In this document: positions 1 through 64,000 of the stretch, piece after piece
Layout: the number at the start of each line of letters is the position of its first letter
How positions within the stretch are numbered: position 1 is the first letter of the stretch
Source: Hydnum rufescens UP504
Lineage: Eukaryota; Basidiomycota; Agaricomycetes; Cantharellales; Hydnaceae
Direction: 5' to 3'
Assembly (NCBI GenBank): GCA_014904985.1
Contig: MU129055.1
Coordinates: forward strand, 62,001 to 126,000
Length of the DNA stretch: 64,000 bases
Notes under the pieces: generated by a model
Databases searched by the model: none
Told to the model about the DNA's origin: nothing
What the model saw: only the letters and a program-made list of their open reading frames with translations
Position numbers and translations under genes: made by a program

Positions 1-569
1 AACTGCCAGTGGCTTTCTCGCTTGAACCTACCTACCCATTCTGATCGGGAGTGCAGCATTGCGCGATTTCCCAGGTTCTCGTCTTTTCTTCGGTCGTGTT
101 TACACTTATAAATAATTGAAAAATACAGGCGCGCACTGGGGTGGATTAGTTTCGCAGGATGATAGCAGGCCGCAATCCTTACGATCGGTGATGCCGGTGC
201 GATAGCCGCTCATACATCGATGTTGGGGGGATAGTAGTTTCAATACCTGCATCCCCCGCATTCAGCGAGGGCGGCTGGATTCTGAAGTGATATTTCATCT
301 CATGATGGGATCGTCACATCGTCCATTTCGGTACGAATGCCAGCCCAGATGTAACGTAATTCCACCCTCAATGGGGGGGAAGGTGGGTGGACGCTGACAA
401 AAGGAATCCGGAGGCTGTTGGGTAGAATTTTGAAACTTGAATGAGAGTGACTCGTGTCGTTGCGGCGGGCACGAAAAGCAAGTGTGGCCCACTGTGACAC
501 ACAGTCCTAAGCCCCAAGAAGATCTGCCTCGCTAGTGCGTCCCTATACATCTCGAGGTCACACCATAAG
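1..569. other. window edge, no supported gene
   Basis: Several short overlapping open frames exist on the minus strand, but none shows a recognisable motif, a plausible intron pattern or composition unlike the surrounding DNA. It is probably the 3' flank of the minus-strand enoyl-CoA hydratase-like gene that follows. Confidence 0.5.
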
Positions 570-1633
570 TCACTTTATTGTACATGCGTAAATGATGCTG
601 AGCCGAGCAGCTACAGTCGTGCGCGAGCGAGGGCCGCCGCATCCACAGGCCATAGCTCTGCGCTCGTCTAGCTTTGCAGCGTTGAACACGGCCTTCAACA
701 TATCCGTCCTCATCAGCCCATACACACCAGTCTTCGCTCGTGCTGCTTTTGCCTCAGCCAGCTTGTGAGCCTCACGCAGGACACCATCCGTGCCCCCATC
801 CGCCAGCACATCGATCACACCGAGCGCGTGCAGCTCTTGAGGAGTAAAACGATGTGCATCCAGCGTTGCATCGCGAGCAATTCTCGCGTTGGGCAGTCTA
901 TAATTCACGACAGCAGCGACGGAAGGCGGCAATGAGGCGCCAAGTTCCACCTGAAAACTCGAGTGGTCAGGAACAATATAGAGTGGGAAGAATAATATAG
1001 GCAGACAGACTTCGGTCATACAGCACCATGCCTTACCGGAGGTCATGACTCGGTAGTCGCATGTGAGAGCAAGGGCGAACGCAGCTGCGAAGCAATGACC
1101 GTTGATGGCGGCAATAATGGGCACTGAAAACATACTATTCAGATATAGGACATGGTTCAAATTGAAAGGAGCGGCACAGACTTGGGAAACCGATAAGTCG
1201 CCTCATCAACAGGTCGAAGTAATCTAGTGCCGAGGGGTGAGCAGATGTGGCGAAAGGCTAAAAGGACTGTGCACACTGGGGAAGAATCCATGGTCCCACT
1301 GCGTCCCTCGAAATCGAGGCCTGTTTAATGATTCGTTGGTCCGCATGACAATGACTGGGGGCATGCGTGAACTGCACCATTAGAAAAGAATTTCTGCTGG
1401 GATTTCGTGCCGACGATGATGAGGGCGCCTGGGGCACCAACCTCGGTAGTAGAGGACCTCCAATCCTTTTCTACGTGATCAAGGGCCTTGAGGAGCACTT
1501 TATCAATAAACTCGTGATTTATGCGGTTGTCGAGTCCATGATGCATCTCCAGCTCCCAGGTAGTGGGAGTAGGATGGTGGACAGAGGCCAGAGGAGCCGG
1601 GGAGCCGATTGGGAACCTGATAGGATATGACAT
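570..1633 (-). CDS. enoyl-CoA hydratase/isomerase-like protein (crotonase fold)
   Basis: Predicted fatty-acyl-CoA metabolism enzyme (hydratase or delta3-delta2 isomerase). The ATG at 1633 opens exon 1 (1378-1633), which ends in KFFSNG; the intron 1321-1377 joins this exactly to LDFEG. A later exon reads DYFDLLMRRLIGFP, and an intron (GTCTGT..TTTTCAG, about 1126-1169) joins it to MPIIAAINGHCFAAAFALAL, the crotonase oxyanion-hole region. The C-terminal helical part ends in KLDERRAMA. Two problems remain. Between exon 2 (1277-1320) and DYFDLL the frame changes by one base, with only a 19-nt 'intron' available. Near 650 a +1 frame gives DAAALARARL followed by a stop, ending in a PTS1-like ARL, whereas the open frame runs on without similarity to 570. 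Family assignment is firm; hydratase versus isomerase and intactness are not. Confidence 0.75.
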
Positions 1634-3020
1634 GGCGAGAGCAATGGAGTGACAGACGGATGAGAGAAAGAGGCAGGGTGATGCGAATTTCCCCTGGTGC
1701 CCGACTGGTCAACAAGCCCTTCGTTACCGCTATATAGACTGATATCCCCTGACAAGGGTGATGAGAAATGGCTTGGCGGATCTCGAGTCTGCAGACTCAG
1801 CCGGGGCGAATAAAATATCATATCTGACAGAATTACCCATCGGCGTCGGTTAGTGTTGCCACGGGTCGGCCCTCCTCGGCTTCCTTCAGCGCGAGCAGGT
1901 GTGGGACACCAAGGTCGAGCTTCACGAATCACGCGTGCGAGCTTGCGAGTGCAGGCCGCAGTAGCGTCATGGTCAGTTCTTGGTGACACGCAGGACGCGC
2001 AGTGAGATATTGCTGTGATGCTGGCCCGTAGCCACGACTCCGCTTGTGCTCGGCTCCAGGACGGCTTCCGCCGACTCGAGACTCTAAATCCATTCAGTTG
2101 GGGATCGGTTCGGCTCGACTCGGCTTCGGGGCTACTTCGGGGCGACTCGACTCGAGCCGACTTCGAGCCCGAGTCGCGGCAACACTAGCGTTGGCTCAAC
2201 GCCCATCAACGCTGGGCATTGAGCCAACGCCAATGCGGGAGATGCCGGCTTTTACGATGACGACTGTGCTTCACTCCGACTTCGACGAGAAGACGAATGC
2301 ATTCTCTTTTCATACACCCAACATCCCTTTTGGTTGGATAAGGCTATGTGCCCCCAAAACATGGTTGAAGTCATTCTGGCTTGTCTCTGTCCACTCCAAG
2401 AACACGAAGGACGCGCTGGCTATTTCATCCAACATTGGCGAGGGGTATTTATCCGCCAAGCGGTTCGAGCCTATCTCGCGTTGTGCTGACAAAAACTAGC
2501 CAAGTCTTGAGTCTTTTTTCTTTCTCGCTAAGTACGACACGTGTGTCATGTGTTGGCGGCAGGATGAACAAGAATGCACTCAAATGAGGAAGGTAGTGAT
2601 AAAATGATAACACCGTGAGGCTTTCTTTTCAAAGTTCCGAAAAGGCCTCGATTCCACGCTTATCGCTAGACTCGGAGCAGTCTTCCTCCGCTTGCAATTT
2701 CAATTCCTCTGGCTTGAGAAACAGATGCTATGATCCTTTCTTTGGATACTACATAGGCTGTCAGCCTATCTGAGCTTTTAGGCAGAACCCAACATCGCAT
2801 CGGCCCGCCCAGCTGTTTCTGTAACCACACAATACGCCCCAGTCCCTCTAATCCGATCCCGAGAGATGTCATCCTCCATACCACCTCCAAGTCCCCTCCC
2901 AAATTATCGGCCATTTCCAACTCGAAAGCTTCGTGATCTACCCACAGCTCTACCCACTTTCGACAGTTATCCTCCACTTCTTCTCCACCCCGGTCGTGCG
3001 ATTTTATACCGGGATATAAT
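1634..3020. other. intergenic, inverted-repeat rich, no supported gene
   Basis: This stretch contains tracts built of GACTCG/CGAGTC words (1,780-2,180). TAGTGTTGCC at 1851-1860 has its reverse complement GGCAACACTA at 2178-2187, so 1,848-2,190 may be a small non-autonomous element, but I found no target duplication. Open frames here are low-complexity arginine/serine translations of the CG-rich tract. A short minus-strand frame at 2666-2977 has no recognised motif. Confidence 0.35.
2188..2230. repeat. 18-bp hairpin
   Basis: The arms GCGTTGGCTCAACGCCCA (2188-2205) and TGGGCATTGAGCCAACGC (2213-2230) pair with one mismatch around a 7-nt loop. The hairpin lies directly next to the GGCAACACTAGCG inverted-repeat copy, so it may belong to the same small element. 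Confidence 0.8.
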
Positions 3021-4790
3021 GTGACGACGCATATTATACCCGCTTCGTATCCTCGCCAGTCCTTTCTCGAGCCTAGACGGTATCCCCATGTGGAGCCCGT
3101 GCCTTTCGTGCCACCACCCCCTGGAGAGAAACGTAAACGTCAGGCATGGGCCGTCGACACGAGTGCTAAGCTGAGAGGAAAGCGGGCTGCTCTCCTAGAA
3201 CTGCGGACCAATTGCAAGAACCATGATTCTGAGGTCCTGAACGACCCCCAGGAATTATCTGTACCTGTATTATGGAGTGTCGTAAATCGCTATGCACGCA
3301 TTGTGGCACCTAAAGACCAGAAGGACATCGGGATAAGTGTTGTGGTTTCTCACGCCATTGGATTTCACAAAGAGGTCGGTATCCCTCGCCATTCTCCTCT
3401 GGCCCCCGTGCTGAAAATAATGGCGAAGATTTGGGAGCCGACAATTAAGCATCTTATTTCTCTTTGTGATCGCCCGTCCTCTGGGATCCACATCGATGAG
3501 ATATGGTCTATAGATGCTGCCAACTCCGGCGACAGCGCTCTGCTGAATGAGAAGTACCTTGGCGATGTCTGTGGGTTCTCTTACCTTCCAGGCCATCGTT
3601 TCCTTAACGGATGCTGATAGTAATGTCTATAGTCGATTGGATCGATCACGCCCGGGATATACTAAATCTTGTAGAGAACTTTATTCCTGAGGGCCCTTTT
3701 GTAGCCTCAACACAGCCTCTTCCTGTCCACCTTGACCGTGTATCATTCGACTGCTCTTCACGGCGCCAACAGTCTGGGTTCCACGACCGTAATGTCGTCG
3801 CGATCGGCCATTCGATTGGAGGTTGTGCAATGTGAGGCTTGATTTTGCACGAAATGTGAGCGTGATCGCATAGTGATTGGATCGCCCCCTATGCAGAGCA
3901 AGTGTGGCTTGTGCCAATCCAAAACTCTTCCACTCCATCACTCTGGTGGATCCAATCATTTTCCCCGAGTGCAACCGCCGGCCAGATAGCTTTGTGATGG
4001 GGACGCTCCTGCGTCGGCAATCGTGGTCCTCTCGGTCCGTTTCTCGCCTTACTGTTTCATTGTGAGCACGGGTTTGGGATTAAAACTGATATGCGGCGAT
4101 ACGCGTATAGGGAAGAGGCAAAAGGACTTTTCTTGCGGAACCCGTTCTTCAGTGTATGGGTCCCGGAGGTACTTGACCTTTATGTCCAATATGGTCTAGT
4201 GGATATACCGCCGTCGGAAGGGGGCGGGGTGCGGCTCAAAATGAGCAGCTTTCAGGCGAGTCTTCCTTTCATTGGTGCGAATTATCACGGATCGTGGTAA
4301 GACTTTTTATTTCCCCTCTTAGGAAGCGGCTTCTTTCGCGGACGATCATTTCGAGAAAGAGACGTATGAAATTCTAGGAGAGCTCGATGAGAAAGTCAAG
4401 ATCAAGTGGATTATGGCGCGCGAGCCATTGGACGTGTGAGCCACTGACATCCTTCGCTTTGCTTCCCAATACCGCCTGTCTCCTGAATTTGGTGTCTTCC
4501 ACGGGGTCCTGTTTCTGAAAAAATTTTCCCCGTTGCCCTTTAGGAAGACCGTGGACCTCACTCAGGCCACGGTTTGGCGGCGACCTGTCAATTCCTCTAA
4601 TGTCAAGGTCAATTCGAGCCATCTGGTATGTCCTTCAAGTTTATTTCCATGTACAAGCTTACTCACTTTAGATTTGTAGATTGCTCATGAGGCACCTCTA
4701 GAACTCGGTGAATACTTGTTCTCTGCAGCAGTATGGTTGTCGAGTCATTCATCGTTCTTACGCTCCTGTAGCACAAGAGGCTGTTCATAG
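3021..4790 (+). CDS. alpha/beta hydrolase (Lpx1/AKT2-like)
   Basis: Serine hydrolase of the fungal family containing peroxisomal Lpx1 and AKT2-type proteins; substrate unknown. The exon chain 3021-3374, 3429-3570, 3633-3831, 3897-4034, 4111-4255, 4323-4435, 4544-4625, 4680-4790 keeps one frame (about 427 residues). Motifs in order: SHAIGFHKE+IWEPT, IDEIWSIDAANSGDSALLNE, DWIDHARDIL, the nucleophile elbow VVAIGHSIGGCA (catalytic Ser), PKLFHSITLVDPIIFP, REEAKGLFLRNPFF, and a C-terminal SSHLIAHEAP with the likely catalytic His. The intron 4256-4322 has a GC donor (CAG|GCGAGT). The start is unresolved: 3021 is only the leftmost convenient point, no in-frame ATG lies between the upstream stop near 2934 and the conserved core, and a 5' exon may be missing. 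The last exon has an alternative frame (LQQYG) resembling the family C-terminus, so a one-base indel near 4,715 is possible. Confidence 0.8.
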
Positions 4791-7045
4791 CTGGCAGGAT
4801 ATGTACGTTGAGAAAGCGGTTCCCATTCAGGCACGTTGATCTCGTTACTGGAATGCCGTTTTGTCAACGTAGAAGGACTGGCGGGTTCGAAGGACAAGTC
4901 TCACGGGTGCAGTTTAGGTAGAGAGGCCCACCCTGTAGGAGACTTCTGTGCTTGATGTACTGTATGATCATTAGATGCAGCCACAATCTCCCCAAGGCTT
5001 ATACAGTGTTATTGAAGATGCATGTGACAATGATTAGAGAGACTTGGAGGCTGAAAAAGTTTGAATTTTCCAAGTAACCCCTTTGCTGTGGCAGCACCCA
5101 CAGAGCCTGCATCCCCCGCATGATACTGATGTCTGCGCGATCGCCTCTTCATCACGTCAAGGACATGTCGACAACCGCGAAGGCGGTAGGGAATCACCGT
5201 TTCATGAGACAAAACCAGCCACTCTAGAGCAAAGTCATTCATTGTGGGAAGGAAAAAACCATCAAGTTGGGGTATCAGGCGTAAAGGTCTAGGGATTGGA
5301 ACGATGAATGTCACCAATGAATAAATGAATCGCCCGGTAAATGATGGGTTCTCAACCAATGCATTTCCCCCCCTTCCGCTGTCGTCCAATTTGCAGCTAT
5401 ACGAAGGCCGAGGTTCTTCAGAATCTTGCTAGTTCTTGCTTCTTTCAGACCAAATCTAAAGACGCAGGACGGGTTGGACGACCGACGCCTCAATATCCCG
5501 AAGAATCCACTTTGCAGGGGTCCTTGCCGCATGGAGCATGACGAGATATGGAAGTCTGGATGGCTCTTTCTTAGGATACGGAGGAAAAGAATTCTTGGCT
5601 CATGGGAACGTGGGAGGGTGGCCGCCGTCGTAAGTTTGGCGCAGGGCCTTCTTCACACTCATCGAGTGCATCAATGACGGTGAGTGTGGTGTACCGACGC
5701 GAGACAAGTTTGGCAAAGGGCTCTAAGATTCATCCTAACAAATTGAGGTAGTGGTTTCTTGTTCCTTTTGTGGAATGCAGAACCTCGGTGCAGGGTACGA
5801 TTGCGGAGGTACAAACCAGTGGGGTATGTACATCAGGTATCTACGTTATATATAGTAAAAAGGGGGCGGCCATAGGATAGGCTGCACAAGCGGAGAGGGG
5901 TAGAGGCCGCGGTCGAGCGGCACGTGACGTACGCCGTAGTCGATAACCGCCCATTTCAACAGTTCCCTAGTATTGCGCCCTGTTGTGCGGCTAGGAGAGA
6001 GAGACAATCTGATTTGTATCCCGCGTAGGCGCGGAAGCCGCCGAGAGCGGTTTACTGTACCTAACTACATAGGGTGACAGTAACGAGGTTGCAAGCAGGG
6101 ATGGAGTTGTGCGGCTAGGAAGACAGAGTGCAGATCGCGTAGAGGTCGTCAATCCGGGAATAGAAGAAACTCTCCCCCTGGCATGCTGTCTGTTCTCGTC
6201 CGCTCGTCCCACGATCGTAGTTTGCAAGTCCTAGCTGGCCAGCCGATGGTGCGACTATAGAGGTGGGCCCCGCCACGTGCTCTCTAACCACGATGTCGCC
6301 AACATAGAAACACGGGTGCCTGACAATGGGGATATCCTCGCAGGCGGGATCGTAATCCGTGGATCCACAACGAGACCGGTGGAACGTTCTGCAAAACGGG
6401 AAGCCGGTGAATGATCAGTGCGAAAGTTGGACTCAGCTCTGAAAAATGATGCTTGTTCCCTCGCGAGGTGTTGTGGCTAAGCTGGATGATTTGGACTCTT
6501 ACGGCCTTATGGGAATGTGTAAGCAATACACACGTTGTCGAGAAACATGCAGTACATGAAAGTGGTCACGAGGTGCCTTGAGGCTCTGTGCGAAAGTGAA
6601 CACATCGTTTTCATCGTTCCGTCGTTCCAAGAGGGTCGACAGAAAATCACTTATTAGTCCGCATTCAGTGAAAGCTTCGGGATTCGGAGCCAAGCGCATT
6701 TCCTGTTGTACGAAGTCGAACCATTGCCAGGACTTTCCTGAAAGGTCGCATTGAACGACAAAATGAAAGCGCGAGGGGACTGGACGTGAATTCCATCTAC
6801 GGCGGCAATGCCAGCCCACTCGCGGTATATGAATCGAGAATTACACACACACAGGGGCAATACGGCCGAGATAGGTATGCTGCCGAACACAGTGTTACCA
6901 AATGACAGTACTGTATGGTCAACAAGATGCCTTTTCCTGTTCTTTCCAGGGGCTGTATCGTTAGGGAGCAAATGGGGTGTCAATAAACAAATATTGGTGC
7001 CCGCGTGCGCCTTGTGACGATTTACGTAAGGGGTCCGCCAAATAA
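4791..7045. other. intergenic, no confidently supported gene
   Basis: Scattered short frames only. The minus strand at 5,430-5,540 reads AARTPAKWILRDIEASVVQP, which looks coding, but neighbouring frames do not extend it. A minus-strand frame at 6499-6819 (about 106 codons) has protein-like composition without a recognised motif. These may be remnants of a decayed gene. Confidence 0.4.
6499..6819 (-). CDS. unrecognised small ORF
   Basis: About 106 codons, including the segments WFDFVQQEMRLAPNPEAF and ECGLISDFLSTLLERRND. I recognise no family, no signal peptide and no membrane segment. It lies alone between the hydrolase gene and the Helitron. It could be an exon of a broken gene or chance. 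Confidence 0.2.
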   Translation of the reverse strand: MGWHCRRRWNSRPVPSRFHFVVQCDLSGKSWQWFDFVQQEMRLAPNPEAFTECGLISDFLSTLLERRNDENDVFTFAQSLKAPRDHFHVLHVSRQRVYCLHIPIRP

Positions 7046-7058
7046 TTAGACCAGGCTT

Positions 7059-7082
7059 AATTATGAGGTACCCCTCATAATT
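7059..7082 (-). repeat. Helitron 3' terminal hairpin
   Basis: AATTATGAGG and CCTCATAATT form a perfect 10-bp stem with a 4-nt loop. The minus-strand sequence then reads AAGCCTGGT-CTAA before host T at 7045. Spacing and order fit the rolling-circle termination signal of Helitrons. Confidence 0.85.
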
Positions 7083-7182
7083 TGAGACCGAGCTTCACAT
7101 ATCTCTTGCATCAACATATCTCTTGTAGTAGCATATCTCTTATAGTTGTCAAAAAAAAAAAGAGGGGAATTATGTACAAAGA

Positions 7183-10100
7183 TTAATCCAAAAATGCATA
7201 CATACTCAAGTCTTGTCCAAAAGTCTCCCGTATGTACAGAAGATTAGCACAACGTTCTTTATCAACCTGCATGTGCTCCCTCATGGATGTTTTACCTGGC
7301 CGGTTATCAGGAATATTTCTAAGCCGGGTCACTGGAAATGAAGAACGAAATGCAATGCCTGCCAGAGACTTCACCCTTGAAATAGCCACAAAAGAAAGGC
7401 CTAATGCAAAGTCCTTTGCACCAAGGTCAATTACAGCATTTTCAAGGGTCAAACCTTGACTCTTATGAACTGTGATAGCATAGGCCAAAGTCAAGGAGAA
7501 CTGAAGTCGAGAGCAAGTGCTGTTTCCTTTGTCCCATGTTGTTTTGAATGGAGGGATGGGTATGATAGGGTCATTATGGTTAGAGGATTTAAATGCTTGC
7601 CATCGTTCATCTACTGGTCCTAGTAAACATGCATAAGTTTTGGGGATGAATTGCATTAGCATAAAAGAAACTGGTATACCAGTATATCCTGGAAAGCGAA
7701 TGAGAATGGCAGCAGGAAGATCATGTTTAGGGTCACTTGTTGGACGAAATAGGATCTTTTCCACAGTTCCACGAGACCCATTCACAAGGCCTGAGGAAGT
7801 ATGTGGGTCAAAAATAGGCAAAATAAAATAAAATAAAAGAGAGCACTGACCAACATTGGTCCAAAGATTTCTTGTGAGCATGACCTTTGCCCCTTCTGAA
7901 AGCATAACTGTGTTCTCTAAACCCTCTGCATCATCTGATGAGGCCTTGGAAGCATCTGTACCATGATTTTTTGCCTTGCAAATGAGTACTGGGGTGTTGT
8001 AGGAAGCAAGTCGATGTGTATTGAAGGAATTTACACCTTCACGAGTGGGAAGAAGGTGTATTTCATTTGAAAATCTTGTTCTCTCAGCTTCAGAAAGATT
8101 ATCCCAGAAGCGAGGTTTAAGCAACTCATAGCCAGCATCAGAAAGATTCATGTCACGAATCTCCATAAGTGCATCTCGGAATGCAATTTGGGCTGGATCA
8201 TTGCCTTGCTGACGAAACACATGCTGGAGAGTGATTGAGTGTTGGATTGACTGATAGAGTGCTCTTCCCTCAACAGCCAGGTTTGTTGGGTCCTTGACAT
8301 CATAAGTTGTGAAGAGGGGGGAGTCACCAACAGGAGGCAGCTGTGCAAAGTCACCAAAAAGGAGGAGACTGTGACCAGCAAGAATTTCATCATGGAAGGC
8401 TGGCTTGAATTGGCGAGTACGGCGATCAAGCTTTCCAGCCATTTTGCGCCCCACCATTGACTTCTCATCTAGAATGATGATCTTGTAGTTTAACCAACGC
8501 CCCTGCATTCGAGCCAAATGGGTTCCAGATAGGGGTTTCCAGCCTTTCACTCCAATTGCACATCCACTGTTGATGGTGTACCCCTGAATCCCAAAGGCTG
8601 AGACACCTGTGGGTGCAAGGCGAATGACTGGTTGTGGAATGCCAAGGCTGTCTGCAAGCACCTTGAGAGATGTGCATATTGCACCAATGAGGAAAGATTT
8701 TCCTGTTCCAGCTGTTCCATCTATGTTAATGCGAAGGGGAGGTGGAGGATTTGTGCCCTCTATAGGCATTACTGTCTGTTTAATATGAGCCATGACACCC
8801 AGGAAGATTTCACGTTGTTCCCCTTTCAACAAACGATAGTCGGTGAATGGAAGTTCATTCTCAGCATCAGGAAGAGAGCGTTTCTGATCCTCAAGCCAGG
8901 ATTCTGCCTGTGCAACCAGTTCAGGGGAACCTGAATTGGTCACCCAGTCATATTGATCAACATCTCGGCTGCCCAAGTGTGTAATGTTGGCTACACCCTG
9001 ATGATTGGGAGCCAGACCTGCCTCACGCATCCAGGGGAGTATATGGTTTGCTTCCTCTGGTGGATGACCATTGTCCTCATCACTACTGGACATATTGTCA
9101 TCCTCATTTTCATGGGGAACTGGGAGACCATCATGCAGAAGATTTGGATGAGAGGTAAGGTATGTCTCCCACTCTTCAATCCATGTTGCTTCATCTTGGA
9201 GCCAGGGTTCATTTCCAAACCAAGGATGATGCAGAAGTAGTTTGCTGAAGCAATGGAGAGAATAGGAATCATCATCAGGATTTGATGAATAGCGAGGATA
9301 GATGTTGACAATGTATTCAGGTGCACGTGGGCGAGGCTTCCATCTCTCTTTAGTACCAGCAAGATCAAACTTTCTTGCAAATTCAAGAAGGCAGATATCA
9401 GCCTGAGATTGGAGGCGATCTTGATACTTCTGGCGAATTGAACGTCGTTCATGAGATGAATCACCAAAGTCCAGCAGTGTGCCTTCTTCTGGTGCAACAG
9501 AGAGACTTCGATGGGTGCGAGAAGAGACTGAGAGGGGTCTTCCAAGGAGAATATGGCAGACTTCTTGGGAAGAATAGTCACGTTCAGCAACCAGACTGGA
9601 GAGGAATTTCTGGTAGGCTCGTTTAGCACTGCTCAATCCATCCATTGGCTGGTTCAAGATAGTTGAAAGAGCATCCAGATAGCTAGCAGACTTTGACTCT
9701 GCTTTGGCAACATATTTTGAAGCATATGCCAAGACTGCATTAATGCTCAGGATTGGCTGGACATCAACATTAGCCCTCCAGCCCATGACAACAATGGGGC
9801 AGAAAGGATTCAGCAGCTCATCATTGCGACGGGTAGAAAGTTCTGGAAAGCCACGCTCATTTCTGAGGATTTCTGAGAGGTCATGTTTATTTTTGGGATA
9901 TTTGAAGCGACACTGTTCTTGTCCTGTTGATTTGTTTTTGCGAAGACAGTAGCTGGTGCATTTGGTGTGTCGTTGGAAGCGATTGAGCAGTTCTGCAAGC
10001 TCCTGCTGAGAATCTGTAAGGGTGTTCCAAAGTCGAGCAGAGGGATGAATGGGTGCTGGTGGTTGAGGAAGGTGTGGATGCCAAGTGGAAACAATGGGGT

Positions 10101-12661
10101 CCCAAAATGCAATAAATCTCTGGACACTATCATTGTCTTCAAGGTCTAAATCCTCTGGTTTGGGGGCATCATTCAGCCAAAGGAAACCATGGACATGACT
10201 GCTTCCACGCCATTGCCATTCATATCTGGAGAGTACATCAGTCTCATTAGAAGATTTGTTATTAGAAATATAAAACATACCGCCACCAGTGATCCTTTAC
10301 ATTGAACTTGACTGAGATGACCTCCTTGAAGAATAACTCCCAGCGCATTTGAAAGTAGTCTGCTGCAATTGCAGGATTCTCATTCAAATCATCTCGTCTA
10401 GTACGATATGCAGCATGTTGGGTGAGATCTTCAGCATGGGATGGCATGTGCTGATGCAGATCAGGCCATTGGAGATCTGCAGCTGATGCAGTGATGAAGA
10501 CATGAGGTGAGCCTAATTGTTGCACTGAAGCAAGGAGCTCCCTAAGTTTCTTGTTCCAGAATGGCTTTGATCCTGGTAGGTTGGTTCCTGCCTTAGCAAT
10601 TCGATTGGCCACCTGCTTCAACTCTTCCTCATTCCCACGTTGCACCATATCTCGAAGATCATCCACAGTCCATGCAGCCTCCTCACGATGTGTTGACATG
10701 TACCAAGCTGTGTCCTTCTTGGCTTCATTTCGTAAATGAGTGTTAAGGGCCCAGTATCGAAAGCGGGGATGCCTAGCAAATCTTCCATCTCCATAGTGAA
10801 GAAGATGGGCAACCCATTGTGAGAATGTGACTTTCTTGTCACGGGCCTCATTAAAGTCAGCACACCCAGTGGGGAAAAGAGAGGGAAATGCGCCAATTGC
10901 AATTTTGACATTGTCCCATTCACTTATTGGTTGCTGACCAATAGATGGCATATGAAGGACAACAGGATCTCCATTTGCTGCATTGCGAAGCTGTTCAAGT
11001 TCTGTCTGTGGTGCCATGATATTGGGTATGAATGAATGAGTGATTATGCCATGATCATCATCATTGGTTTCCCCATCCCCTGGTGGTCCAGGCTGAACAA
11101 TGGGGGCATCATTCTGGGAATTGAACTGGGAAAAGAGGTGGTGTACAGAGCCATCATGAGGGAGTTGATTAAGGTTCTGTTGGCTGAATGTGACATTGGC
11201 ATATGATGGGTGATGGGCACAGAAGAAGAGAAGCCAGTCCCTGACCACCTGGCGACGAACATGAGTGTCTTCATATACTGGTTGATTGAGGACAGTGTCA
11301 TGTGCAGTGCGACGCAGACAAACAAAGTCACACTCTTCTGGAAGAAGAGGCAGAGTTGCATAGAGGCGAGCATTGTTGCGTGGGAAGTTACAGATGTGGC
11401 CTGCATATTTTGTCTGCCCACCATGAATGCTGACAACAGACATCATGACATGGATGGGTGCAATGAGGATTTCTTCCATTGGTGTAAGGATACTGTCAGG
11501 GCATGTGGGAGGCAACCCTCCAGGATCCATGTTGTTCAAAGATGTGAACATGTCACCCTTGATACGACACCCCTTGCAGTGACCATTGACAACCCCCAGA
11601 TTGAGCCATTTTTCATGACACTTATTGCATGTCTCCTGTTGAACCTCCATAACTTTGTCCCGGAATTTTTTGACAAGATGTTGGTCTGCAGGAGATAGAG
11701 CAGGTTCATCTGGAACAAAGATGTCGAAGGGGTTGATGTCATCAAATGGGTCATCAAATGAGTCATATCCAGCTTGATCTGCATTAGAGTCATTATTTGT
11801 TGCAGGAGGGACTGGAATATCCTGGGGCTGTTGATGTCGTTGCCGATATCGTGCATCTCCTTGACGACAGTTCTCACAACGATTGCGTAAGACACCATTC
11901 CTGTCCAGAGTAAAGGCTGTGATTCGGCATGTGTGTCCACGTGAACAACGCTTCATCATTGGTGCAGGTGGAAGGGGATTGGGTGGCTCAGGGTGTGGTG
12001 GTGGTAGTGGTGGCTGATCAGGTGTTAAATGGAATGGATTTGAAGGATGTGGATGTCCAATGTTTGTATTCATGCCTCCAAATGATAGCTGCTGCATGAG
12101 TGGTTGAATCTCATCCATGGCATCATCACTCCCAGAGTCATCTGGGGAATGTGCAAGGAGAGATCTGGACATATTGTTTCCCTGGTGGGTGGGTGATTGT
12201 GGGGGTGCATAATTGGGCCGAATTCGTTGAGAGGCACGTTGATCAGCAGCTGGGGTGTGTGTCATTCGGGCAATGTGGGAGCGTGAACCAAGGATTTGTT
12301 GAGGAGGTGTTACTGGAGGAATAGGATATGCTGCAAAGGATAAATAAATTATTATAGATTTACAGCACTTTACTCTATAGGACCACATACCTGCAGGTGG
12401 TGTTCCATGATTTTGAATCTGTTGTTGCCTAGGTGCCTCAGATGGGCCAGGTTGAGTATCTAATCTCAGGCAAATTCATTCCAGAATTAATTCAATATTT
12501 AGAACTCAAACTGGGAAAAGTAACCCACCTGAAGTTTGACCCAACCTTGATGGGCCAGCACCAAGAGTCTGGCTCAATAAGTTGGCAGTGGCACGTTGCT
12601 CACGGCGCCGTTCATTCCGTCTGTCTTGTTTAGCCCCCCCCAGATCTGCATCACGAGGCAT
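7183..12661 (-). CDS. Helitron Rep/helicase transposase
   Basis: The five exons 12661-12529, 12459-12391, 12330-10281, 10225-7851 and 7790-7183 join in frame into about 1,744 codons with no internal stop; all four introns (55-69 nt) are GT-AG. The N-terminus is Pro/Ser-rich, then come two Cys clusters (CSRGHTC..RCENC and CNKCHEKW..HCKGC) and a DUF6570-like region (LTPMEEILIAPIHVMMS). The Helitron-like N/Rep domain runs through HVFITASAADLQWPD, NPAIAADYFQMRWELFF, YEWQWRGSSHVHGFLWL (HUH motif HVH, assembled across an intron) and AYASKYVAK (two-tyrosine motif). The PIF1-type helicase shows Walker A GTAGTGKS, Walker B IILDEKSM, FGDFAQLPPVGD, HVFRQ and AYAITVHKSQGLTLE. It nicks and unwinds element DNA for rolling-circle transposition. 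It appears intact and possibly active. Confidence 0.95.
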
Positions 12662-14030
12662 ACTGGAAGGCTATCCCTTCACAACCTGGCCGCCCCGTCC
12701 CGTGCGACTAACGAGTGCAATTTGTCTCCCAATTTGGTCTTGATCCCGCTTTAGAAGCCGCCTCACAACTCCACGATCCCTTTGTCCAAAAGCAGTCTGA
12801 AGCAGAGAACAGGTGCAAGACAACTGCAGTTGTGGAGTACAGTAGCTATCTTTAAGGACAAAACCTCTAAGCAATCTCCCTGCTGGTCGCAGAACCAGAG
12901 AGGTGCAAATTCAACCACCAGACTGATCAGAAGACCACCTTGGCAGGGCAGTTCAACTGGGATGGGGAGTGCACTTCAGATTCTATAGCCTTATTTTATC
13001 TAACTTCTTGTGCCTTCACACTTAGTTCACTGCCAGGAATGCAAGGGTGGGCACCACTCAGAAGAAAGCACTGCCAGAGAGTCAGAAAGACTTAGCCTCA
13101 TGTCAGCCTCATGTTTTCCGGCATTTTCCAGCCTTGATTCAAGTTGCACACCAAGAACCCTCCAGATCCTATTTATTGTGGGGCCAGAGGCTCCAAGGAC
13201 AGATTAGATGTATATATATATTGGACTGACACAGTTTATATCAGTTTACATGGCTACTTCTATCAATATTGAGTCTTCCGAGCCAATTTGGCTCCGAAGA
13301 AGCCAGTTTGGTTCCGAGGAAGCAAATATGCCAGTTCCCACGGGGTGGCCATTTTTCTCACGGGGCCCATGGCTCGAAAGCACTGTTACAAATAAGTTCC
13401 CACGGGGTGACCATGTTTGGTCCGAGGGACTTTGCGCTATAAACAAAAACGGGAAGTATAAATAAGACCTCGCAAGCTCGGTCAATAATCGCGATGGCCT
13501 CACTTTTGGTCTTGCCTATCCTTATCCTAAAGGCCTATAGCCTTGGCCTCATCACAGAGCTTCCTGCCCCTGATCCACGGCTCATGCAGTGGTGCAGGTG
13601 CTGAGCTGCTCGCGTAGTTAAGGCTACAGTATTACCGAAAATGAATCGCTGGCAGAAATTAAATACGGGACGAATGTAGACTGACATTGCGACAGATGGG
13701 TGGGGACACGGCAGATTGGTATTTTCGGGCATGTCATTGATCCCTGTACTGTAATACATCATTAATCATTTGGCAAGTTTTTTCCCCTCTAAACACCTAG
13801 AGGCTGGTGTTCCTGCCCTTGAAAGGCACATGCCCCACCAAAATTTAGGCGTGAGCCATTCAGGAAACTGAGAGGAATCCAATAATATTGCAATTGATGA
13901 GATCCTTTTTCAAATGGTACGACCCGATGCTCGTTTTGGGTTCAATTCGGAATATAATTCTTCTCGTTCGCTTGAACGAACACCTTGGCCTGAGTCCCTT
14001 GCGTCTGTCTGACCCCAGGCTTCCAGCGAG
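12662..14030. other. Helitron 5' region and intergenic DNA
   Basis: The part up to about 13,210 is probably the untranslated 5' part of the Helitron. At 13,260-13,460 the words GTTCCCACGGGGTG and TCCGAGG each occur twice, suggesting a small duplicated segment. No gene is supported. The stretch before 14,030 should contain the promoter of the transporter gene, but I see no convincing TATA box. Confidence 0.4.
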
Positions 14031-16232
14031 ATGGACGCACACAGTGTTAATCATGGTCCCGATGCTCAGGATGGGAGAACTAACGAGATTCAGATCGTGC
14101 CCTCTCGAAACTCAGTCTCCAAAGCTACAACAGATAGCCCAGTTGATACTCCTGCCGCCGCGCCCCCAGTTTCTGGAGGGAAACCCATTGTAGAAGGTCG
14201 TCCGCCCCTGGATTATTCCTCTCCCAGAGCACTGGTTCGCAGCTTTTGCAGACGTTTTCTCAGTTTATGGACGAAGCGATTTATTCTCTCGTTGGTAGTG
14301 AGTCGATTCTTCTCCCATACGTTGGGGGTGTCTCTGGGCGTCCACAGTTCATTAAACCACTGTTCGATCATTAGGCAGGACAGGTTGTTTCGTTGTGTAT
14401 CACATGTACGAATGTTACGACGACAGAACTCAATATGCGTGTGGGTTTGTCCTCCAACATCTTCGAGAGTACAACTGCTTATCTTCTGCTTTGCCGAGCA
14501 CAGGGATTTAAAATCCCTACAACACAGACTTTTTTCTTGTTAGTAGCACTTTCCTTTCTGCGAACATCGAGCAGTCTTGCCTGATTGCATCCGTCAGGTA
14601 CTTTACTCTGTTGTGTGTATATACGCCATACACCATATACCAATGTGGGTTAATCGGATACCTATTTTTATCATTATTAATACGCCACCGGTCACACTCC
14701 ACTGAATTTTTCGGTCCGCAGATGGATTCAGGGGATGGGGGAAGATGTTGATTCGGGATGGTTGGAAATGTAAGATAGTGGCTCGCTTGATGCGGGGTTC
14801 CCCATGTTCTGCTCGATACTGATTCGTGCACATATTAGATGTTATTCTCGCCGCTTGCGATGTGGAGGGGAACTTCCTGGTCGTCAAGGTGGGCGAACCG
14901 TGGCGATTCGCATGCTGGGATAGCACATTTTCTAATGTTGCCATAGGCCTATCAATACACGACTTTGTTGTCGTGCATGCTCTTGGATGCGTGAGTAGCG
15001 CTTCGCTATTTCTCTGAGGGCGTTGAAGTTTATTATGTGGTGACAGTTGGGCTATTCCCGTCTGCATATTTTTCTCTTGGATTTTCATGCGGCCACATTA
15101 TCACTGGACTCAACTACTTGTACGTTCGAATAGGTCTCCCTTTCCACCACTTTCATTAACTTTTATTGCACTCTTCCATTCATTCCTGGACAGGGTGTCC
15201 TAATCTCCGTGGGGGGACTGGGGTTGCTAGTTGCATCTGACCATATTACTAGCAAGGATTACCATGCAGTAAATATGGTGAAGGGAGATATGTTCGTAAG
15301 TATCTGCGCCGTTCACATTTAGGAACATTCTTACCTTCGAGTAACAAATGTAGATGATAGCTGGTTCTACTTTATACGGATTCAGTACGTCTGCCCCATG
15401 ATAGTTCCTTGCACCAATGCCAAAGCCACACTCCCTATATAGCTAATGCCTACGAGGAGTTCTTCGTTCGACAGTCCCCTTTATACGAGGTACATTCGTG
15501 TGAATTGTCCATTGTAAAGGCGCGATTGACCTGATCCATGCAGGTCGTCGGGCAGATGGGATTATGGGGCACAATCATTAATGGTATACAAGCCGCTGGG
15601 CTCGAGCATCGTGAGATACGGGAAGCACCGTGGACAGGCGCCGTCATTGGGCTGTTACTTGGGTACACCGCGGGTAATTCCTTCACGCACGTGTTCCTAT
15701 GAGCAGACATGCAGAACGATGAAAATTTTCATGTGTAGCAATGTTGACGCTGTATACTGTGGCCCCTTTGCTGTATCGTCTCGCGTCTTCGGCGTATTTT
15801 AATCTGGCTTTGCTCTCCAGTGACTTCTTCGGTTTACTTTTCGGTATGTTTTCTCAGGACTTTCTACACCGCCGTTTTTGACTGGTGCCTATGCAGGATT
15901 GTTTCTTTTCGTTCGTCTTCTCTGGTCCAGAGCCAAAGAAATGACCTGACACGTTTGTGGGAATCTAGCATTATTCGCCGTATTGGCTCTACTTTCCCTC
16001 ATTCGCCGTGGTTTTATCGGGTATGTTTCCCTGTCCAGTTACTGAATGTGCCGTGATTCACTGTATCTATTTGGCAGGTTTGGTGGTATACTTCTGGCAC
16101 TCCAGGCCAGAGGACCAAGGCAAGGTTGATATCCAACGACCCAGTTATGTCCGACCTGCGCGACGCGCAGCCGCTCTTGAGGGTGGTCTTGAAGCAGGCT
16201 GGGTAGGAGAATCAGTGCCATCGAAGGAGTAG
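14031..16232 (+). CDS. SLC35F-like solute carrier (DMT superfamily)
   Basis: Multi-pass membrane transporter of the SLC35F1/F2/F6 type (DUF914); substrate unknown. The ATG at 14031 begins a 16-exon model that stays in frame (about 420 residues): 14031-14294, 14375-14440, 14504-14538, 14598-14644, 14722-14769, 14839-14888, 14947-14990, 15047-15119, 15194-15295, 15354-15384, 15443-15489, 15544-15673, 15739-15843, 15897-15910, 15969-16020, 16078-16232. After a cytosolic Pro/Ser-rich tail come SLVAGQVVSLCITCTNVTTT, IPTTQTFFLYF, YVILAACDVEGNFLVVKAYQ, LLSCMLLDAWAIPVCIFF, GGLGLLVASDHITSKDY, LYGFTNAYEEFFVRQSPLYE, VVGQMGLWGTIINGIQAAGL and FAVVLSGLVVYFWH. The gene looks intact; its shortest exon is 14 nt. 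All introns are 53-80 nt GT-AG. Confidence 0.92.
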
Positions 16233-16703
16233 CTTCCGTAGGGCTTAAACAGCCTATTTTTCCCATTTTCGGCTAAGTTAGCCTAGTGTTTACGTTTACG
16301 GCAGGGTAGGCGCCCTATTCGACACGTTGGCATGCCACGTAAACTGTGGCTGTTATTTACGCATCCAGACTCCAGTGAATCTTGTGTATTAGGTCGTTCT
16401 TGATTGTGTTGGGCAAAAATCTGCCTGTAGTCAGTTGTGAACCTTGTGGTGGTTGCCATTCATCTGCGATCGTTATTCTTGACGACAGCGAGAACGGGAG
16501 ACCAGTCGATTATCAGTGAAGAACTGTCTCTACGAATCCGGAGTGGTGTGCACCTGACTGAAAACAGGGAGATACTATTCCAGGAGGAACTGGCGTTGAG
16601 TTTGTTCTATGTCGTGACCTTGGAATTGATCTTCAAGTACTCTCGTAGCTCTCTTCGCTGTAGACGCTAACACCGACTTAGGGCTCCTCGTTTCCCCCTC
16701 TTC
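16233..16703. other. intergenic between transporter and RhoGAP gene
   Basis: No gene supported. It should hold the transporter terminator and the promoter of the downstream RhoGAP gene; no clear TATA box or poly(A) signal is seen. Confidence 0.4.
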
Positions 16704-19700
16704 ATGTCGCGCCCCTCGTCCCCGCGTGCACCCGGGGGGTCTGCTGCTCAACACCAACAACCGTCACTCACTCGACCGTCTCTCGACGAACCTCACGATC
16801 TCCCATATCTCCGTTCTGACGGCCCATCATCTTCCACCCCCCCTTCCTCCCCACGGGAGTCTTCTCCTCCGCCCCTCAAAAACCGTTCAGCACGTCTCCC
16901 TCTTCGTGCTTCTACCCTTGGATCGCCTGTAACCGAGCTCCCCAAACACGAAGTTCCTCCTCGTGGCTCACAGTCTGCATCAGGTCACTCTCCTCAAGAT
17001 GAGATTCCTCCTCCTCATCCCACATGGCTAAACACGTCCGCGAGTCGAACTGGATCCTCTGAGGACAACACCCTCCTCTTACCTCGCTCTCCACACCCTT
17101 CCTCCACTGTCTCAGGTCATTCTGCGTCCACTTCTGGCATCAATACCCAACCTGTTCTGGGTGCGCACTGCCCATGAATGGCCAATTTGTTAGAGCTTTG
17201 GGCACTGTCTTCCACCTCGACTGCTTCCGGTGTAAAGTAAGCAACCTCGTCTTGCCACGCGCGCTTCCCTTGCTCATCCCGCCTTTGCATCCCCAAGGAC
17301 TGCAACGACGTCGTAGCTTCAAAGTTTTTCCCCGTCGACAGCCCCGACGGCCGACAGTACCCCTTATGCGAACGTGATTACTTCAGCAGGCTAAACTTGA
17401 TCTGTGCGAAGTGTGACCAGGCCCTTCGAGGAAGTTATATCACGGCGTGTAGTATGTTCTGCGAACCTATGTCGGGATTCGGCGTGGCGTATTGACATTG
17501 TCTACTCATCCTCAGACAGGAAGTACCACGTGGAGCACTTTACTTGCTCTGTCTGCACTACACTCTTCGGCCCACAAGATTCCTACTATGAGCATGAGAA
17601 TGATGTTTATTGCCACTATCACTACTCCACGCGCTTTGCGACGAAATGTGTGGGGTGTAATAGTGCAATCCTCAAGCAGTTCGTCGAAATCAATCGAAAT
17701 TCACGAGACGAATGCTGGCATCCAGAATGTTATATGATCCATAAAGTGTGTGCACTACACTTGAATAGTCCTACGTAGTATTGCTCATTTCAGCTGTTCA
17801 GTTCTGGAATGTCAAAGTGGTTTCCCGAGTATCAACATACGATGATTCCTTCCAAGAACCAGCCAAGTATTATGAGGCCGAGGAGCGAGTAGAAACAGCA
17901 ACCTCTCTGCGAGAGAAGCAACAAAAGATGGAACAACAGGTGTATCGAATATGGACGCATCTCTCCGCGTTCGAGGAGTCCTCCGCAGCGTGTATTTCCG
18001 ACATGCTCCGCTATGTCAGCAACGGCAATTATCTTGACGCAATACGTATGGCCGAAAAGTTCATATTGCATGTCGAAGTTTTATTTGCCGCTATCGACGA
18101 TTTGGAAGATCACTTTGCCCAGGCGCAGGCCAAGGGTAATCCAGCTATTTCTCTGATCGATCATCAACCTCAGTACCTGATACAATCCTATTCAAACAGG
18201 GATGTCGCATGTCCGAGAGGCCCGAATGTTATGTCGAAAAACCGTCGATCTATTTACTCTTCTTTCTCACACTGGTGAGGCGGGCACCACACGACGAATG
18301 GGAATGACCCAAGAGCTCCTCTCCCTCGTTACTGGTTTGGCACATTATCTCAAGATTCTCATTCGGATCGCTCTCACCGGCGCGCTCAAGCTTGATCGAG
18401 ATTTCAATCGACATCGTGCGCTCTTGGATTTCTTGGATAAGTTACAATGTCTCGCGGTGGAAGGCGGCAACCCGGCGGCGCGGCGCATTGTTCGAACATC
18501 TCGACCCAGGGAAGTTGATAGCAATGGAACTATGCTGTTGACTTCCGGCACCGAAGGTGTCTCTTATGGATATAAGAGTCTTGCACCAGAAAATGCGGGC
18601 GAATCACCGTTCCTCGGCCGGATATCTGGTTCTAGCACTGTCAACGGGAACATGTCCACACCCCCCAGTGATTTATGTCTCATGTGTCAGAAGACCGTCG
18701 AAGAAGATTGTATTCGGCTAGGGACATATAACCGGTGGCATTTACACTGCGTTAAGTGTGCTACTTGCGGGCGGATGGCGAGCGACTTGGTGGTAGTGGA
18801 GAAGAGCGCTGCCCGCGGCGACGATTCGTCGCAACAGGTACTCCCCGAAGCCAGGGCACTCAGCACTGCCCGCCGGCCTCCGGCCAAAGTAGACGAATTC
18901 CTCTTCGTCTCAGACGCAAAAAATGAGGATGAATGGGACAAAATTCCACCACGTGCCATATGCTGTATTGATCATCCCCTAATCGGTAGCCATGTTGGAT
19001 TCTCTGCAGTTTCTCGTCTAGAGCAGTTTGCGTTCTTACTGAACGTTGCACTTCGACGATTATACCTTCTTCTCTTACGTCGTGGCGTGATGCCTCTCGC
19101 CTCGGCCGTTGCTCCGCCTTCCACTGTTAGGCCATCTGCAACTCACCGAGACTCCAGCGATATAATACGGATGAAGGGGAGCGTCCATCTCGACCGTAAA
19201 CTCTCCGCGACCGCTCGAGTACCCAAACGATCTACGGTGGTAGAAGCTCCGTTAGGGAAAATTGCGCAGCCGACAGATGTTCAACATGTGCAACGCAATG
19301 GTGGACATAGCCAACACCCCAATCCTGCGGGGCATCACCGCGAGAAGAAGGGATCCAAGCCGGCCATTAACGCGGAACTAACGCCCGTCCCACCTGGCTT
19401 AACCACTGTGCCCCCAACACCCGTTCACACGCAATCCCCACCCCTTGTGAGTCTCCCGTCTATGCGAAGAGATACCCAAAGCACGCATGTAAAGATCGTG
19501 GATGATGTCCGGCCGGATGGCGATCATGAGCATGAGCCACTTGAGAGCAGCCATGTCCATGCGACTAAGAGGGATGCACCTGGAGGAACTGGTGTGTCAC
19601 TACTGGCTAGCACCGGGTTCGCCGATTCCGATGAGGGCGTATTCCTCGGCTGGGAGACATTCCTCAGTTGCTGGAATCGGAGCAAGCCCGAGAACAGCAT

Positions 19701-21516
19701 CGGTCGCTACCAAGGCTGGGTGACAAACCTGCGATTGCAGAACTTAACCCCCTCGAGCTGCTGATCGTCAAACATTTTGCGGTTCTCGCACTCCTTCGGT
19801 CACCGTTAAAGGATCAATTCGATTTGGATGAGATCCTTGAGCTCATCGAGATGAAGAAATCGACCTTTTGGAACAGAATCTTCAAAGGTAACGATAAGAA
19901 AAATATCAAAAAGAAAGGTCTGTGCCGGATTTGGGCCAGTGATCTCAGGACATCAATCTCCAATCTAATACTTTGATATAGGGATCTTTGGTGTCCCGAT
20001 CGAGTTATTAGTTGAGCGAGATGGTGCAGATTCGATGTTGGGGGCTTCCAGGGCACCCATTCGCATTCCGAGTTTCATTGATGATGTGATATCTGCGATG
20101 AAACAAATGGGTATGTCTTTGATCATCTGGGAGTGGTGGATAAACTCATGGTCAGTTATCTAGACATGTCGATTGAGGGTATCTTCCGGAAGAACGGTAA
20201 CATACGGCGGTTAAAGGAATTGACAGATGCACTCGATCGGGATCCTACCTCTGTGGATTTGGGCTCAGATAACCCCGTGCAATTGGCGGCACTTTTGAAA
20301 AAATTCCTACGCGACATGCCAGACCCATTATTAACCTTCAAGTTACATCGATTGTTTATTGTTTCCCAGTGTGCGCACTCCCTAGTCTGTAGCTTCTTAA
20401 CTCTCTCTCTTACTGATCCAATTTCAAATAGCCTTTCCAACTGATGCAGAACGTCGTCGATTTTTGCACCTCGTATCCCTCATATTGCCGAAGTCTCATC
20501 GGGACACTATGGAAGCTCTGTTTGTCTTTCTTAAATGGGTTGCCTCGTTCTCCCATGTTGACGAAGAGACTGGGAGTAAAATGGATCTGCCGAACCTGGC
20601 GACAGTCATTTGCCCCAGCATCCTCTATTCAAAAGGACGGGATGTAGCTCGCGATGAGAGCTTTATGGCGATTCGTGTGGTTACGCTCCTACTGGAGAAC
20701 CAGGATGACTTCTTCACTGTGCCAGACGAGTTCCTCCCCGTCCTTAATGACCAGGAGTATTTTACGAACTGCATAGATCTTCCTTGCAAGGATGTCCTGA
20801 GGAAATGCGAAACGTATCTCCGCGTCAAGCAGGGTCGTGCAAATGGTACTAATGGTCAAAACACGCCAATCGGGAACGGATCGTCAGCGAGATTGGACGG
20901 GAGCGAAGTGAAATTGGTGCACCAGCAACGGTCGGATCCGATAATGCGTGGACGTCCAGCACCTCCATTTGCCGAACCCGAGTGGTCGCCGGGCGCGGAT
21001 AAACGACGCTCGCCGCGGTCCACCTCTCGTGGACCGGGGTCGTCGCAGTTGCAATCCGCCCATGGTCACGGGTCATCTCCAAATCTCCTTGAGGGGTCTT
21101 CTGCCCGCCATGGACATCTGGCAGTCCCCCTTCACAGGGTCGACAAGGGCTACCGACACACCAGTCCGCCCCTTGGCCGGTATCGAGAGCCCAGGGATCG
21201 CAGAACGATAACCAATCGTCTCCTGCTTCGCTGTGGGATACCCGTCCATCACGACCACTGTCACCACATCGACGTCCCAGCGTTGATAAGTCTCGATCAT
21301 CTCCCTATGGGCCCTCATCTCCGTATGCCAGCACGCCTATGGTCCATCTGCAGCAACGGCCGTGACCATTCCTCTTCCTTATGGGTACCATCCGCTTCTT
21401 GGACTCTGTATGTCTCTCTTCTGTATCTAGGCGAACGACGGACTCGGACCTCCCTCCCTCTTTTTGACTTAGCATTTCCTCATACCCTTCCGTCGCTTCT
21501 TTCCGCTGTTCATTAA
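16704..21516 (+). CDS. LIM-domain Rho GTPase-activating protein (Rga-like)
   Basis: Predicted to stimulate GTP hydrolysis by Rho/Cdc42 GTPases, controlling polarity and the actin cytoskeleton. The Ser/Pro-rich N-terminus (from 16704) leads to LIM1 (CSGCALPMNGQFVRALG, LDCFRCK+DCNDVVASKFF), LIM2 (ICAKCDQALRGSYITAC+NRKYHVEHFTC, CVGCNSAILKQFVE), a coiled region, LIM3 (LCLMCQKTVEEDCIRLG, CVKCATCG), then the RhoGAP domain GIFGVPIELLVERDG, MSIEGIFRKNGNIRRLKEL (arginine finger in FRKNG), FLRDMPDPLLTFKLHRL, LPNLATVICPSILYSKG. Exons 17298-17451, 17516-17745, 17802-18135, 18200-19591, 19657-19917, 19982-20110, 20164-20370, 20432-21516 are mutually in phase. LIM1 sits one base out of frame with the N-terminal ORF around 17,100-17,150: either an unrecognised intron (17036-17115 would fit) or an indel. 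After 21,200 an alternative frame looks more Ser/Pro-rich, so the C-terminus is uncertain. Confidence 0.9.
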
Positions 21517-21888
21517 GTTACATGCGCGTCTTTTTCCTTAAGCTTAGCATTCGATGGCACGGCCCTGCCGGACATTTGTAACTTGTAATCAGACGTACAC
21601 TCGCACAAATATAAATGCACGCTGGCACCCATGCTTCATATTCTCATAACGGAAGCATACAGCATGACGGGTTCCCCAGCGTGGGTAGCTACAGTATTGT
21701 CTTCTCTGTATTAGAATAATAGTGAAAGCCGAAGGACCGTGTCGTAAAAATTCCAGATTCCAAGGAAGAGGCCTGAACCCCCCTCCCCGCCCAAAAAGAA
21801 AAATATTGCTTGGATGAACAGCTCGGTCTCTGCATTTCGCTTTTGTCAAGATACTCGGTGCTAACACGAGATATACTGTCATAACATA
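21517..21888. other. 3' flank of RhoGAP gene
   Basis: AT-richer downstream DNA with no supported gene. It ends with the TA dinucleotide (21887-21888) that borders the mariner-like element. Confidence 0.4.
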
Positions 21889-22752
21889 CAGTTGTGGACA
21901 GCCAAACACGACAATTTTTCTGGAGTCTGACAGAGACCTCGTAGACAGCTGAAATTTAGGAAAGGGCTCAAAATGCATATAGTTAAGTGACTGCAATCGC
22001 AATTACCCAATAGCGGCACTTTCGAAAAAAAAAAAAAACTCTGAAAATCCCACTGGGCGCTTAATATTGGGCCTACAGGCTTGCAATTGGGCTTAAAATG
22101 TAGGTAAAATACAGTAGAATACAGTGGTCAATATCTTGGAGTGCTCAGTGCTCAGAGACCCTAGAAATTTAACTTTTGAAGTTCCATGCCTAAATCGGGA
22201 AATCCCATGAACTCGATCACTCTTGATCGCGCTCCACTATTCCGCTCGTTATTGCTAATGGGAGACTCGTGCATCAAAGCATACTTTGATCCCTCTAGTT
22301 TAACCAATTTTTTTGACCTCACCTCGGACACTGAATCTGACACATCTGGCTTGGGCGCTTCATTAATCGTTCTTGGCGGTTTATGTCAGCATATCGGCAG
22401 GGACTCAGTGGGCTGTGAAAAAGCAGCGCTCACATCGTACGGTTTCCAGACATGCAATGCTGGCGATTGAATCTATTCTCAATTAATACCTAGTAAAATC
22501 GTCATTCTCTACTTGTTTATATGTGTATATAGCCTGCCCTGTTTGCCTTTACAAGGCCTCATGCCCCCTGCAGCTCTTAAAGTTGTGAAAAAAAGCCCAA
22601 AATCAAGTGGGCGCTAATATTGATCGCATGACCTCAATTAGGGGTGTTTCTGAACCGTTGAGACCAGGCGAGTCCGAAAATCCACTTTTCAAGACCCCAA
22701 ACCTAGTGGATTAGCCTCTGGAAAAATTGTCGTGTTTGGCTGTCCACAACTG
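21889..22752. mobile_element. mariner-like element or MITE with perfect 32-bp TIRs
   Basis: The sequence from 21889 to 21920, beginning CAGTTGTGGACAGCC, recurs as an exact reverse complement at 22721-22752. Both ends abut TA (21887-21888 and 22753-22754), matching the CAGT ends and TA target duplication of Tc1/mariner elements. The 864-bp interior has no transposase signature; a plus-strand frame at 22186-22470 (about 94 codons) is unrecognised. GGGCGC..TAATATTG occurs near each end (about 22,053 and 22,609). It is best read as a non-autonomous element. Identical TIRs suggest recent insertion or homogenisation. Confidence 0.85.
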
Positions 22753-22754
22753 TA

Positions 22755-24316
22755 GCTCCTGAAGGATCGGATGCAAAAATCGGAACAAGCCGCTCGCTCA
22801 CTACAAAAATTTCTCCAGATTTTTCTTCACTTCATCCGACATTTCTCATTCGTACCACGAGTCTTCCCCACTGGGCTTTAAACTAGGTGGGCCCGTCAGA
22901 GTAAGTTCCTTGACGCCTTCTTGTATTCCATATAGCTGTCAGTGAGCATCAAATCGAATCGGCCAAAACTGTTCTCCTCCCTGAAAGGCACTTGAGGCCC
23001 GTAGAGTTGAGGTTAGTCTTCTCCCTCCATCATCAACCCCCATCATTATTCCTGTCTTCGCTTCTTCTGTGATGAACAACAACATCGATTAGTCTTTAAG
23101 ACATCTACGTGGTTAAAACCTTTTCCACATGCGTGGCTTTCTGAACCTCCACTTTCGACCATCTTTTTTCTTCTTCTATCTCGCGAATTGTCGACGAAAG
23201 CTAAACGGCCTAATCTAGCATTCAAAGGACCGGGGCCCGCGCAACTTGTTATCTTTTGAATGGCTGGTAGCGTCGTCATCTCCGGATGAGACCTGATGGC
23301 TGCCCGATGATGACCACCGCGAAAGGACTGTTCTCCGAGGAGGTGTACGCTGTCGAATGCGAATGGTCACTTCTCTGGCGCCATTACTTGCAGGCGGAGC
23401 GGGGTGGCAGACGAAATAGATACTGGTCATCATGCACATATATACAGTGGTGTCCTATTTATTGTTTTCAAAAATAATACTATATTGTATGAACATCAAT
23501 GGCTTCGCTTCGTGGACTGGCTCCTCAGTACACTAACTTCGTAACAAATTTTTCGGGGTCGTGCACTACATTATCGTATACGCCGGGATTAATATGGCTA
23601 TGACTTGCTCCGAGCACAACCCCCCCCTCTGCACGATCTGACTGGTGACCGAAGTGGGGTCAAAAGCTGCGAGTCGCACACATGACTATAGCTAGCTGCA
23701 CTTCACACCTCAAATTTATGTTTATCTATTTCTAGTGCTGTTACGAGCTTTATCTGTGGCAGCAAACCGTTGCACCAATCCTTGTTATAATAATTATGGC
23801 CTAGCTACGTCACGGGCGAGTGATACCGTATTTGGGAGCATTCCAGAAGCCCCTCCAATATTAATGGATTAATGGTGGCGCGGACCTTGCAGCCTGCAGC
23901 CATCCACACCCACACCCACATACATTATCAATTCCAAAGTGTTACGACACATGTGCATCACCTTCAATTTTCCTCCCTTGCATTAGCGAATGCCCACCAA
24001 AAAAAATCCTTAATTGAAATTTAAGATGGATAAGATGGATACAGTAATAAACACATTACACACACACAAACAGGGGGGGGGTGGGGGGGCTGGGGTTATA
24101 TGCGCACAGTACATTTAGGGGCGGGGTAAGCTGGTAGAGAGACACAGAGAAGATAGGGAGACAAAGATGGAGAAGACAAGACAATCCTAAGAGAACAAAC
24201 AGGAAGCTCATGGAATAAATTGAGCACACAAGGAAAGTTCGGGATCAGGAACCAAAGACAATGAGAAGAGATCAACACACGAACACGGACACGAAAAGAG
24301 AACATTAGGTTTTGGG
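22755..24316. other. intergenic, no supported gene
   Basis: Contains short frames without motifs, a G-run at 24,073-24,094 and CA-rich simple sequence. The right-hand part is probably the 3' untranslated region of the minus-strand transcription factor. Confidence 0.45.
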
Positions 24317-27300
24317 TTATAAGTAAGGACGAAGATCAGACATGAACTGCCATCCGAGGTCCATCGTCTCGGGAGACTGAGTGAGCGAAGTGTCGAGGCC
24401 CGCGAACTGCACCATCGGATTCGCCCCAGCAGACGTGGGGAGAGACATGGGTGTCGCTCCACTGGGACTTTCATCGGAAGGCCGGCGGTCGCGCCGAGGA
24501 ACGGTGAAGGCAGGCTCGAAGGCGGAGAATGGCGTTTGTGAATTAAATACGTTGTATTGCTGCTGTTGCTGTTGTTGGGGTGGTTGTTGTTGAGACGGGG
24601 GGGACTGGAGGAGGGACTGGGGCGGAGCGCTATGTCCCTGCGACTGGTTCTGGATTTGGTATTGTGGTCGCTGTGGTGACTGTCGCAGCTGCGGTGAATG
24701 TTGAAGATGTTGTTGCAGTTGTGGTGCTTCCGGTTGCTGCTGCAGCTGCTGGGGATGCACCTGTTTCATCTGCGTCACCTGTTGCTGTTGCACAGGCGGT
24801 ATCTGGGCATAGAACTGAGGATCCAACCCAGGCGATGAGGAAGAACCACAATCATCTTGCGAGGACCCCGGCAGGCCATACGTGAAGGGGAAATCATACG
24901 GAGTTTGTTCTAAAGACAAACTGCCAGTCGGTAGCTGTGCGACGTCCGATGACAATTCGAGTACATTAGTCTGCCGTGCGAGAGGAGAGGTAGTACCAGC
25001 TGGGGCAATCTGCGCTCTTTCGAACTGCTGATTATATATCTTGAGGTATTCAGCGAGTGCTGGATGATATTCACTCGGGGCAGGCTTGGGACTATCGTCT
25101 TCCATCGAGCTGTTATCGTCGAATGAGGGGAGGGAGGGTGGGGATGGTGCTGATGGCACTGCGCCCGGTGTGGCAGAAGCACGGCCCTTGACACGCAAGA
25201 GACGACTTTTTCCTCCCAGCATCGTCAGATCATCTTCTTGGGCATCGTCCGCAGTCTCCGATACAGGGGAGAGGAAACGAGGTTTTCCTTGCTGGAATTC
25301 TTCGAATGCCAGGCGCGCCTTCTGCCGTAATTTGAGGAGGACAGGCTGTGGGGGGAAGGTGAAGAGTGTATTATGGTTAGTGACGGTCATGATCCAGTGA
25401 AGTTGTTAGCACGTGAATGGCACGCACAAGGACACGGGCCGGACGACATCCCTCTTTAGCACGGTCGAACAGTTCGCAGGCCATGTCGAGCTCGCTGAAT
25501 GATGATGCCACAAGTTTGGAGCTGGGAGCACGTATAACGATAGTCGCCAGTACGATCTTTGGAAACCAAACCCAAGAACAAAGGAGTCATTCCATGTGTA
25601 TAAGTAACCTTCGTGGTGCGCGGTTCACAGTGCAGTACGTACCGCGGCAGAGAAAGCGTGTACCCAGAGGAAGAACACCCTCGGCATCAGACGGGGAAGA
25701 AGTGCAAACCCATGGCGCACGCCGGCAAGAACCATACAGCTTGATTTATGAGCAGCCAAGACCGAGGCAGCGTATCGACTTTTGAATGGATCGTCGGGGT
25801 GCTGTGCGAGCGCTCGCGCAAGATACCCTCGATGCAAGTATATCAAAGACGTTTCTTTAATACAGAATGTCGTGTGCGCTTGCATGACTTGTCCCAGAGT
25901 CGTAGAGGGTGGTGGCGGTGGAGTACCCGGGGGTAGGCTGAGACGCGGGATCTGGAGATGGTAAGGAATTTCCAAGTCTCGTAGTGTCCGGTCCAGACGC
26001 AAAATCGTTCTATTATGTGCAAGCGCAGGGTTAGACATTCAAGTTTCAGTCGGCAGCATCATGAGTGCCCCAATAAATTAACCCACTCGTATGTTGGCCG
26101 TTTAGCGCTGAACACCTATTTACGGTTAAAGTCAATTCCGAGTGACCCTCCCATAATGACGGTGACAACACCAACCTCGTTCAAGATCTCGGTTATTGTA
26201 GTCGCGTATGAGTATTTGGTCCTCTGGACTGAAACAGCCAAATGATTAGGATCCTAATTGGAGATGTACTAGCCTCATGGAACCACAAGTCGAAGCTCAC
26301 AAGTAATATCTGGATTCCCATTCGCGTCCACGTGCTCTGGATAATCGATAGGAAAGACGGCGTCGACATGCACAGTCAGTATGGTTGGGGGCCTGCCTAG
26401 CCCTTGTGATGACCATGCATCAAACATGGCCAACTGTCCGAGGTGAATGACGTTAAGGAAGCGGACGTGGTAGATTTTCACGAGAAGACTTACCTCCCAG
26501 AAGACTTTCCTTCGCCTGTCAGCCTCTTCCTCCCCCAAATTCCAACGTTTCCCATCTCGATGTAACCCGATCTGAGGTCATCGGGATCCCGATAAACGTC
26601 ACGTGAATATAGAACCTGGCACAGGGCTCGCAAGCAGGGGATGGAAAACAGCACTCACCGCCGTAGCCATCTTATACGCCAGCCCAGAAAGGCTCCAAAC
26701 TCTCGCAGGCGCCCTCTTGTCATCACTGAGTTGGTTATAATAGCACATCAGCATCATTGCTTGCACGTTCGTCAATGAATCCGCAGGCGGATCTTCAACT
26801 CCCATTGCTGCCCTCGATAGGGCATGGTAATGTTCGGCTTCAGGGACGTAAGGGGGACGTGAGAGATCGAAGACAGCTCCTAAGGCCAGGATGATAAAGA
26901 GTAATGCATAGTCTGCGGGCGTTGGCTGCGGTTTCGCAGGGTCATATGAGGGGTCGAGGATTGGGGTGAATATTTGTTCCACGTAGTAGGCTCGAGACAC
27001 TGGGTCGTATCTGAGCATACGGAAGCCGTGAGGATTTCACTTCCATCCATTTAGAAAGCGGAAGGGAGACTCACAGCCACGCCCCATGCTGGTAGTATTG
27101 CTCACTCAAGGACCAAGCAGTATTTGGATCGGGGAGGTACGTTCTGAGGATATCACGAGCAGCAGGCCAGTCCGAGCCGCGAATAGAGAAAGGGTAAGTA
27201 TGTGCAAGATGAGCTAATGGGCCTCTCGCGATTGATGTGCGCTCATGTGTGCGAGTACGACCGTGGGAGGGTTGGTCCACGTCTTCAATATTCGGCTTTC

Positions 27301-28123
27301 GGTCCTCATCCGAGTCTTGCTCCTATTTGGATTGAGAGACGTTGGAAGGGATATATTAGGGAGGGGAAGAGCAGAAAGGAAGATATATGACTTACCCCGA
27401 GGAGGAACTGGGCACCAGCGGCAGTCCCAAAGAAACGCGACTTGCCACTGTCTTCCGCAAGGCCAAGGTACCGAACGATTCGGTTAATTCCTCACTGTTA
27501 TCGCCCTCGCCAACACCAGCACTCGCTTCCGGAGAACGGGTGCGCCTACGCAGGCGTGGGTTGGCCGACCCGACGATCTCAGCCCCGATGGGAGTCTTAA
27601 TATTCAAGAGGTCATCCGTGAGAAGAGGGTGTGGTTCACTACGCTCCCCAGAGTTTGCTTTTTGGTGGAGCACTTGCAAACCACCTTCGAGCTGCGCAAT
27701 GCGTTCTTGCAGTTCCTCTATTCGATCGTGCAGTTCTTCGGTGTTTGCGAGGATAAAACTATGAGAGAGTTGTGAGGTGAGGATAGTTAACGAGGCGAGG
27801 TTCGAGGAGACGTACCGGTTACCCTTGCCGGTGGTGAGGGCCCCGTCAGGACATATCGCAGCGCATCCACGTTTGCGGCCTGTGCAACAGGGTAAGCGGA
27901 GGGGCGGGGAATGAAGGAAGAGGGGAGCATACAGCTTTGACAAGGAAACTGTCTATCGCATCGCAGTTTAAGCCTGCAGTTAAATAGATAAATCCATAGC
28001 CCCGACGGGCACGGAATTTGAGGAACAACCCAAAGAAACTCTACCTTCTACATTCTGCACAGGACAGCGCCCCCGTCGGCGCTGTTTGCTTGGATCCGGG
28101 ATAGTTTTCGCGGTGGTGGTCAT
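24317..28123 (-). CDS. Zn2Cys6 transcription factor with fungal_trans domain
   Basis: Nuclear DNA-binding regulator, targets unknown. A likely start at 28123 reads MTTTAKTIPDPSKQRRRG. The zinc cluster is spliced from three exons: SCAECRR (ends 28045), LKLRCDRQFPCQS (27933-27973) and RKRGCAAICPDG (27816-27879), giving six cysteines in the canonical spacing. A coiled-coil follows (ANTEELHDRIEELQERIAQL), then the xylanolytic/fungal_trans region (IGLHRDGKRWNLGEEEADRR, FWELAMFDAWSSQGLGRPP) and a C-terminal Gln/Pro-rich activation-like region (24,317-25,345). Exons 27075-27322, 26659-27010, 26494-26571, 26301-26433, 26176-26228, 25643-26009, 25413-25556 and 24317-25345 are supported. Frame breaks: one base seems missing in a C5/G5 run near 28,070 between start and zinc cluster, and another near 27,457-27,462; the 26,010-26,175 junction is unresolved. 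Confidence 0.85.
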
Positions 28124-29488
28124 GATCTTGGTGGAGGACGGAGCACACCTCGTCTCGCCTCGCTTGTCCGTGTCTTGTGGCCTTATCTCCGTCGACTAGA
28201 TATGCGGCTCCCAGAAGAGTACTGGAGTATTTTCTCGCCCAGTCTGGTTTGCGATGAGGACCACGTCTGCGAAAAATGGCGTCCAGTGGAAGTAAGTATG
28301 ACAAAGAAAACCCCTCACGTCCACTGGTAACCTAATTGCCTACACACGTACACCTGACATTAAACGATTCATCTCTGGTGTATTAACGCTGCTTCTCTTC
28401 CCCGCCACTCCTGACACCAGCCAAGATGATTTGGAGTTCTCAACCTCCCACTTCTCACCAGGACCACTCCAAGTGGTATTGCTCCAGTCCCGTTCGGAAA
28501 TTCTCATCACTATCTGTCTCCAACTCATCGACTTTATTGTTTGAATGAATTCTCTTTCATCCTGCAGCAAATTCTTTTTTTTTTTAAAAAGGCCTCAAGG
28601 TATCATAGTGAAGAAAAAACAGACTCGACTCTGTTCAGCCATTACTGTAAGAGGAAAACACAGCTGAGTCAAACAAATATCACCCCTTCATTTTTCCCCC
28701 GACGGCCCGAAATTCTTATCATAGATGCACCCGAGGAGCGTCAGAAGAGGACCCTGGTGCGCCAATTTTACGCAAGTCCTCATTCGTATTCTAGGCACAA
28801 GGGGTCCAGACTAGTATATATATATATCGTCATTTTCGATGCGACCAGGAAACATGCACAGAGGATTCTTTGAGGGAGGTACTTTATGCCCCCTTCGATT
28901 TGCTCTCAAAGAAGTAAAGCAAGATTCTGCGGAAATTTGGCGGGGGTCTTGGGATGAATGACTACCCCGGTTCAAATCTTGCTGAAGTCCATGAAATTAA
29001 TAAGTATGCCTCTGGTACTGAGGATCGAACCATGGTGGAATCCTATTTTGGCTTCTCCCAGATGACATCCCTCGTGCCACACTCGCGCACGTGAGAAGCC
29101 AGATTTTTCCTTTTGCGAAATTCCCAAGAATCTTCTTCCAATCTGCTGATCAAAGTTGTCAAATAGCTTTAAAGGATTCCTTTTAAACTATTTGTGTATG
29201 CAGATGTTGTGTCTACAAACTTGTGTGCCCTGAACTCGCGCTGGCACTGAGTTCGGGCACGGGCATTTCACGTGCTTCAGTTTTTTTGAGGGGTCCATTG
29301 CGCTAATCCGCTGATCGACTGCATCCGAAGGCACGCGCTCCAAGGACCTCGTGCTGCCTAATTCCCCATTTCCCGGTCATTCGCTTGGAGATTACGCTGC
29401 TCTCGCGTGCGCTATCTCGATACCGACCTGCACGTGCTCCGAATAACGAAAAATCCAACGTTCGAGCGCCCCAAGATAAGCTGGATGG
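28124..29488. other. intergenic, no supported gene
   Basis: Holds poly-T and TA simple tracts (28,568-28,590; 28,813-28,826). B-box-like words near 28,975 and 29,025 do not fold into a tRNA. Confidence 0.45.
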
Positions 29489-29960
29489 CAGTAACCACGA
29501 CCACGGTGACGCCTACATCAGTAGTACTCAACCCATCTTCAAACCTCTTGAGGCTCGTCATTTCGAGTCCTCTCGGAACTGAGTTCAATAGGACGCCCTC
29601 GTCATGTCGTGATATTTTGCAGCGTCGCATTCCTACCGTCGATTGGGAGATCATCGCCCGGTACACTGCCATTATCAATCGTGCCGACGAATCTCTCTTG
29701 GAATACATGCAATACTTCGTAAACGATCCACCTTGACCAAGTCCTTCTGGAAGTGAAGCGAGGATTCCCCCGCTTACGACTATTCATTCGCTGGGATCTG
29801 GTTTCACGGAATGATCCTTGGTCGTCATGTCTCTCCCTTGTGTCGATCCCACGGCCTATGACTCTGGTCATGAGGATGCCAAGCTGTCATACCTTTGGTC
29901 GAGTAATTTTGGCCAATCTTGAAGAAGATCCGCACCCAAAAGAAACTAATATGGGGTTGT
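29489..29960 (+). pseudogene. unidentified protein-like ORF with frame breaks
   Basis: The ATG at about 29,486 opens MAVTTTTVTPTSVVLN and then LQRRIPTVDWEIIARYTAII. The frame stops at TGA (29,734) inside DPP, but the next frame continues naturally as LDQVLLEVKRGFPRLRLFIR, and a third shift gives AYDSGHEDAKLSYLW. I do not recognise the family. The pattern is a real coding sequence with two single-base breaks, or an indel-affected assembly. Confidence 0.4.
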
Positions 29961-30599
29961 TCCCACTGTCTTCGTTTGTTTTCTTCCAAGGCCCCCCGTC
30001 TAATCTCGCCCTTCGATGGGTCAAGCCTCATCGGTATTATTGCTTTGGTCCACACACCTCCTGCTTTGTTCTTCATACTATTTTGAGGTGGGTCAGTTTC
30101 ATTATGGTATCCTGGGGTATTGTGATGAGTACGTCTCATAGCTTTTCGGGAATCTAGGTTTTCGTAGTTTATTAGTTATCTTTGATCCTTTTTAGCCCTT
30201 ATGGGTGTGGTGAACGATTTTTGGCGGCTTCATTCCAGCACGATTCATGCGCGGCTCGCTGAAGGTCTCTACTCCCTTTCTTCTACCGTTCCACAGTCTC
30301 ACCACGTTTGTTTAAGCGGCTCCTTACACCATGTTATAATCGAAACGAGCAGAACTTCATGTCCTTTCTCTTTGTCGGTGTCAGTCTGGCACGTGAGTAT
30401 TCACTCTTTTCGTCTCCGAACCTCCTGCGACGCGTTTTTTTTTTTTTTGGTGCGAAAAGGTGTCTTTGGAGGGATTTTGGCATTCGGTATTCGACATATA
30501 TGGACGGTGTCGGGAACGCATCACTTTAAATGGCCTGGATGTCGATCTCCGAGCCGAATGAGATGTAGCTCGGACAGCCCCCTCTGGACCCCCAAGTCA
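29961..30599. other. no supported gene
   Basis: Possible continuation of the preceding broken ORF (hydrophobic frames around 30,000-30,120), with a T15 run at about 30,435. Nothing further is recognisable. Confidence 0.35.
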
Positions 30600-31420
30600 C
30601 CTTTTGTTCTGCAGTCAACACCTTGCGTGAGTGGACATCCCTTCCGTCGGGTGCAGCAACTCCTCACATTCTGTCGCGTCGCGCGCGTTTCCCGCGCCAA
30701 TTGGACGCCGTCACAATGTATACGATGTCCAGGAGGGAAAATTCGATGGCGATACTGTACCCTGCGACATACGAGACGCTTCAGAGAACGAAAAGAATCA
30801 TAGGATCGGGGCTGTACCTCTGAAGAAACGAGGTGCGGTGCCATTCAGATACACCTTAAAGCTGATGATCGCGGCACAATTTCCAACAGAGCCCATCACT
30901 GCTGCATGTATATATATACCGGTCTATAGCGGCATGGATAAACGATATGAAATCGAGACCACCCTCTCGTGGGTCCCAAGCCACCACAACATCGTGGGAA
31001 ACGAACGTTCGGACACTCTAGCCAAACGGGGGCAGCCCCAAGCAGCCCAGGCCGCCAAAATTCCACTCAGCCGCATTCGCTGGATGCATGCGGAGCTACG
31101 ACTTGCGAAGACGATGGACCCAACTGTGGATCACAGATCCAAGACAGGGGGAACGATCCAGTTCCCCCTCCCTCCCCCGCCCCGACGAAATGACCATGCA
31201 AACTCTCACGCAAGACCTTCAGGCTCGTACAATGCCGAACAGGTCACGCCCATGTTGGCAGCTACTATGTGAAGTTCGTACCAGACGAAGACAAAGTGTG
31301 CCAATGCGGGGAGCATTCTGTAGTCGGGCCAGTCGGGCCAAAACCGTTGTCCCTAGACTAGAATCACTGTCAGCCATCGTCAAGTGTCTTACCTGGCGCA
31401 GAAAAGATAATACGCACCTG
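30600..31420 (+). pseudogene. degenerate non-LTR retrotransposon fragment (RNase H)
   Basis: One frame reads LSWVPSHHNIVGNERSDTLA (about 30,970-31,030), the RNase H motif W-P-H..GNE.AD..AK found at the C-terminus of many fungal LINEs. A shifted frame at about 31,217-31,320 reads CRTGHAHVGSYYVKFV and DEDKVCQCGEHS, the usual downstream RTGH/CxCGE zinc-like segment. Reverse transcriptase and endonuclease parts are absent, so it is a 5'-truncated, frameshifted remnant. It sits directly against a truncated permease gene. Confidence 0.7.
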
Positions 31421-31819
31421 CAAAGCAGAGCATGCGAAAACACGACAGCAACATACACGGTGCTTTTTCGCCAGCGAAGTCAGATTGGAGACAGAAAGAA
31501 AACTACACAGGGACTCACAAAGTTTAATTTGTCCATTTGTAGGAGTAAATGATTGACTGGGCGAACCTATAGTCGCCGCCACAGTTCGCAATGCTGCACC
31601 CCAATCAATTGAGGCGACCCCGGATACGGATCCGATGGTATTCGCATCTAAAGATTAGTGAGGATCAGGCCATCGACTCTGTGGGGAGTGAACACGCACA
31701 TCCGACAACCCACGCGGGCACATTCTTCTATCGTGGAGGGGGGGGCATATCGGTTCAAAAAAAAATAGAGCTGTACACAAGAAGGTCGATATGTACGAAA
31801 GGAAGAGAGGGAAAGAACG

Positions 31820-32209
31820 TGACACACCAGATGTTGGTGTTTGCAGTTGCCAGCTCGGCCATACTGATGCCAATGCACAATATGAATAATGAGGCGACGA
31901 ACCAACCCCAAACCATAGCACTGGGCCCTCCATTCCTGGGTGGCGCGAGATAAAGAAAAGGAATGCTAAGGTAGGAAAAGGTGATAGAGCCCACGGCACG
32001 GCATGTATCAAGGCAGATGCAATTGCAGGAAACAGCCGGATGATCGAAAAAGATATCCCAAACACCTCGAAGGCGGGGAAGACGCATTTAAACTCTTGCT
32101 TGTAGCCAGGTTTTGCGAGAATCTCTTCATCTAGGAACAAGAAAACGAGCTTTTGCCGAGCAAGGGGCTTGGGACCATTGTTTCTTGTTAATCTTGCAGT
32201 ACCAGACAT
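31820..32209 (-). pseudogene. amino-acid permease, N-terminal fragment
   Basis: The ATG at 32209 opens MSGTARLTRNN, then DEEILAKPGYKQEFK and FEVFGISFSIIRLFPAIAS. An intron ending CACCCAG joins to NGGPSAMVWGWFVASLFIL and CIGISMAELATAN. This is the N-terminus of APC-superfamily GABA/choline/amino-acid permeases, which normally have about 500 residues and 12 membrane segments. After roughly 110 residues the expected PTSGG segment is one base out of frame, and nothing downstream belongs to the permease. It is truncated towards the LINE fragment. Confidence 0.75.
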
Positions 32210-33060
32210 GGGGGGTTATACTAGAAGCCAAGACGGCCGAAATGAGCGGATCAGCGGGATGGCAAAGATCAAGCATGTTTAGGTAAATCGTGGAGATGCG
32301 ATAATTGGGTAGGGACGAAAGGGCACAGCAATATCATGAGTATTACCTCATCGCAGACGCAGTGTCCTCCTGTGATTCCTCTGGAGGAATTGTAATCGAA
32401 GCGTAGGCAGCACAATCGGGTGTCGTCGTAGAAGACAATCACGATGAAACCCAGAGTAGGGCAGAAGGAATACCTGCACTTGTACTTGAAAGGGCATACT
32501 TCATGTGCAAAATCAGGACCTTCCGCTCGTTTTCAGAGGGGCTGTTCGATCCAAACAATTCAAGACCCGTTTTGGAGACCTGAGCCTGCGAAGGTCACGT
32601 GATGTGGGAAATCGAGCCAGCGTTTACCAACTGAAGCTGCGAGACAGTGAAAATGCTAGCGAGTGTGTTTTGTTCGCGTGCTGTCTATCCTAAGGGACTG
32701 TCTCACCAGCAGATGTGTGGGGGAGACTGCGGAGCAGTTGCTCCGTCGGCCTCTGTGCGTGCACTCACATATGTTCAAGTGAGGTCACTTCAGATAGGAT
32801 GACTCCTTACGTTATTTAATCTGGGTTCTAGAGTCATCCCGGAGCTGTTAAAGATTAGCCTTGACATCTCTTGCCCTAGCTGCACTCTATTTTCATTTGT
32901 TAGCCTTGATCCTGCGGTGTGTGGCCGTCCAATCTACCCTCACCCACCAGGCGGCATATTGATATTCCCACTCAGTGGTATATTTACTCTGCACAACAGC
33001 GAGGTTGTCATGTCCTTTCCCTCTCAATGACACTTTTTCTGACATTATGCCCATGTCAGC
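32210..33060. other. no supported gene
   Basis: A short plus-strand frame at 32505-32693 has no motif. Any N-terminal part of the prolyl aminopeptidase pseudogene that follows should lie here, but I could not find its catalytic GGSWG segment. Confidence 0.4.
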
Positions 33061-34224
33061 TCGACTTCTAGTATCAGGAAGGGACAAGCCAACTCTTTCC
33101 CGAGGAATGGTGCGTTATCATCTCATACATCCCTTAGCACCCTTGTTCTCCCTCCTTTACCCTTGCATTCGCTCCCTTTGTAGGGACGCATACATTGCGC
33201 CCATTCCCGAGGTTGAGCAAGGTGACAGGGTAAAGGCATACCATAAGCGACTAACTTCATCAGATAAGGATATCAAGTTTAATCAAGTTTGCTGCTGCGT
33301 GTACATGGGCTCAATGGGAGTGTGTATTTTATTTCTTAGACGGTCCTTACTGTGGTGCCAATACGGCCTTTGGTTAGGATGGCCACGAGATTACACGTCG
33401 ATCAGGGATCTTTGCAATGTGTTGAGAAGGACGATTGGGCAATGTAAGGGCCTTGTTTCTTCTCCTGGATCAGATCCCTCTTCCTCGCAAGCAATGGATT
33501 GTGGATTTTTCATTGCCCTGTTCGCTTTGTGGACGTGACCTGACTCGCACCACGAATAGAGCTTTCGCGGTAATAGAGAATCATTACTTTATTAATGAAG
33601 TGTGTCTGAATGAATTGGGAACCCGCCACTGCGTATTAACTGTGATCTGCATAGGGATTCATGTGCCAAGGGCAGCTATTAGAAAAGCAGTCCATAGACA
33701 AGATGTCAGTCCTCAATTGTGACAAATATTGGCTTCACTTGAGATATCTAATCTATCTAGTCGTCATATCCCGACTATTGTTGTCCAAGGTGTGTCTATT
33801 GTGAACAAATAACCGTGAAGAACGGCGATGCTGATTCTTTCTTCATGAAGGAGATATGATGTATGCCATCCTTTGGATCCCTAGCCCATACGCACCTACT
33901 CATATCTTTATCCTCGTGCCGTTTCTGCCCGTCTAGGTTGTCTGTCCTCTGAGTCCCAGCCCCCTCCACGAGAAACACCTTTCTCAGCGTCTCATCCACT
34001 TCACCGTCATCCCCTACAGGCTAAATCTGCCTATGATTTGAAGAAAGCTTGGCCCGAAATAATGCTCCATTTTACGCACGCAGGGCATTCCGCCCACGAA
34101 CCTGAGACGGAGAAACTCTTGGTTGAGGGACGTCTTGCCTTCCCCTAGCCCTCATTCCCGTGTTCTATACTGACGTCGAATGTATTGGTTTTAACAGGCC
34201 GCAGACCAGCTCAAGCATCTTTGA
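33061..34224 (+). pseudogene. prolyl aminopeptidase (proline iminopeptidase) remnant
   Basis: Decayed alpha/beta hydrolase that would remove N-terminal proline. Recognisable pieces in order: YQEGTSQLFPEEW (33,072-33,109), joined by an intron to DAYIAPIPEVEQGDRVKAYH and KRLTSSD; FAAACTWAQWECVF in another frame; AFAVIENHYFINEVC (about 33,564); SSRHIPTIVVQG (about 33,750); AKSAYDLKKAWPEIMLHF with the His motif AGHSAHEPETEKLLVE (34,018-34,140); AADQLKHL then stop at 34,222-34,224. A TAG at 33,069-33,071 stands where the family has an aromatic residue before YQEG, the WAQWE part is frameshifted, and the N-terminal catalytic-serine half is missing. Confidence 0.75.
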
Positions 34225-35651
34225 GCGTGTTAGCGCCTGAAATCCCCCAGGCGATTTTTGCACCTCGTGTGATTCTTTAGCATCGCGTTCAACGACTTTC
34301 CGTTGATAGTCATGCATCCAGTCTCCCTTGTCTCCGCCCTGTTGTACTCAAAGAAAATGATTTTAACAATTTGGAGTCAAATGCCTGCTACAAGAGTGAA
34401 GGGTATGCAAAAGGAGCGGAGACAGCCAGAAAACGAAAAGGGACGAGTCCCAATTATCAACCACAACGTTAATAATGGATTTATGGACAGGGGTGCGGAG
34501 ACAACAGATGGACTCGCTTTTTAGTCTTGATGAAGTCTGGTACCGTTTGAAGATTCTCGATATCTCCGCCAACAAAACCTTGTGAATCGTGTCGAATAAG
34601 TCGTTGGTTATATATCATCAGAGGCGAGATCTTGGTCAATATCGTGTCAAGTGGGATGGTCATCAGAGGTCCCCTATCGCACGCATTGGAATCAAATAAT
34701 GAGATTGGGATTTGGGGAAGCGCAGGGGGCATACAGTGAGGTTGACGCCGAATACTGCGTTGATGAAGCAGAATTTCCCACTCCTGACTGCGAACGTTCT
34801 CTAGATCTGGTTCAGGTTCATTGGCGTAAAGCGCCTTGAAAGGATGCATGCCTCACGTTGTCCACAAAGAGCACCTCGAACCTAACAACGCCAGTTGAGC
34901 ACTGACGGAAGTACGGATGACGAAGGTAGCGCACCTAGAATCCCTAGCTGACTGTTGGTAATGGGCGTGAGTGGGGAGGAGTCCCAGGATGCATTAGCTA
35001 TATCGATGGTTGAACTATTGCAGTCTCGCTCGAAGTTTTACTGCCTGGATAAGTGGAATCCACAGTATAACAGCGGGTTTCACGATCTGGAGTAGGAACG
35101 GGTTGTCGCCAATGGGGGAACGTGAAAAACGGCCTTATTGGCTCACAAATGGAATACATCCTGAAGAGAAGCTGAGGTCGCGTTCTCGTTCATGTGAATG
35201 GAAGATATGTCTGCCCGAATGAGTGGTACGCAGTGCTACGCACCATCTTCATGTGATTGATTCGCGCTTCACCATGGGAGGGTCGACCGCGTCTCTCTCC
35301 CATAGCCGTTGTCTAGTATGCCGATTGGGACGTGTTCGGCCAGCTCCATCCTAAGACGCAGGCAAAATCACTTTGTTGTCTGGTGTGATCTGGAACGAGG
35401 GACCAAGGGGATCAGATCTAGGGTCTACAGAATTTCACATAGAGAAAGGGGACCAGATAACAATATCTTCCTCTCTTGGAACCTGAGAAGCCTCCGGTGC
35501 CAGATTAGGCATGGCGTGAGTTCGTGCTTCTCGGAAGCTAGTCAAGTTGACATAACCGGGAAGCGCCTGTTGCCTGGCTTTTGACAATTTGAAGCATTCA
35601 CATTTCACACACCTGTCTTCTCTCTAGCTCTCCTCTTGTGATCCTTCAGCG
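34225..35651. other. no confidently supported gene
   Basis: Frames such as 34481-34849 (minus) and 35309-35584 (plus) have no firm motif. No terminators or repeats are recognised. Confidence 0.4.
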
Positions 35652-36738
35652 ATGTGGAAATCTATCCGCAAGCTTCTTAAAGCCGATAGCGATAAGCGCT
35701 TCAGGGTCCTCATACTTGGACCGGCGAACGCAGGAAAGACCACTCTGCTCGAGCGACTCACGGACAGCCCTGCCGGTGCGGCCATAGTGACTCGGAATGG
35801 AAAACGTGTAATTACTGTAGATGTTCAAACTCAGTAGAGATCCTGGTCTAATTCATCCCTTTATCCCAGGTCAAGGAGGTCCCCAGAGGATACGATCAAG
35901 TAAGAGCCATCCTAGCAAAGGTGCACGGCGGTTGCTCGATGCCTTCACACCATCTAGCGGGGGATCCATAATATCGACGACGAAATCACTTACGCATCCA
36001 ACCCGGCATTCATTTTCCACGACTCTGGTGGTTTTGAGGCGGGAGGGGTCGAGGAGCTCGAGGCTGTCTGGAAATTTATTCGAAAGCGCTCGTTGGTTTC
36101 GCCTTTGAAGCAGCTGCATGCGATTTGGTGCATTCACTCATGCAGTTCACACCTCTTCATATGTCGACTCATCAATTGTTACAGGCTCTGTATTCCGACA
36201 GATAATGACAGGCCCTTGGGATTCTTGCAATCAGGCTTTTTCTCCGAATCCACAGCATCAGGTATGTCCCATCAGTCGTGGCATTCAACACTATCTGTTG
36301 CGCACTGGTCCATGTATCCATTCAGTGCCTGTTATTGGAATTTTCACCAAGTTGGATGGAAGAAGGACGAAGGTGGAGATTGAGGTTCTAGGCCCTGCGG
36401 CCAGCCCATCCGATTTCCGCGATCGTGCCCAGGAGGTGGATCAGAAAGTAGCTGAATTTGTCAATGGACTCGAGACACAATTTCGCAATGAGCGGTACCC
36501 ACCTGTTGGTTTCATTGGGGTTGGAAGTATGTATACTCTATCCAAGCAGCAATTTTGGCACTTAAATCTATGGCCTAAAGACATGGATGAAGTTAGCATG
36601 CGGAGCATAACACTGTGTGACCAACTTCTTCTAGTCACTATGGATGCTCTTCCCTGTGAGACCCAGAGATCATTACTTAGGCTCACAGTTTGGAAAAGAA
36701 ACCGCCGAATTCATACCATGTTTGTTTTAAAGCGGTGA
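35652..36738 (+). CDS. P-loop GTPase of the basidiomycete G-domain family
   Basis: Small GTP-binding protein of unknown function, of a type expanded in Agaricomycetes. Exons 35652-35807, 35870-35899, 35958-36127, 36185-36261, 36326-36526 and 36581-36738 join in frame (about 263 residues). G1 P-loop: FRVLILGPANAGKTTLLERL. Then ITYASNPAFIFHDSGGFEAG (the DxxG-like switch region HDSGG), VEELEAVWKFIRKRSL, and VPVIGIFTKLDGR with G4 TKLD. No membrane segment. The stop at 36,736-36,738 overlaps a good donor (CG|GTGAGT), so further 3' exons are possible; the putative intron 36,736-36,790 begins like the tandem satellite units downstream. Confidence 0.85.
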
Positions 36739-36874
36739 GTTTGGATGTCCAACAGATTGATGGTGGCTCATGATAGTGTTTATCTCATAGTGTCCTTCAC
36801 GCTGGAACTCTAGGTCCTGTCTCAAGCTGTATTGATGAGATGACGGTACAATTTGACTATGTTCAGGGAGCATT
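36739..36874. other. boundary between GTPase gene and satellite locus
   Basis: Contains an intron-like segment beginning GTGAGTTTGGATGTCC and ending CTCATAG (about 36,736-36,790) and another ending GTTCAG (36,861-36,866) just before the ATG at 36875. It marks the last CpG-containing DNA before the CpG-free block. Confidence 0.4.
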
Positions 36875-39800
36875 ATGGCTGGAACCCGACAGCCTGTGCA
36901 AGATGAAGAATCAGAGTTACATGCAGACTGGGGTTTCAGGATTCTTATGGTGAGTGAATATATCCCTTGCACAACATTTAAGGTACTGATTGTATCATGG
37001 GGCTATAACTGTGGCACCTGGTTCTGACAATATGACACATAATTTACTCATTGGATGGTGTTGACAACATAGGAGGTATGGCTGCAGGTGTTCACATTTG
37101 GTGCACAATCATTGGCTTACATGTCTCTTTGGGACACTGTCAATGTAGTTGGTCAGTCTGGATCTTGAATACATGGTCACTGACTGACATAATTTTTTCT
37201 GCCATTGGGAACACAGTATGTAAGTCCAGATCTCCCCCAATTCCATGCATAGTCATTCCCTGATACAGCTTCTGGTGGAATCCACAACACAGGGGGTGAG
37301 TTTATGTCTCTTAGTTGATATGAGGTGGCTGTATATCTTTTGGTGGCATGGATAACATAGCATGTGAGCATGGATCTCCCACCTTTAGATCCACACTGTC
37401 ACCAGCTGATATATTCCTTGGTGACATCAACCATGTAGGAGGTAGGACTGTACCTGTCATAGTTTTATATGTGGTCACTAGCTGATAGAACATTTGGTGG
37501 CATGAACATAGGATGTGGGTTGGATTCCCCACCCTTCAATGTGATATGGCTGACTCATACATCTTTTCCATGGCATAAACAACATAGCTTGTATGTCCAG
37601 ATGTCTTGGAATTTGATGCATGGCCACTGACTGATAAATATTTTATTGGCATTCACACTGTAGTATGTAAGTGTGAATTCAGCATGAGATCCATGGTTGA
37701 TACATCATTATGTGCAATGGATAAAATAGGAGGTCAGTCCATATCTCCCACCTTTCATTGGTGATTGTTGGCCAATGCACCATTTGGTGACATGGATAAT
37801 GTAGTATGTAAGTAGGAATTTCCTATAAGTGAGCACCTGGTCACTGGTTGATCCATCATTCAATGGCATGGACAATGTAGAAAGTAAGCCTGGATCCCTT
37901 ACAATTAGATGTGCTTGGGCAGGCTGATATCTCTTTGTCTGTCATGGACAATGTAGGGAGTAAGTTCAGATCTCTCACAATCTGATGCATGGTCCCTCAT
38001 TTGTACATCATTTGGCATTGACACCACAGCCTGTAAGTTTGGGTATCTCCCAATTTGTTGAGTATGGTCACTGGCTAATACATTGTTGGATAACACTGAT
38101 AATATAGGATGTAAGTCTGGATCTCCTCCCCCTTGATGCACTATCACTGGCTGACACATCACTGGATGACATAAATAACCAAGAATGTGGGCTGTCTTTC
38201 AATTTTGTGCTTGATCATTGACTGATCCATCTTCTGGTGGCACTGACAACATAGAATGTAAATCTGAATTTCTGACAATTCAATCTATTGTTGGCTAATA
38301 TATCTTTTGGTGATGTTGACAATGGAGGCTGTATGTTTGGCTCTTTTCCAATGAAAAGTACTGGTGCAGACTAATATCTTGGTCTGAATGGACAATGCAG
38401 GAAGTAGGGCTGGATTTCACAATTTAATGCATGGTCACTGTCTGATACATTGTTTATTCCCATTGACAATGTAGCATGTAAGTTCAGATCCCTGCTAGTT
38501 AAACATGGGATCACTGGCTAATATATTCTTTGGTGACATTGATAATGTAGCATGTAGGTTCTGCTGCCACTTTGATGCACAATCACTGGCTGATACATTC
38601 TGGATGAACTTGATGATATAGGAAGTGAGCCTGGCTCACTTTTGACTCAGTCTGTGGTGACTTGCTGATCTCACCAATGGCATCAACAATGTAGCTGGTG
38701 GGCCCAGGAGTTCTGACAATTTGATGCAGGAGTGCTGGCTGATTCATCATCTGGTTGCATTCACAATGTAGGAAGTGAGTGACCTCCCCCACCACTTGAT
38801 GTATAGGTGTTGGCTGATACACTGCCTGCTGGTGTCACAAATGTAGACTGTGTGTTGAGATCTCTTTGAATTTAATGTGAGGTCATTGACTGATACACTG
38901 TTTGGTGGCATGGACAATGTAAGTTGGTGAGATTGCATTTACCACCATTCATTGAGTGGGCCTCAGTTGTTATACTTGTGTGGCCTTAACACCATAGTAT
39001 GTAAGTCCACATCTCAGTCTGATTCATGCATGGTGTCTGCCTGATTCAGTGTTTGGTGGCTTCTGGAAACAAGAGGGTAGGTCTGGATACATGAATTCCA
39101 TATATGACTGCTAGCTGATGTATCATTTCATGGTTTTGACAACACAGAGGGTAAGATGGGATCCCTGAGAATTTGATGTAAGGTGCTGATTGGTTGGTCA
39201 ACCTGAACACTGTAGGATGTAAGTGCATATCACCCTCCTGGTTATGAGTTGATACATCTTTGGGTGGCATTGAAAATGTAGGAAGTAAGTGTCTGAATGT
39301 CTGAGAATTTGACAGATCATCCCTTGCTGATTTGCCATTTGGTGGCATTAACAACATAGATTGTAAGTGTGGATGTCATTGAATTCAATGGAGTGTCCCT
39401 TGCCAACTCATCATTTGGTGCCATTGACCACATAGCTTGTAAGTGTGGAGGTCATAGAATTTGATGGATTGTCCCTTGCTGATTCATCATTTGGTGCTGT
39501 TGACCACATAGGCTGTAAGTGTGGATATCATAGAATTCAATGGATTGTCCCTTGCTGATTCATCTTTTGGTGCCATTGACCACATAGCATGTAAGTGTGG
39601 AGGTCATAGAATTCAATGGATTATCTCTTGCTGATTCATCATTTGGTGCCATTGACCACATAGCTTGTAAGTGTGGATCAGAATTCAATGGATTCTCTCT
39701 TGCTGATTCATCATTTGGCATCATTGACCACATAGGATGTAAGTGTGGATGTCATTGAATTCAATGGAGTGTCCCTTGCTGATTCATCATTTGGTGCCAT

Positions 39801-42487
39801 TGACCACATAGCCTGTAAGGGTGGATATCATAGAATTCAATGGATTGCCCCTTACTGATTCATCATTTGGTTCCATTGACCACATAGAATGTAGGTGTGG
39901 ATGTCATAGAGTTCAATGGATTATCCCTTGCTGACCCATCATTTGGTGCCATTGACCACATAGGATGTGAGTGTGGATGTCATAGAATTCAATGGATTAT
40001 CCCTTACTGATTCATCATTTGGTGCCATTGACCACACAGCATGTAAGTGTGAATGTCATAGAGATCAATGGATTGTCCCTTGCTGACTCATCATTTGGCC
40101 CCATTGACCACATAGCTTGTATGTGTGGATGTCATAGAATTCAATGGATTGTTCTTTGCTGATTCATCATTTGGTGCCACTGATGACATAGCTTGTAAGT
40201 GTGGATGTCATAGAATTCAATGGATTGCCCCTTGCTGATCCATCATTTGGTGCCATTGACCACATAGCTTGTAAGTGTGGATGTCATAGAATTTAATGAA
40301 TTGTCCCTTGCTGATTCATCATTTGGTGCCATTGACCACATAGGAAGTAAGTGCAGATGTCATAGAATCCAATGGATTGTCCCTTGCTGATTCATCATTT
40401 GGTGCCATTGACCACATAGGATGTAAGTGTGGATGTCATAGAATTTAATGGATTGTCCCTTGCTGATTCATCATTTGGTGCCATTGACCACATAGCATGT
40501 AAGTGTGGATGTCATTGAATTCCATGGATTGTCCCTTACTGACTCATCAGTTGGTGCCATTGACCACACAGGATGTAAGTGTGGATGTCATAGAGATCAA
40601 TGGATTGTCCCTTGCTGACTCATCATTTGGTGCTGTTGACCACATAGTATGTAAGTGTGGATGTCATAGAATTCAATGGATTGTCCCTTACTGACCTATC
40701 ATTTGGTGCCATTGACCACATAGCATGTAAGTGTGGATGTCATAGAGATCAATGGATTGTCCCTTGCTGACCCATCATTTGGTGCCATTGACCACATAGC
40801 ATGTAAGTGTGGATGTCATAGAGTTCAATGGATTGTCCCTTGCTGACTCATCATTTGGTGCCATTGACCACATAGGATGTGAGTGTGGATGTCATAGAAT
40901 TCAATGGATCATCCCTTGCTGATTCATCATTTGGTGCCATTGACCACATAGCTTGTAAGTGTGGATGTCATAGAATTCAATGGATCATCCCTTGCTGATT
41001 CATCATTTGGTGCCATTGACCACATAGTATGTAAGTGTGGATGTCATAGAATTCAATGATCATCCCTTGCTGATTCATCATCTGGTGCCATTGACCACAT
41101 AGCATGTAAGTGTGGATATCATAGAATTCAATGGGTTATCTCTTGCTGATTCATCATTTGGTGCCATTGACCCCATAGCTTGTAAGTGTGGATGTCATAG
41201 AATTCAATGGATTGTCCCTTGCTGATTCATCAGTGGGTACCAATGACCACATAGGCTGTAAGTGTGGATGTCATAGAATTCAGTGGATTGTCCCTTGCTG
41301 ATCCATCAATGGGTGCCATTGACCCCATAGCTTGTAAGTGTGGATGTCATAGAATTCAAGGGATTGTCCCCTGCTGATTCATCATTTGGTGCCATTGACC
41401 ACATAGTATGTAAGTGTGGATGTCATAGAATTCAATGGATTGTTCCTTGCTGATTCATCTTTTGGTGATATTGACAACCTAGGTTGTAAGTCCAGATCTC
41501 TTAGAATTTGATGCATCTTCTTCACCAATTCATCTTTTCATTTCATTGACATTGTAGCAAGTGAGTCTGAATGTCTTGGAATTCAATCCATTGTCCTTTG
41601 CTGATTTCCCTTTTTAATGATAATGCAGCCTGTAAGTCCAGATGTCTCACAATTCTATTCACCCTTACTTGATCATGTCCCACTTGGTGGTTTTGTCCCA
41701 TAGGAGGTCAGTCCACACCTCCCACTCTTGGATTTGTGATCTCTGGACAATCTCTTATTTCACTACATCTACAACCTAGCATGTATGTCCCCTCTCTTAC
41801 TATTTGGTGCATGGTCCTGGCTCATACACATCTCACTGACATTCACAATGTTAGCTTGTGAGTTCATAAATTTATACAATGGAACAATATCCTATTTTTT
41901 GGCTGCACTCCTTATACTTGGATTTATTACAGGATAATGTAAGTTACATCTAATGTGCCAAAGCCAAATGATTCTGTGTAATTGCAGTCTCATCATTGCT
42001 CTCCTCTTATCTGGTAAATATTGTCAAGCCTCACCTCCATCCTTGTCCTTATATCTCCCAAATTTTATTAGGTGCTCAAATATTCAGGCAGTCAAGGCCT
42101 GTGTGCCCTTCCTCAAACTGTTGGTCAGTTTAGGTTCTTGTTCATTTCCCCCCTCCAGGATGTCTAAGCAACCATTCCAGCATCACCTGCCTATTCCACC
42201 ACACCCAAATCTTCAATATCTGGTGTTTATTTGTTGTCAGGGTTGTGACTAATTCTAACTGTGGAAGAGATTGCTGATCTTGGCTTGTTAATCCAGTGGT
42301 CATCCTTTGGATTCGGAGGGGGAGGAATGCTGATTCACCTGATGCATCTGAAATAGAGCACACCACTAACTTGGTCCAGGCTCAAATCAGGGGTGAATTG
42401 GTGGATTATGGAGATTTTCAAGCACTAGACTCATATGCCACTGCAGACAGACTGGCAAGGATCATTGATGGCTACACACCAATGTAA
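36875..42487 (+). CDS. putative gene with a chain of 65 single-codon exons
   Basis: First exon 36875-36949 (ATG, 25 codons, begins MAGTRQPVQDEESE, ends ATG|GTGAGT). Then come 65 consecutive 3-nt segments, each exactly between an AG and a GT donor (mostly GTAAGT or GTGAGT), at 66-78 bp spacing from 37,073 to about 41,855, and one 6-nt segment (GATAAT, 41,933-41,938). Longer exons follow: 41988-42013, 42072-42123, 42181 (or 42169)-42241 and 42297-42487 ending in TAA. Phase is kept throughout: about 201-205 codons. None of the 65 triplets is a stop (10 CTT, 10 CAT, 8 GAT, 7 TAT, 5 GAA and others: rich in Leu, His, Glu, Asp, Tyr). The last two exons join into a hydrophobic stretch, LQYLVFICCQVVILWIRRGR, a possible membrane helix, followed by a charged tail. 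No homologue is recognised. It may instead be a non-coding satellite; transcripts are needed. Confidence 0.4.
37073..41938 (+). repeat. tandem array of ~76-bp intron-like units
   Basis: About 66 head-to-tail units. The core 39,360-41,490 is nearly homogeneous with a strict 76-bp period (one 72-bp and one 75-bp unit); the flanks (37,073-39,360 and 41,490-41,940) are diverged with 66-83 bp spacing. A consensus unit starts GTAAGTGTGGATGTCATAG, contains TTGCTGATTCATC (a branch-point-like CTGAT) and ends GCCATTGACCACATAG plus three bases. No CG dinucleotide was seen anywhere in the array. Confidence 0.95.
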
Positions 42488-42847
42488 TGTGTGCAGAATA
42501 CATGTATCAAGTCAAGAGATATCCTCCAATGTTATTAGTTGTCAATCCTTATCTCTGCTGGCCTGATCCACTCAGAGGTGGAGGTCAGTCTCAATGGATC
42601 AGGTGTGATACCCATGCAGCACAGTGTAATAAAGCACTGTGAATTGGATGGATAGACCATTGTAAAGTGAGAGTAGTTGAACACATGGAAAAAGGGAAGT
42701 GCATAGGGAGGTATAGGTAGGGTCTTCAAGTCAGTTGAACTGAGGACCTGCTACAAAGTGCTGTAGAAAATGCTTTAAAGCTCTGCAGAAATTACTAACA
42801 CCAGATGTTGGCTAAGGTTATAGGGATTGGGAATGAAAAGATATGGG
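42488..42847. other. flank of LTR copy, no supported gene
   Basis: CpG-poor DNA without a recognisable gene. On the minus strand it lies directly downstream of an LTR. Confidence 0.35.
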
Positions 42848-43365
42848 TGTAACAAAGTGGAGTTGATGGATTGGGAGTCAGATGGGAGGGAATAAGGGGA
42901 CAGTGAGAAGAGGTAATCACACTGCCCTCAGCACTGGCTTTGGGCAGGGGAGCTGGACACAGAGCTAAGCACTGGCTTTGCTCTGAGTCCAGGGGAAAAG
43001 GTTGTGAGGGAAGGGAGATAATGATGAAAGAGGTATAATGTAGTGACTGGCCAAGTGGCACAGTCACTACCTAAGGAGAAGGAGGGGTCAGCAAGTAGAG
43101 AAGATGCTCTACTTACTGTTGTGCAGGTTATCCAGGGGCAGACAACTGCAGGGGCCAGAGGAAAGACCCAGCTAGTGATTAATGGCTACTAGCAAGCCAA
43201 CCAAGCAGCCAGGTAGGCAGGACAGAGACAGAGGCAAGAGGTTTCATGGTTTCTCACTAGGTGATGAAGATCTGGGCAAAGGTTAACTATTTTTGATTCC
43301 ATGGAATCTGCTGTATATACATGACTTTTGAGTCCTAACTTAATTATGTAATACACTATATTACA
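42848..43365 (-). mobile_element. LTR of a retrotransposon (3' LTR with polypurine tract)
   Basis: On the minus strand it begins TGTAATATAGTGTATTAC and ends TTTGTTACA. The same ~520-bp sequence recurs at 55389-55920 on the plus strand. Upstream of its TG end (minus orientation) lies ACTGGGGGGCAC, a polypurine-tract-like primer site, so this looks like a 3' LTR whose internal region extends to higher coordinates. The flanks (ATGGG and GTGCC) show no target duplication, consistent with a partial element. Confidence 0.7.
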
Positions 43366-43810
43366 GTGCCCCCCAGTTTGGACTCCAAAAGTCTCAACTG
43401 AGCACCTGGACATAATGAAGGTGGATAAAGCAGAAAGAATGTGGGGATGTTAGAAAAAAGCAAAGAAAAGCCAGGATTCAATGAGAGTTTATAATCCAGC
43501 AGTGGGCTTTGAATTTTAAAACAATGAATCTTAGCCTTTGAATGGGGGAAGAAGAAAAGAGGCAAAAGAAAGTGGTGAGGAAGAGGGAGAGAAAAGGAGA
43601 GGAAGAAGGCAGAGTGTTGTGGCCTTATCCAAATGTCTTCAAGCCTCTAAGATCCTTCTGCACCATGGCTGCTGCCCCCCAGGCTTGATGGCATTGGATA
43701 GGATTGGATAGGACACCAAAGACTGGGAGGGCACTGTCAGGATCAAATTGACATTTGCTTCCACCTAAGGACTTACCTGTCAGAGTATCATTCTTCATTG
43801 ACTCTATCAT

Positions 43811-44188
43811 ATGGCACCTACTTCTTCAAATGCTCTTGTCTCCTCTCTCCCTCCATTCACTAAGGGGGTTATTGTCATCCTTGCCATTATTGGCATTTCT
43901 CTTATTATTATTGCCCTCATTCTATCAGGCCTCGACCAGTGGGCTATGGGCTGGGTAGTCAACCAGTGGCAGCATTGGAACCCTTGTCAGCACCTGTCAT
44001 TCCCTCACTCCCCATGTGAGCCCATGGAGTTGCCAATCCAGACTCCCCCTCCTCCTCCTCTGCCCCCAGTCCCTGAATCCACACCACCTGTCCCAATCCA
44101 TACTCCATCCACATCATTATGGTCCTTTGACACTTTGGACACCTTTGGAGTACCCAGGCATACACTGCCTTGGAAGTACATATGCTAA
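43811..44188 (+). CDS. small single-pass membrane protein ORF
   Basis: ATG-initiated, 125 codons: a short N-terminus, one strong membrane helix GVIVILAIIGISLIIIALIL (about residues 19-38), then a Trp-containing and Pro-rich tail (TPPPPPLPPVPESTPP). No homology recognised. It stands alone between an LTR fragment and the module array. The composition is protein-like, but no introns or paralogue support it. Confidence 0.35.
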   Translation: MAPTSSNALVSSLPPFTKGVIVILAIIGISLIIIALILSGLDQWAMGWVVNQWQHWNPCQHLSFPHSPCEPMELPIQTPPPPPLPPVPESTPPVPIHTPSTSLWSFDTLDTFGVPRHTLPWKYIC

Positions 44189-44607
44189 GGGGATACATAT
44201 GGAAGTTGGGGCATAGCCATGTGGAGGTGTGCACAGGATTCGTAACACAGCTGTGTCAGCTTAGTGAGGCTTAGTGATGGTGGCTGTGGAGGCTGACTGA
44301 TGGGCTGTGGAGCTGGCACTCTAGGAGGATCTGGAAGGTTATGGAAGATGGTGGAAGGCTCTGGAAGGCTGGTGGCTGTGTGCAGGAAGTAGTATTTATA
44401 GCCCTTCACAGTTGGGGGATCACCAGTTTCGATCTCTCAGGATTCCCACTGTGATAGGTGTGAGACTTGTGTGTCCCTTGTTGTGTGGTGTATACTCAGG
44501 ATTCCCACTGCGATAGTGTGTGGTTAATTAATCTCTTTCCTCTTTCTGTTTGTGGCTTCAATGGCAGTGTTGCCCTGACAGGCACCTTGGTCAGTCATCT
44601 AAGCCTA

Positions 44608-44657
44608 CCTAGTTAGGTACCACTTCCAGGGCAGATAATGGTACCTAAGTAGGTCCC
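44608..44657. repeat. terminal hairpin, left end
   Basis: CCTAGTTAGGTACCA and TGGTACCTAAGTAGG form an imperfect palindrome around CTTCCAGGGCAGATAA. It is the left counterpart of the hairpin at 50,807-50,861. Confidence 0.7.
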
Positions 44658-44929
44658 ATCACTATTCCACCTGAAATGGCCATTTTTATGATTTGCACCT
44701 CAGTCAACCTTCTGGCCCAGAATTGGCTGAAATGGCTGAAAATTGGCCAAAACTGGGACTTAGAGAATCTCAGACTTGCAGCAGGCCATATGGGCTTATT
44801 GGGGATAATATGTTCTGTTTATAATTATTTATTTATTATCACTATATTATACTTATGCTACCCCGGGTCAGCAGGGTTTCATTCAGGAGTCCCGTGTTTC
44901 ATTCTTATTATTTATTTATTTATTTAAAA

Positions 44930-45115
44930 TTATACCACACACCCACTCTGGTGTGTGGTACTCCATAGAAATCAAAAAAAAAAGACGACTTAGTAGCACC
45001 ACACACCCACTCTAGCGGGTGTGTGGTACTGTCCATAGAAATCAAAGAACAAAAAAATAAAAATAACAACTATCTAGTAGCACCACACACCTGCTTGGGT
45101 GGGTGTGTGGTACCA
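44930..45115. repeat. three close CCACACACCC/GGGTGTGTGG hairpins
   Basis: Three copies of an ACCACACACCC..GGGTGTGTGGT palindrome occur at about 44,935, 45,000 and 45,083, separated by A-rich spacers with CCATAGAAATCAAA. They precede the regular module array and lack the second hairpin. Confidence 0.75.
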
Positions 45116-45225
45116 GGGATGTCATTTCACACTTCACCATTGGGGGTTCCCCCTCACCCATGGTCATGTGTTTTCACTTGGCAGGGTTGTGGCTTTGGTT
45201 GGGGGATGTGGGTTCAGAAGAATAC

Positions 45226-47178
45226 CTATGATAATAAATAATAAGTTAGTTAAAAAAAGAAAAACCAGGCAAAAGGAGCAGCCCTGCTGCTCCTTTTGCA
45301 TAGTCGGATATGTACATATATACTTACCTTAAAGATTACCACACCTGCCAAAGCAGGTGTGGGGTTCGTCCAGGGCTTGCATTGTGGTTTTGACTCATTG
45401 CCATTCACAGGATTTGTTTGGTGGTGGGTTGTCATTCTCCTGTGTTCATTCGGCGGGGTTGTGGGTGTTGGGTCCAGATGACAAACTAAAATAATAAATC
45501 ATATGTTAAGTAAAAAAAAAAAACAAGAAAAGCCATGCAAAAGGAGCAGCCTATGCTGCTCCTCTTGTGTGGTTGTACTCACCTTAAAATTACCACACAC
45601 CTGCCAGGTTGCAGGTGGCTGCGCACATCCCTTTTTTGTGTGGGGGTGGTCATGCTGGGAGAGGGCCTAGATCAATCAGTAAATAACACATTAATTTTTC
45701 TAAAAAAACAAAGGAAGCACCAAAAGAGCAGCTTCTGCTGCTCTTTTGGTGCTTTTGTAGGTCTTGTAATTGAAAACTTACAGGGTATTACCACACACCT
45801 GCTGCAGTGGGTGTGTGGTATGTGGTTTCATCAATTGCCATGTTTGGGGGGCAGGCCCTCTCTGCTTGGGTGGCTGCATGTACTGGGGGCTTGCCTGTGT
45901 GCTCATCAGGTGGGTTTTCACAGGGGGAAGGAACCTAGAACAGTAAATAATAATACATTAGTAAAAAAAGAAAACAGAGGTGCTAAAAGAGCAGCTTCTG
46001 CTGCTCTTTTGGCACCAATATGGTTAGACATACCTAATATTACCACACACCCACTTTGGTGGGTGTGTGGTACACATGTTTGTTGATTGTCATTTTGGGG
46101 GGCAGGCTCTTTGGGCTTGGGTGGCTGCACATACTGGGGGCTCGCCCATGTGGTTGTCAGGTGGGTTTTCATAGAGGGAAGGAACCTAGAACAACAAATA
46201 ACAATCCATTAGTAAAAAAAAAAGAAAACAAAGGTGCCAAAAGAGCAGCTTCTGCTGCTCTTCTGGCACCAGTGGGATGAGATGTACCTAATATACATGC
46301 TGAAGCAGGTGTGTGGTACTGATTTTGCACCCCGGCCATGTGCTTTGTACTTGGCTTTGCATACAGGAGGGTGCCTGTTGGGGTGGGTCATCGTTTCATG
46401 AGGCCTGATTTGAATCCTACAATGATAGTGTATGTTAGTAAAAAAATTTGAAGCAATGCAAAAGGAGCAGCTTGCACTGCTCCTTTTGCATTGCTGTGCA
46501 TATAGAAATTTAAAAAAAGTTACCTTGTTGTACCACACACCCACAAAAGTGGGTGTGGTACTCGTTTGTACCATGCATTTGGTTTTGTGTCTGGGCAGGG
46601 GTTGTAGGCAGGTGAAAATCTAGGAATAATGCATTAGTAACAGAAAAAATAAAAAATTAAGCCATGCAAAAGGAGCAGCATACACTGCTCCCTTTGCACA
46701 ATCATACTTATCTTGAAATTACCACACCCACCAAAGTGGGTGTGTGGTTTGTCTGGGGTCCCTGGGCCTTGCATGGTGTGTCCTTGTTTGTGGGTTTCAT
46801 TTGGTGGGTTGCATTTGGGACTCTCCATTGGCAGGTGTGTTGTCATTTCTGATGGGGGGGGAGGGGTTTGTTGGCATGTGGTTCAGGTGAGAGCCTAGAA
46901 TAAAGAATTATTAGTTAAGAAATTAAAAGTGATGCAAAAAGAGCAGCTTTCACTGCTCTTTTTGTGTGGCTGCATCTATTAGGGGGGAGGAGACTCACCT
47001 TAAGTATACCACACCTGCTGCAGTGGGTGTGGTTCCTGGGCCCACTCATTGGGCAGCCTGTTGTTGGTTTTGATCTGGAGTAATAAAGGCTACATTAGTG
47101 TAAAAATTCACAGCAGCACAAAAAGAGTAGCTTGCACTACTCTTTTGTGCTATTGTATTTACTGAGACAAAAATTACC
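45226..47178 (-). repeat. left arm: nine intron-like modules with paired hairpins
   Basis: Read on the minus strand, each module is a ~100-nt segment starting with a GT donor (GTAAGT, GTGAGT, GTATGT) after AAG and ending in a TAG/CAG preceded by CTAAC-like branch sites. Complement ranges: 45226-45327, 45486-45582, 45667-45781, 45935-46033, 46186-46287, 46417-46523, 46620-46713, 46897-46998 and 47077-47178. Each contains an AAAAGAGCAGC..GCTGCTCTTTT hairpin. The DNA between modules ends in a CCACACACCC..GGGTGTGTGG hairpin just before the donor. The 46620-46713 copy has a mutated donor (AAG|ATAAGT). The 'exons' are not multiples of three and have no shared open frame. Confidence 0.8.
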
Positions 47179-47233
47179 TTATGACACACCCGCATCAGTG
47201 GGTGTGTGGTCCTGTGGTCATGGTCATGTGGTC

Positions 47234-47290
47234 ATGGTTGTGTGCTGTTGCTGCTGTTGTTGCTGTTGTTGCTGTTGTGTTGTGGTTGTG
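47234..47290 (+). repeat. TGTTGC/TGTTGT trinucleotide-like microsatellite
   Basis: Repeated TGCTGTTGT words adjacent to the palindrome arm, partly mirrored by CAACCAC words near 48,965-49,010. Confidence 0.8.
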
Positions 47291-47415
47291 CAGTTGCTTG
47301 CTGGGTGGTGTGTCTGCATAGAGTTGCAAAATTCAATGCTGGCAATTGCTGATACTCAAGAAGTGCCCAAGTGCTGGTGCTGGGAGCACAGTACAGAATA
47401 GTACCAAGCATGTAT

Positions 47416-48371
47416 TGTAGAAGAGTTTTATGGGCTAGGTTGTATGACCACAGAACTCTGAGGGCAAGCTGTCCAACTCAAGCCTCAGTCTTAGCCAGTG
47501 AGAATGGTGCAAGGTTTCACAGGACACTCTAAGTACACTAGGTGTAGCTAGGAGCTATAAGAAGGTGGGGGGGGTATGCAGGGACTGCACGCTACTGAGG
47601 TGGAACAATATTAATACCTTACAACTTGCAAGCTGCAGACTTGGACAAGAAGGCACAATAGAGGTCCTCAGGGAGAAGTAGTATGACTCTAGGTCAAGTC
47701 AAGGAAGGATGAGACAAACTGGAATTGTAGTGGTCTAGTGTTGTAAGAGAGTAATGGCCTGTAGTGCTATGTCAATTGTGTCAGTATCCGCGTATTATGT
47801 AATCAAAGGTTCTGGCTACTTGGAGTCCAGGTGAGAGGAGGTTGTATCAGGTCACTATGCCTGTATTGGATATGCAGTATTTACCAGATTGCTATGCCTG
47901 GGTTTAGATTCAGATTCAGATACAAGTGAGCTTTAACTATAGTGGGCTATTCTACAACTAGTGGGACTACACACATTCCATTCACTAGCTGGACCACACC
48001 AGAGGTACTTAATTGTACAGGCAAGGTGAATTTACAAGGCTTGATACCAGGGAACAGTCAATCACTATGATTCAGAGGAAGCTATCTATGAGACAAACTT
48101 CTACTAGCTAGTCCTAGTGTTGGATTTGTTGTTCTACCATGCCAGATAACAGGGATATTTATACCTTTAAGGACCCATTCTAGAACATTCTATCATTCCT
48201 CCATCTAACTTCCTTACCATTCTAGAGGTTTCTATCGCAATCTAATATTCCATCCCTTGTTCTTTCTAGGACCTTCTCCACTTTTCTGATCATGTGATTC
48301 TTTTCACAGCCACATTTCCTAGACCCCTAAATGCGTAAATCAGATCCTCTCTTTTACTTTATCCTTCTACA
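47416..48371. mobile_element. 956-bp solo LTR with 5-bp target duplication
   Basis: Begins TGTAGAAGAG and ends CCTTCTACA (inverted ends TGTAGAAG/CTTCTACA). It is flanked on both sides by TGTAT (47411-47415 and 48372-48376), a 5-bp target duplication typical of LTR elements. Removing it restores the left arm of the palindrome, which then matches the right arm. No coding sequence inside. Confidence 0.85.
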
Positions 48372-48376
48372 TGTAT

Positions 48377-48855
48377 ATTATAAATAAATACTATATAATA
48401 AAAATTTGTCCAGGAAAACCTGAAGAAGATGATGGTAATGAGTCAGAGCTCAATAAGGCATGAGATAGCTAATTACAGAGTGGATTGGGTCACTTCTATG
48501 CATCAGAATTGGCCCAAATTTAAATATAGCAGTGTTATATATACACTCTATATGGGCAAGTGATTATCTCAGACAATTCTCACATTTTTCAATTTTTCAC
48601 ACCTTCAATTCCCTATTTAGGGAATTGAAGGCATGAAAAATTGAAAAATGTGAGAATCATCTGAGATAATCACTTGCCCATATAGAGTGTATATATAACA
48701 CTACTATATTTAAATTTGGGCCAATTCTGATGCATAGAAGTGGCCCAATCCACTCTGTAATTAGCTATCTCATGCCTTATTGAGCTCTGACTCATTACCA
48801 TCATCTTCTTCAGGTTTTCCTGGATAAATTTTTATTATATAATATTTATTTATAA
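48377..48855. repeat. near-perfect ~480-bp palindrome core
   Basis: Arms of about 240 bp read outward from AATTCCCTATTTAGGGAATT at about 48,606-48,625. For example CTCACATTTTTCAATTTTTC on the left mirrors GAAAAATTGAAAAATGTGAG on the right, and TATATACACTCTATATGGGC mirrors GCCCATATAGAGTGTATATA. The symmetry continues beyond the LTR insertion: 47,330-47,415 matches 48,856-48,945. Confidence 0.92.
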
Positions 48856-49039
48856 TATACATGCTTGGTACTATTCTGTACTGTGCTCCCAGCACCAGCA
48901 CTTGGGTGCTTCTTGAGTATCAGCAATTGCTGGCATTGAATCTGCATCTTGCTTCCTATCTCTGCAACCACAACAAGCAACCACCCAAAAAGGCAACCAC
49001 ACAACCACACACCCGCCGCTGTGGGTGTGTGGTCACAAG

Positions 49040-50411
49040 GTGAGTGTTTTTTCTAGTAGATACAACAGTGCAAAAAGAGCAGCGAAAGCTGCTCTTTTTG
49101 TGCTGCTTTGGAACATTTTACTAACATCTCTTTATTTATTTTAGATTGAGGCCTTGTCAATGCATGACAAGAGCCCAAACAGCCATGCGATGTATGGAAA
49201 TGAGACGCAGCAACGTGACATCCAGCAATGTGATACAGAAACATGACACATGACAGCGCAACATGGCAACACACCAAATGGCAACATGCCAAATGGCAAC
49301 ATGCCAAACAGCAATGCACCAAATGGCAATGCACCAAATGGCAATGTGACACATGGCAATGTGACACATGGCAACATGACCTACAGCAACACACCAAATG
49401 AGGCCCCCAGGAACCACACACCCACCATGGCAGGTGTGTGGTACTATATAATGTGAGTCCCCCCCCAGTAACTACAGGCATGCAAAAAGAGCAGCAAAAG
49501 CTGCTCTTTTTCATGGTCTTTAACTCTTAACTAACATACAATCTTATATTCTAGGTCATTGCTTCCTGCATGAATGAATACCCATGTGAGAACCCCTGTA
49601 ACCCCACCCATCGACACCCAAACAATGGGCCCTGTATGAACTGCTGCACCCATGAGCCAGAGCACAGCCCCAGTACCCCACACCTGCAGCAGTGGGTGTG
49701 GGGTACTACAAGGTAAGGTTTATTTTTTTATTTTTTATTCTTTATGCTTGTGGCACAAAAAGAGCAGCATAAGCTGCTCTTTTTGTGCTGCTTTAGATTT
49801 TTTTTTTACTGACATGCTTTATTCTAGATTGGGGCCTGCCCAACACACAACAATAACCCACAAAATGACAAACAAGATGGTACACAGCAACATGACACAG
49901 CAATGCGACACAGCAACACAGCAACAACATGACATATGGCACTGTGCCAAATAAGGGCCCGGAATCACACCCACCATGGCAGGTGTGTGGTTCTATATAA
50001 GGTAAGTCCCCACCCCCCCTCACTAGCTACAGCCAAGCAAAAAGAGCAGTGAAAGCTGCTCTTTTTGCATGGCCCTTATTTCCTAACTAATTTAAAAATA
50101 ATATTTTGTAGGTTTCAACTGCCCTCGCAAACGAATTCTGACAAAGAACCCCCCATAACCTGGCCTATTGACCCCTGAACAACAGGGGACCCATACGAAC
50201 TGCCATGTGTATGAGCCGGCATATGTATGCACTGGCATATGGATGAGCCAGTGTGCATGGCCCCAGTACCCTACACCTGCAGGTGTGGGGTACAAGGTAT
50301 GTGTTATGTTTTTTATTTATTTCTTAGTCTTGTGGCACAAAAAGAGCAGCATAAGCTGCTCTTTTGCATTGCATTAATGTTGTACTAACATTGAATTCCT
50401 TATTTCTATAG
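49040..50411 (+). repeat. right arm: five intron-like modules with paired hairpins
   Basis: Plus-strand counterparts of the left-arm modules: 49040-49144, 49452-49554, 49716-49828, 50001-50111 and 50298-50411. Each runs from a GT donor to a TAG and contains AAAAAGAGCAGC..GCTGCTCTTTTT. The intervening segments end in CACCCAC..GTGTGTGG hairpins. The segment 49,555-49,715 has an open Cys-rich frame (CENPCNPTH, GPCMNCC), but neighbours contain stops. Confidence 0.8.
49255..49395 (+). repeat. ATGGCAACATGCCAA-type minisatellite
   Basis: Repeats of about 12-15 nt built on ATGGCAA and ACACCAA words within a right-arm inter-module segment. Confidence 0.75.
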
Positions 50412-50659
50412 ATCCTTGACCAGAATCCACATGAACCCCCTCTGAACCTGCCAAATGACATGCTGGGAATGAAAACCATGAACAAGCCCCCACAAACAAA
50501 AACCCACTCCCTTGAGGGAGCACCCAAATGGAACTGGCCCTGACCAGGGCAAATGAGCCCCACCCACTGTGGCAGGTGTGGTGGGTATATGCAGGTGCGT
50601 GACTGGCAGGAACCATGCCCCCCTGTGGTGGCAGACCCTGGGGGGGGGATAATATGTAT

Positions 50660-50738
50660 ATAGCATAATATATATATAATTATAGCAGTAATAATAATAA
50701 TAATGATAATAATAATAATAAATAAATATATAATCTAG
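50660..50738. repeat. TAA/TA microsatellite
   Basis: (TAATAA)n and (TATA)n tract between the last module and the right terminal hairpin. Confidence 0.9.
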
Positions 50739-50806
50739 CACAGCCATGGATTGGCTGAAATGAATTGGAATGGCCATATTTTGGCTGTATTTTGGCCATA
50801 CTGTCT

Positions 50807-50861
50807 GGGGACCTATTAGGTACCATTTTCTGCCCCAAAAATGGTACCTAATTAGGTCCCC
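50807..50861. repeat. terminal hairpin, right end
   Basis: GGGGACCTATTAGGTACCAT and its near-complement ATGGTACCTAATTAGGTCCC enclose TTTCTGCCCCAAAA. Stem of about 23 bp. It is the right counterpart of 44,608-44,657. Confidence 0.85.
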
Positions 50862-50864
50862 AAT

Positions 50865-51257
50865 TTGACTGACCAGCCTGAACCCACTGTTGACCATATG
50901 ATGCTGAGGATGAATGAGCATGGACCTCCTGTCAATGGCTTTGCCAATACACATCTGCATCTTGCAAAGACATTCTTGGGGGGGAACAACCCTGTGGCTC
51001 CTGAGGATCAGACTGCTGATATGCTCCTGAATCATCATGGAAAGACCATGAGCAGTCATGCCTCCATTGCTCTTGTGAGTCTTCATATGGAGTCCACAAT
51101 GACCCAGCATAAGAACAATGCTGAGAGGGCCCAGCTTGGTGATCTCTGCCATAGGCATGCAATACATTCATTCAGTTATCATCTCAAAGCCAAGATGATC
51201 TATTGTAGGAACCTGAGGGACCCCTATGGCTTGAGGGTACTCTTGAATGATGGCTAG
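50865..51257 (+). CDS. unrecognised ORF at edge of inverted repeat
   Basis: An open frame of about 130 codons; the first ATG is near 50,899. His-rich, protein-like sequence (HHGKTMSSHASIALVSLHME, AERAQLGDLCHRHAIHSFSY). No family recognised. The 5' part lies within the terminal repeat, so the true start is unclear. Confidence 0.3.
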   Translation: MTDQPEPTVDHMMLRMNEHGPPVNGFANTHLHLAKTFLGGNNPVAPEDQTADMLLNHHGKTMSSHASIALVSLHMESTMTQHKNNAERAQLGDLCHRHAIHSFSYHLKAKMIYCRNLRDPYGLRVLLNDG

Positions 51258-51990
51258 AAGCCCTGAAAGGATCTTCATGGTATTGGATCCCTCTGGCTCT
51301 ATCAGCATGAGGTGCTCTTGGTGGTAAGCAGGAGTTATACACCCCAGAGTGACCTTGAGAGCTCTGCAAATGATGTTGCAGAGATTTTGAGCAAGCATTC
51401 TGGGGTGTTCTGCTTGGACTTCGTGAACAGCTGCAAGAATGTTGTGGATTGGGTAGACAAGAAGAGCGAGCATGCTCAAGCTGGACAGCAGCCAAAGTGA
51501 GAGGAGAAACACATGGAGGAGTGATGGGGGGATCGTGAGGAGAATGGCAAGGAGAACTGCGAGGAGAATTGCAAGAGTGGTGGGGGGAATCATGAGGAGA
51601 ATTGTGAGGAGAACCGCAAGGGGAATTGAGAGAGCAATGGGGGGGATCATGAGGAGAATTGTGAGGAGAACTGCAAGGAGAATTGCAAGAGTGGCAGGGG
51701 GAATCACAAGGAGAATTGTGAGGAGAGAGATTGGGGGAATTAGCATCAGGGGCCTTAGCATCAGGGGCATTAGGAAGCAGAGGATGAGGAGAGATATCAG
51801 AGACCAAAGAGACATGAGGAGATGTAGGATGAGAGATGTTCATCCTCTCCATTGCTGCCTTAACCACAGCCTCTGCATTGAGTTTCTCCTGTTCAACTGC
51901 AACTCAATGGGCCTCATTCCTTTGCTCCCATTCTTCACCAAGCTTCTGAACCTTTGTGAGCCTCTTGTTGTAGTGCTGTGGAAGATAAAA
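51184..51990 (-). pseudogene. repeat-rich hypothetical gene segment with in-frame TGA
   Basis: The minus-strand frame from about 51,985 reads KRLTKVQKLGEEWEQRNEAH, meets TGA at 51,904-51,906, then continues VAVEQEKLNAEAVVKAAMER and a Ser/Pro/His/Asn-rich repeat region coded by the 51,525-51,730 minisatellite. The N-terminal part looks like a coiled coil. No function inferred. CGA to TGA decay would explain the stop. Confidence 0.45.
51525..51730. repeat. GAGGAGAATTG minisatellite
   Basis: Imperfect copies of ATGAGGAGAATTGTGAGGAG and GCAAGGAGAATTGCAAGAG words. A similar GGGGATTGG..AAGG array is at 60,640-60,850. Confidence 0.85.
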
Positions 51991-52064
51991 ACATCCAGTA
52001 TCAGAAAATGCGAAATTACACAACTTCCAGCCATTGGACGATCACATGACTGATTATGAGATTA

Positions 52065-52525
52065 ATTACGGCTATGTGCAGAAACCAAATTCGTTTTATA
52101 ACTCCGTCAGTTTTGATCGGAGAGGTACGCCCATATAGCACTTAGAAAGCTACGATTCACACCTTTCGAACGGTACCAAACACAAGTCAAACAGACTAAA
52201 ACTGCACTCTCCAGGCCAATTTTACTGTTAAAATCCAGGATTTCCAGTAAAAAACAAATACCTCTGTCAGTTCGCATTCAATCCTCTCGGAACAACTGCG
52301 TCTAGAAAGATATGAAAAATCCTCATCCAACGGTACTAAGCACGCGAAGAACAGATCAAAATTGAACTCTGCAGAACGATATTACTATCAGAATCAACAC
52401 CCATCAGTAAAAAACGAATTTCTCTGTCAGTTCACATCCGATCTGCTCAGAACCACCGCGCCCAGAAAGCTGTTAAAAAAATCCACATCGAATGGTACCA
52501 AGCACGCCTATTACGGATGCAAACT
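52065..52525 (+). repeat. diverged ~150-bp tandem repeat, three copies
   Basis: Each copy carries a CTCCGTCAGTTT/CTCTGTCAGTTC word, then GAAAG near CCAGAAAGC, then CGGTACCAAGCAC-like sequence (about 52,104-52,190, 52,260-52,345 and 52,420-52,505). Two more copies occur at 61,370-61,640, so the family is dispersed. No coding content. Confidence 0.75.
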
Positions 52526-52679
52526 GCTGTCTCTGCATCAAATCCCACACCATGCACTTGTTCCTTTTATTAACCAGTAACAAAGAACACCTTAACCACT
52601 GGACTATGCTCAGATTAATCTCCAGAACCCGGAGATGTCCCTTAATTTCACTTCCCATGAGCCCCAAAACACATCACAA

Positions 52680-52965
52680 GATCAGTGACATCGTGCTCCA
52701 ACTACTCCACAAGCTCAGCAAACTAGTGACATCATTTCCTTTATGAATCCTTTTGTTCTCTTTATGAATGACATCACTATGACTTCACTATGACATCACA
52801 CTCTATGAATGACTCAGCTATGACCGCATTATGACATCATTTCTTTATTTCTCTTTTGTTCTACTCCACTATGACTCCCCCATGACATCACTATGATCTC
52901 ATAGCTTTATTACTCTTTTGTTCTTGCTCCATGCACAGCCACCTTCAGATAGGTATATAAGCTCT
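52680..52965 (+). promoter_or_regulatory. TGACATCA/TGACTCA-rich block and TATA-like site
   Basis: Repeated TATGACATCA, TGACATCACTATGA and GACTCAGC words resemble bZIP (ATF/AP-1-like) sites and end at GTATATAAGC (about 52,953). The arrangement looks like a promoter or an LTR U3 region. No downstream plus-strand gene is evident, so function is inferred only. Confidence 0.35.
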
Positions 52966-53442
52966 CAGATTTTCTTGTTCCCCCCCTATCTCCTCACTCT
53001 GGAAATCAACCACTGTCAACTACTGTCTACCATTCTGCTTAATATCTAAAGAACTGTCTATCTAAAGCCATCTGGAGCTAAGTCATCTTCAAGGTTGTTG
53101 AGACCAAGCTACTGGAAGCCATCTACGCAAAATACTGAAGCCAAGGATAGTTGCAGAACCTAAGGTTAGAGTTGCTGGACATCCAAGGAAAAGGTAAGCA
53201 TAAAGAAATACAAGTCAGGAAAGAAGATTGAAGCATACTAACCAAACTAACCAAGCACTGACCATTCTATAGCCCACAGATATCCGCATTTTGACTAGGA
53301 GGACATAAACAAGGACACACAAATATCAGTAAACGGACAAACACAACATGAACACGTATAAGCCTTTCTATAAGCATTCCATACAATGTATAAGCCTTCC
53401 TATAAGCATCTACGATATATCATTGACTATTGCTAGTCCATA
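52966..53442. other. no supported gene downstream of the TATA-like site
   Basis: AT-rich leader-like DNA with CATTCCATA..AAGCATT repeats at 53,360-53,460. It might be the R/U5 part of an LTR, but I found no second copy. Confidence 0.3.
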
Positions 53443-54474
53443 TCACATTCCATTCTCCAATAAACACATACATATCTTGCAGAGAGTGATCAACCATTGA
53501 AGCAAACCAACCCATTTGAATAAACAGAAACACAGTCTCCTATCTACACACTGGCTGAACCAGATTTTGATTTGACAGTCATTGGAGCTCCCAACCCTTC
53601 TTCTATAGCGCTTTTCATGTTGAATATCTCTTTGGGCCTCAGTCATAGGCCATTTGTGGGGATCTCTCCAACATGTAAGAAGAGTGACCTCAAAAGGAGT
53701 CTGCTTGGCCTTCTTCTTGCCATGGGTCCTGCATATTGCATCAATGATTCAGTTATGAGCATCATGGTCTCTGCGATGTGCAGCAGCAATGAGATCGAGT
53801 GCTTTCTGGTCATTGACATCCTTGGAATTTCCCTGCAACCCATCATCTTCTGACTCGTCCCAATCATCATCATCATTATCAGCACCATCATACATTGAAT
53901 GATAGGGATCATTCTCAACACTTGTGGATGCCTGTGTGGGAGCAGATGAGTCTTCTGAGGGTTCATTGACAATATCTGCATTATAACGAGCTGGGCAAAC
54001 CAATGTCTCAACAGGTCCAAGACCAGACACATATTTGACATGGTAGAGAGTGGGCACAAAGCCTTGAGCAGAAGGGAATGGCCCATATCCAAGTGCTTCT
54101 CACAGAAAAATGATATGTTCCTTCTTACAAGAGAAGGATATCAGCTGCTCAAGTGTGGACACTAGTGATTGGCCATCTTTTTGGCATGGATACCCTTGAG
54201 GAGGGCAGATATACCATGGATTCAGATGCCCAACATGCTCAAACAGAGCCTCAACATGAACAATGTGGGTTTTGGCAGCCATACCTCCTATGTTCAAGTG
54301 GGCACCTGCAGTATGTTGCCCTGGATGATGACCATCCAAAATACCCTGGCAATCTTCTGAGGGATACTCCCTGACACCAAAGACAGGAACTCCTCTACAC
54401 ATCAACTCATGCAACCAGTTTGATTCATCAGGAGAGAGAGGGAAGCGGAATACTGCCAACTCAGTCAGCCACAA
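53443..54474 (-). pseudogene. hypothetical protein gene with two in-frame TGA codons
   Basis: One minus-strand frame of 1,032 nt holds protein-like sequence throughout: LCMRGVPVFGV-type text (as ELMCRGVPVFGVREYPSEDC), NIGGMAAKTHIVHVEALFEH, then TGA at 54,100-54,102, GYGPFPSAQGFVPTLYHVKY, an acidic stretch (DNDDDDWDESEDDG), TGA at 53,749-53,751, then HGKKKAKQTPFEVTLLTCWR. Only TGA stops interrupt it. The ELMCRGVPVFGV segment resembles ELECHGVPLHGI at 63,180-63,220, so a paralogue is present. No function recognised. Confidence 0.55.
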
Positions 54475-55179
54475 ATGTAGGTCTAGTTAGATATTATGAG
54501 CCTTGCATTTATATAGTCTAACTAGAGGTTTTGATGCTGGAGCCCCTGGGGCTGGCTAACCTGATTTCCATGGTTCAGGCAGGGGCCCCTGTGTGGGACT
54601 TCACATATCAAACCAAGCTCCAACTTATAGATCTCAACTGGACTCTCTCCCATACCACTGTAGTAGAACCAACTTCTATTATGAGGAGTATGTACAAACT
54701 ATGGACACAGAGGAGTATTTATACACAGGAGTGGGATTAGAAAACTATAAGACATGATGTAGTTATACACAGGGGTGGAATTAGAAGAGTATAAGTTGTG
54801 AGATGAGGTCACTGGGACATTAGAAGAGATTATGGTTATTTGAGTCTTGTGGAAAAAGAAGAGAAGTCCATAGATTGAGTTGATCAGTGGAGATATTGGA
54901 GAGATCAAACTGAATGGGAGATAGTGACACAGAGCTGGTCATTGAGGTTGGATTGGTAGGATAGACAGGCACACCAGAATGTGTCGCTGTGGGCACTGTG
55001 TTACTGAAGGTTGATGTTGATGGTCTGTACAGGTTTGGATTAGAACCCAGACCCATTGTACTCAAGCCTAAATCAACACCAAGGCCTGAACCTGAACCAT
55101 CAGAGTTCCAAACACCACCTGGACCAACACCAGGGTGCATCGTGGCCACAGGATTTGAACTCAATGTCACCAAATGATC

Positions 55180-55388
55180 CAAATTCAAAGTTGCTGAAGG
55201 TTCCAAATTCGAAGCCATTGAATGGTCCAAATTTGAAGTTCCCAAATAATTCAAACTTGAACTTGCTGGAGGCTCCAATATTGAACTTGCTGGAGGATCC
55301 AATCTCGAACCTGCTGGAGGACCCAATCTTGAACTTGCTGGAGGGTCCAATCTCAGACCTGCTGGAGGACCCAATCTTGAACTCGCTG
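55180..55388. repeat. ~27-bp coding minisatellite
   Basis: Copies of GCTGGAGGACCCAATCTTGA encode repeated Leu-Asp-Pro-Pro-Ala-Ser-Ser-like units on the minus strand. The array resumes at 55,921-55,970 beyond the inserted LTR. Confidence 0.85.
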
Positions 55389-55920
55389 TGTAATATAGTG
55401 TATTACGTAATTAAGTTAGGACTCAAAAGTCATGTATATATGGCAGTTGCCGAGATTAATTAAGTAAACCTTTGCCCAGATCTTCATCACCTAGTGAGAA
55501 ACCATGAATATCTGTCTCTACTCTGCTTCTATCTGCCTAGCTAGTTGGCCTGTCTAGTAGCCATCAATACTAGCCCTTTCCCTGGCTTTGGGACTGCACC
55601 TTTGGATCCTAGCTGGGAAAGCAGTGAGTAGGACAGCCCTTTCCTCTCACTGACCCCCCACTCTCTCCTTAGTTAGTGACTGTGCCACTTGGCCAGTCAC
55701 TACTTCATGTCCTTCATCATGACTCCCACTCCCTCGCAACCTTTTCTCCTGTGTCCAGGGCAAAGCCAGTGCTTAGCCCTGTTTGCAGCTCCCCACCTGA
55801 AGCCAGTGCTAAGGGTGGTGTGATTCCTCTTTGCCCTATTCCTACTCCCTCCCCTGTCAACTCCACTTTGTCCAAGTATGACAACAGGTGCCCTCCTGAA
55901 CTGGGAGGTACTTTGTTACA
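55389..55920 (+). mobile_element. solo LTR inside a minisatellite
   Basis: Begins TGTAATATAGTGTATTACG and ends TTTGTTACA; homologous to 42,848-43,365. Flanks CGCTG (55384-55388) and CACTG (55921-55925) are a 5-bp target duplication differing at one CpG-type site. The minisatellite continues on both sides, proving insertion. LTR plus duplication is 537 bp, a multiple of three, so it preserves the host frame arithmetically but adds stops. Confidence 0.85.
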
Positions 55921-58501
55921 CACTGGAGGATCCAATATTGAACCCACTGGAGGACCCAATCTCAAAGTCACTGAATGACTTGAAGTTGTGGGAGAATTCA
56001 ATGCCAAAGCCATTGGGTTATCAAAGTCCAGAGAATCAGAGTCAGATTCATCAATGAAGGGCTTTGATTGAATGCAAGTAGACCTCACAATGCCCTTGGA
56101 CTTGGCAGCAGAAACTGGGGCTTTCTGAGATTTCTGCAAGGTCAGTTTGGGCTGCCTTGTTGAAGTTGTGGTTGACTCAGATCTGAAGTCTAGCCCTGCA
56201 TCTTGGACACAGTGGATTGCATTACCATCCCTGTCAATGACCAATGGGACAGCAGTGTCATCATCAGCATCATCCTCACCCCATCTTTCAAGCTTAATGG
56301 GGCAGCTATTCCCCTTTTGGAACTCGGAAACAAGGAATCTCCACTGTCCACCTTCCCAGCTCTTGTTGGTGTGGCTTGGATGTGGAGCAGGGCATTCTTC
56401 TTCAAGCAGCCACCCAATGAAGCGAATATGATGCCAGCAAAGCAATGCAAGTAATTGGACCCAAGGAACAGAAACTGGAAACCAGGCATGGCCATTGGAG
56501 ATGAACAAGTTCCTCAAATACTTTGAGGTCACAGAGTAGGCCAAGTCTCTGGTCTTAAGTTCATGTTCTCACCATACTTTTTCTGCCTCTTCATGCCACT
56601 TCGAAATTCCAGTAGCATCCAGCTGCTCATTCATGAGTTCAACAAACAGCTCCTCAAGAGACTTCTTCAGATTAAACTGCTTCTCAGCAAGCTGTTGGAT
56701 TTCTGAAGATCCAAAAAGGATGGCATTCTGCACATGGGCAGCATATGCATCAGGCCGAGAGCAAACAACAAATGCAACAACATGGGCATCAAAAGTGGCC
56801 ATGTGCTGAATTTCACCCATGAGAAGCTTCTTTTTCTGATGGATGTATTTGGCAAGCTTGGTGCCACTTGTGACTTGGACATCCTTATCCACCTTTGATT
56901 GTTGGGTGAGTGATTGCAGGTCATCTAGCCATGCTTCTAGGCCATCGGTGTCCCCATTGAACTGTTCTTTCTCCTTGGCATATTCGAGTTGAAGTCCACC
57001 TGGACACACTAAAAAGTGGAAGGGGTTTATCAGCATCAACTAAACCATCACAATAAACATGGAGTACTAATGTTTGGGAAGACCAGCAAGTTTCTGTTTT
57101 CGACTATATCCATTGAATGGATTAGGCAGCCACTTGGAGTGGAAAGAGTCACCAAGATTTGCCAGTCAGAGGACTTGATGCAGCAGGTGGTTATATTTTT
57201 TGGCCATGGCTTCCAAAGTGTGATGAAAGGCCTCAGTAACCCCATGCACTTCATCCACCAGTGCAGTAGGAAAGGGACCCCTATTGTACTGTGGTTGGTG
57301 AGGCTGGCCTTCTCCATCACTGCTCAATTGGGTGTCATCGATGTTGCTAACACCCACTTTGATATCTGAGCCCAGATCAGCATCTCGTGACTCCACTTCA
57401 TCCTCTGAAATTGCTTCCACTCCCTTGCCCTTGCCATAGGGGACCTTGAAGGGTACACGAAGTTGTTTTCTTCAAGTGGACTTCAAAGTTGGCAAGGTGT
57501 GTGCATCAGTCACTGGGAGTTGGATTGATGGCAACACTTGATCCTTGGGATGACAAATGGGCAGCACAGGAACCAGTGCAGAAGGGCGAGTGCTTGTTAT
57601 AGTGGGATTCACAGAGGGGTGACTTCCTGACAATGGCAATATGGACAGTTGGGACTCTGGATTGCTTAGGAGGAAGAAGTTAGATCCTACAAGAAGAACT
57701 GAAACCCAATCAAACATACCTTGACTTCTGAAGATCCTTCACCAACTTCAGGATTTTGATCTCAAATTGCTCCAGCTTGAGACTGCGAGTGTTGGCAAAG
57801 AAGGCCAATCCTTTAATGATGCCAAGAGCACCACATGGACCCCACCTCATCTCTTTAGCAAGATGAGATACATTTATGCCTTGAAAGATGTGATTAAGAG
57901 TGCAATCAATGAACTCACAGTCTTCACTGGGATCTGCCCCTTGGTCAGGGAGGGACCAGAGCAGGGTGTCAACCTGGGTAGCATCCCAGACATAGAGAAG
58001 ATCCCCTGGGCATGCTTCTGGAATGCTAGTAGGCAGATTAAATGCCAATGTCCATGGATCATTGAGCAATTTGTGAGGGTTGCCAATTCATTGTGCTTCA
58101 TCCAACAGCTGGTCAGGCGTATCAGATTCTGGCATAGACCCTCCATCATCAGAGGAAATGTCCATGACTGAGGACAGTCCGACATGACTGCCAGATAGAA
58201 GCACTGTGGGTTCTTCATTGTACCCAAATGTTGAAGATGCATGTTTGGGTTCAGAGCTTTGGATGGGTAGGAGAGGAGGATCATCAGGGTAGTCTACCTG
58301 ACTGGAAGTAGGAGTTCCATTCAGAAGTGATGCTGATCTCTGAGACTCATGCTGATATTCAACTTCAGGGATTTTAGGGTGAGATTCGAGTTGGATATAC
58401 ACCTGATTCTTAGGGGGTTGCAAGGGGGTTGATGTGATGACACAAAACTTCTTGTTCCTCCAGTTGCCTCCAGGCAGACCCGATTTTTCCTGCCATAGAC
58501 A

Positions 58502-59224
58502 TCATGTAAGAACAGGAGCAGGGATTCTTAGAGGCATACATACCATATTGGCAGTTTTGTCATTGACTTCGTTGTTAGCTTCATCAGCTACCTTGCACCT
58601 GCCAATATTGATCTGAGGATATGATGGTTCCTGAGACGTCACATTCTGTTGTGAATAATAGGTGAGCTCAAACTTGCAAGACAAGAAATCAGGAGACATA
58701 TGATTTTGGATGACTCCTGTGCACCTGAGGATGATGGTTCCTCAGACAGGTCATTGAAGGCTTTGTATTTGGGGACTCACAGTTGTGATTTTCAGTATGT
58801 GATGACTTGGTGCATTGCAAAAACACCCTTCACAAATTTTCTGGCTGGGTTGTTGAAGAAATAGTTCTAAAACTCCCCAAGCTTGAAAATAATGTTTCAG
58901 GGTGATATTGGGCAACACCTCCAGTCGGAGACCTAGTGTATGGTGAGATGGGGACAAGGAGAGTGTAATAGAATTGTAAAGAGAGTGAGCAATGTCTTGG
59001 TCTTGAGTCTGAGAAAAACAATGGTGAAGCAAATGCCACCCCCCCCCCGCAGTAACAGTTCCCACTACTCTATCTGGGAGATTCAAGAAAATATCCAGGA
59101 ATTTCCCAAGACCAAGCTGTCTGGAATGTGCTGGCTTGCAGTTCGGAGGTGCGACAAATTTAATATGATGGTCCCAAAGGAGAGTGGATGATATGCAAAT
59201 GATCCACCTCTCCAGCTGAGACAC
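58502..59224 (-). CDS. exons of an unrecognised minus-strand gene
   Basis: 58,751-59,224 has a long frame (LERWIICISSTLLWDHHIKF, FLDIFLNLPDRVVGTVTAGG) and 58,502-58,699 another (KFELTYYSQQNVTSQEPSYP, KVADEANNEVNDKTANMV). They probably belong upstream of the 58,423 exon of the same hypothetical gene or a related one. No motif recognised; exon borders not set. Confidence 0.3.
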
Positions 59225-59454
59225 TCAAGAGATAACTCAGGAGCCTCTCAAGCAGAGTGGTTGGTGCATTTTTGGTGTGTAGTGAGAATGTCTTGCTCAG
59301 TATTTGCTGATCTATTCAACGCCTCAACAGAATACTGATAAATGCCATTCCCATATGTAGATATACATACATCCATACATACATGCAGGATTAAAAAAAA
59401 ATGGAGGTGATGGGACAGGGTAGAAGAACAATGAGAGAATAGCAAAAATATTAA

Positions 59455-60619
59455 TCATTGCCCTCTGCTACAAATGACCTCATTGGGCTTCAGAAAGAGG
59501 GTCAGTGCTGAACATGAAGAATCCCACTGGATGAACCATTCTTGGGACTCCATGGACCCAATGGCTTCCATATGGCATTTGCGTGAGGGGTGAGAATACC
59601 TGACAGATGCATCTCCCAGAGCAGCTGAATCTTTTGCCTTCTGGGCAGGCTCACGAACCAGAATATCATATGGTCCTCCAGTAATGTAGAGAGGGACCCA
59701 GAATGGCATGATATTGTGGTTAAACCAATCCATGTGGGAATTCACAATCATTGCTAAACATCACTGTACCACATGATCAACCTTGTCCAGAGCTTCCAAC
59801 AGCCACTTCGTGCTGAAATCCACTTGATCCATAACCTGTGGTGGAGGATAATTGCAATCACATACAACTGGAGGATAGCGATAGAAGTCCGGGAAGCAAT
59901 AGCGAATGTAATGCTGTAAGGAGGCATCTGTGCCAGGAGGCGGAGGAAAGGGGTGTAACTCCCACAGGTTGCCAATCTCTCAATGGGGAGGCGCATGCTC
60001 CAGTAGGGTGGCAAGATCACTCAGGGATGTCTGGTATGAAAAGGACATCTTGACATAATCGGGATCCAGCATGTATCAAAATGAAAAAAAATGGCTTCAT
60101 GCCAACTGACAGGCACCGAAACAGCCTGTTCAAATTCCCACAGCGAATAATGACCTGAGACAAATCACTCAAGAATGAGGTCCTGCCTCCACTGGGATTT
60201 AAAGGCCAGCAACACTTTTTGCTTCTTGTGTGCGGGCCTTTTGCTGTTTTGTTCTTATGAACATGAACCCTGAGAAGGCCATCATGCATCAGCAATTGGA
60301 AAATTGCCTTGATGTCTATGTCAGCAGTGACACCAAAGAATTTGATGCGATACCAATTGCTGACAACAACAAGTGGATTGAGGTCTTCCACCATTTCCCC
60401 AGAAGGCTCAAGACTGACTTCATTTGTACCCCCTTGCTCATCACAAGGCGAAAGTGGTGGAGCAATTGGCAATGCTGCTTGAAAGGGGGGATCCACTGGC
60501 ATATGGTCCTGAGGAGGGGGTACAGCTTGCTGCACATCCTGAATTTCGGAATTGCCAGGGTCAGGGGGAGACACCACAGGACACACAGGTGTCTCCTGCT
60601 CTTGATGGTTGATTTCCAT
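59455..60619 (-). pseudogene. hypothetical gene with two in-frame TGA codons
   Basis: 60,619-60,017 begins MEINHQEQETPVCPVVSPP and includes VVVSNWYRIKFFGVTADIDI. A shifted frame from about 60,075 reads PDYVKMSFSYQTSLSDLATL, TGA at 59,980-59,982, then EIGNLWELHPFPPPPGTDAS, CFPDFYRYPPVVCDC, FSTKWLLEALDKVDHVVQ, TGA at 59,761-59,763, then MIVNSHMDWFNHNIMPFWVP and GGPYDILVREPAQKAKDSA to about 59,455. No function recognised. Both TGAs sit where an arginine CGA would keep the frame. Confidence 0.5.
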
Positions 60620-60639
60620 CTCTGGCCCATATTGCTGAT

Positions 60640-60850
60640 TGGGGGGGGAATGAGGAGGGGAATGGCAAGGAGGGGATTGGTGAGGGGATTGGCAAGGAGG
60701 GGATCGGTAAGGGGATCAGTGAGGAGGGGATTGGCAAGGGGATTGGTGAGGAGGGGATTGGCGAGAAGGGGAATAGCGAGAAGGGGAACGGTGGGAAGGG
60801 GAACAGTGAGAAGGGGAATGGAAGCAATGAGGAGAATGGAAGTGGGAAGG
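60640..60850. repeat. AAGGGGAATGG/GGATTGG minisatellite
   Basis: Tandem GAGGGGATTGGCAAGGGG-like units; the minus strand reads as Ser/Pro/His or Ile/Pro/Leu repeats. Purine-rich on the plus strand. Confidence 0.85.
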
Positions 60851-60986
60851 AGGCAAGCGACGTGAGGGAGAATGAGAATGAGACTGATGGGAAGGGTGGT
60901 GAGGAGATGCCAAATGACAGGGGAGTAACACGAAGCGTTGTTGGAGGGATAAAATCCCACTACATACATACCTCATCCGGGCCCAA

Positions 60987-61223
60987 CTACCTCCTCAAAT
61001 GAATCCATATTTCTGTATTTCTCGCATATCCACACTCGTTATTCCTCTGGCCATCAAATAGTATGGATTCACATCCCAGGATCCATGGTCCTTTATACTT
61101 TTCCTCCACCCTATATACGAGACAATTATTTGTCTGTCCTTGGCACTTCAACAGGCCATCTAAATTGTACTTATTTCCAAGCCAGTTCAACCAGGCTAAA
61201 GCAACTTGCTTACTTTCGTCCAC
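60987..61223 (-). CDS. unrecognised small ORF
   Basis: About 78 codons with protein-like text (KQVALAWLNWLGNKYNLDGL, YRVEEKYKGPWILGCESILF). The leftmost codon is not ATG, so it is probably an internal exon or relic. Confidence 0.25.
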   Translation of the reverse strand: MDESKQVALAWLNWLGNKYNLDGLLKCQGQTNNCLVYRVEEKYKGPWILGCESILFDGQRNNECGYARNTEIWIHLRR

Positions 61224-61369
61224 CTATTGTATCACTATTGGCATATCCAAATGCCTCAAGGGCGGTATTTGACCTTGGATTACATAACATGACTCCCACT
61301 TTGACTCGCAGACTTGTCACATGTTGAATAGGGGCTATTCCAATGCTCTCAAGGAGTATTTCATGAATA

Positions 61370-61640
61370 TCTCCCTCATTTTTGATCGGGATCGACTCGG
61401 CAAGACAGCGCCCAGAAAGCTACGATCAATACCTGTCTAACGGTACCACACATGCGTTTATCGGATACGAACTGCATCTTCCAGGTCTATTTTACCTCAA
61501 GCTCCACACAATCCTTCAGTATTTCGCAAATAACTCCATCAGTTTTGATCCGATTCGTTGGGAACGACCACCCCTGGAAAGATGCTGAAGATACGCATCG
61601 AACGGTACCAAGGGCAAAACGAGCAGATTAGAACTTGGCC
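61370..61640 (+). repeat. two further copies of the ~150-bp dispersed repeat
   Basis: CTCCATCAGTTTTGATC, GCCCAGAAAGCTACGATC, ACGGTACCACACATG and ACGGTACCAAGG words match the repeat at 52,065-52,525. Confidence 0.7.
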
Positions 61641-62317
61641 TCCTGTAATTTAGTCTCCTCATGGCTCATTTCACTTTTACCTCCGCTTTTCTGATTACTA
61701 AAGGCAATTATGGTTCCGGCACCCTATGTCCGATGGAGGGTACATATAGGGCGACCAGTTCCACCATTCCTCAAGGGATTTGGTCCAGTAGAAGAGGAGG
61801 AATACCTTGGTTAAGCCATATTCTCCTATTCTCACTTGTTAATTGAATATCTCCTTCAGTTTTGAAGCTTTTGACTTGATTTCTTTTTCCTCATTTTCAC
61901 CTTAATCCCACCTTTCCGCTGGTTACCATAGAATTTTTCTGTGATGTATATTAAGTGCAGGAGATGCGAATTTCTATCATCTTTCCCCCCATCCCCAGTT
62001 GAAAAGCTAGTTGAACTGCTGCTGGTGTCAGGGTAAATTCCAAAACTCAACCCCCACTAATCACACTTTTGATAGGCTCTCAAGAGGAGGACCTAGAGTG
62101 TGATTCCCTGATTTATCAACCCCTTCATTTATTGTCTGGATAGGCTCTGTCTATACAGGACAATTTCACCTGTCCAAAGACCTCCCTCCCCTCAGACCCT
62201 AACATTCGGATTGGCCCCGTGATCCCCTCTCTTCGTCCTCGTATCCATTTCGCGGACTGTAGCTGGTTTCATCCTCTGTTTCCCACTTACAGCGTGGCAG
62301 TAATCACCCTGAGAATA
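61641..62317. other. no supported gene
   Basis: CpG-poor intergenic DNA. Short frames at 61,661-61,846 (plus) and 61,856-62,050 (minus) lack motifs. Confidence 0.4.
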
Positions 62318-63470
62318 TCATTGCAAACCATGCTCACCACTGGGTAAGTGACGGCTGGTAACTCGAGGTTGATTCTTCTTATGCAGGTGCACTGGCCTTG
62401 GATTTGAGCATGGCTGGGACCATCTCTGAAGCACATAAGTCTCCAGGGTGGTGCAGTACACCTTATGCTTGCTCTGAGCAGCCAGGACCATCAGAAGGAT
62501 GCACTTGTGGGCATCTGCATTTCCTGCCAATGCCAGACCCAGGTCTGCAGTGACCTGTGCCCACAGGGGATCTTCATTCCAGGCCTTCTCAATCTGGGCC
62601 ACAATGTGCACCTTTGCAGCGATCTCTGTGTCATTCAAATGTGGCTCCTCATCATCTTCAACAGACAGATCGGAATCCAAATCATTCCACTCTGGAAGAT
62701 TGGTCATGGCATTGACCTGAGGGGTTAGATCCTCATGGTCTAGATTGGGGGGGGGTAGGCTCTTCATCGAGATCAATCTCAGCATCAATAGCAATGAGTT
62801 TGCCTTTTCCTTCTGGTGGCAAGGTCCTACAAGATGGCAGTGGCACCACATGGCAAAGGGTGACTGATGAAGGACCGAGGAGATTAGTGAGTGTTGCAGC
62901 CATAGCACTGTCCACTTTGAAAAGGCGAGCACCAAACAAACTGTTGAAGATGGACCATATAGACTGATTATTATCAGATACAAAGATCGGATACTGGATG
63001 TACCAAGGTGATGGATGCTTGACCTCTGCTGCTCAAGACATCTTCCAAATTTCCACAAAATCCCCATGCAGCTCAGTACATTCAGTGACACATTGAGTGG
63101 CCTCCTGGGTCTCCGGGTTGGAAACAGAACTGAAGGAATCTAGAGGATGGACCTCCCTCTCCTCCAAAACCCAAATCCCATGCAAGGGAACACCGTGGCA
63201 CTCCAACTCGGTGACTGGGACATCCACATTATCCACGATGAAGAAACAACCAATCAATGAGTGATTGACTCCAAAATGAGGCAGTTCCAAACCACAGACA
63301 AAGGCTATATGATCGAGGGTGTAATGCATGAGAAGTTGTGCAGTTGCAAGCATCTCTGCTTCGATGTCCTCGATGGCCACAACCTCCTTAGTAATTGCAT
63401 GCTTAGAGTAGGATGCCTGGGCAGCTTCTGGTAGTTCTTGGTCCCTACTCTCAACCAGAAGCATCACCAA
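62318..63470 (-). pseudogene. hypothetical gene, paralogue of the 53-54 kb gene, frame-broken
   Basis: 63,470-63,033 reads VVAIEDIEAEMLATAQLLMH, CGLELPHFGVNHSLIGCFFI, TELECHGVPLHGIWVLEERE. Then a block with KLIAIDAEIDLDEEPTPP is joined to EDLTPQVNAMTNLPEWNDLD only if one base is removed or added in the C9/G9 run at about 62,744-62,752, and continues AAKVHIVAQIEKAWNEDPLW, ADLGLALAGNADAHKC. ELECHGVPLHGI matches ELMCRGVPVFGV of the 53-54 kb locus. No function recognised. Confidence 0.5.
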
Positions 63471-63715
63471 GTTGCAGTGGTGGTTGGGTCAGAAGAGTGG
63501 TACATTGTTGAGGTCCAAAAGGAAAAACTGCACAGCCTCCAACCACCAGCAGTAACAGTCAAATGCGAATATAAGCTTCCTGCACATTTCACTGATCCAG
63601 CAGTTATTGAGGTACCAATTGTGTGTGAGGTGAACTTTGCTGAATGGTAAGAATGGTGTGGTTCAGTGCTGGAGGAGATAGGGATGATGCGGGGCATTGC
63701 AATTGTAAATGTGCC

Positions 63716-63997
63716 TCACACACAGCTTGTCAATGAATGACCAGGCCGAATGTGGTTGCTGCCAGGATCAAATATCACAGGGAGACTTGGGCCAATGTCT
63801 ATGCAGAGTTTCTCCAGGTAGCATAGAGTTAAGGCCAGAAAACAACAGGTTGAAAGGGGGACATGCTGGAATGGCACCAGGGTTCTCCAACAGTCCCAAT
63901 AGTTCCTCAGACATATCCTTCTCCCAAAGGGTATTGGTGTATTTGAGCACCCAGCCTTGGATACTGACAAAACAGTTGTCAGAGATAGGCCATTCAC
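63716..63997 (-). pseudogene. hypothetical gene fragment at window edge with TGA
   Basis: The minus-strand frame reads LKYTNTLWEKDMSEELLGLL, ENPGAIPACPPFNLLFSGLN, LHRHWPKSPCDI, TGA at 63,768-63,770, then SWQQPHSAWSFIDKLCVRHI. It continues beyond the window at the 5' side. Probably the upstream part of the preceding hypothetical gene. Confidence 0.4.
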
Positions 63998-64000
63998 TGA

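Follow-up and report, generated by a model that had tools for sequence, protein, structure and literature searches.

The window, a stretch of 64,000 nucleotides from contig MU129055.1 of Hydnum rufescens UP504, holds a gene that is modelled with 77 exons and 458 amino acids between 35,652 and 42,487 on the + strand, all introns being GT-AG. The predicted protein has a P-loop GTPase at residues 1-298, 65 residues encoded by one-codon exons (299-363), a hydrophobic segment and a charged tail. In this model the array of one-codon exons thus lies inside a gene for a GTPase with a hydrophobic segment. Its features are as follows.

35652..35807, + strand: exon 1, with the ATG start and the P-loop GPANAGKTT; third codon position fastest (21 copies)
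35870..35899, + strand: exon 2, 30 nt
35958..36127, + strand: exon 3, DSGG motif; supported by codon-position rates
36185..36261, + strand: exon 4; supported by codon-position rates
36326..36526, + strand: exon 5, TKLD motif
36581..36734, + strand: exon 6
36791..36813, + strand: exon 7, 23 nt
36867..36949, + strand: exon 8, 83 nt, ending in phase 0 at a GTGAGT donor; same frame open in 20/21 copies
37073..39284, + strand: 31 single-codon exons, conserved part (ELYGHEDLYEYKGPDNNAEHHELETLYRRDE), with diverged introns between them
39285..41483, + strand: 29 more single-codon exons, the last at 41483-41485, with near-identical introns and nearly random codons
41558..41857, + strand: final five single-codon exons, CAA CCT GAG CAT CTT (QPEHL)
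41933..41938, + strand: 6-nt exon GATAAT; acceptor and donor kept in 15/15 tails
42088..42123, + strand: 36-nt exon AVKACVPFLKLL; length 36 nt in 15/15 tails
42181..42235, + strand: 55-nt exon in which the hydrophobic segment begins (LQYLVFIC)
42297..42487, + strand: last exon, with LVILWIRRGR, the charged tail and the TAA stop

An earlier note on this DNA had recognised the run of single-codon exons and placed the gene start at 36,875, in a 75-nt ATG exon. The GTGAGT donor of that exon stands, but its ATG lies inside the internal 83-nt exon 8, and the gene starts at 35,652 with a longer 5' end coding for the GTPase. The window translation carries GPANAGKTT, DSGG and TKLD, which we take to be the G1, G3 and G4 motifs of GTPases. 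The 458-aa model scores just below the Pfam cut-offs for Arf (21.8 bits, cut-off 22.3) and below those for MMR_HSR1 (18.2, cut-off 21.9), and its best PDB matches are mt-EngA and Arl3 (E 3e-4 to 1e-3). No WD40 was found in the Pfam scan of this model, and a STAND profile reached only E 0.12, below cut-off. Downstream of the array, the 6-nt exon of the earlier note was recovered, followed by three longer exons (36, 55 and 191 nt) rather than four; the additional 26-nt exon near 41,988 is in doubt, since only 6/15 copies have the AG of its acceptor. The hydrophobic segment and charged tail expected from the last exons are found in the model. Tail exons leave the array in phase 0 and are open in 13/15 tails, one of these partly seen, and the last exon of distant copies differs by indels of 12 to 34 nt, most of them multiples of three.

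The gene belongs to a family of dozens. The first 1.5 kb of the array matches at least 39 loci in the genome, and 21 of them were read together with four more distant array-bearing ones. The 73-nt intron has 890 matches in the genome, and among the matches listed the contigs all carry arrays. Among six extra GTPase loci read, no array-free intact paralog was found: L029, L030, L031 and L033 have arrays, L032 is cut short after exon 6, and L034 is fragmentary. It could be argued that the members of the family are pseudogenes in decay, multiplied by duplication, whose regular structure is a remnant. The depletion of CpG fits this, as do L024 and L028, in which broken GTPase exons go together with odd-length array exons. 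However, exons 1-8 are all open with canonical splice sites, and reach the array in phase 0, in 19/21 copies, and exons 1, 3 and 4 show codon-position rates typical of selection across the 21 copies, so that decay is a highly improbable account of the family. The inferred intron after exon 5 (36527-36580) has its GT and AG in 21/21 copies and holds frame-breaking indels inside.

The array consists of 65 AG-NNN-GT sites chained from 37,071 to 41,859, with introns of about 73 nt. As the earlier note had described, none of the 65 triplets is a stop and the spacing of the sites ranges over 66-78 bp where the array is diverged; in its young part 76 bp prevails. In total 73 AG-NNN-GT strings occur in 37000-41900, eight of them outside the chain. 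When spacings of 1-12 nt between AG and a donor-like GTNNG were scanned, 65 sites fell at spacing 3, with 48 in the longest chain, and 35 at spacing 7, which represent the second GT of GTAAGT; every remaining spacing gave at most 4. The recently amplified, hypervariable middle is the block 39320-41491, in the part listed above as 39285..41483; it comprises 28.6 recent tandem copies with 89% matches, which do not count as independent events. More telling are the 28 old introns, with a mean pairwise identity of 65% (57% when one is shuffled) and nine different lengths of 63-75 nt, between which the exon is constant at 3 nt. With any exon length from 1 to 15 nt permitted, a segmentation assigned 3 nt to 65/65 exons. 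The array-flanking introns of 123 and 149 nt may contain further exons. Neither Rfam nor a tRNA scan gave a match in the window.

One way to dispense with these exons is to regard the array as a minisatellite in one large intron (36950-41932), removed whole or stepwise, with untranslated triplets. With phase 0 both at the end of exon 8 and at the start of the 6-nt exon, any number of units could be skipped without loss of frame, and a tandem repeat can retain its spacing through copying alone. CpG is also entirely absent from the array, where its observed/expected ratio is 0.00 compared with 0.85 in GTPase exons 1-5, an absence suggestive of methylation and possibly of silencing. Against this, the old introns have diverged greatly while the exon has not changed its length, and splice sites are constrained across copies. 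In 15 copies and 31 units, the minor-base fraction was 0.009 and 0.004 for the AG, 0.000 and 0.004 for the GT and 0.009 for the +5 G, compared with 0.062 in intron interiors. Indels touching the AG-NNN-GT core numbered 2, where the intron rate predicts 12.3 (14 copies, L016 being left out; 29 units). The triplet bases of the shared old part vary at 0.085, 0.079 and 0.048 (positions 1, 2 and 3), that is, about as the introns do; purifying selection in this part thus rests on the peptide motif and not on rates, and ongoing hypermutation of triplets is not supported.

Over the 21 copies, the segmentation gave a length of exactly 3 nt to 1442/1525 predicted micro-exons; the distant paralogs L029 and L030 have this length in 35/36 and 37/37. 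Arrays are perfect in 8/21 copies, or 10/21 if a GC donor is accepted. Loss of the spacing, which the earlier note had named as evidence against its model, occurs in a minority, the 5/21 copies with at least five odd-length exons (L018 26, L026 19, L028 12, L023 5, L024 5); L018, L023 and L026 have intact GTPase exons despite their odd-length array exons. The parsed exons per copy range from 38 to 105. Copies have about 31 codons in common at the start and about 6 at the end, QPEHL being shared by most copies reaching that end, and the middle differs even between copies up to 97% alike. The motif ELYGxExxYxY is present in 23/23 copies read through by the parser (ELYA in L010) and is kept where introns are down to 73% identity. 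Preservation of an encoded motif in distant paralogs speaks against an untranslated minisatellite.

Stop codons give a further view on translation. There are 0 stops among 1514 phase-0 triplets across copies, and 0/1394 where 44 are expected with codon positions shuffled; by the same test the third frame has 277. The neighbouring phase-2 frame has 2/1351, too few for stop counts by themselves to decide against it. If 36791-36949 is taken as a single exon, the GTPase would enter the array in phase 2, and the triplets would encode a long hydrophobic segment rich in I, L, M and F. However, that single exon has stops in distant copies, which are taken out by the intron 36814-36866, with GT and AG in 21/21 copies, and the tail is coherent in phase 0 only. 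In phase 2 a third codon position would fall on the first triplet base, whose variability nevertheless matches that of the second. Moreover, all 132 TAN triplets are TAT and none a stop, while purines end 68/235 CAN, 192/357 GAN and 32/86 AAN triplets, and TGN triplets end in T 8 times, in G 22 times and never in A. The presence of CAA, GAA and TGG without TAA and TGA is a coupling that phase 2 leaves unexplained. Translation in phase 2 is barely credible and was rejected, whereas translation in the phase-0 frame is well supported by these sequence patterns.

The third base of the middle units (17 copies) bears on selection. It was non-T in 12/232 fourfold-degenerate codons (5.2%), close to the intron minor fraction of 4.7%, but in 69/190 CA, GA, TG and AA codons (36%). 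The excess appeared in 13/14 copies having any non-T, L022 running the opposite way, and it persisted when each triplet type was counted once per copy (15/105 vs 30/80 non-T, Fisher p 0.0005). TT and AT boxes had no excess (0/12 and 2/17), so NAN and TGN codons account for most of the effect; in AA boxes with duplicates removed, a purine occurred in 1/8 copies. First and second codon bases of the middle have pi of 0.45-0.81, against 0.015-0.148 in introns (17/21 copies with enough units). Because introns and synonymous third bases vary by about 5% and third bases that change the amino acid by 36%, diversifying selection on translated middle codons is strongly supported. Third bases that follow the amino acid, together with the stops and splice sites above, make the single large intron a very unlikely explanation. 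The earlier claim of consecutive in-frame single-codon exons, with phase 0 held to the TAA at 42,487, is supported by splice-site conservation, stop avoidance, codon-level selection and the motif of distant paralogs.

The locus very probably belongs to a real coding gene family in which each array codon is its own exon and which is diversified by recombination between introns. The sequence itself shows the structure and its copies, the frame, the conserved splice sites and the surplus of amino-acid-changing variation; complete splicing, the splicing order and recombination as the engine are what we infer from it. Each intron would be recognised singly by intron definition, the ordinary recognition of short introns. 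With the introns spliced out one after another, the exon would lengthen by one codon each time, and the splicing machinery would never need to recognise an exon of 3 nt. Where introns are nearly identical, unequal recombination or gene conversion between them would gain, lose and exchange whole codons, and since the repeat unit is one intron plus one codon, it could not shift the frame. Selection would preserve about 31 codons at the start and about 6 at the end while diversifying the middle, leaving each gene copy with a private hypervariable stretch. Growth by introner insertion into an existing exon was rejected, because codon number differs between copies and none has a long undivided array exon. 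Variable skipping of one-codon exons could yield extra combinations from one gene, again because every exon is one codon.

No run of single-codon exons was found in the openly licensed literature of PubMed Central, in agreement with the earlier note, which knew of no such gene. The PRDM9 zinc-finger minisatellite is likewise an array with hypervariable positions, which are under positive selection, but it is one continuous exon. Several other systems are comparable. Schistosome micro-exon genes have tandem tiny symmetrical exons, a skip-proof frame and fast evolution (PMC4350168), and the 65 consecutive 3-nt exons are likewise symmetrical (phase 0). Their coding region is mostly micro-exons (PMC4350168), whereas here 195/1377 nt are, each exactly one codon, 65 in a row between near-identical introns. 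Aphid bicycle and megacycle genes also form rapidly diverging families with many small exons, up to 118 per gene (PMC9168663); unlike the present phase-0 exons of one residue each, internal bicycle exons have phase 2 and code for many residues, with 118 exons for 2092 aa. Fungal hnwd nonself-recognition genes share repeats homogenised by recombination with a few codons under diversifying selection (PMC2873952). However, the conserved part of their repeat is WD40 protein, in a NOD-like receptor (PMC2873952), while here it is the intron and only one codon per unit becomes protein. Fungal splicing of 1-3 nt exons is shown or claimed for Fusarium CYP621A, with a 1-nt exon (PMC12940212), and Dactylellina lipS, with two 3-nt exons (PMC5639578); these are isolated there and form a run here.

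By analogy with fungal nonself-recognition genes, we guess that the hypervariable stretch has a role in recognition. The chances are about even that this is a codon-shuffling family, in which an intron-plus-codon minisatellite rewrites a protein residue by residue for recognising self, partners or parasites. Gene finders and read mappers cannot represent one-codon exons, so that similar genes may be hidden elsewhere. If true, no longer run of the smallest useful exons would be known, and the array would put the splicing of one-codon exons to an extreme test; it would also open a new route to protein diversity, with introns as the recombination substrate and codons as the cargo.

The earlier note had claimed a chain of 65 AG-NNN-GT sites, and this chain is present as one continuous run at 37,071-41,859 of the window, with a spacing of 66-78 bp. 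A tandem repeat occupies 39,320-41,491 (period 76 bp, 28.6 copies, 89% matches). CpG is entirely absent from 37073-41860 (4.8 kb; observed/expected 0.00); elsewhere in the window the ratio is 0.85 in GTPase exons 1-5 and 0.82 in 1-30000. The missing CpG in the array may indicate methylation. The full gene model has 77 exons encoding 458 residues and 76 GT-AG introns of 53 to 149 nt (median 73). The eight exons 5' of the array encode a predicted P-loop GTPase with GPANAGKTT, DSGG and TKLD, for which the Pfam match is weak, slightly below curated cut-offs. They are open with canonical splice sites in 19 of 21 copies, and exons 1, 3 and 4 vary most at third codon positions. The tail exons 3' of the array follow in this order:

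6 nt, 36 nt, 55 nt, then the final exon, which begins with a hydrophobic stretch and closes with a charged one

Changes among copies in the 36-nt exon are mostly silent. Tails are open in 13 of 15 copies, among them L014, which is cut off by the end of its locus. Similarity to several copies ends at one base, 42628; since other copies are alike beyond it, the sequence comparison suggests that the break may belong to the window copy. Other features of the window are as follows:

7183-12388, minus strand, Helitron with a PIF1-like helicase ORF and a Helitron_like_N ORF
20464-21516, ORF with a RhoGAP domain match
51519-51726 (57-bp period) and 55252-55388 (24/48-bp), tandem repeats with periods that are a multiple of three

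The array belongs to a gene family. In the assembly (63.2 Mb, 539 contigs), a DNA search with 37000-38500 matched at least 39 distinct loci, window included, a lower bound as 40 of 97 candidates were scored. At least 11 further loci were matched with the GTPase part as query. Besides the window, 20 of the 38 other array loci (L009-L028) were read, as were six of the 11 loci added by the GTPase query; of these six, four have an array, one is a truncated copy and one a fragment. Array length ranges from 38 to 105 parsed exons in 21 copies. A strict pattern of three units, each an intron plus a codon, gave 633 forward and 348 reverse matches genome-wide, and the same pattern read backwards as a control gave 0 and 51. 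Among the pattern matches listed is an additional array, G000:C2:726103-728328, absent from the other locus lists.

The reading frame was decided by comparison of copies. Reading 36791-36949 as one exon puts the array in phase 2, with a hydrophobic product; an exon of this extent contains stops in distant copies. An intron at 36814-36866 has GT and AG in all 21 copies, and with its removal the stops vanish; exon 8 then stays open in 20 of 21 copies and is in phase 0. Phase 0 is required by the tail as well. Therefore, each triplet is very probably one codon, as had been proposed from the sequence of the window.

The splice sites vary little. In 15 copies and 31 units of the diverged first part, variation at AG, GT and the +5 G is 0.000 to 0.009, against 0.062 in intron interiors. 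Only 2 indels fall in the AG-NNN-GT core, where 12.3 are expected (14 copies, 29 units). By segmentation allowing 1 to 15 nt, 1442 of 1525 exons are 3 nt long, and several of the others are 3-nt exons followed by a GC donor. In the arrays of L012, L021 and L022, some parsed 7-nt exons are NNTGCAA, that is, a 3-nt exon and then a GC donor. Five copies have at least five odd-length exons (L018, 26; L026, 19; L028, 12; L023 and L024, 5 each); GTPase exons are broken in L024 and L028, and not in L018, L023 or L026.

The triplets carry a coding signal. No stop occurs among 1514, and 0 of 1394 compares with 44 expected from position shuffles, with the related copies not independent. All 132 TAN triplets are TAT, and purines end 68 of 235 CAN, 192 of 357 GAN and 32 of 86 AAN. 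Counted as copies with any purine ending in the recently amplified middle part, the figures are 0/12 for TAN, 7/20 for CAN, 13/21 for GAN and 1/8 for AAN. In middle units, a third base other than T is found in 12 of 232 fourfold-degenerate codons versus 69 of 190 CA/GA/TG/AA codons, an excess seen in 13 of 14 copies (L022 is opposite). When every middle unit and every split box is included, the counts are 18/340 versus 98/345, the TT and AT boxes showing no such excess. Silent third positions vary at 5%, equal to the intron level (4.7%). Judged from sequence, the third-base pattern is a mark of selection for amino-acid change. Third-base C is almost missing (1 in 1394 triplets), as expected if CpG is lost, because the C would precede the donor G.

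The ends of the array are constant and the middle is variable. Codons 1-31 spell ELYGHEDLYEYKGPDNNAEHHELExxYRxDE with little deviation, and the last codons approximately VQPEDL. ELYGxExDYxY is retained in the paralogs L029 and L030, whose GTPase is ~65-70% identical over residues 140-264. Copies 96-97% alike have only short middle runs of two to five codons in common; the closest pair, L023 and L024 (98.7%, short arrays), has more. Mean pi is 0.015-0.148 in introns and 0.45-0.81 at the first two codon bases; these values come from the 17 copies, out of 21, in which homogenised units were numerous enough. The L026 array contains the constant block (YxYKASDN..EHDQLEEAYRQDGP) twice, a larger internal duplication.

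The nearest known systems found, as far as the excerpts of these sources go, include schistosome micro-exon genes (PMC4350168), aphid bicycle and megacycle genes (PMC9168663) and single tiny fungal exons (PMC12940212, PMC5639578). A run of one-codon exons was not found in the openly licensed papers searched. The component parts are known; conserved introns combined with variable single codons fit no known kind that could be named. We propose that the short, fungi-like introns would be recognized as units, so that the 3-nt exon would be a mere seam between two introns, and that introns would be removed in order, one codon being added per removal. Crossing-over inside introns could alter codon number and order while sparing the frame. 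Concerted evolution would hold the introns alike, and selection would hold the codons unlike; both are likewise reported for hnwd repeats in the excerpt of PMC2873952. As a guess, this gene family might have a role in recognition.
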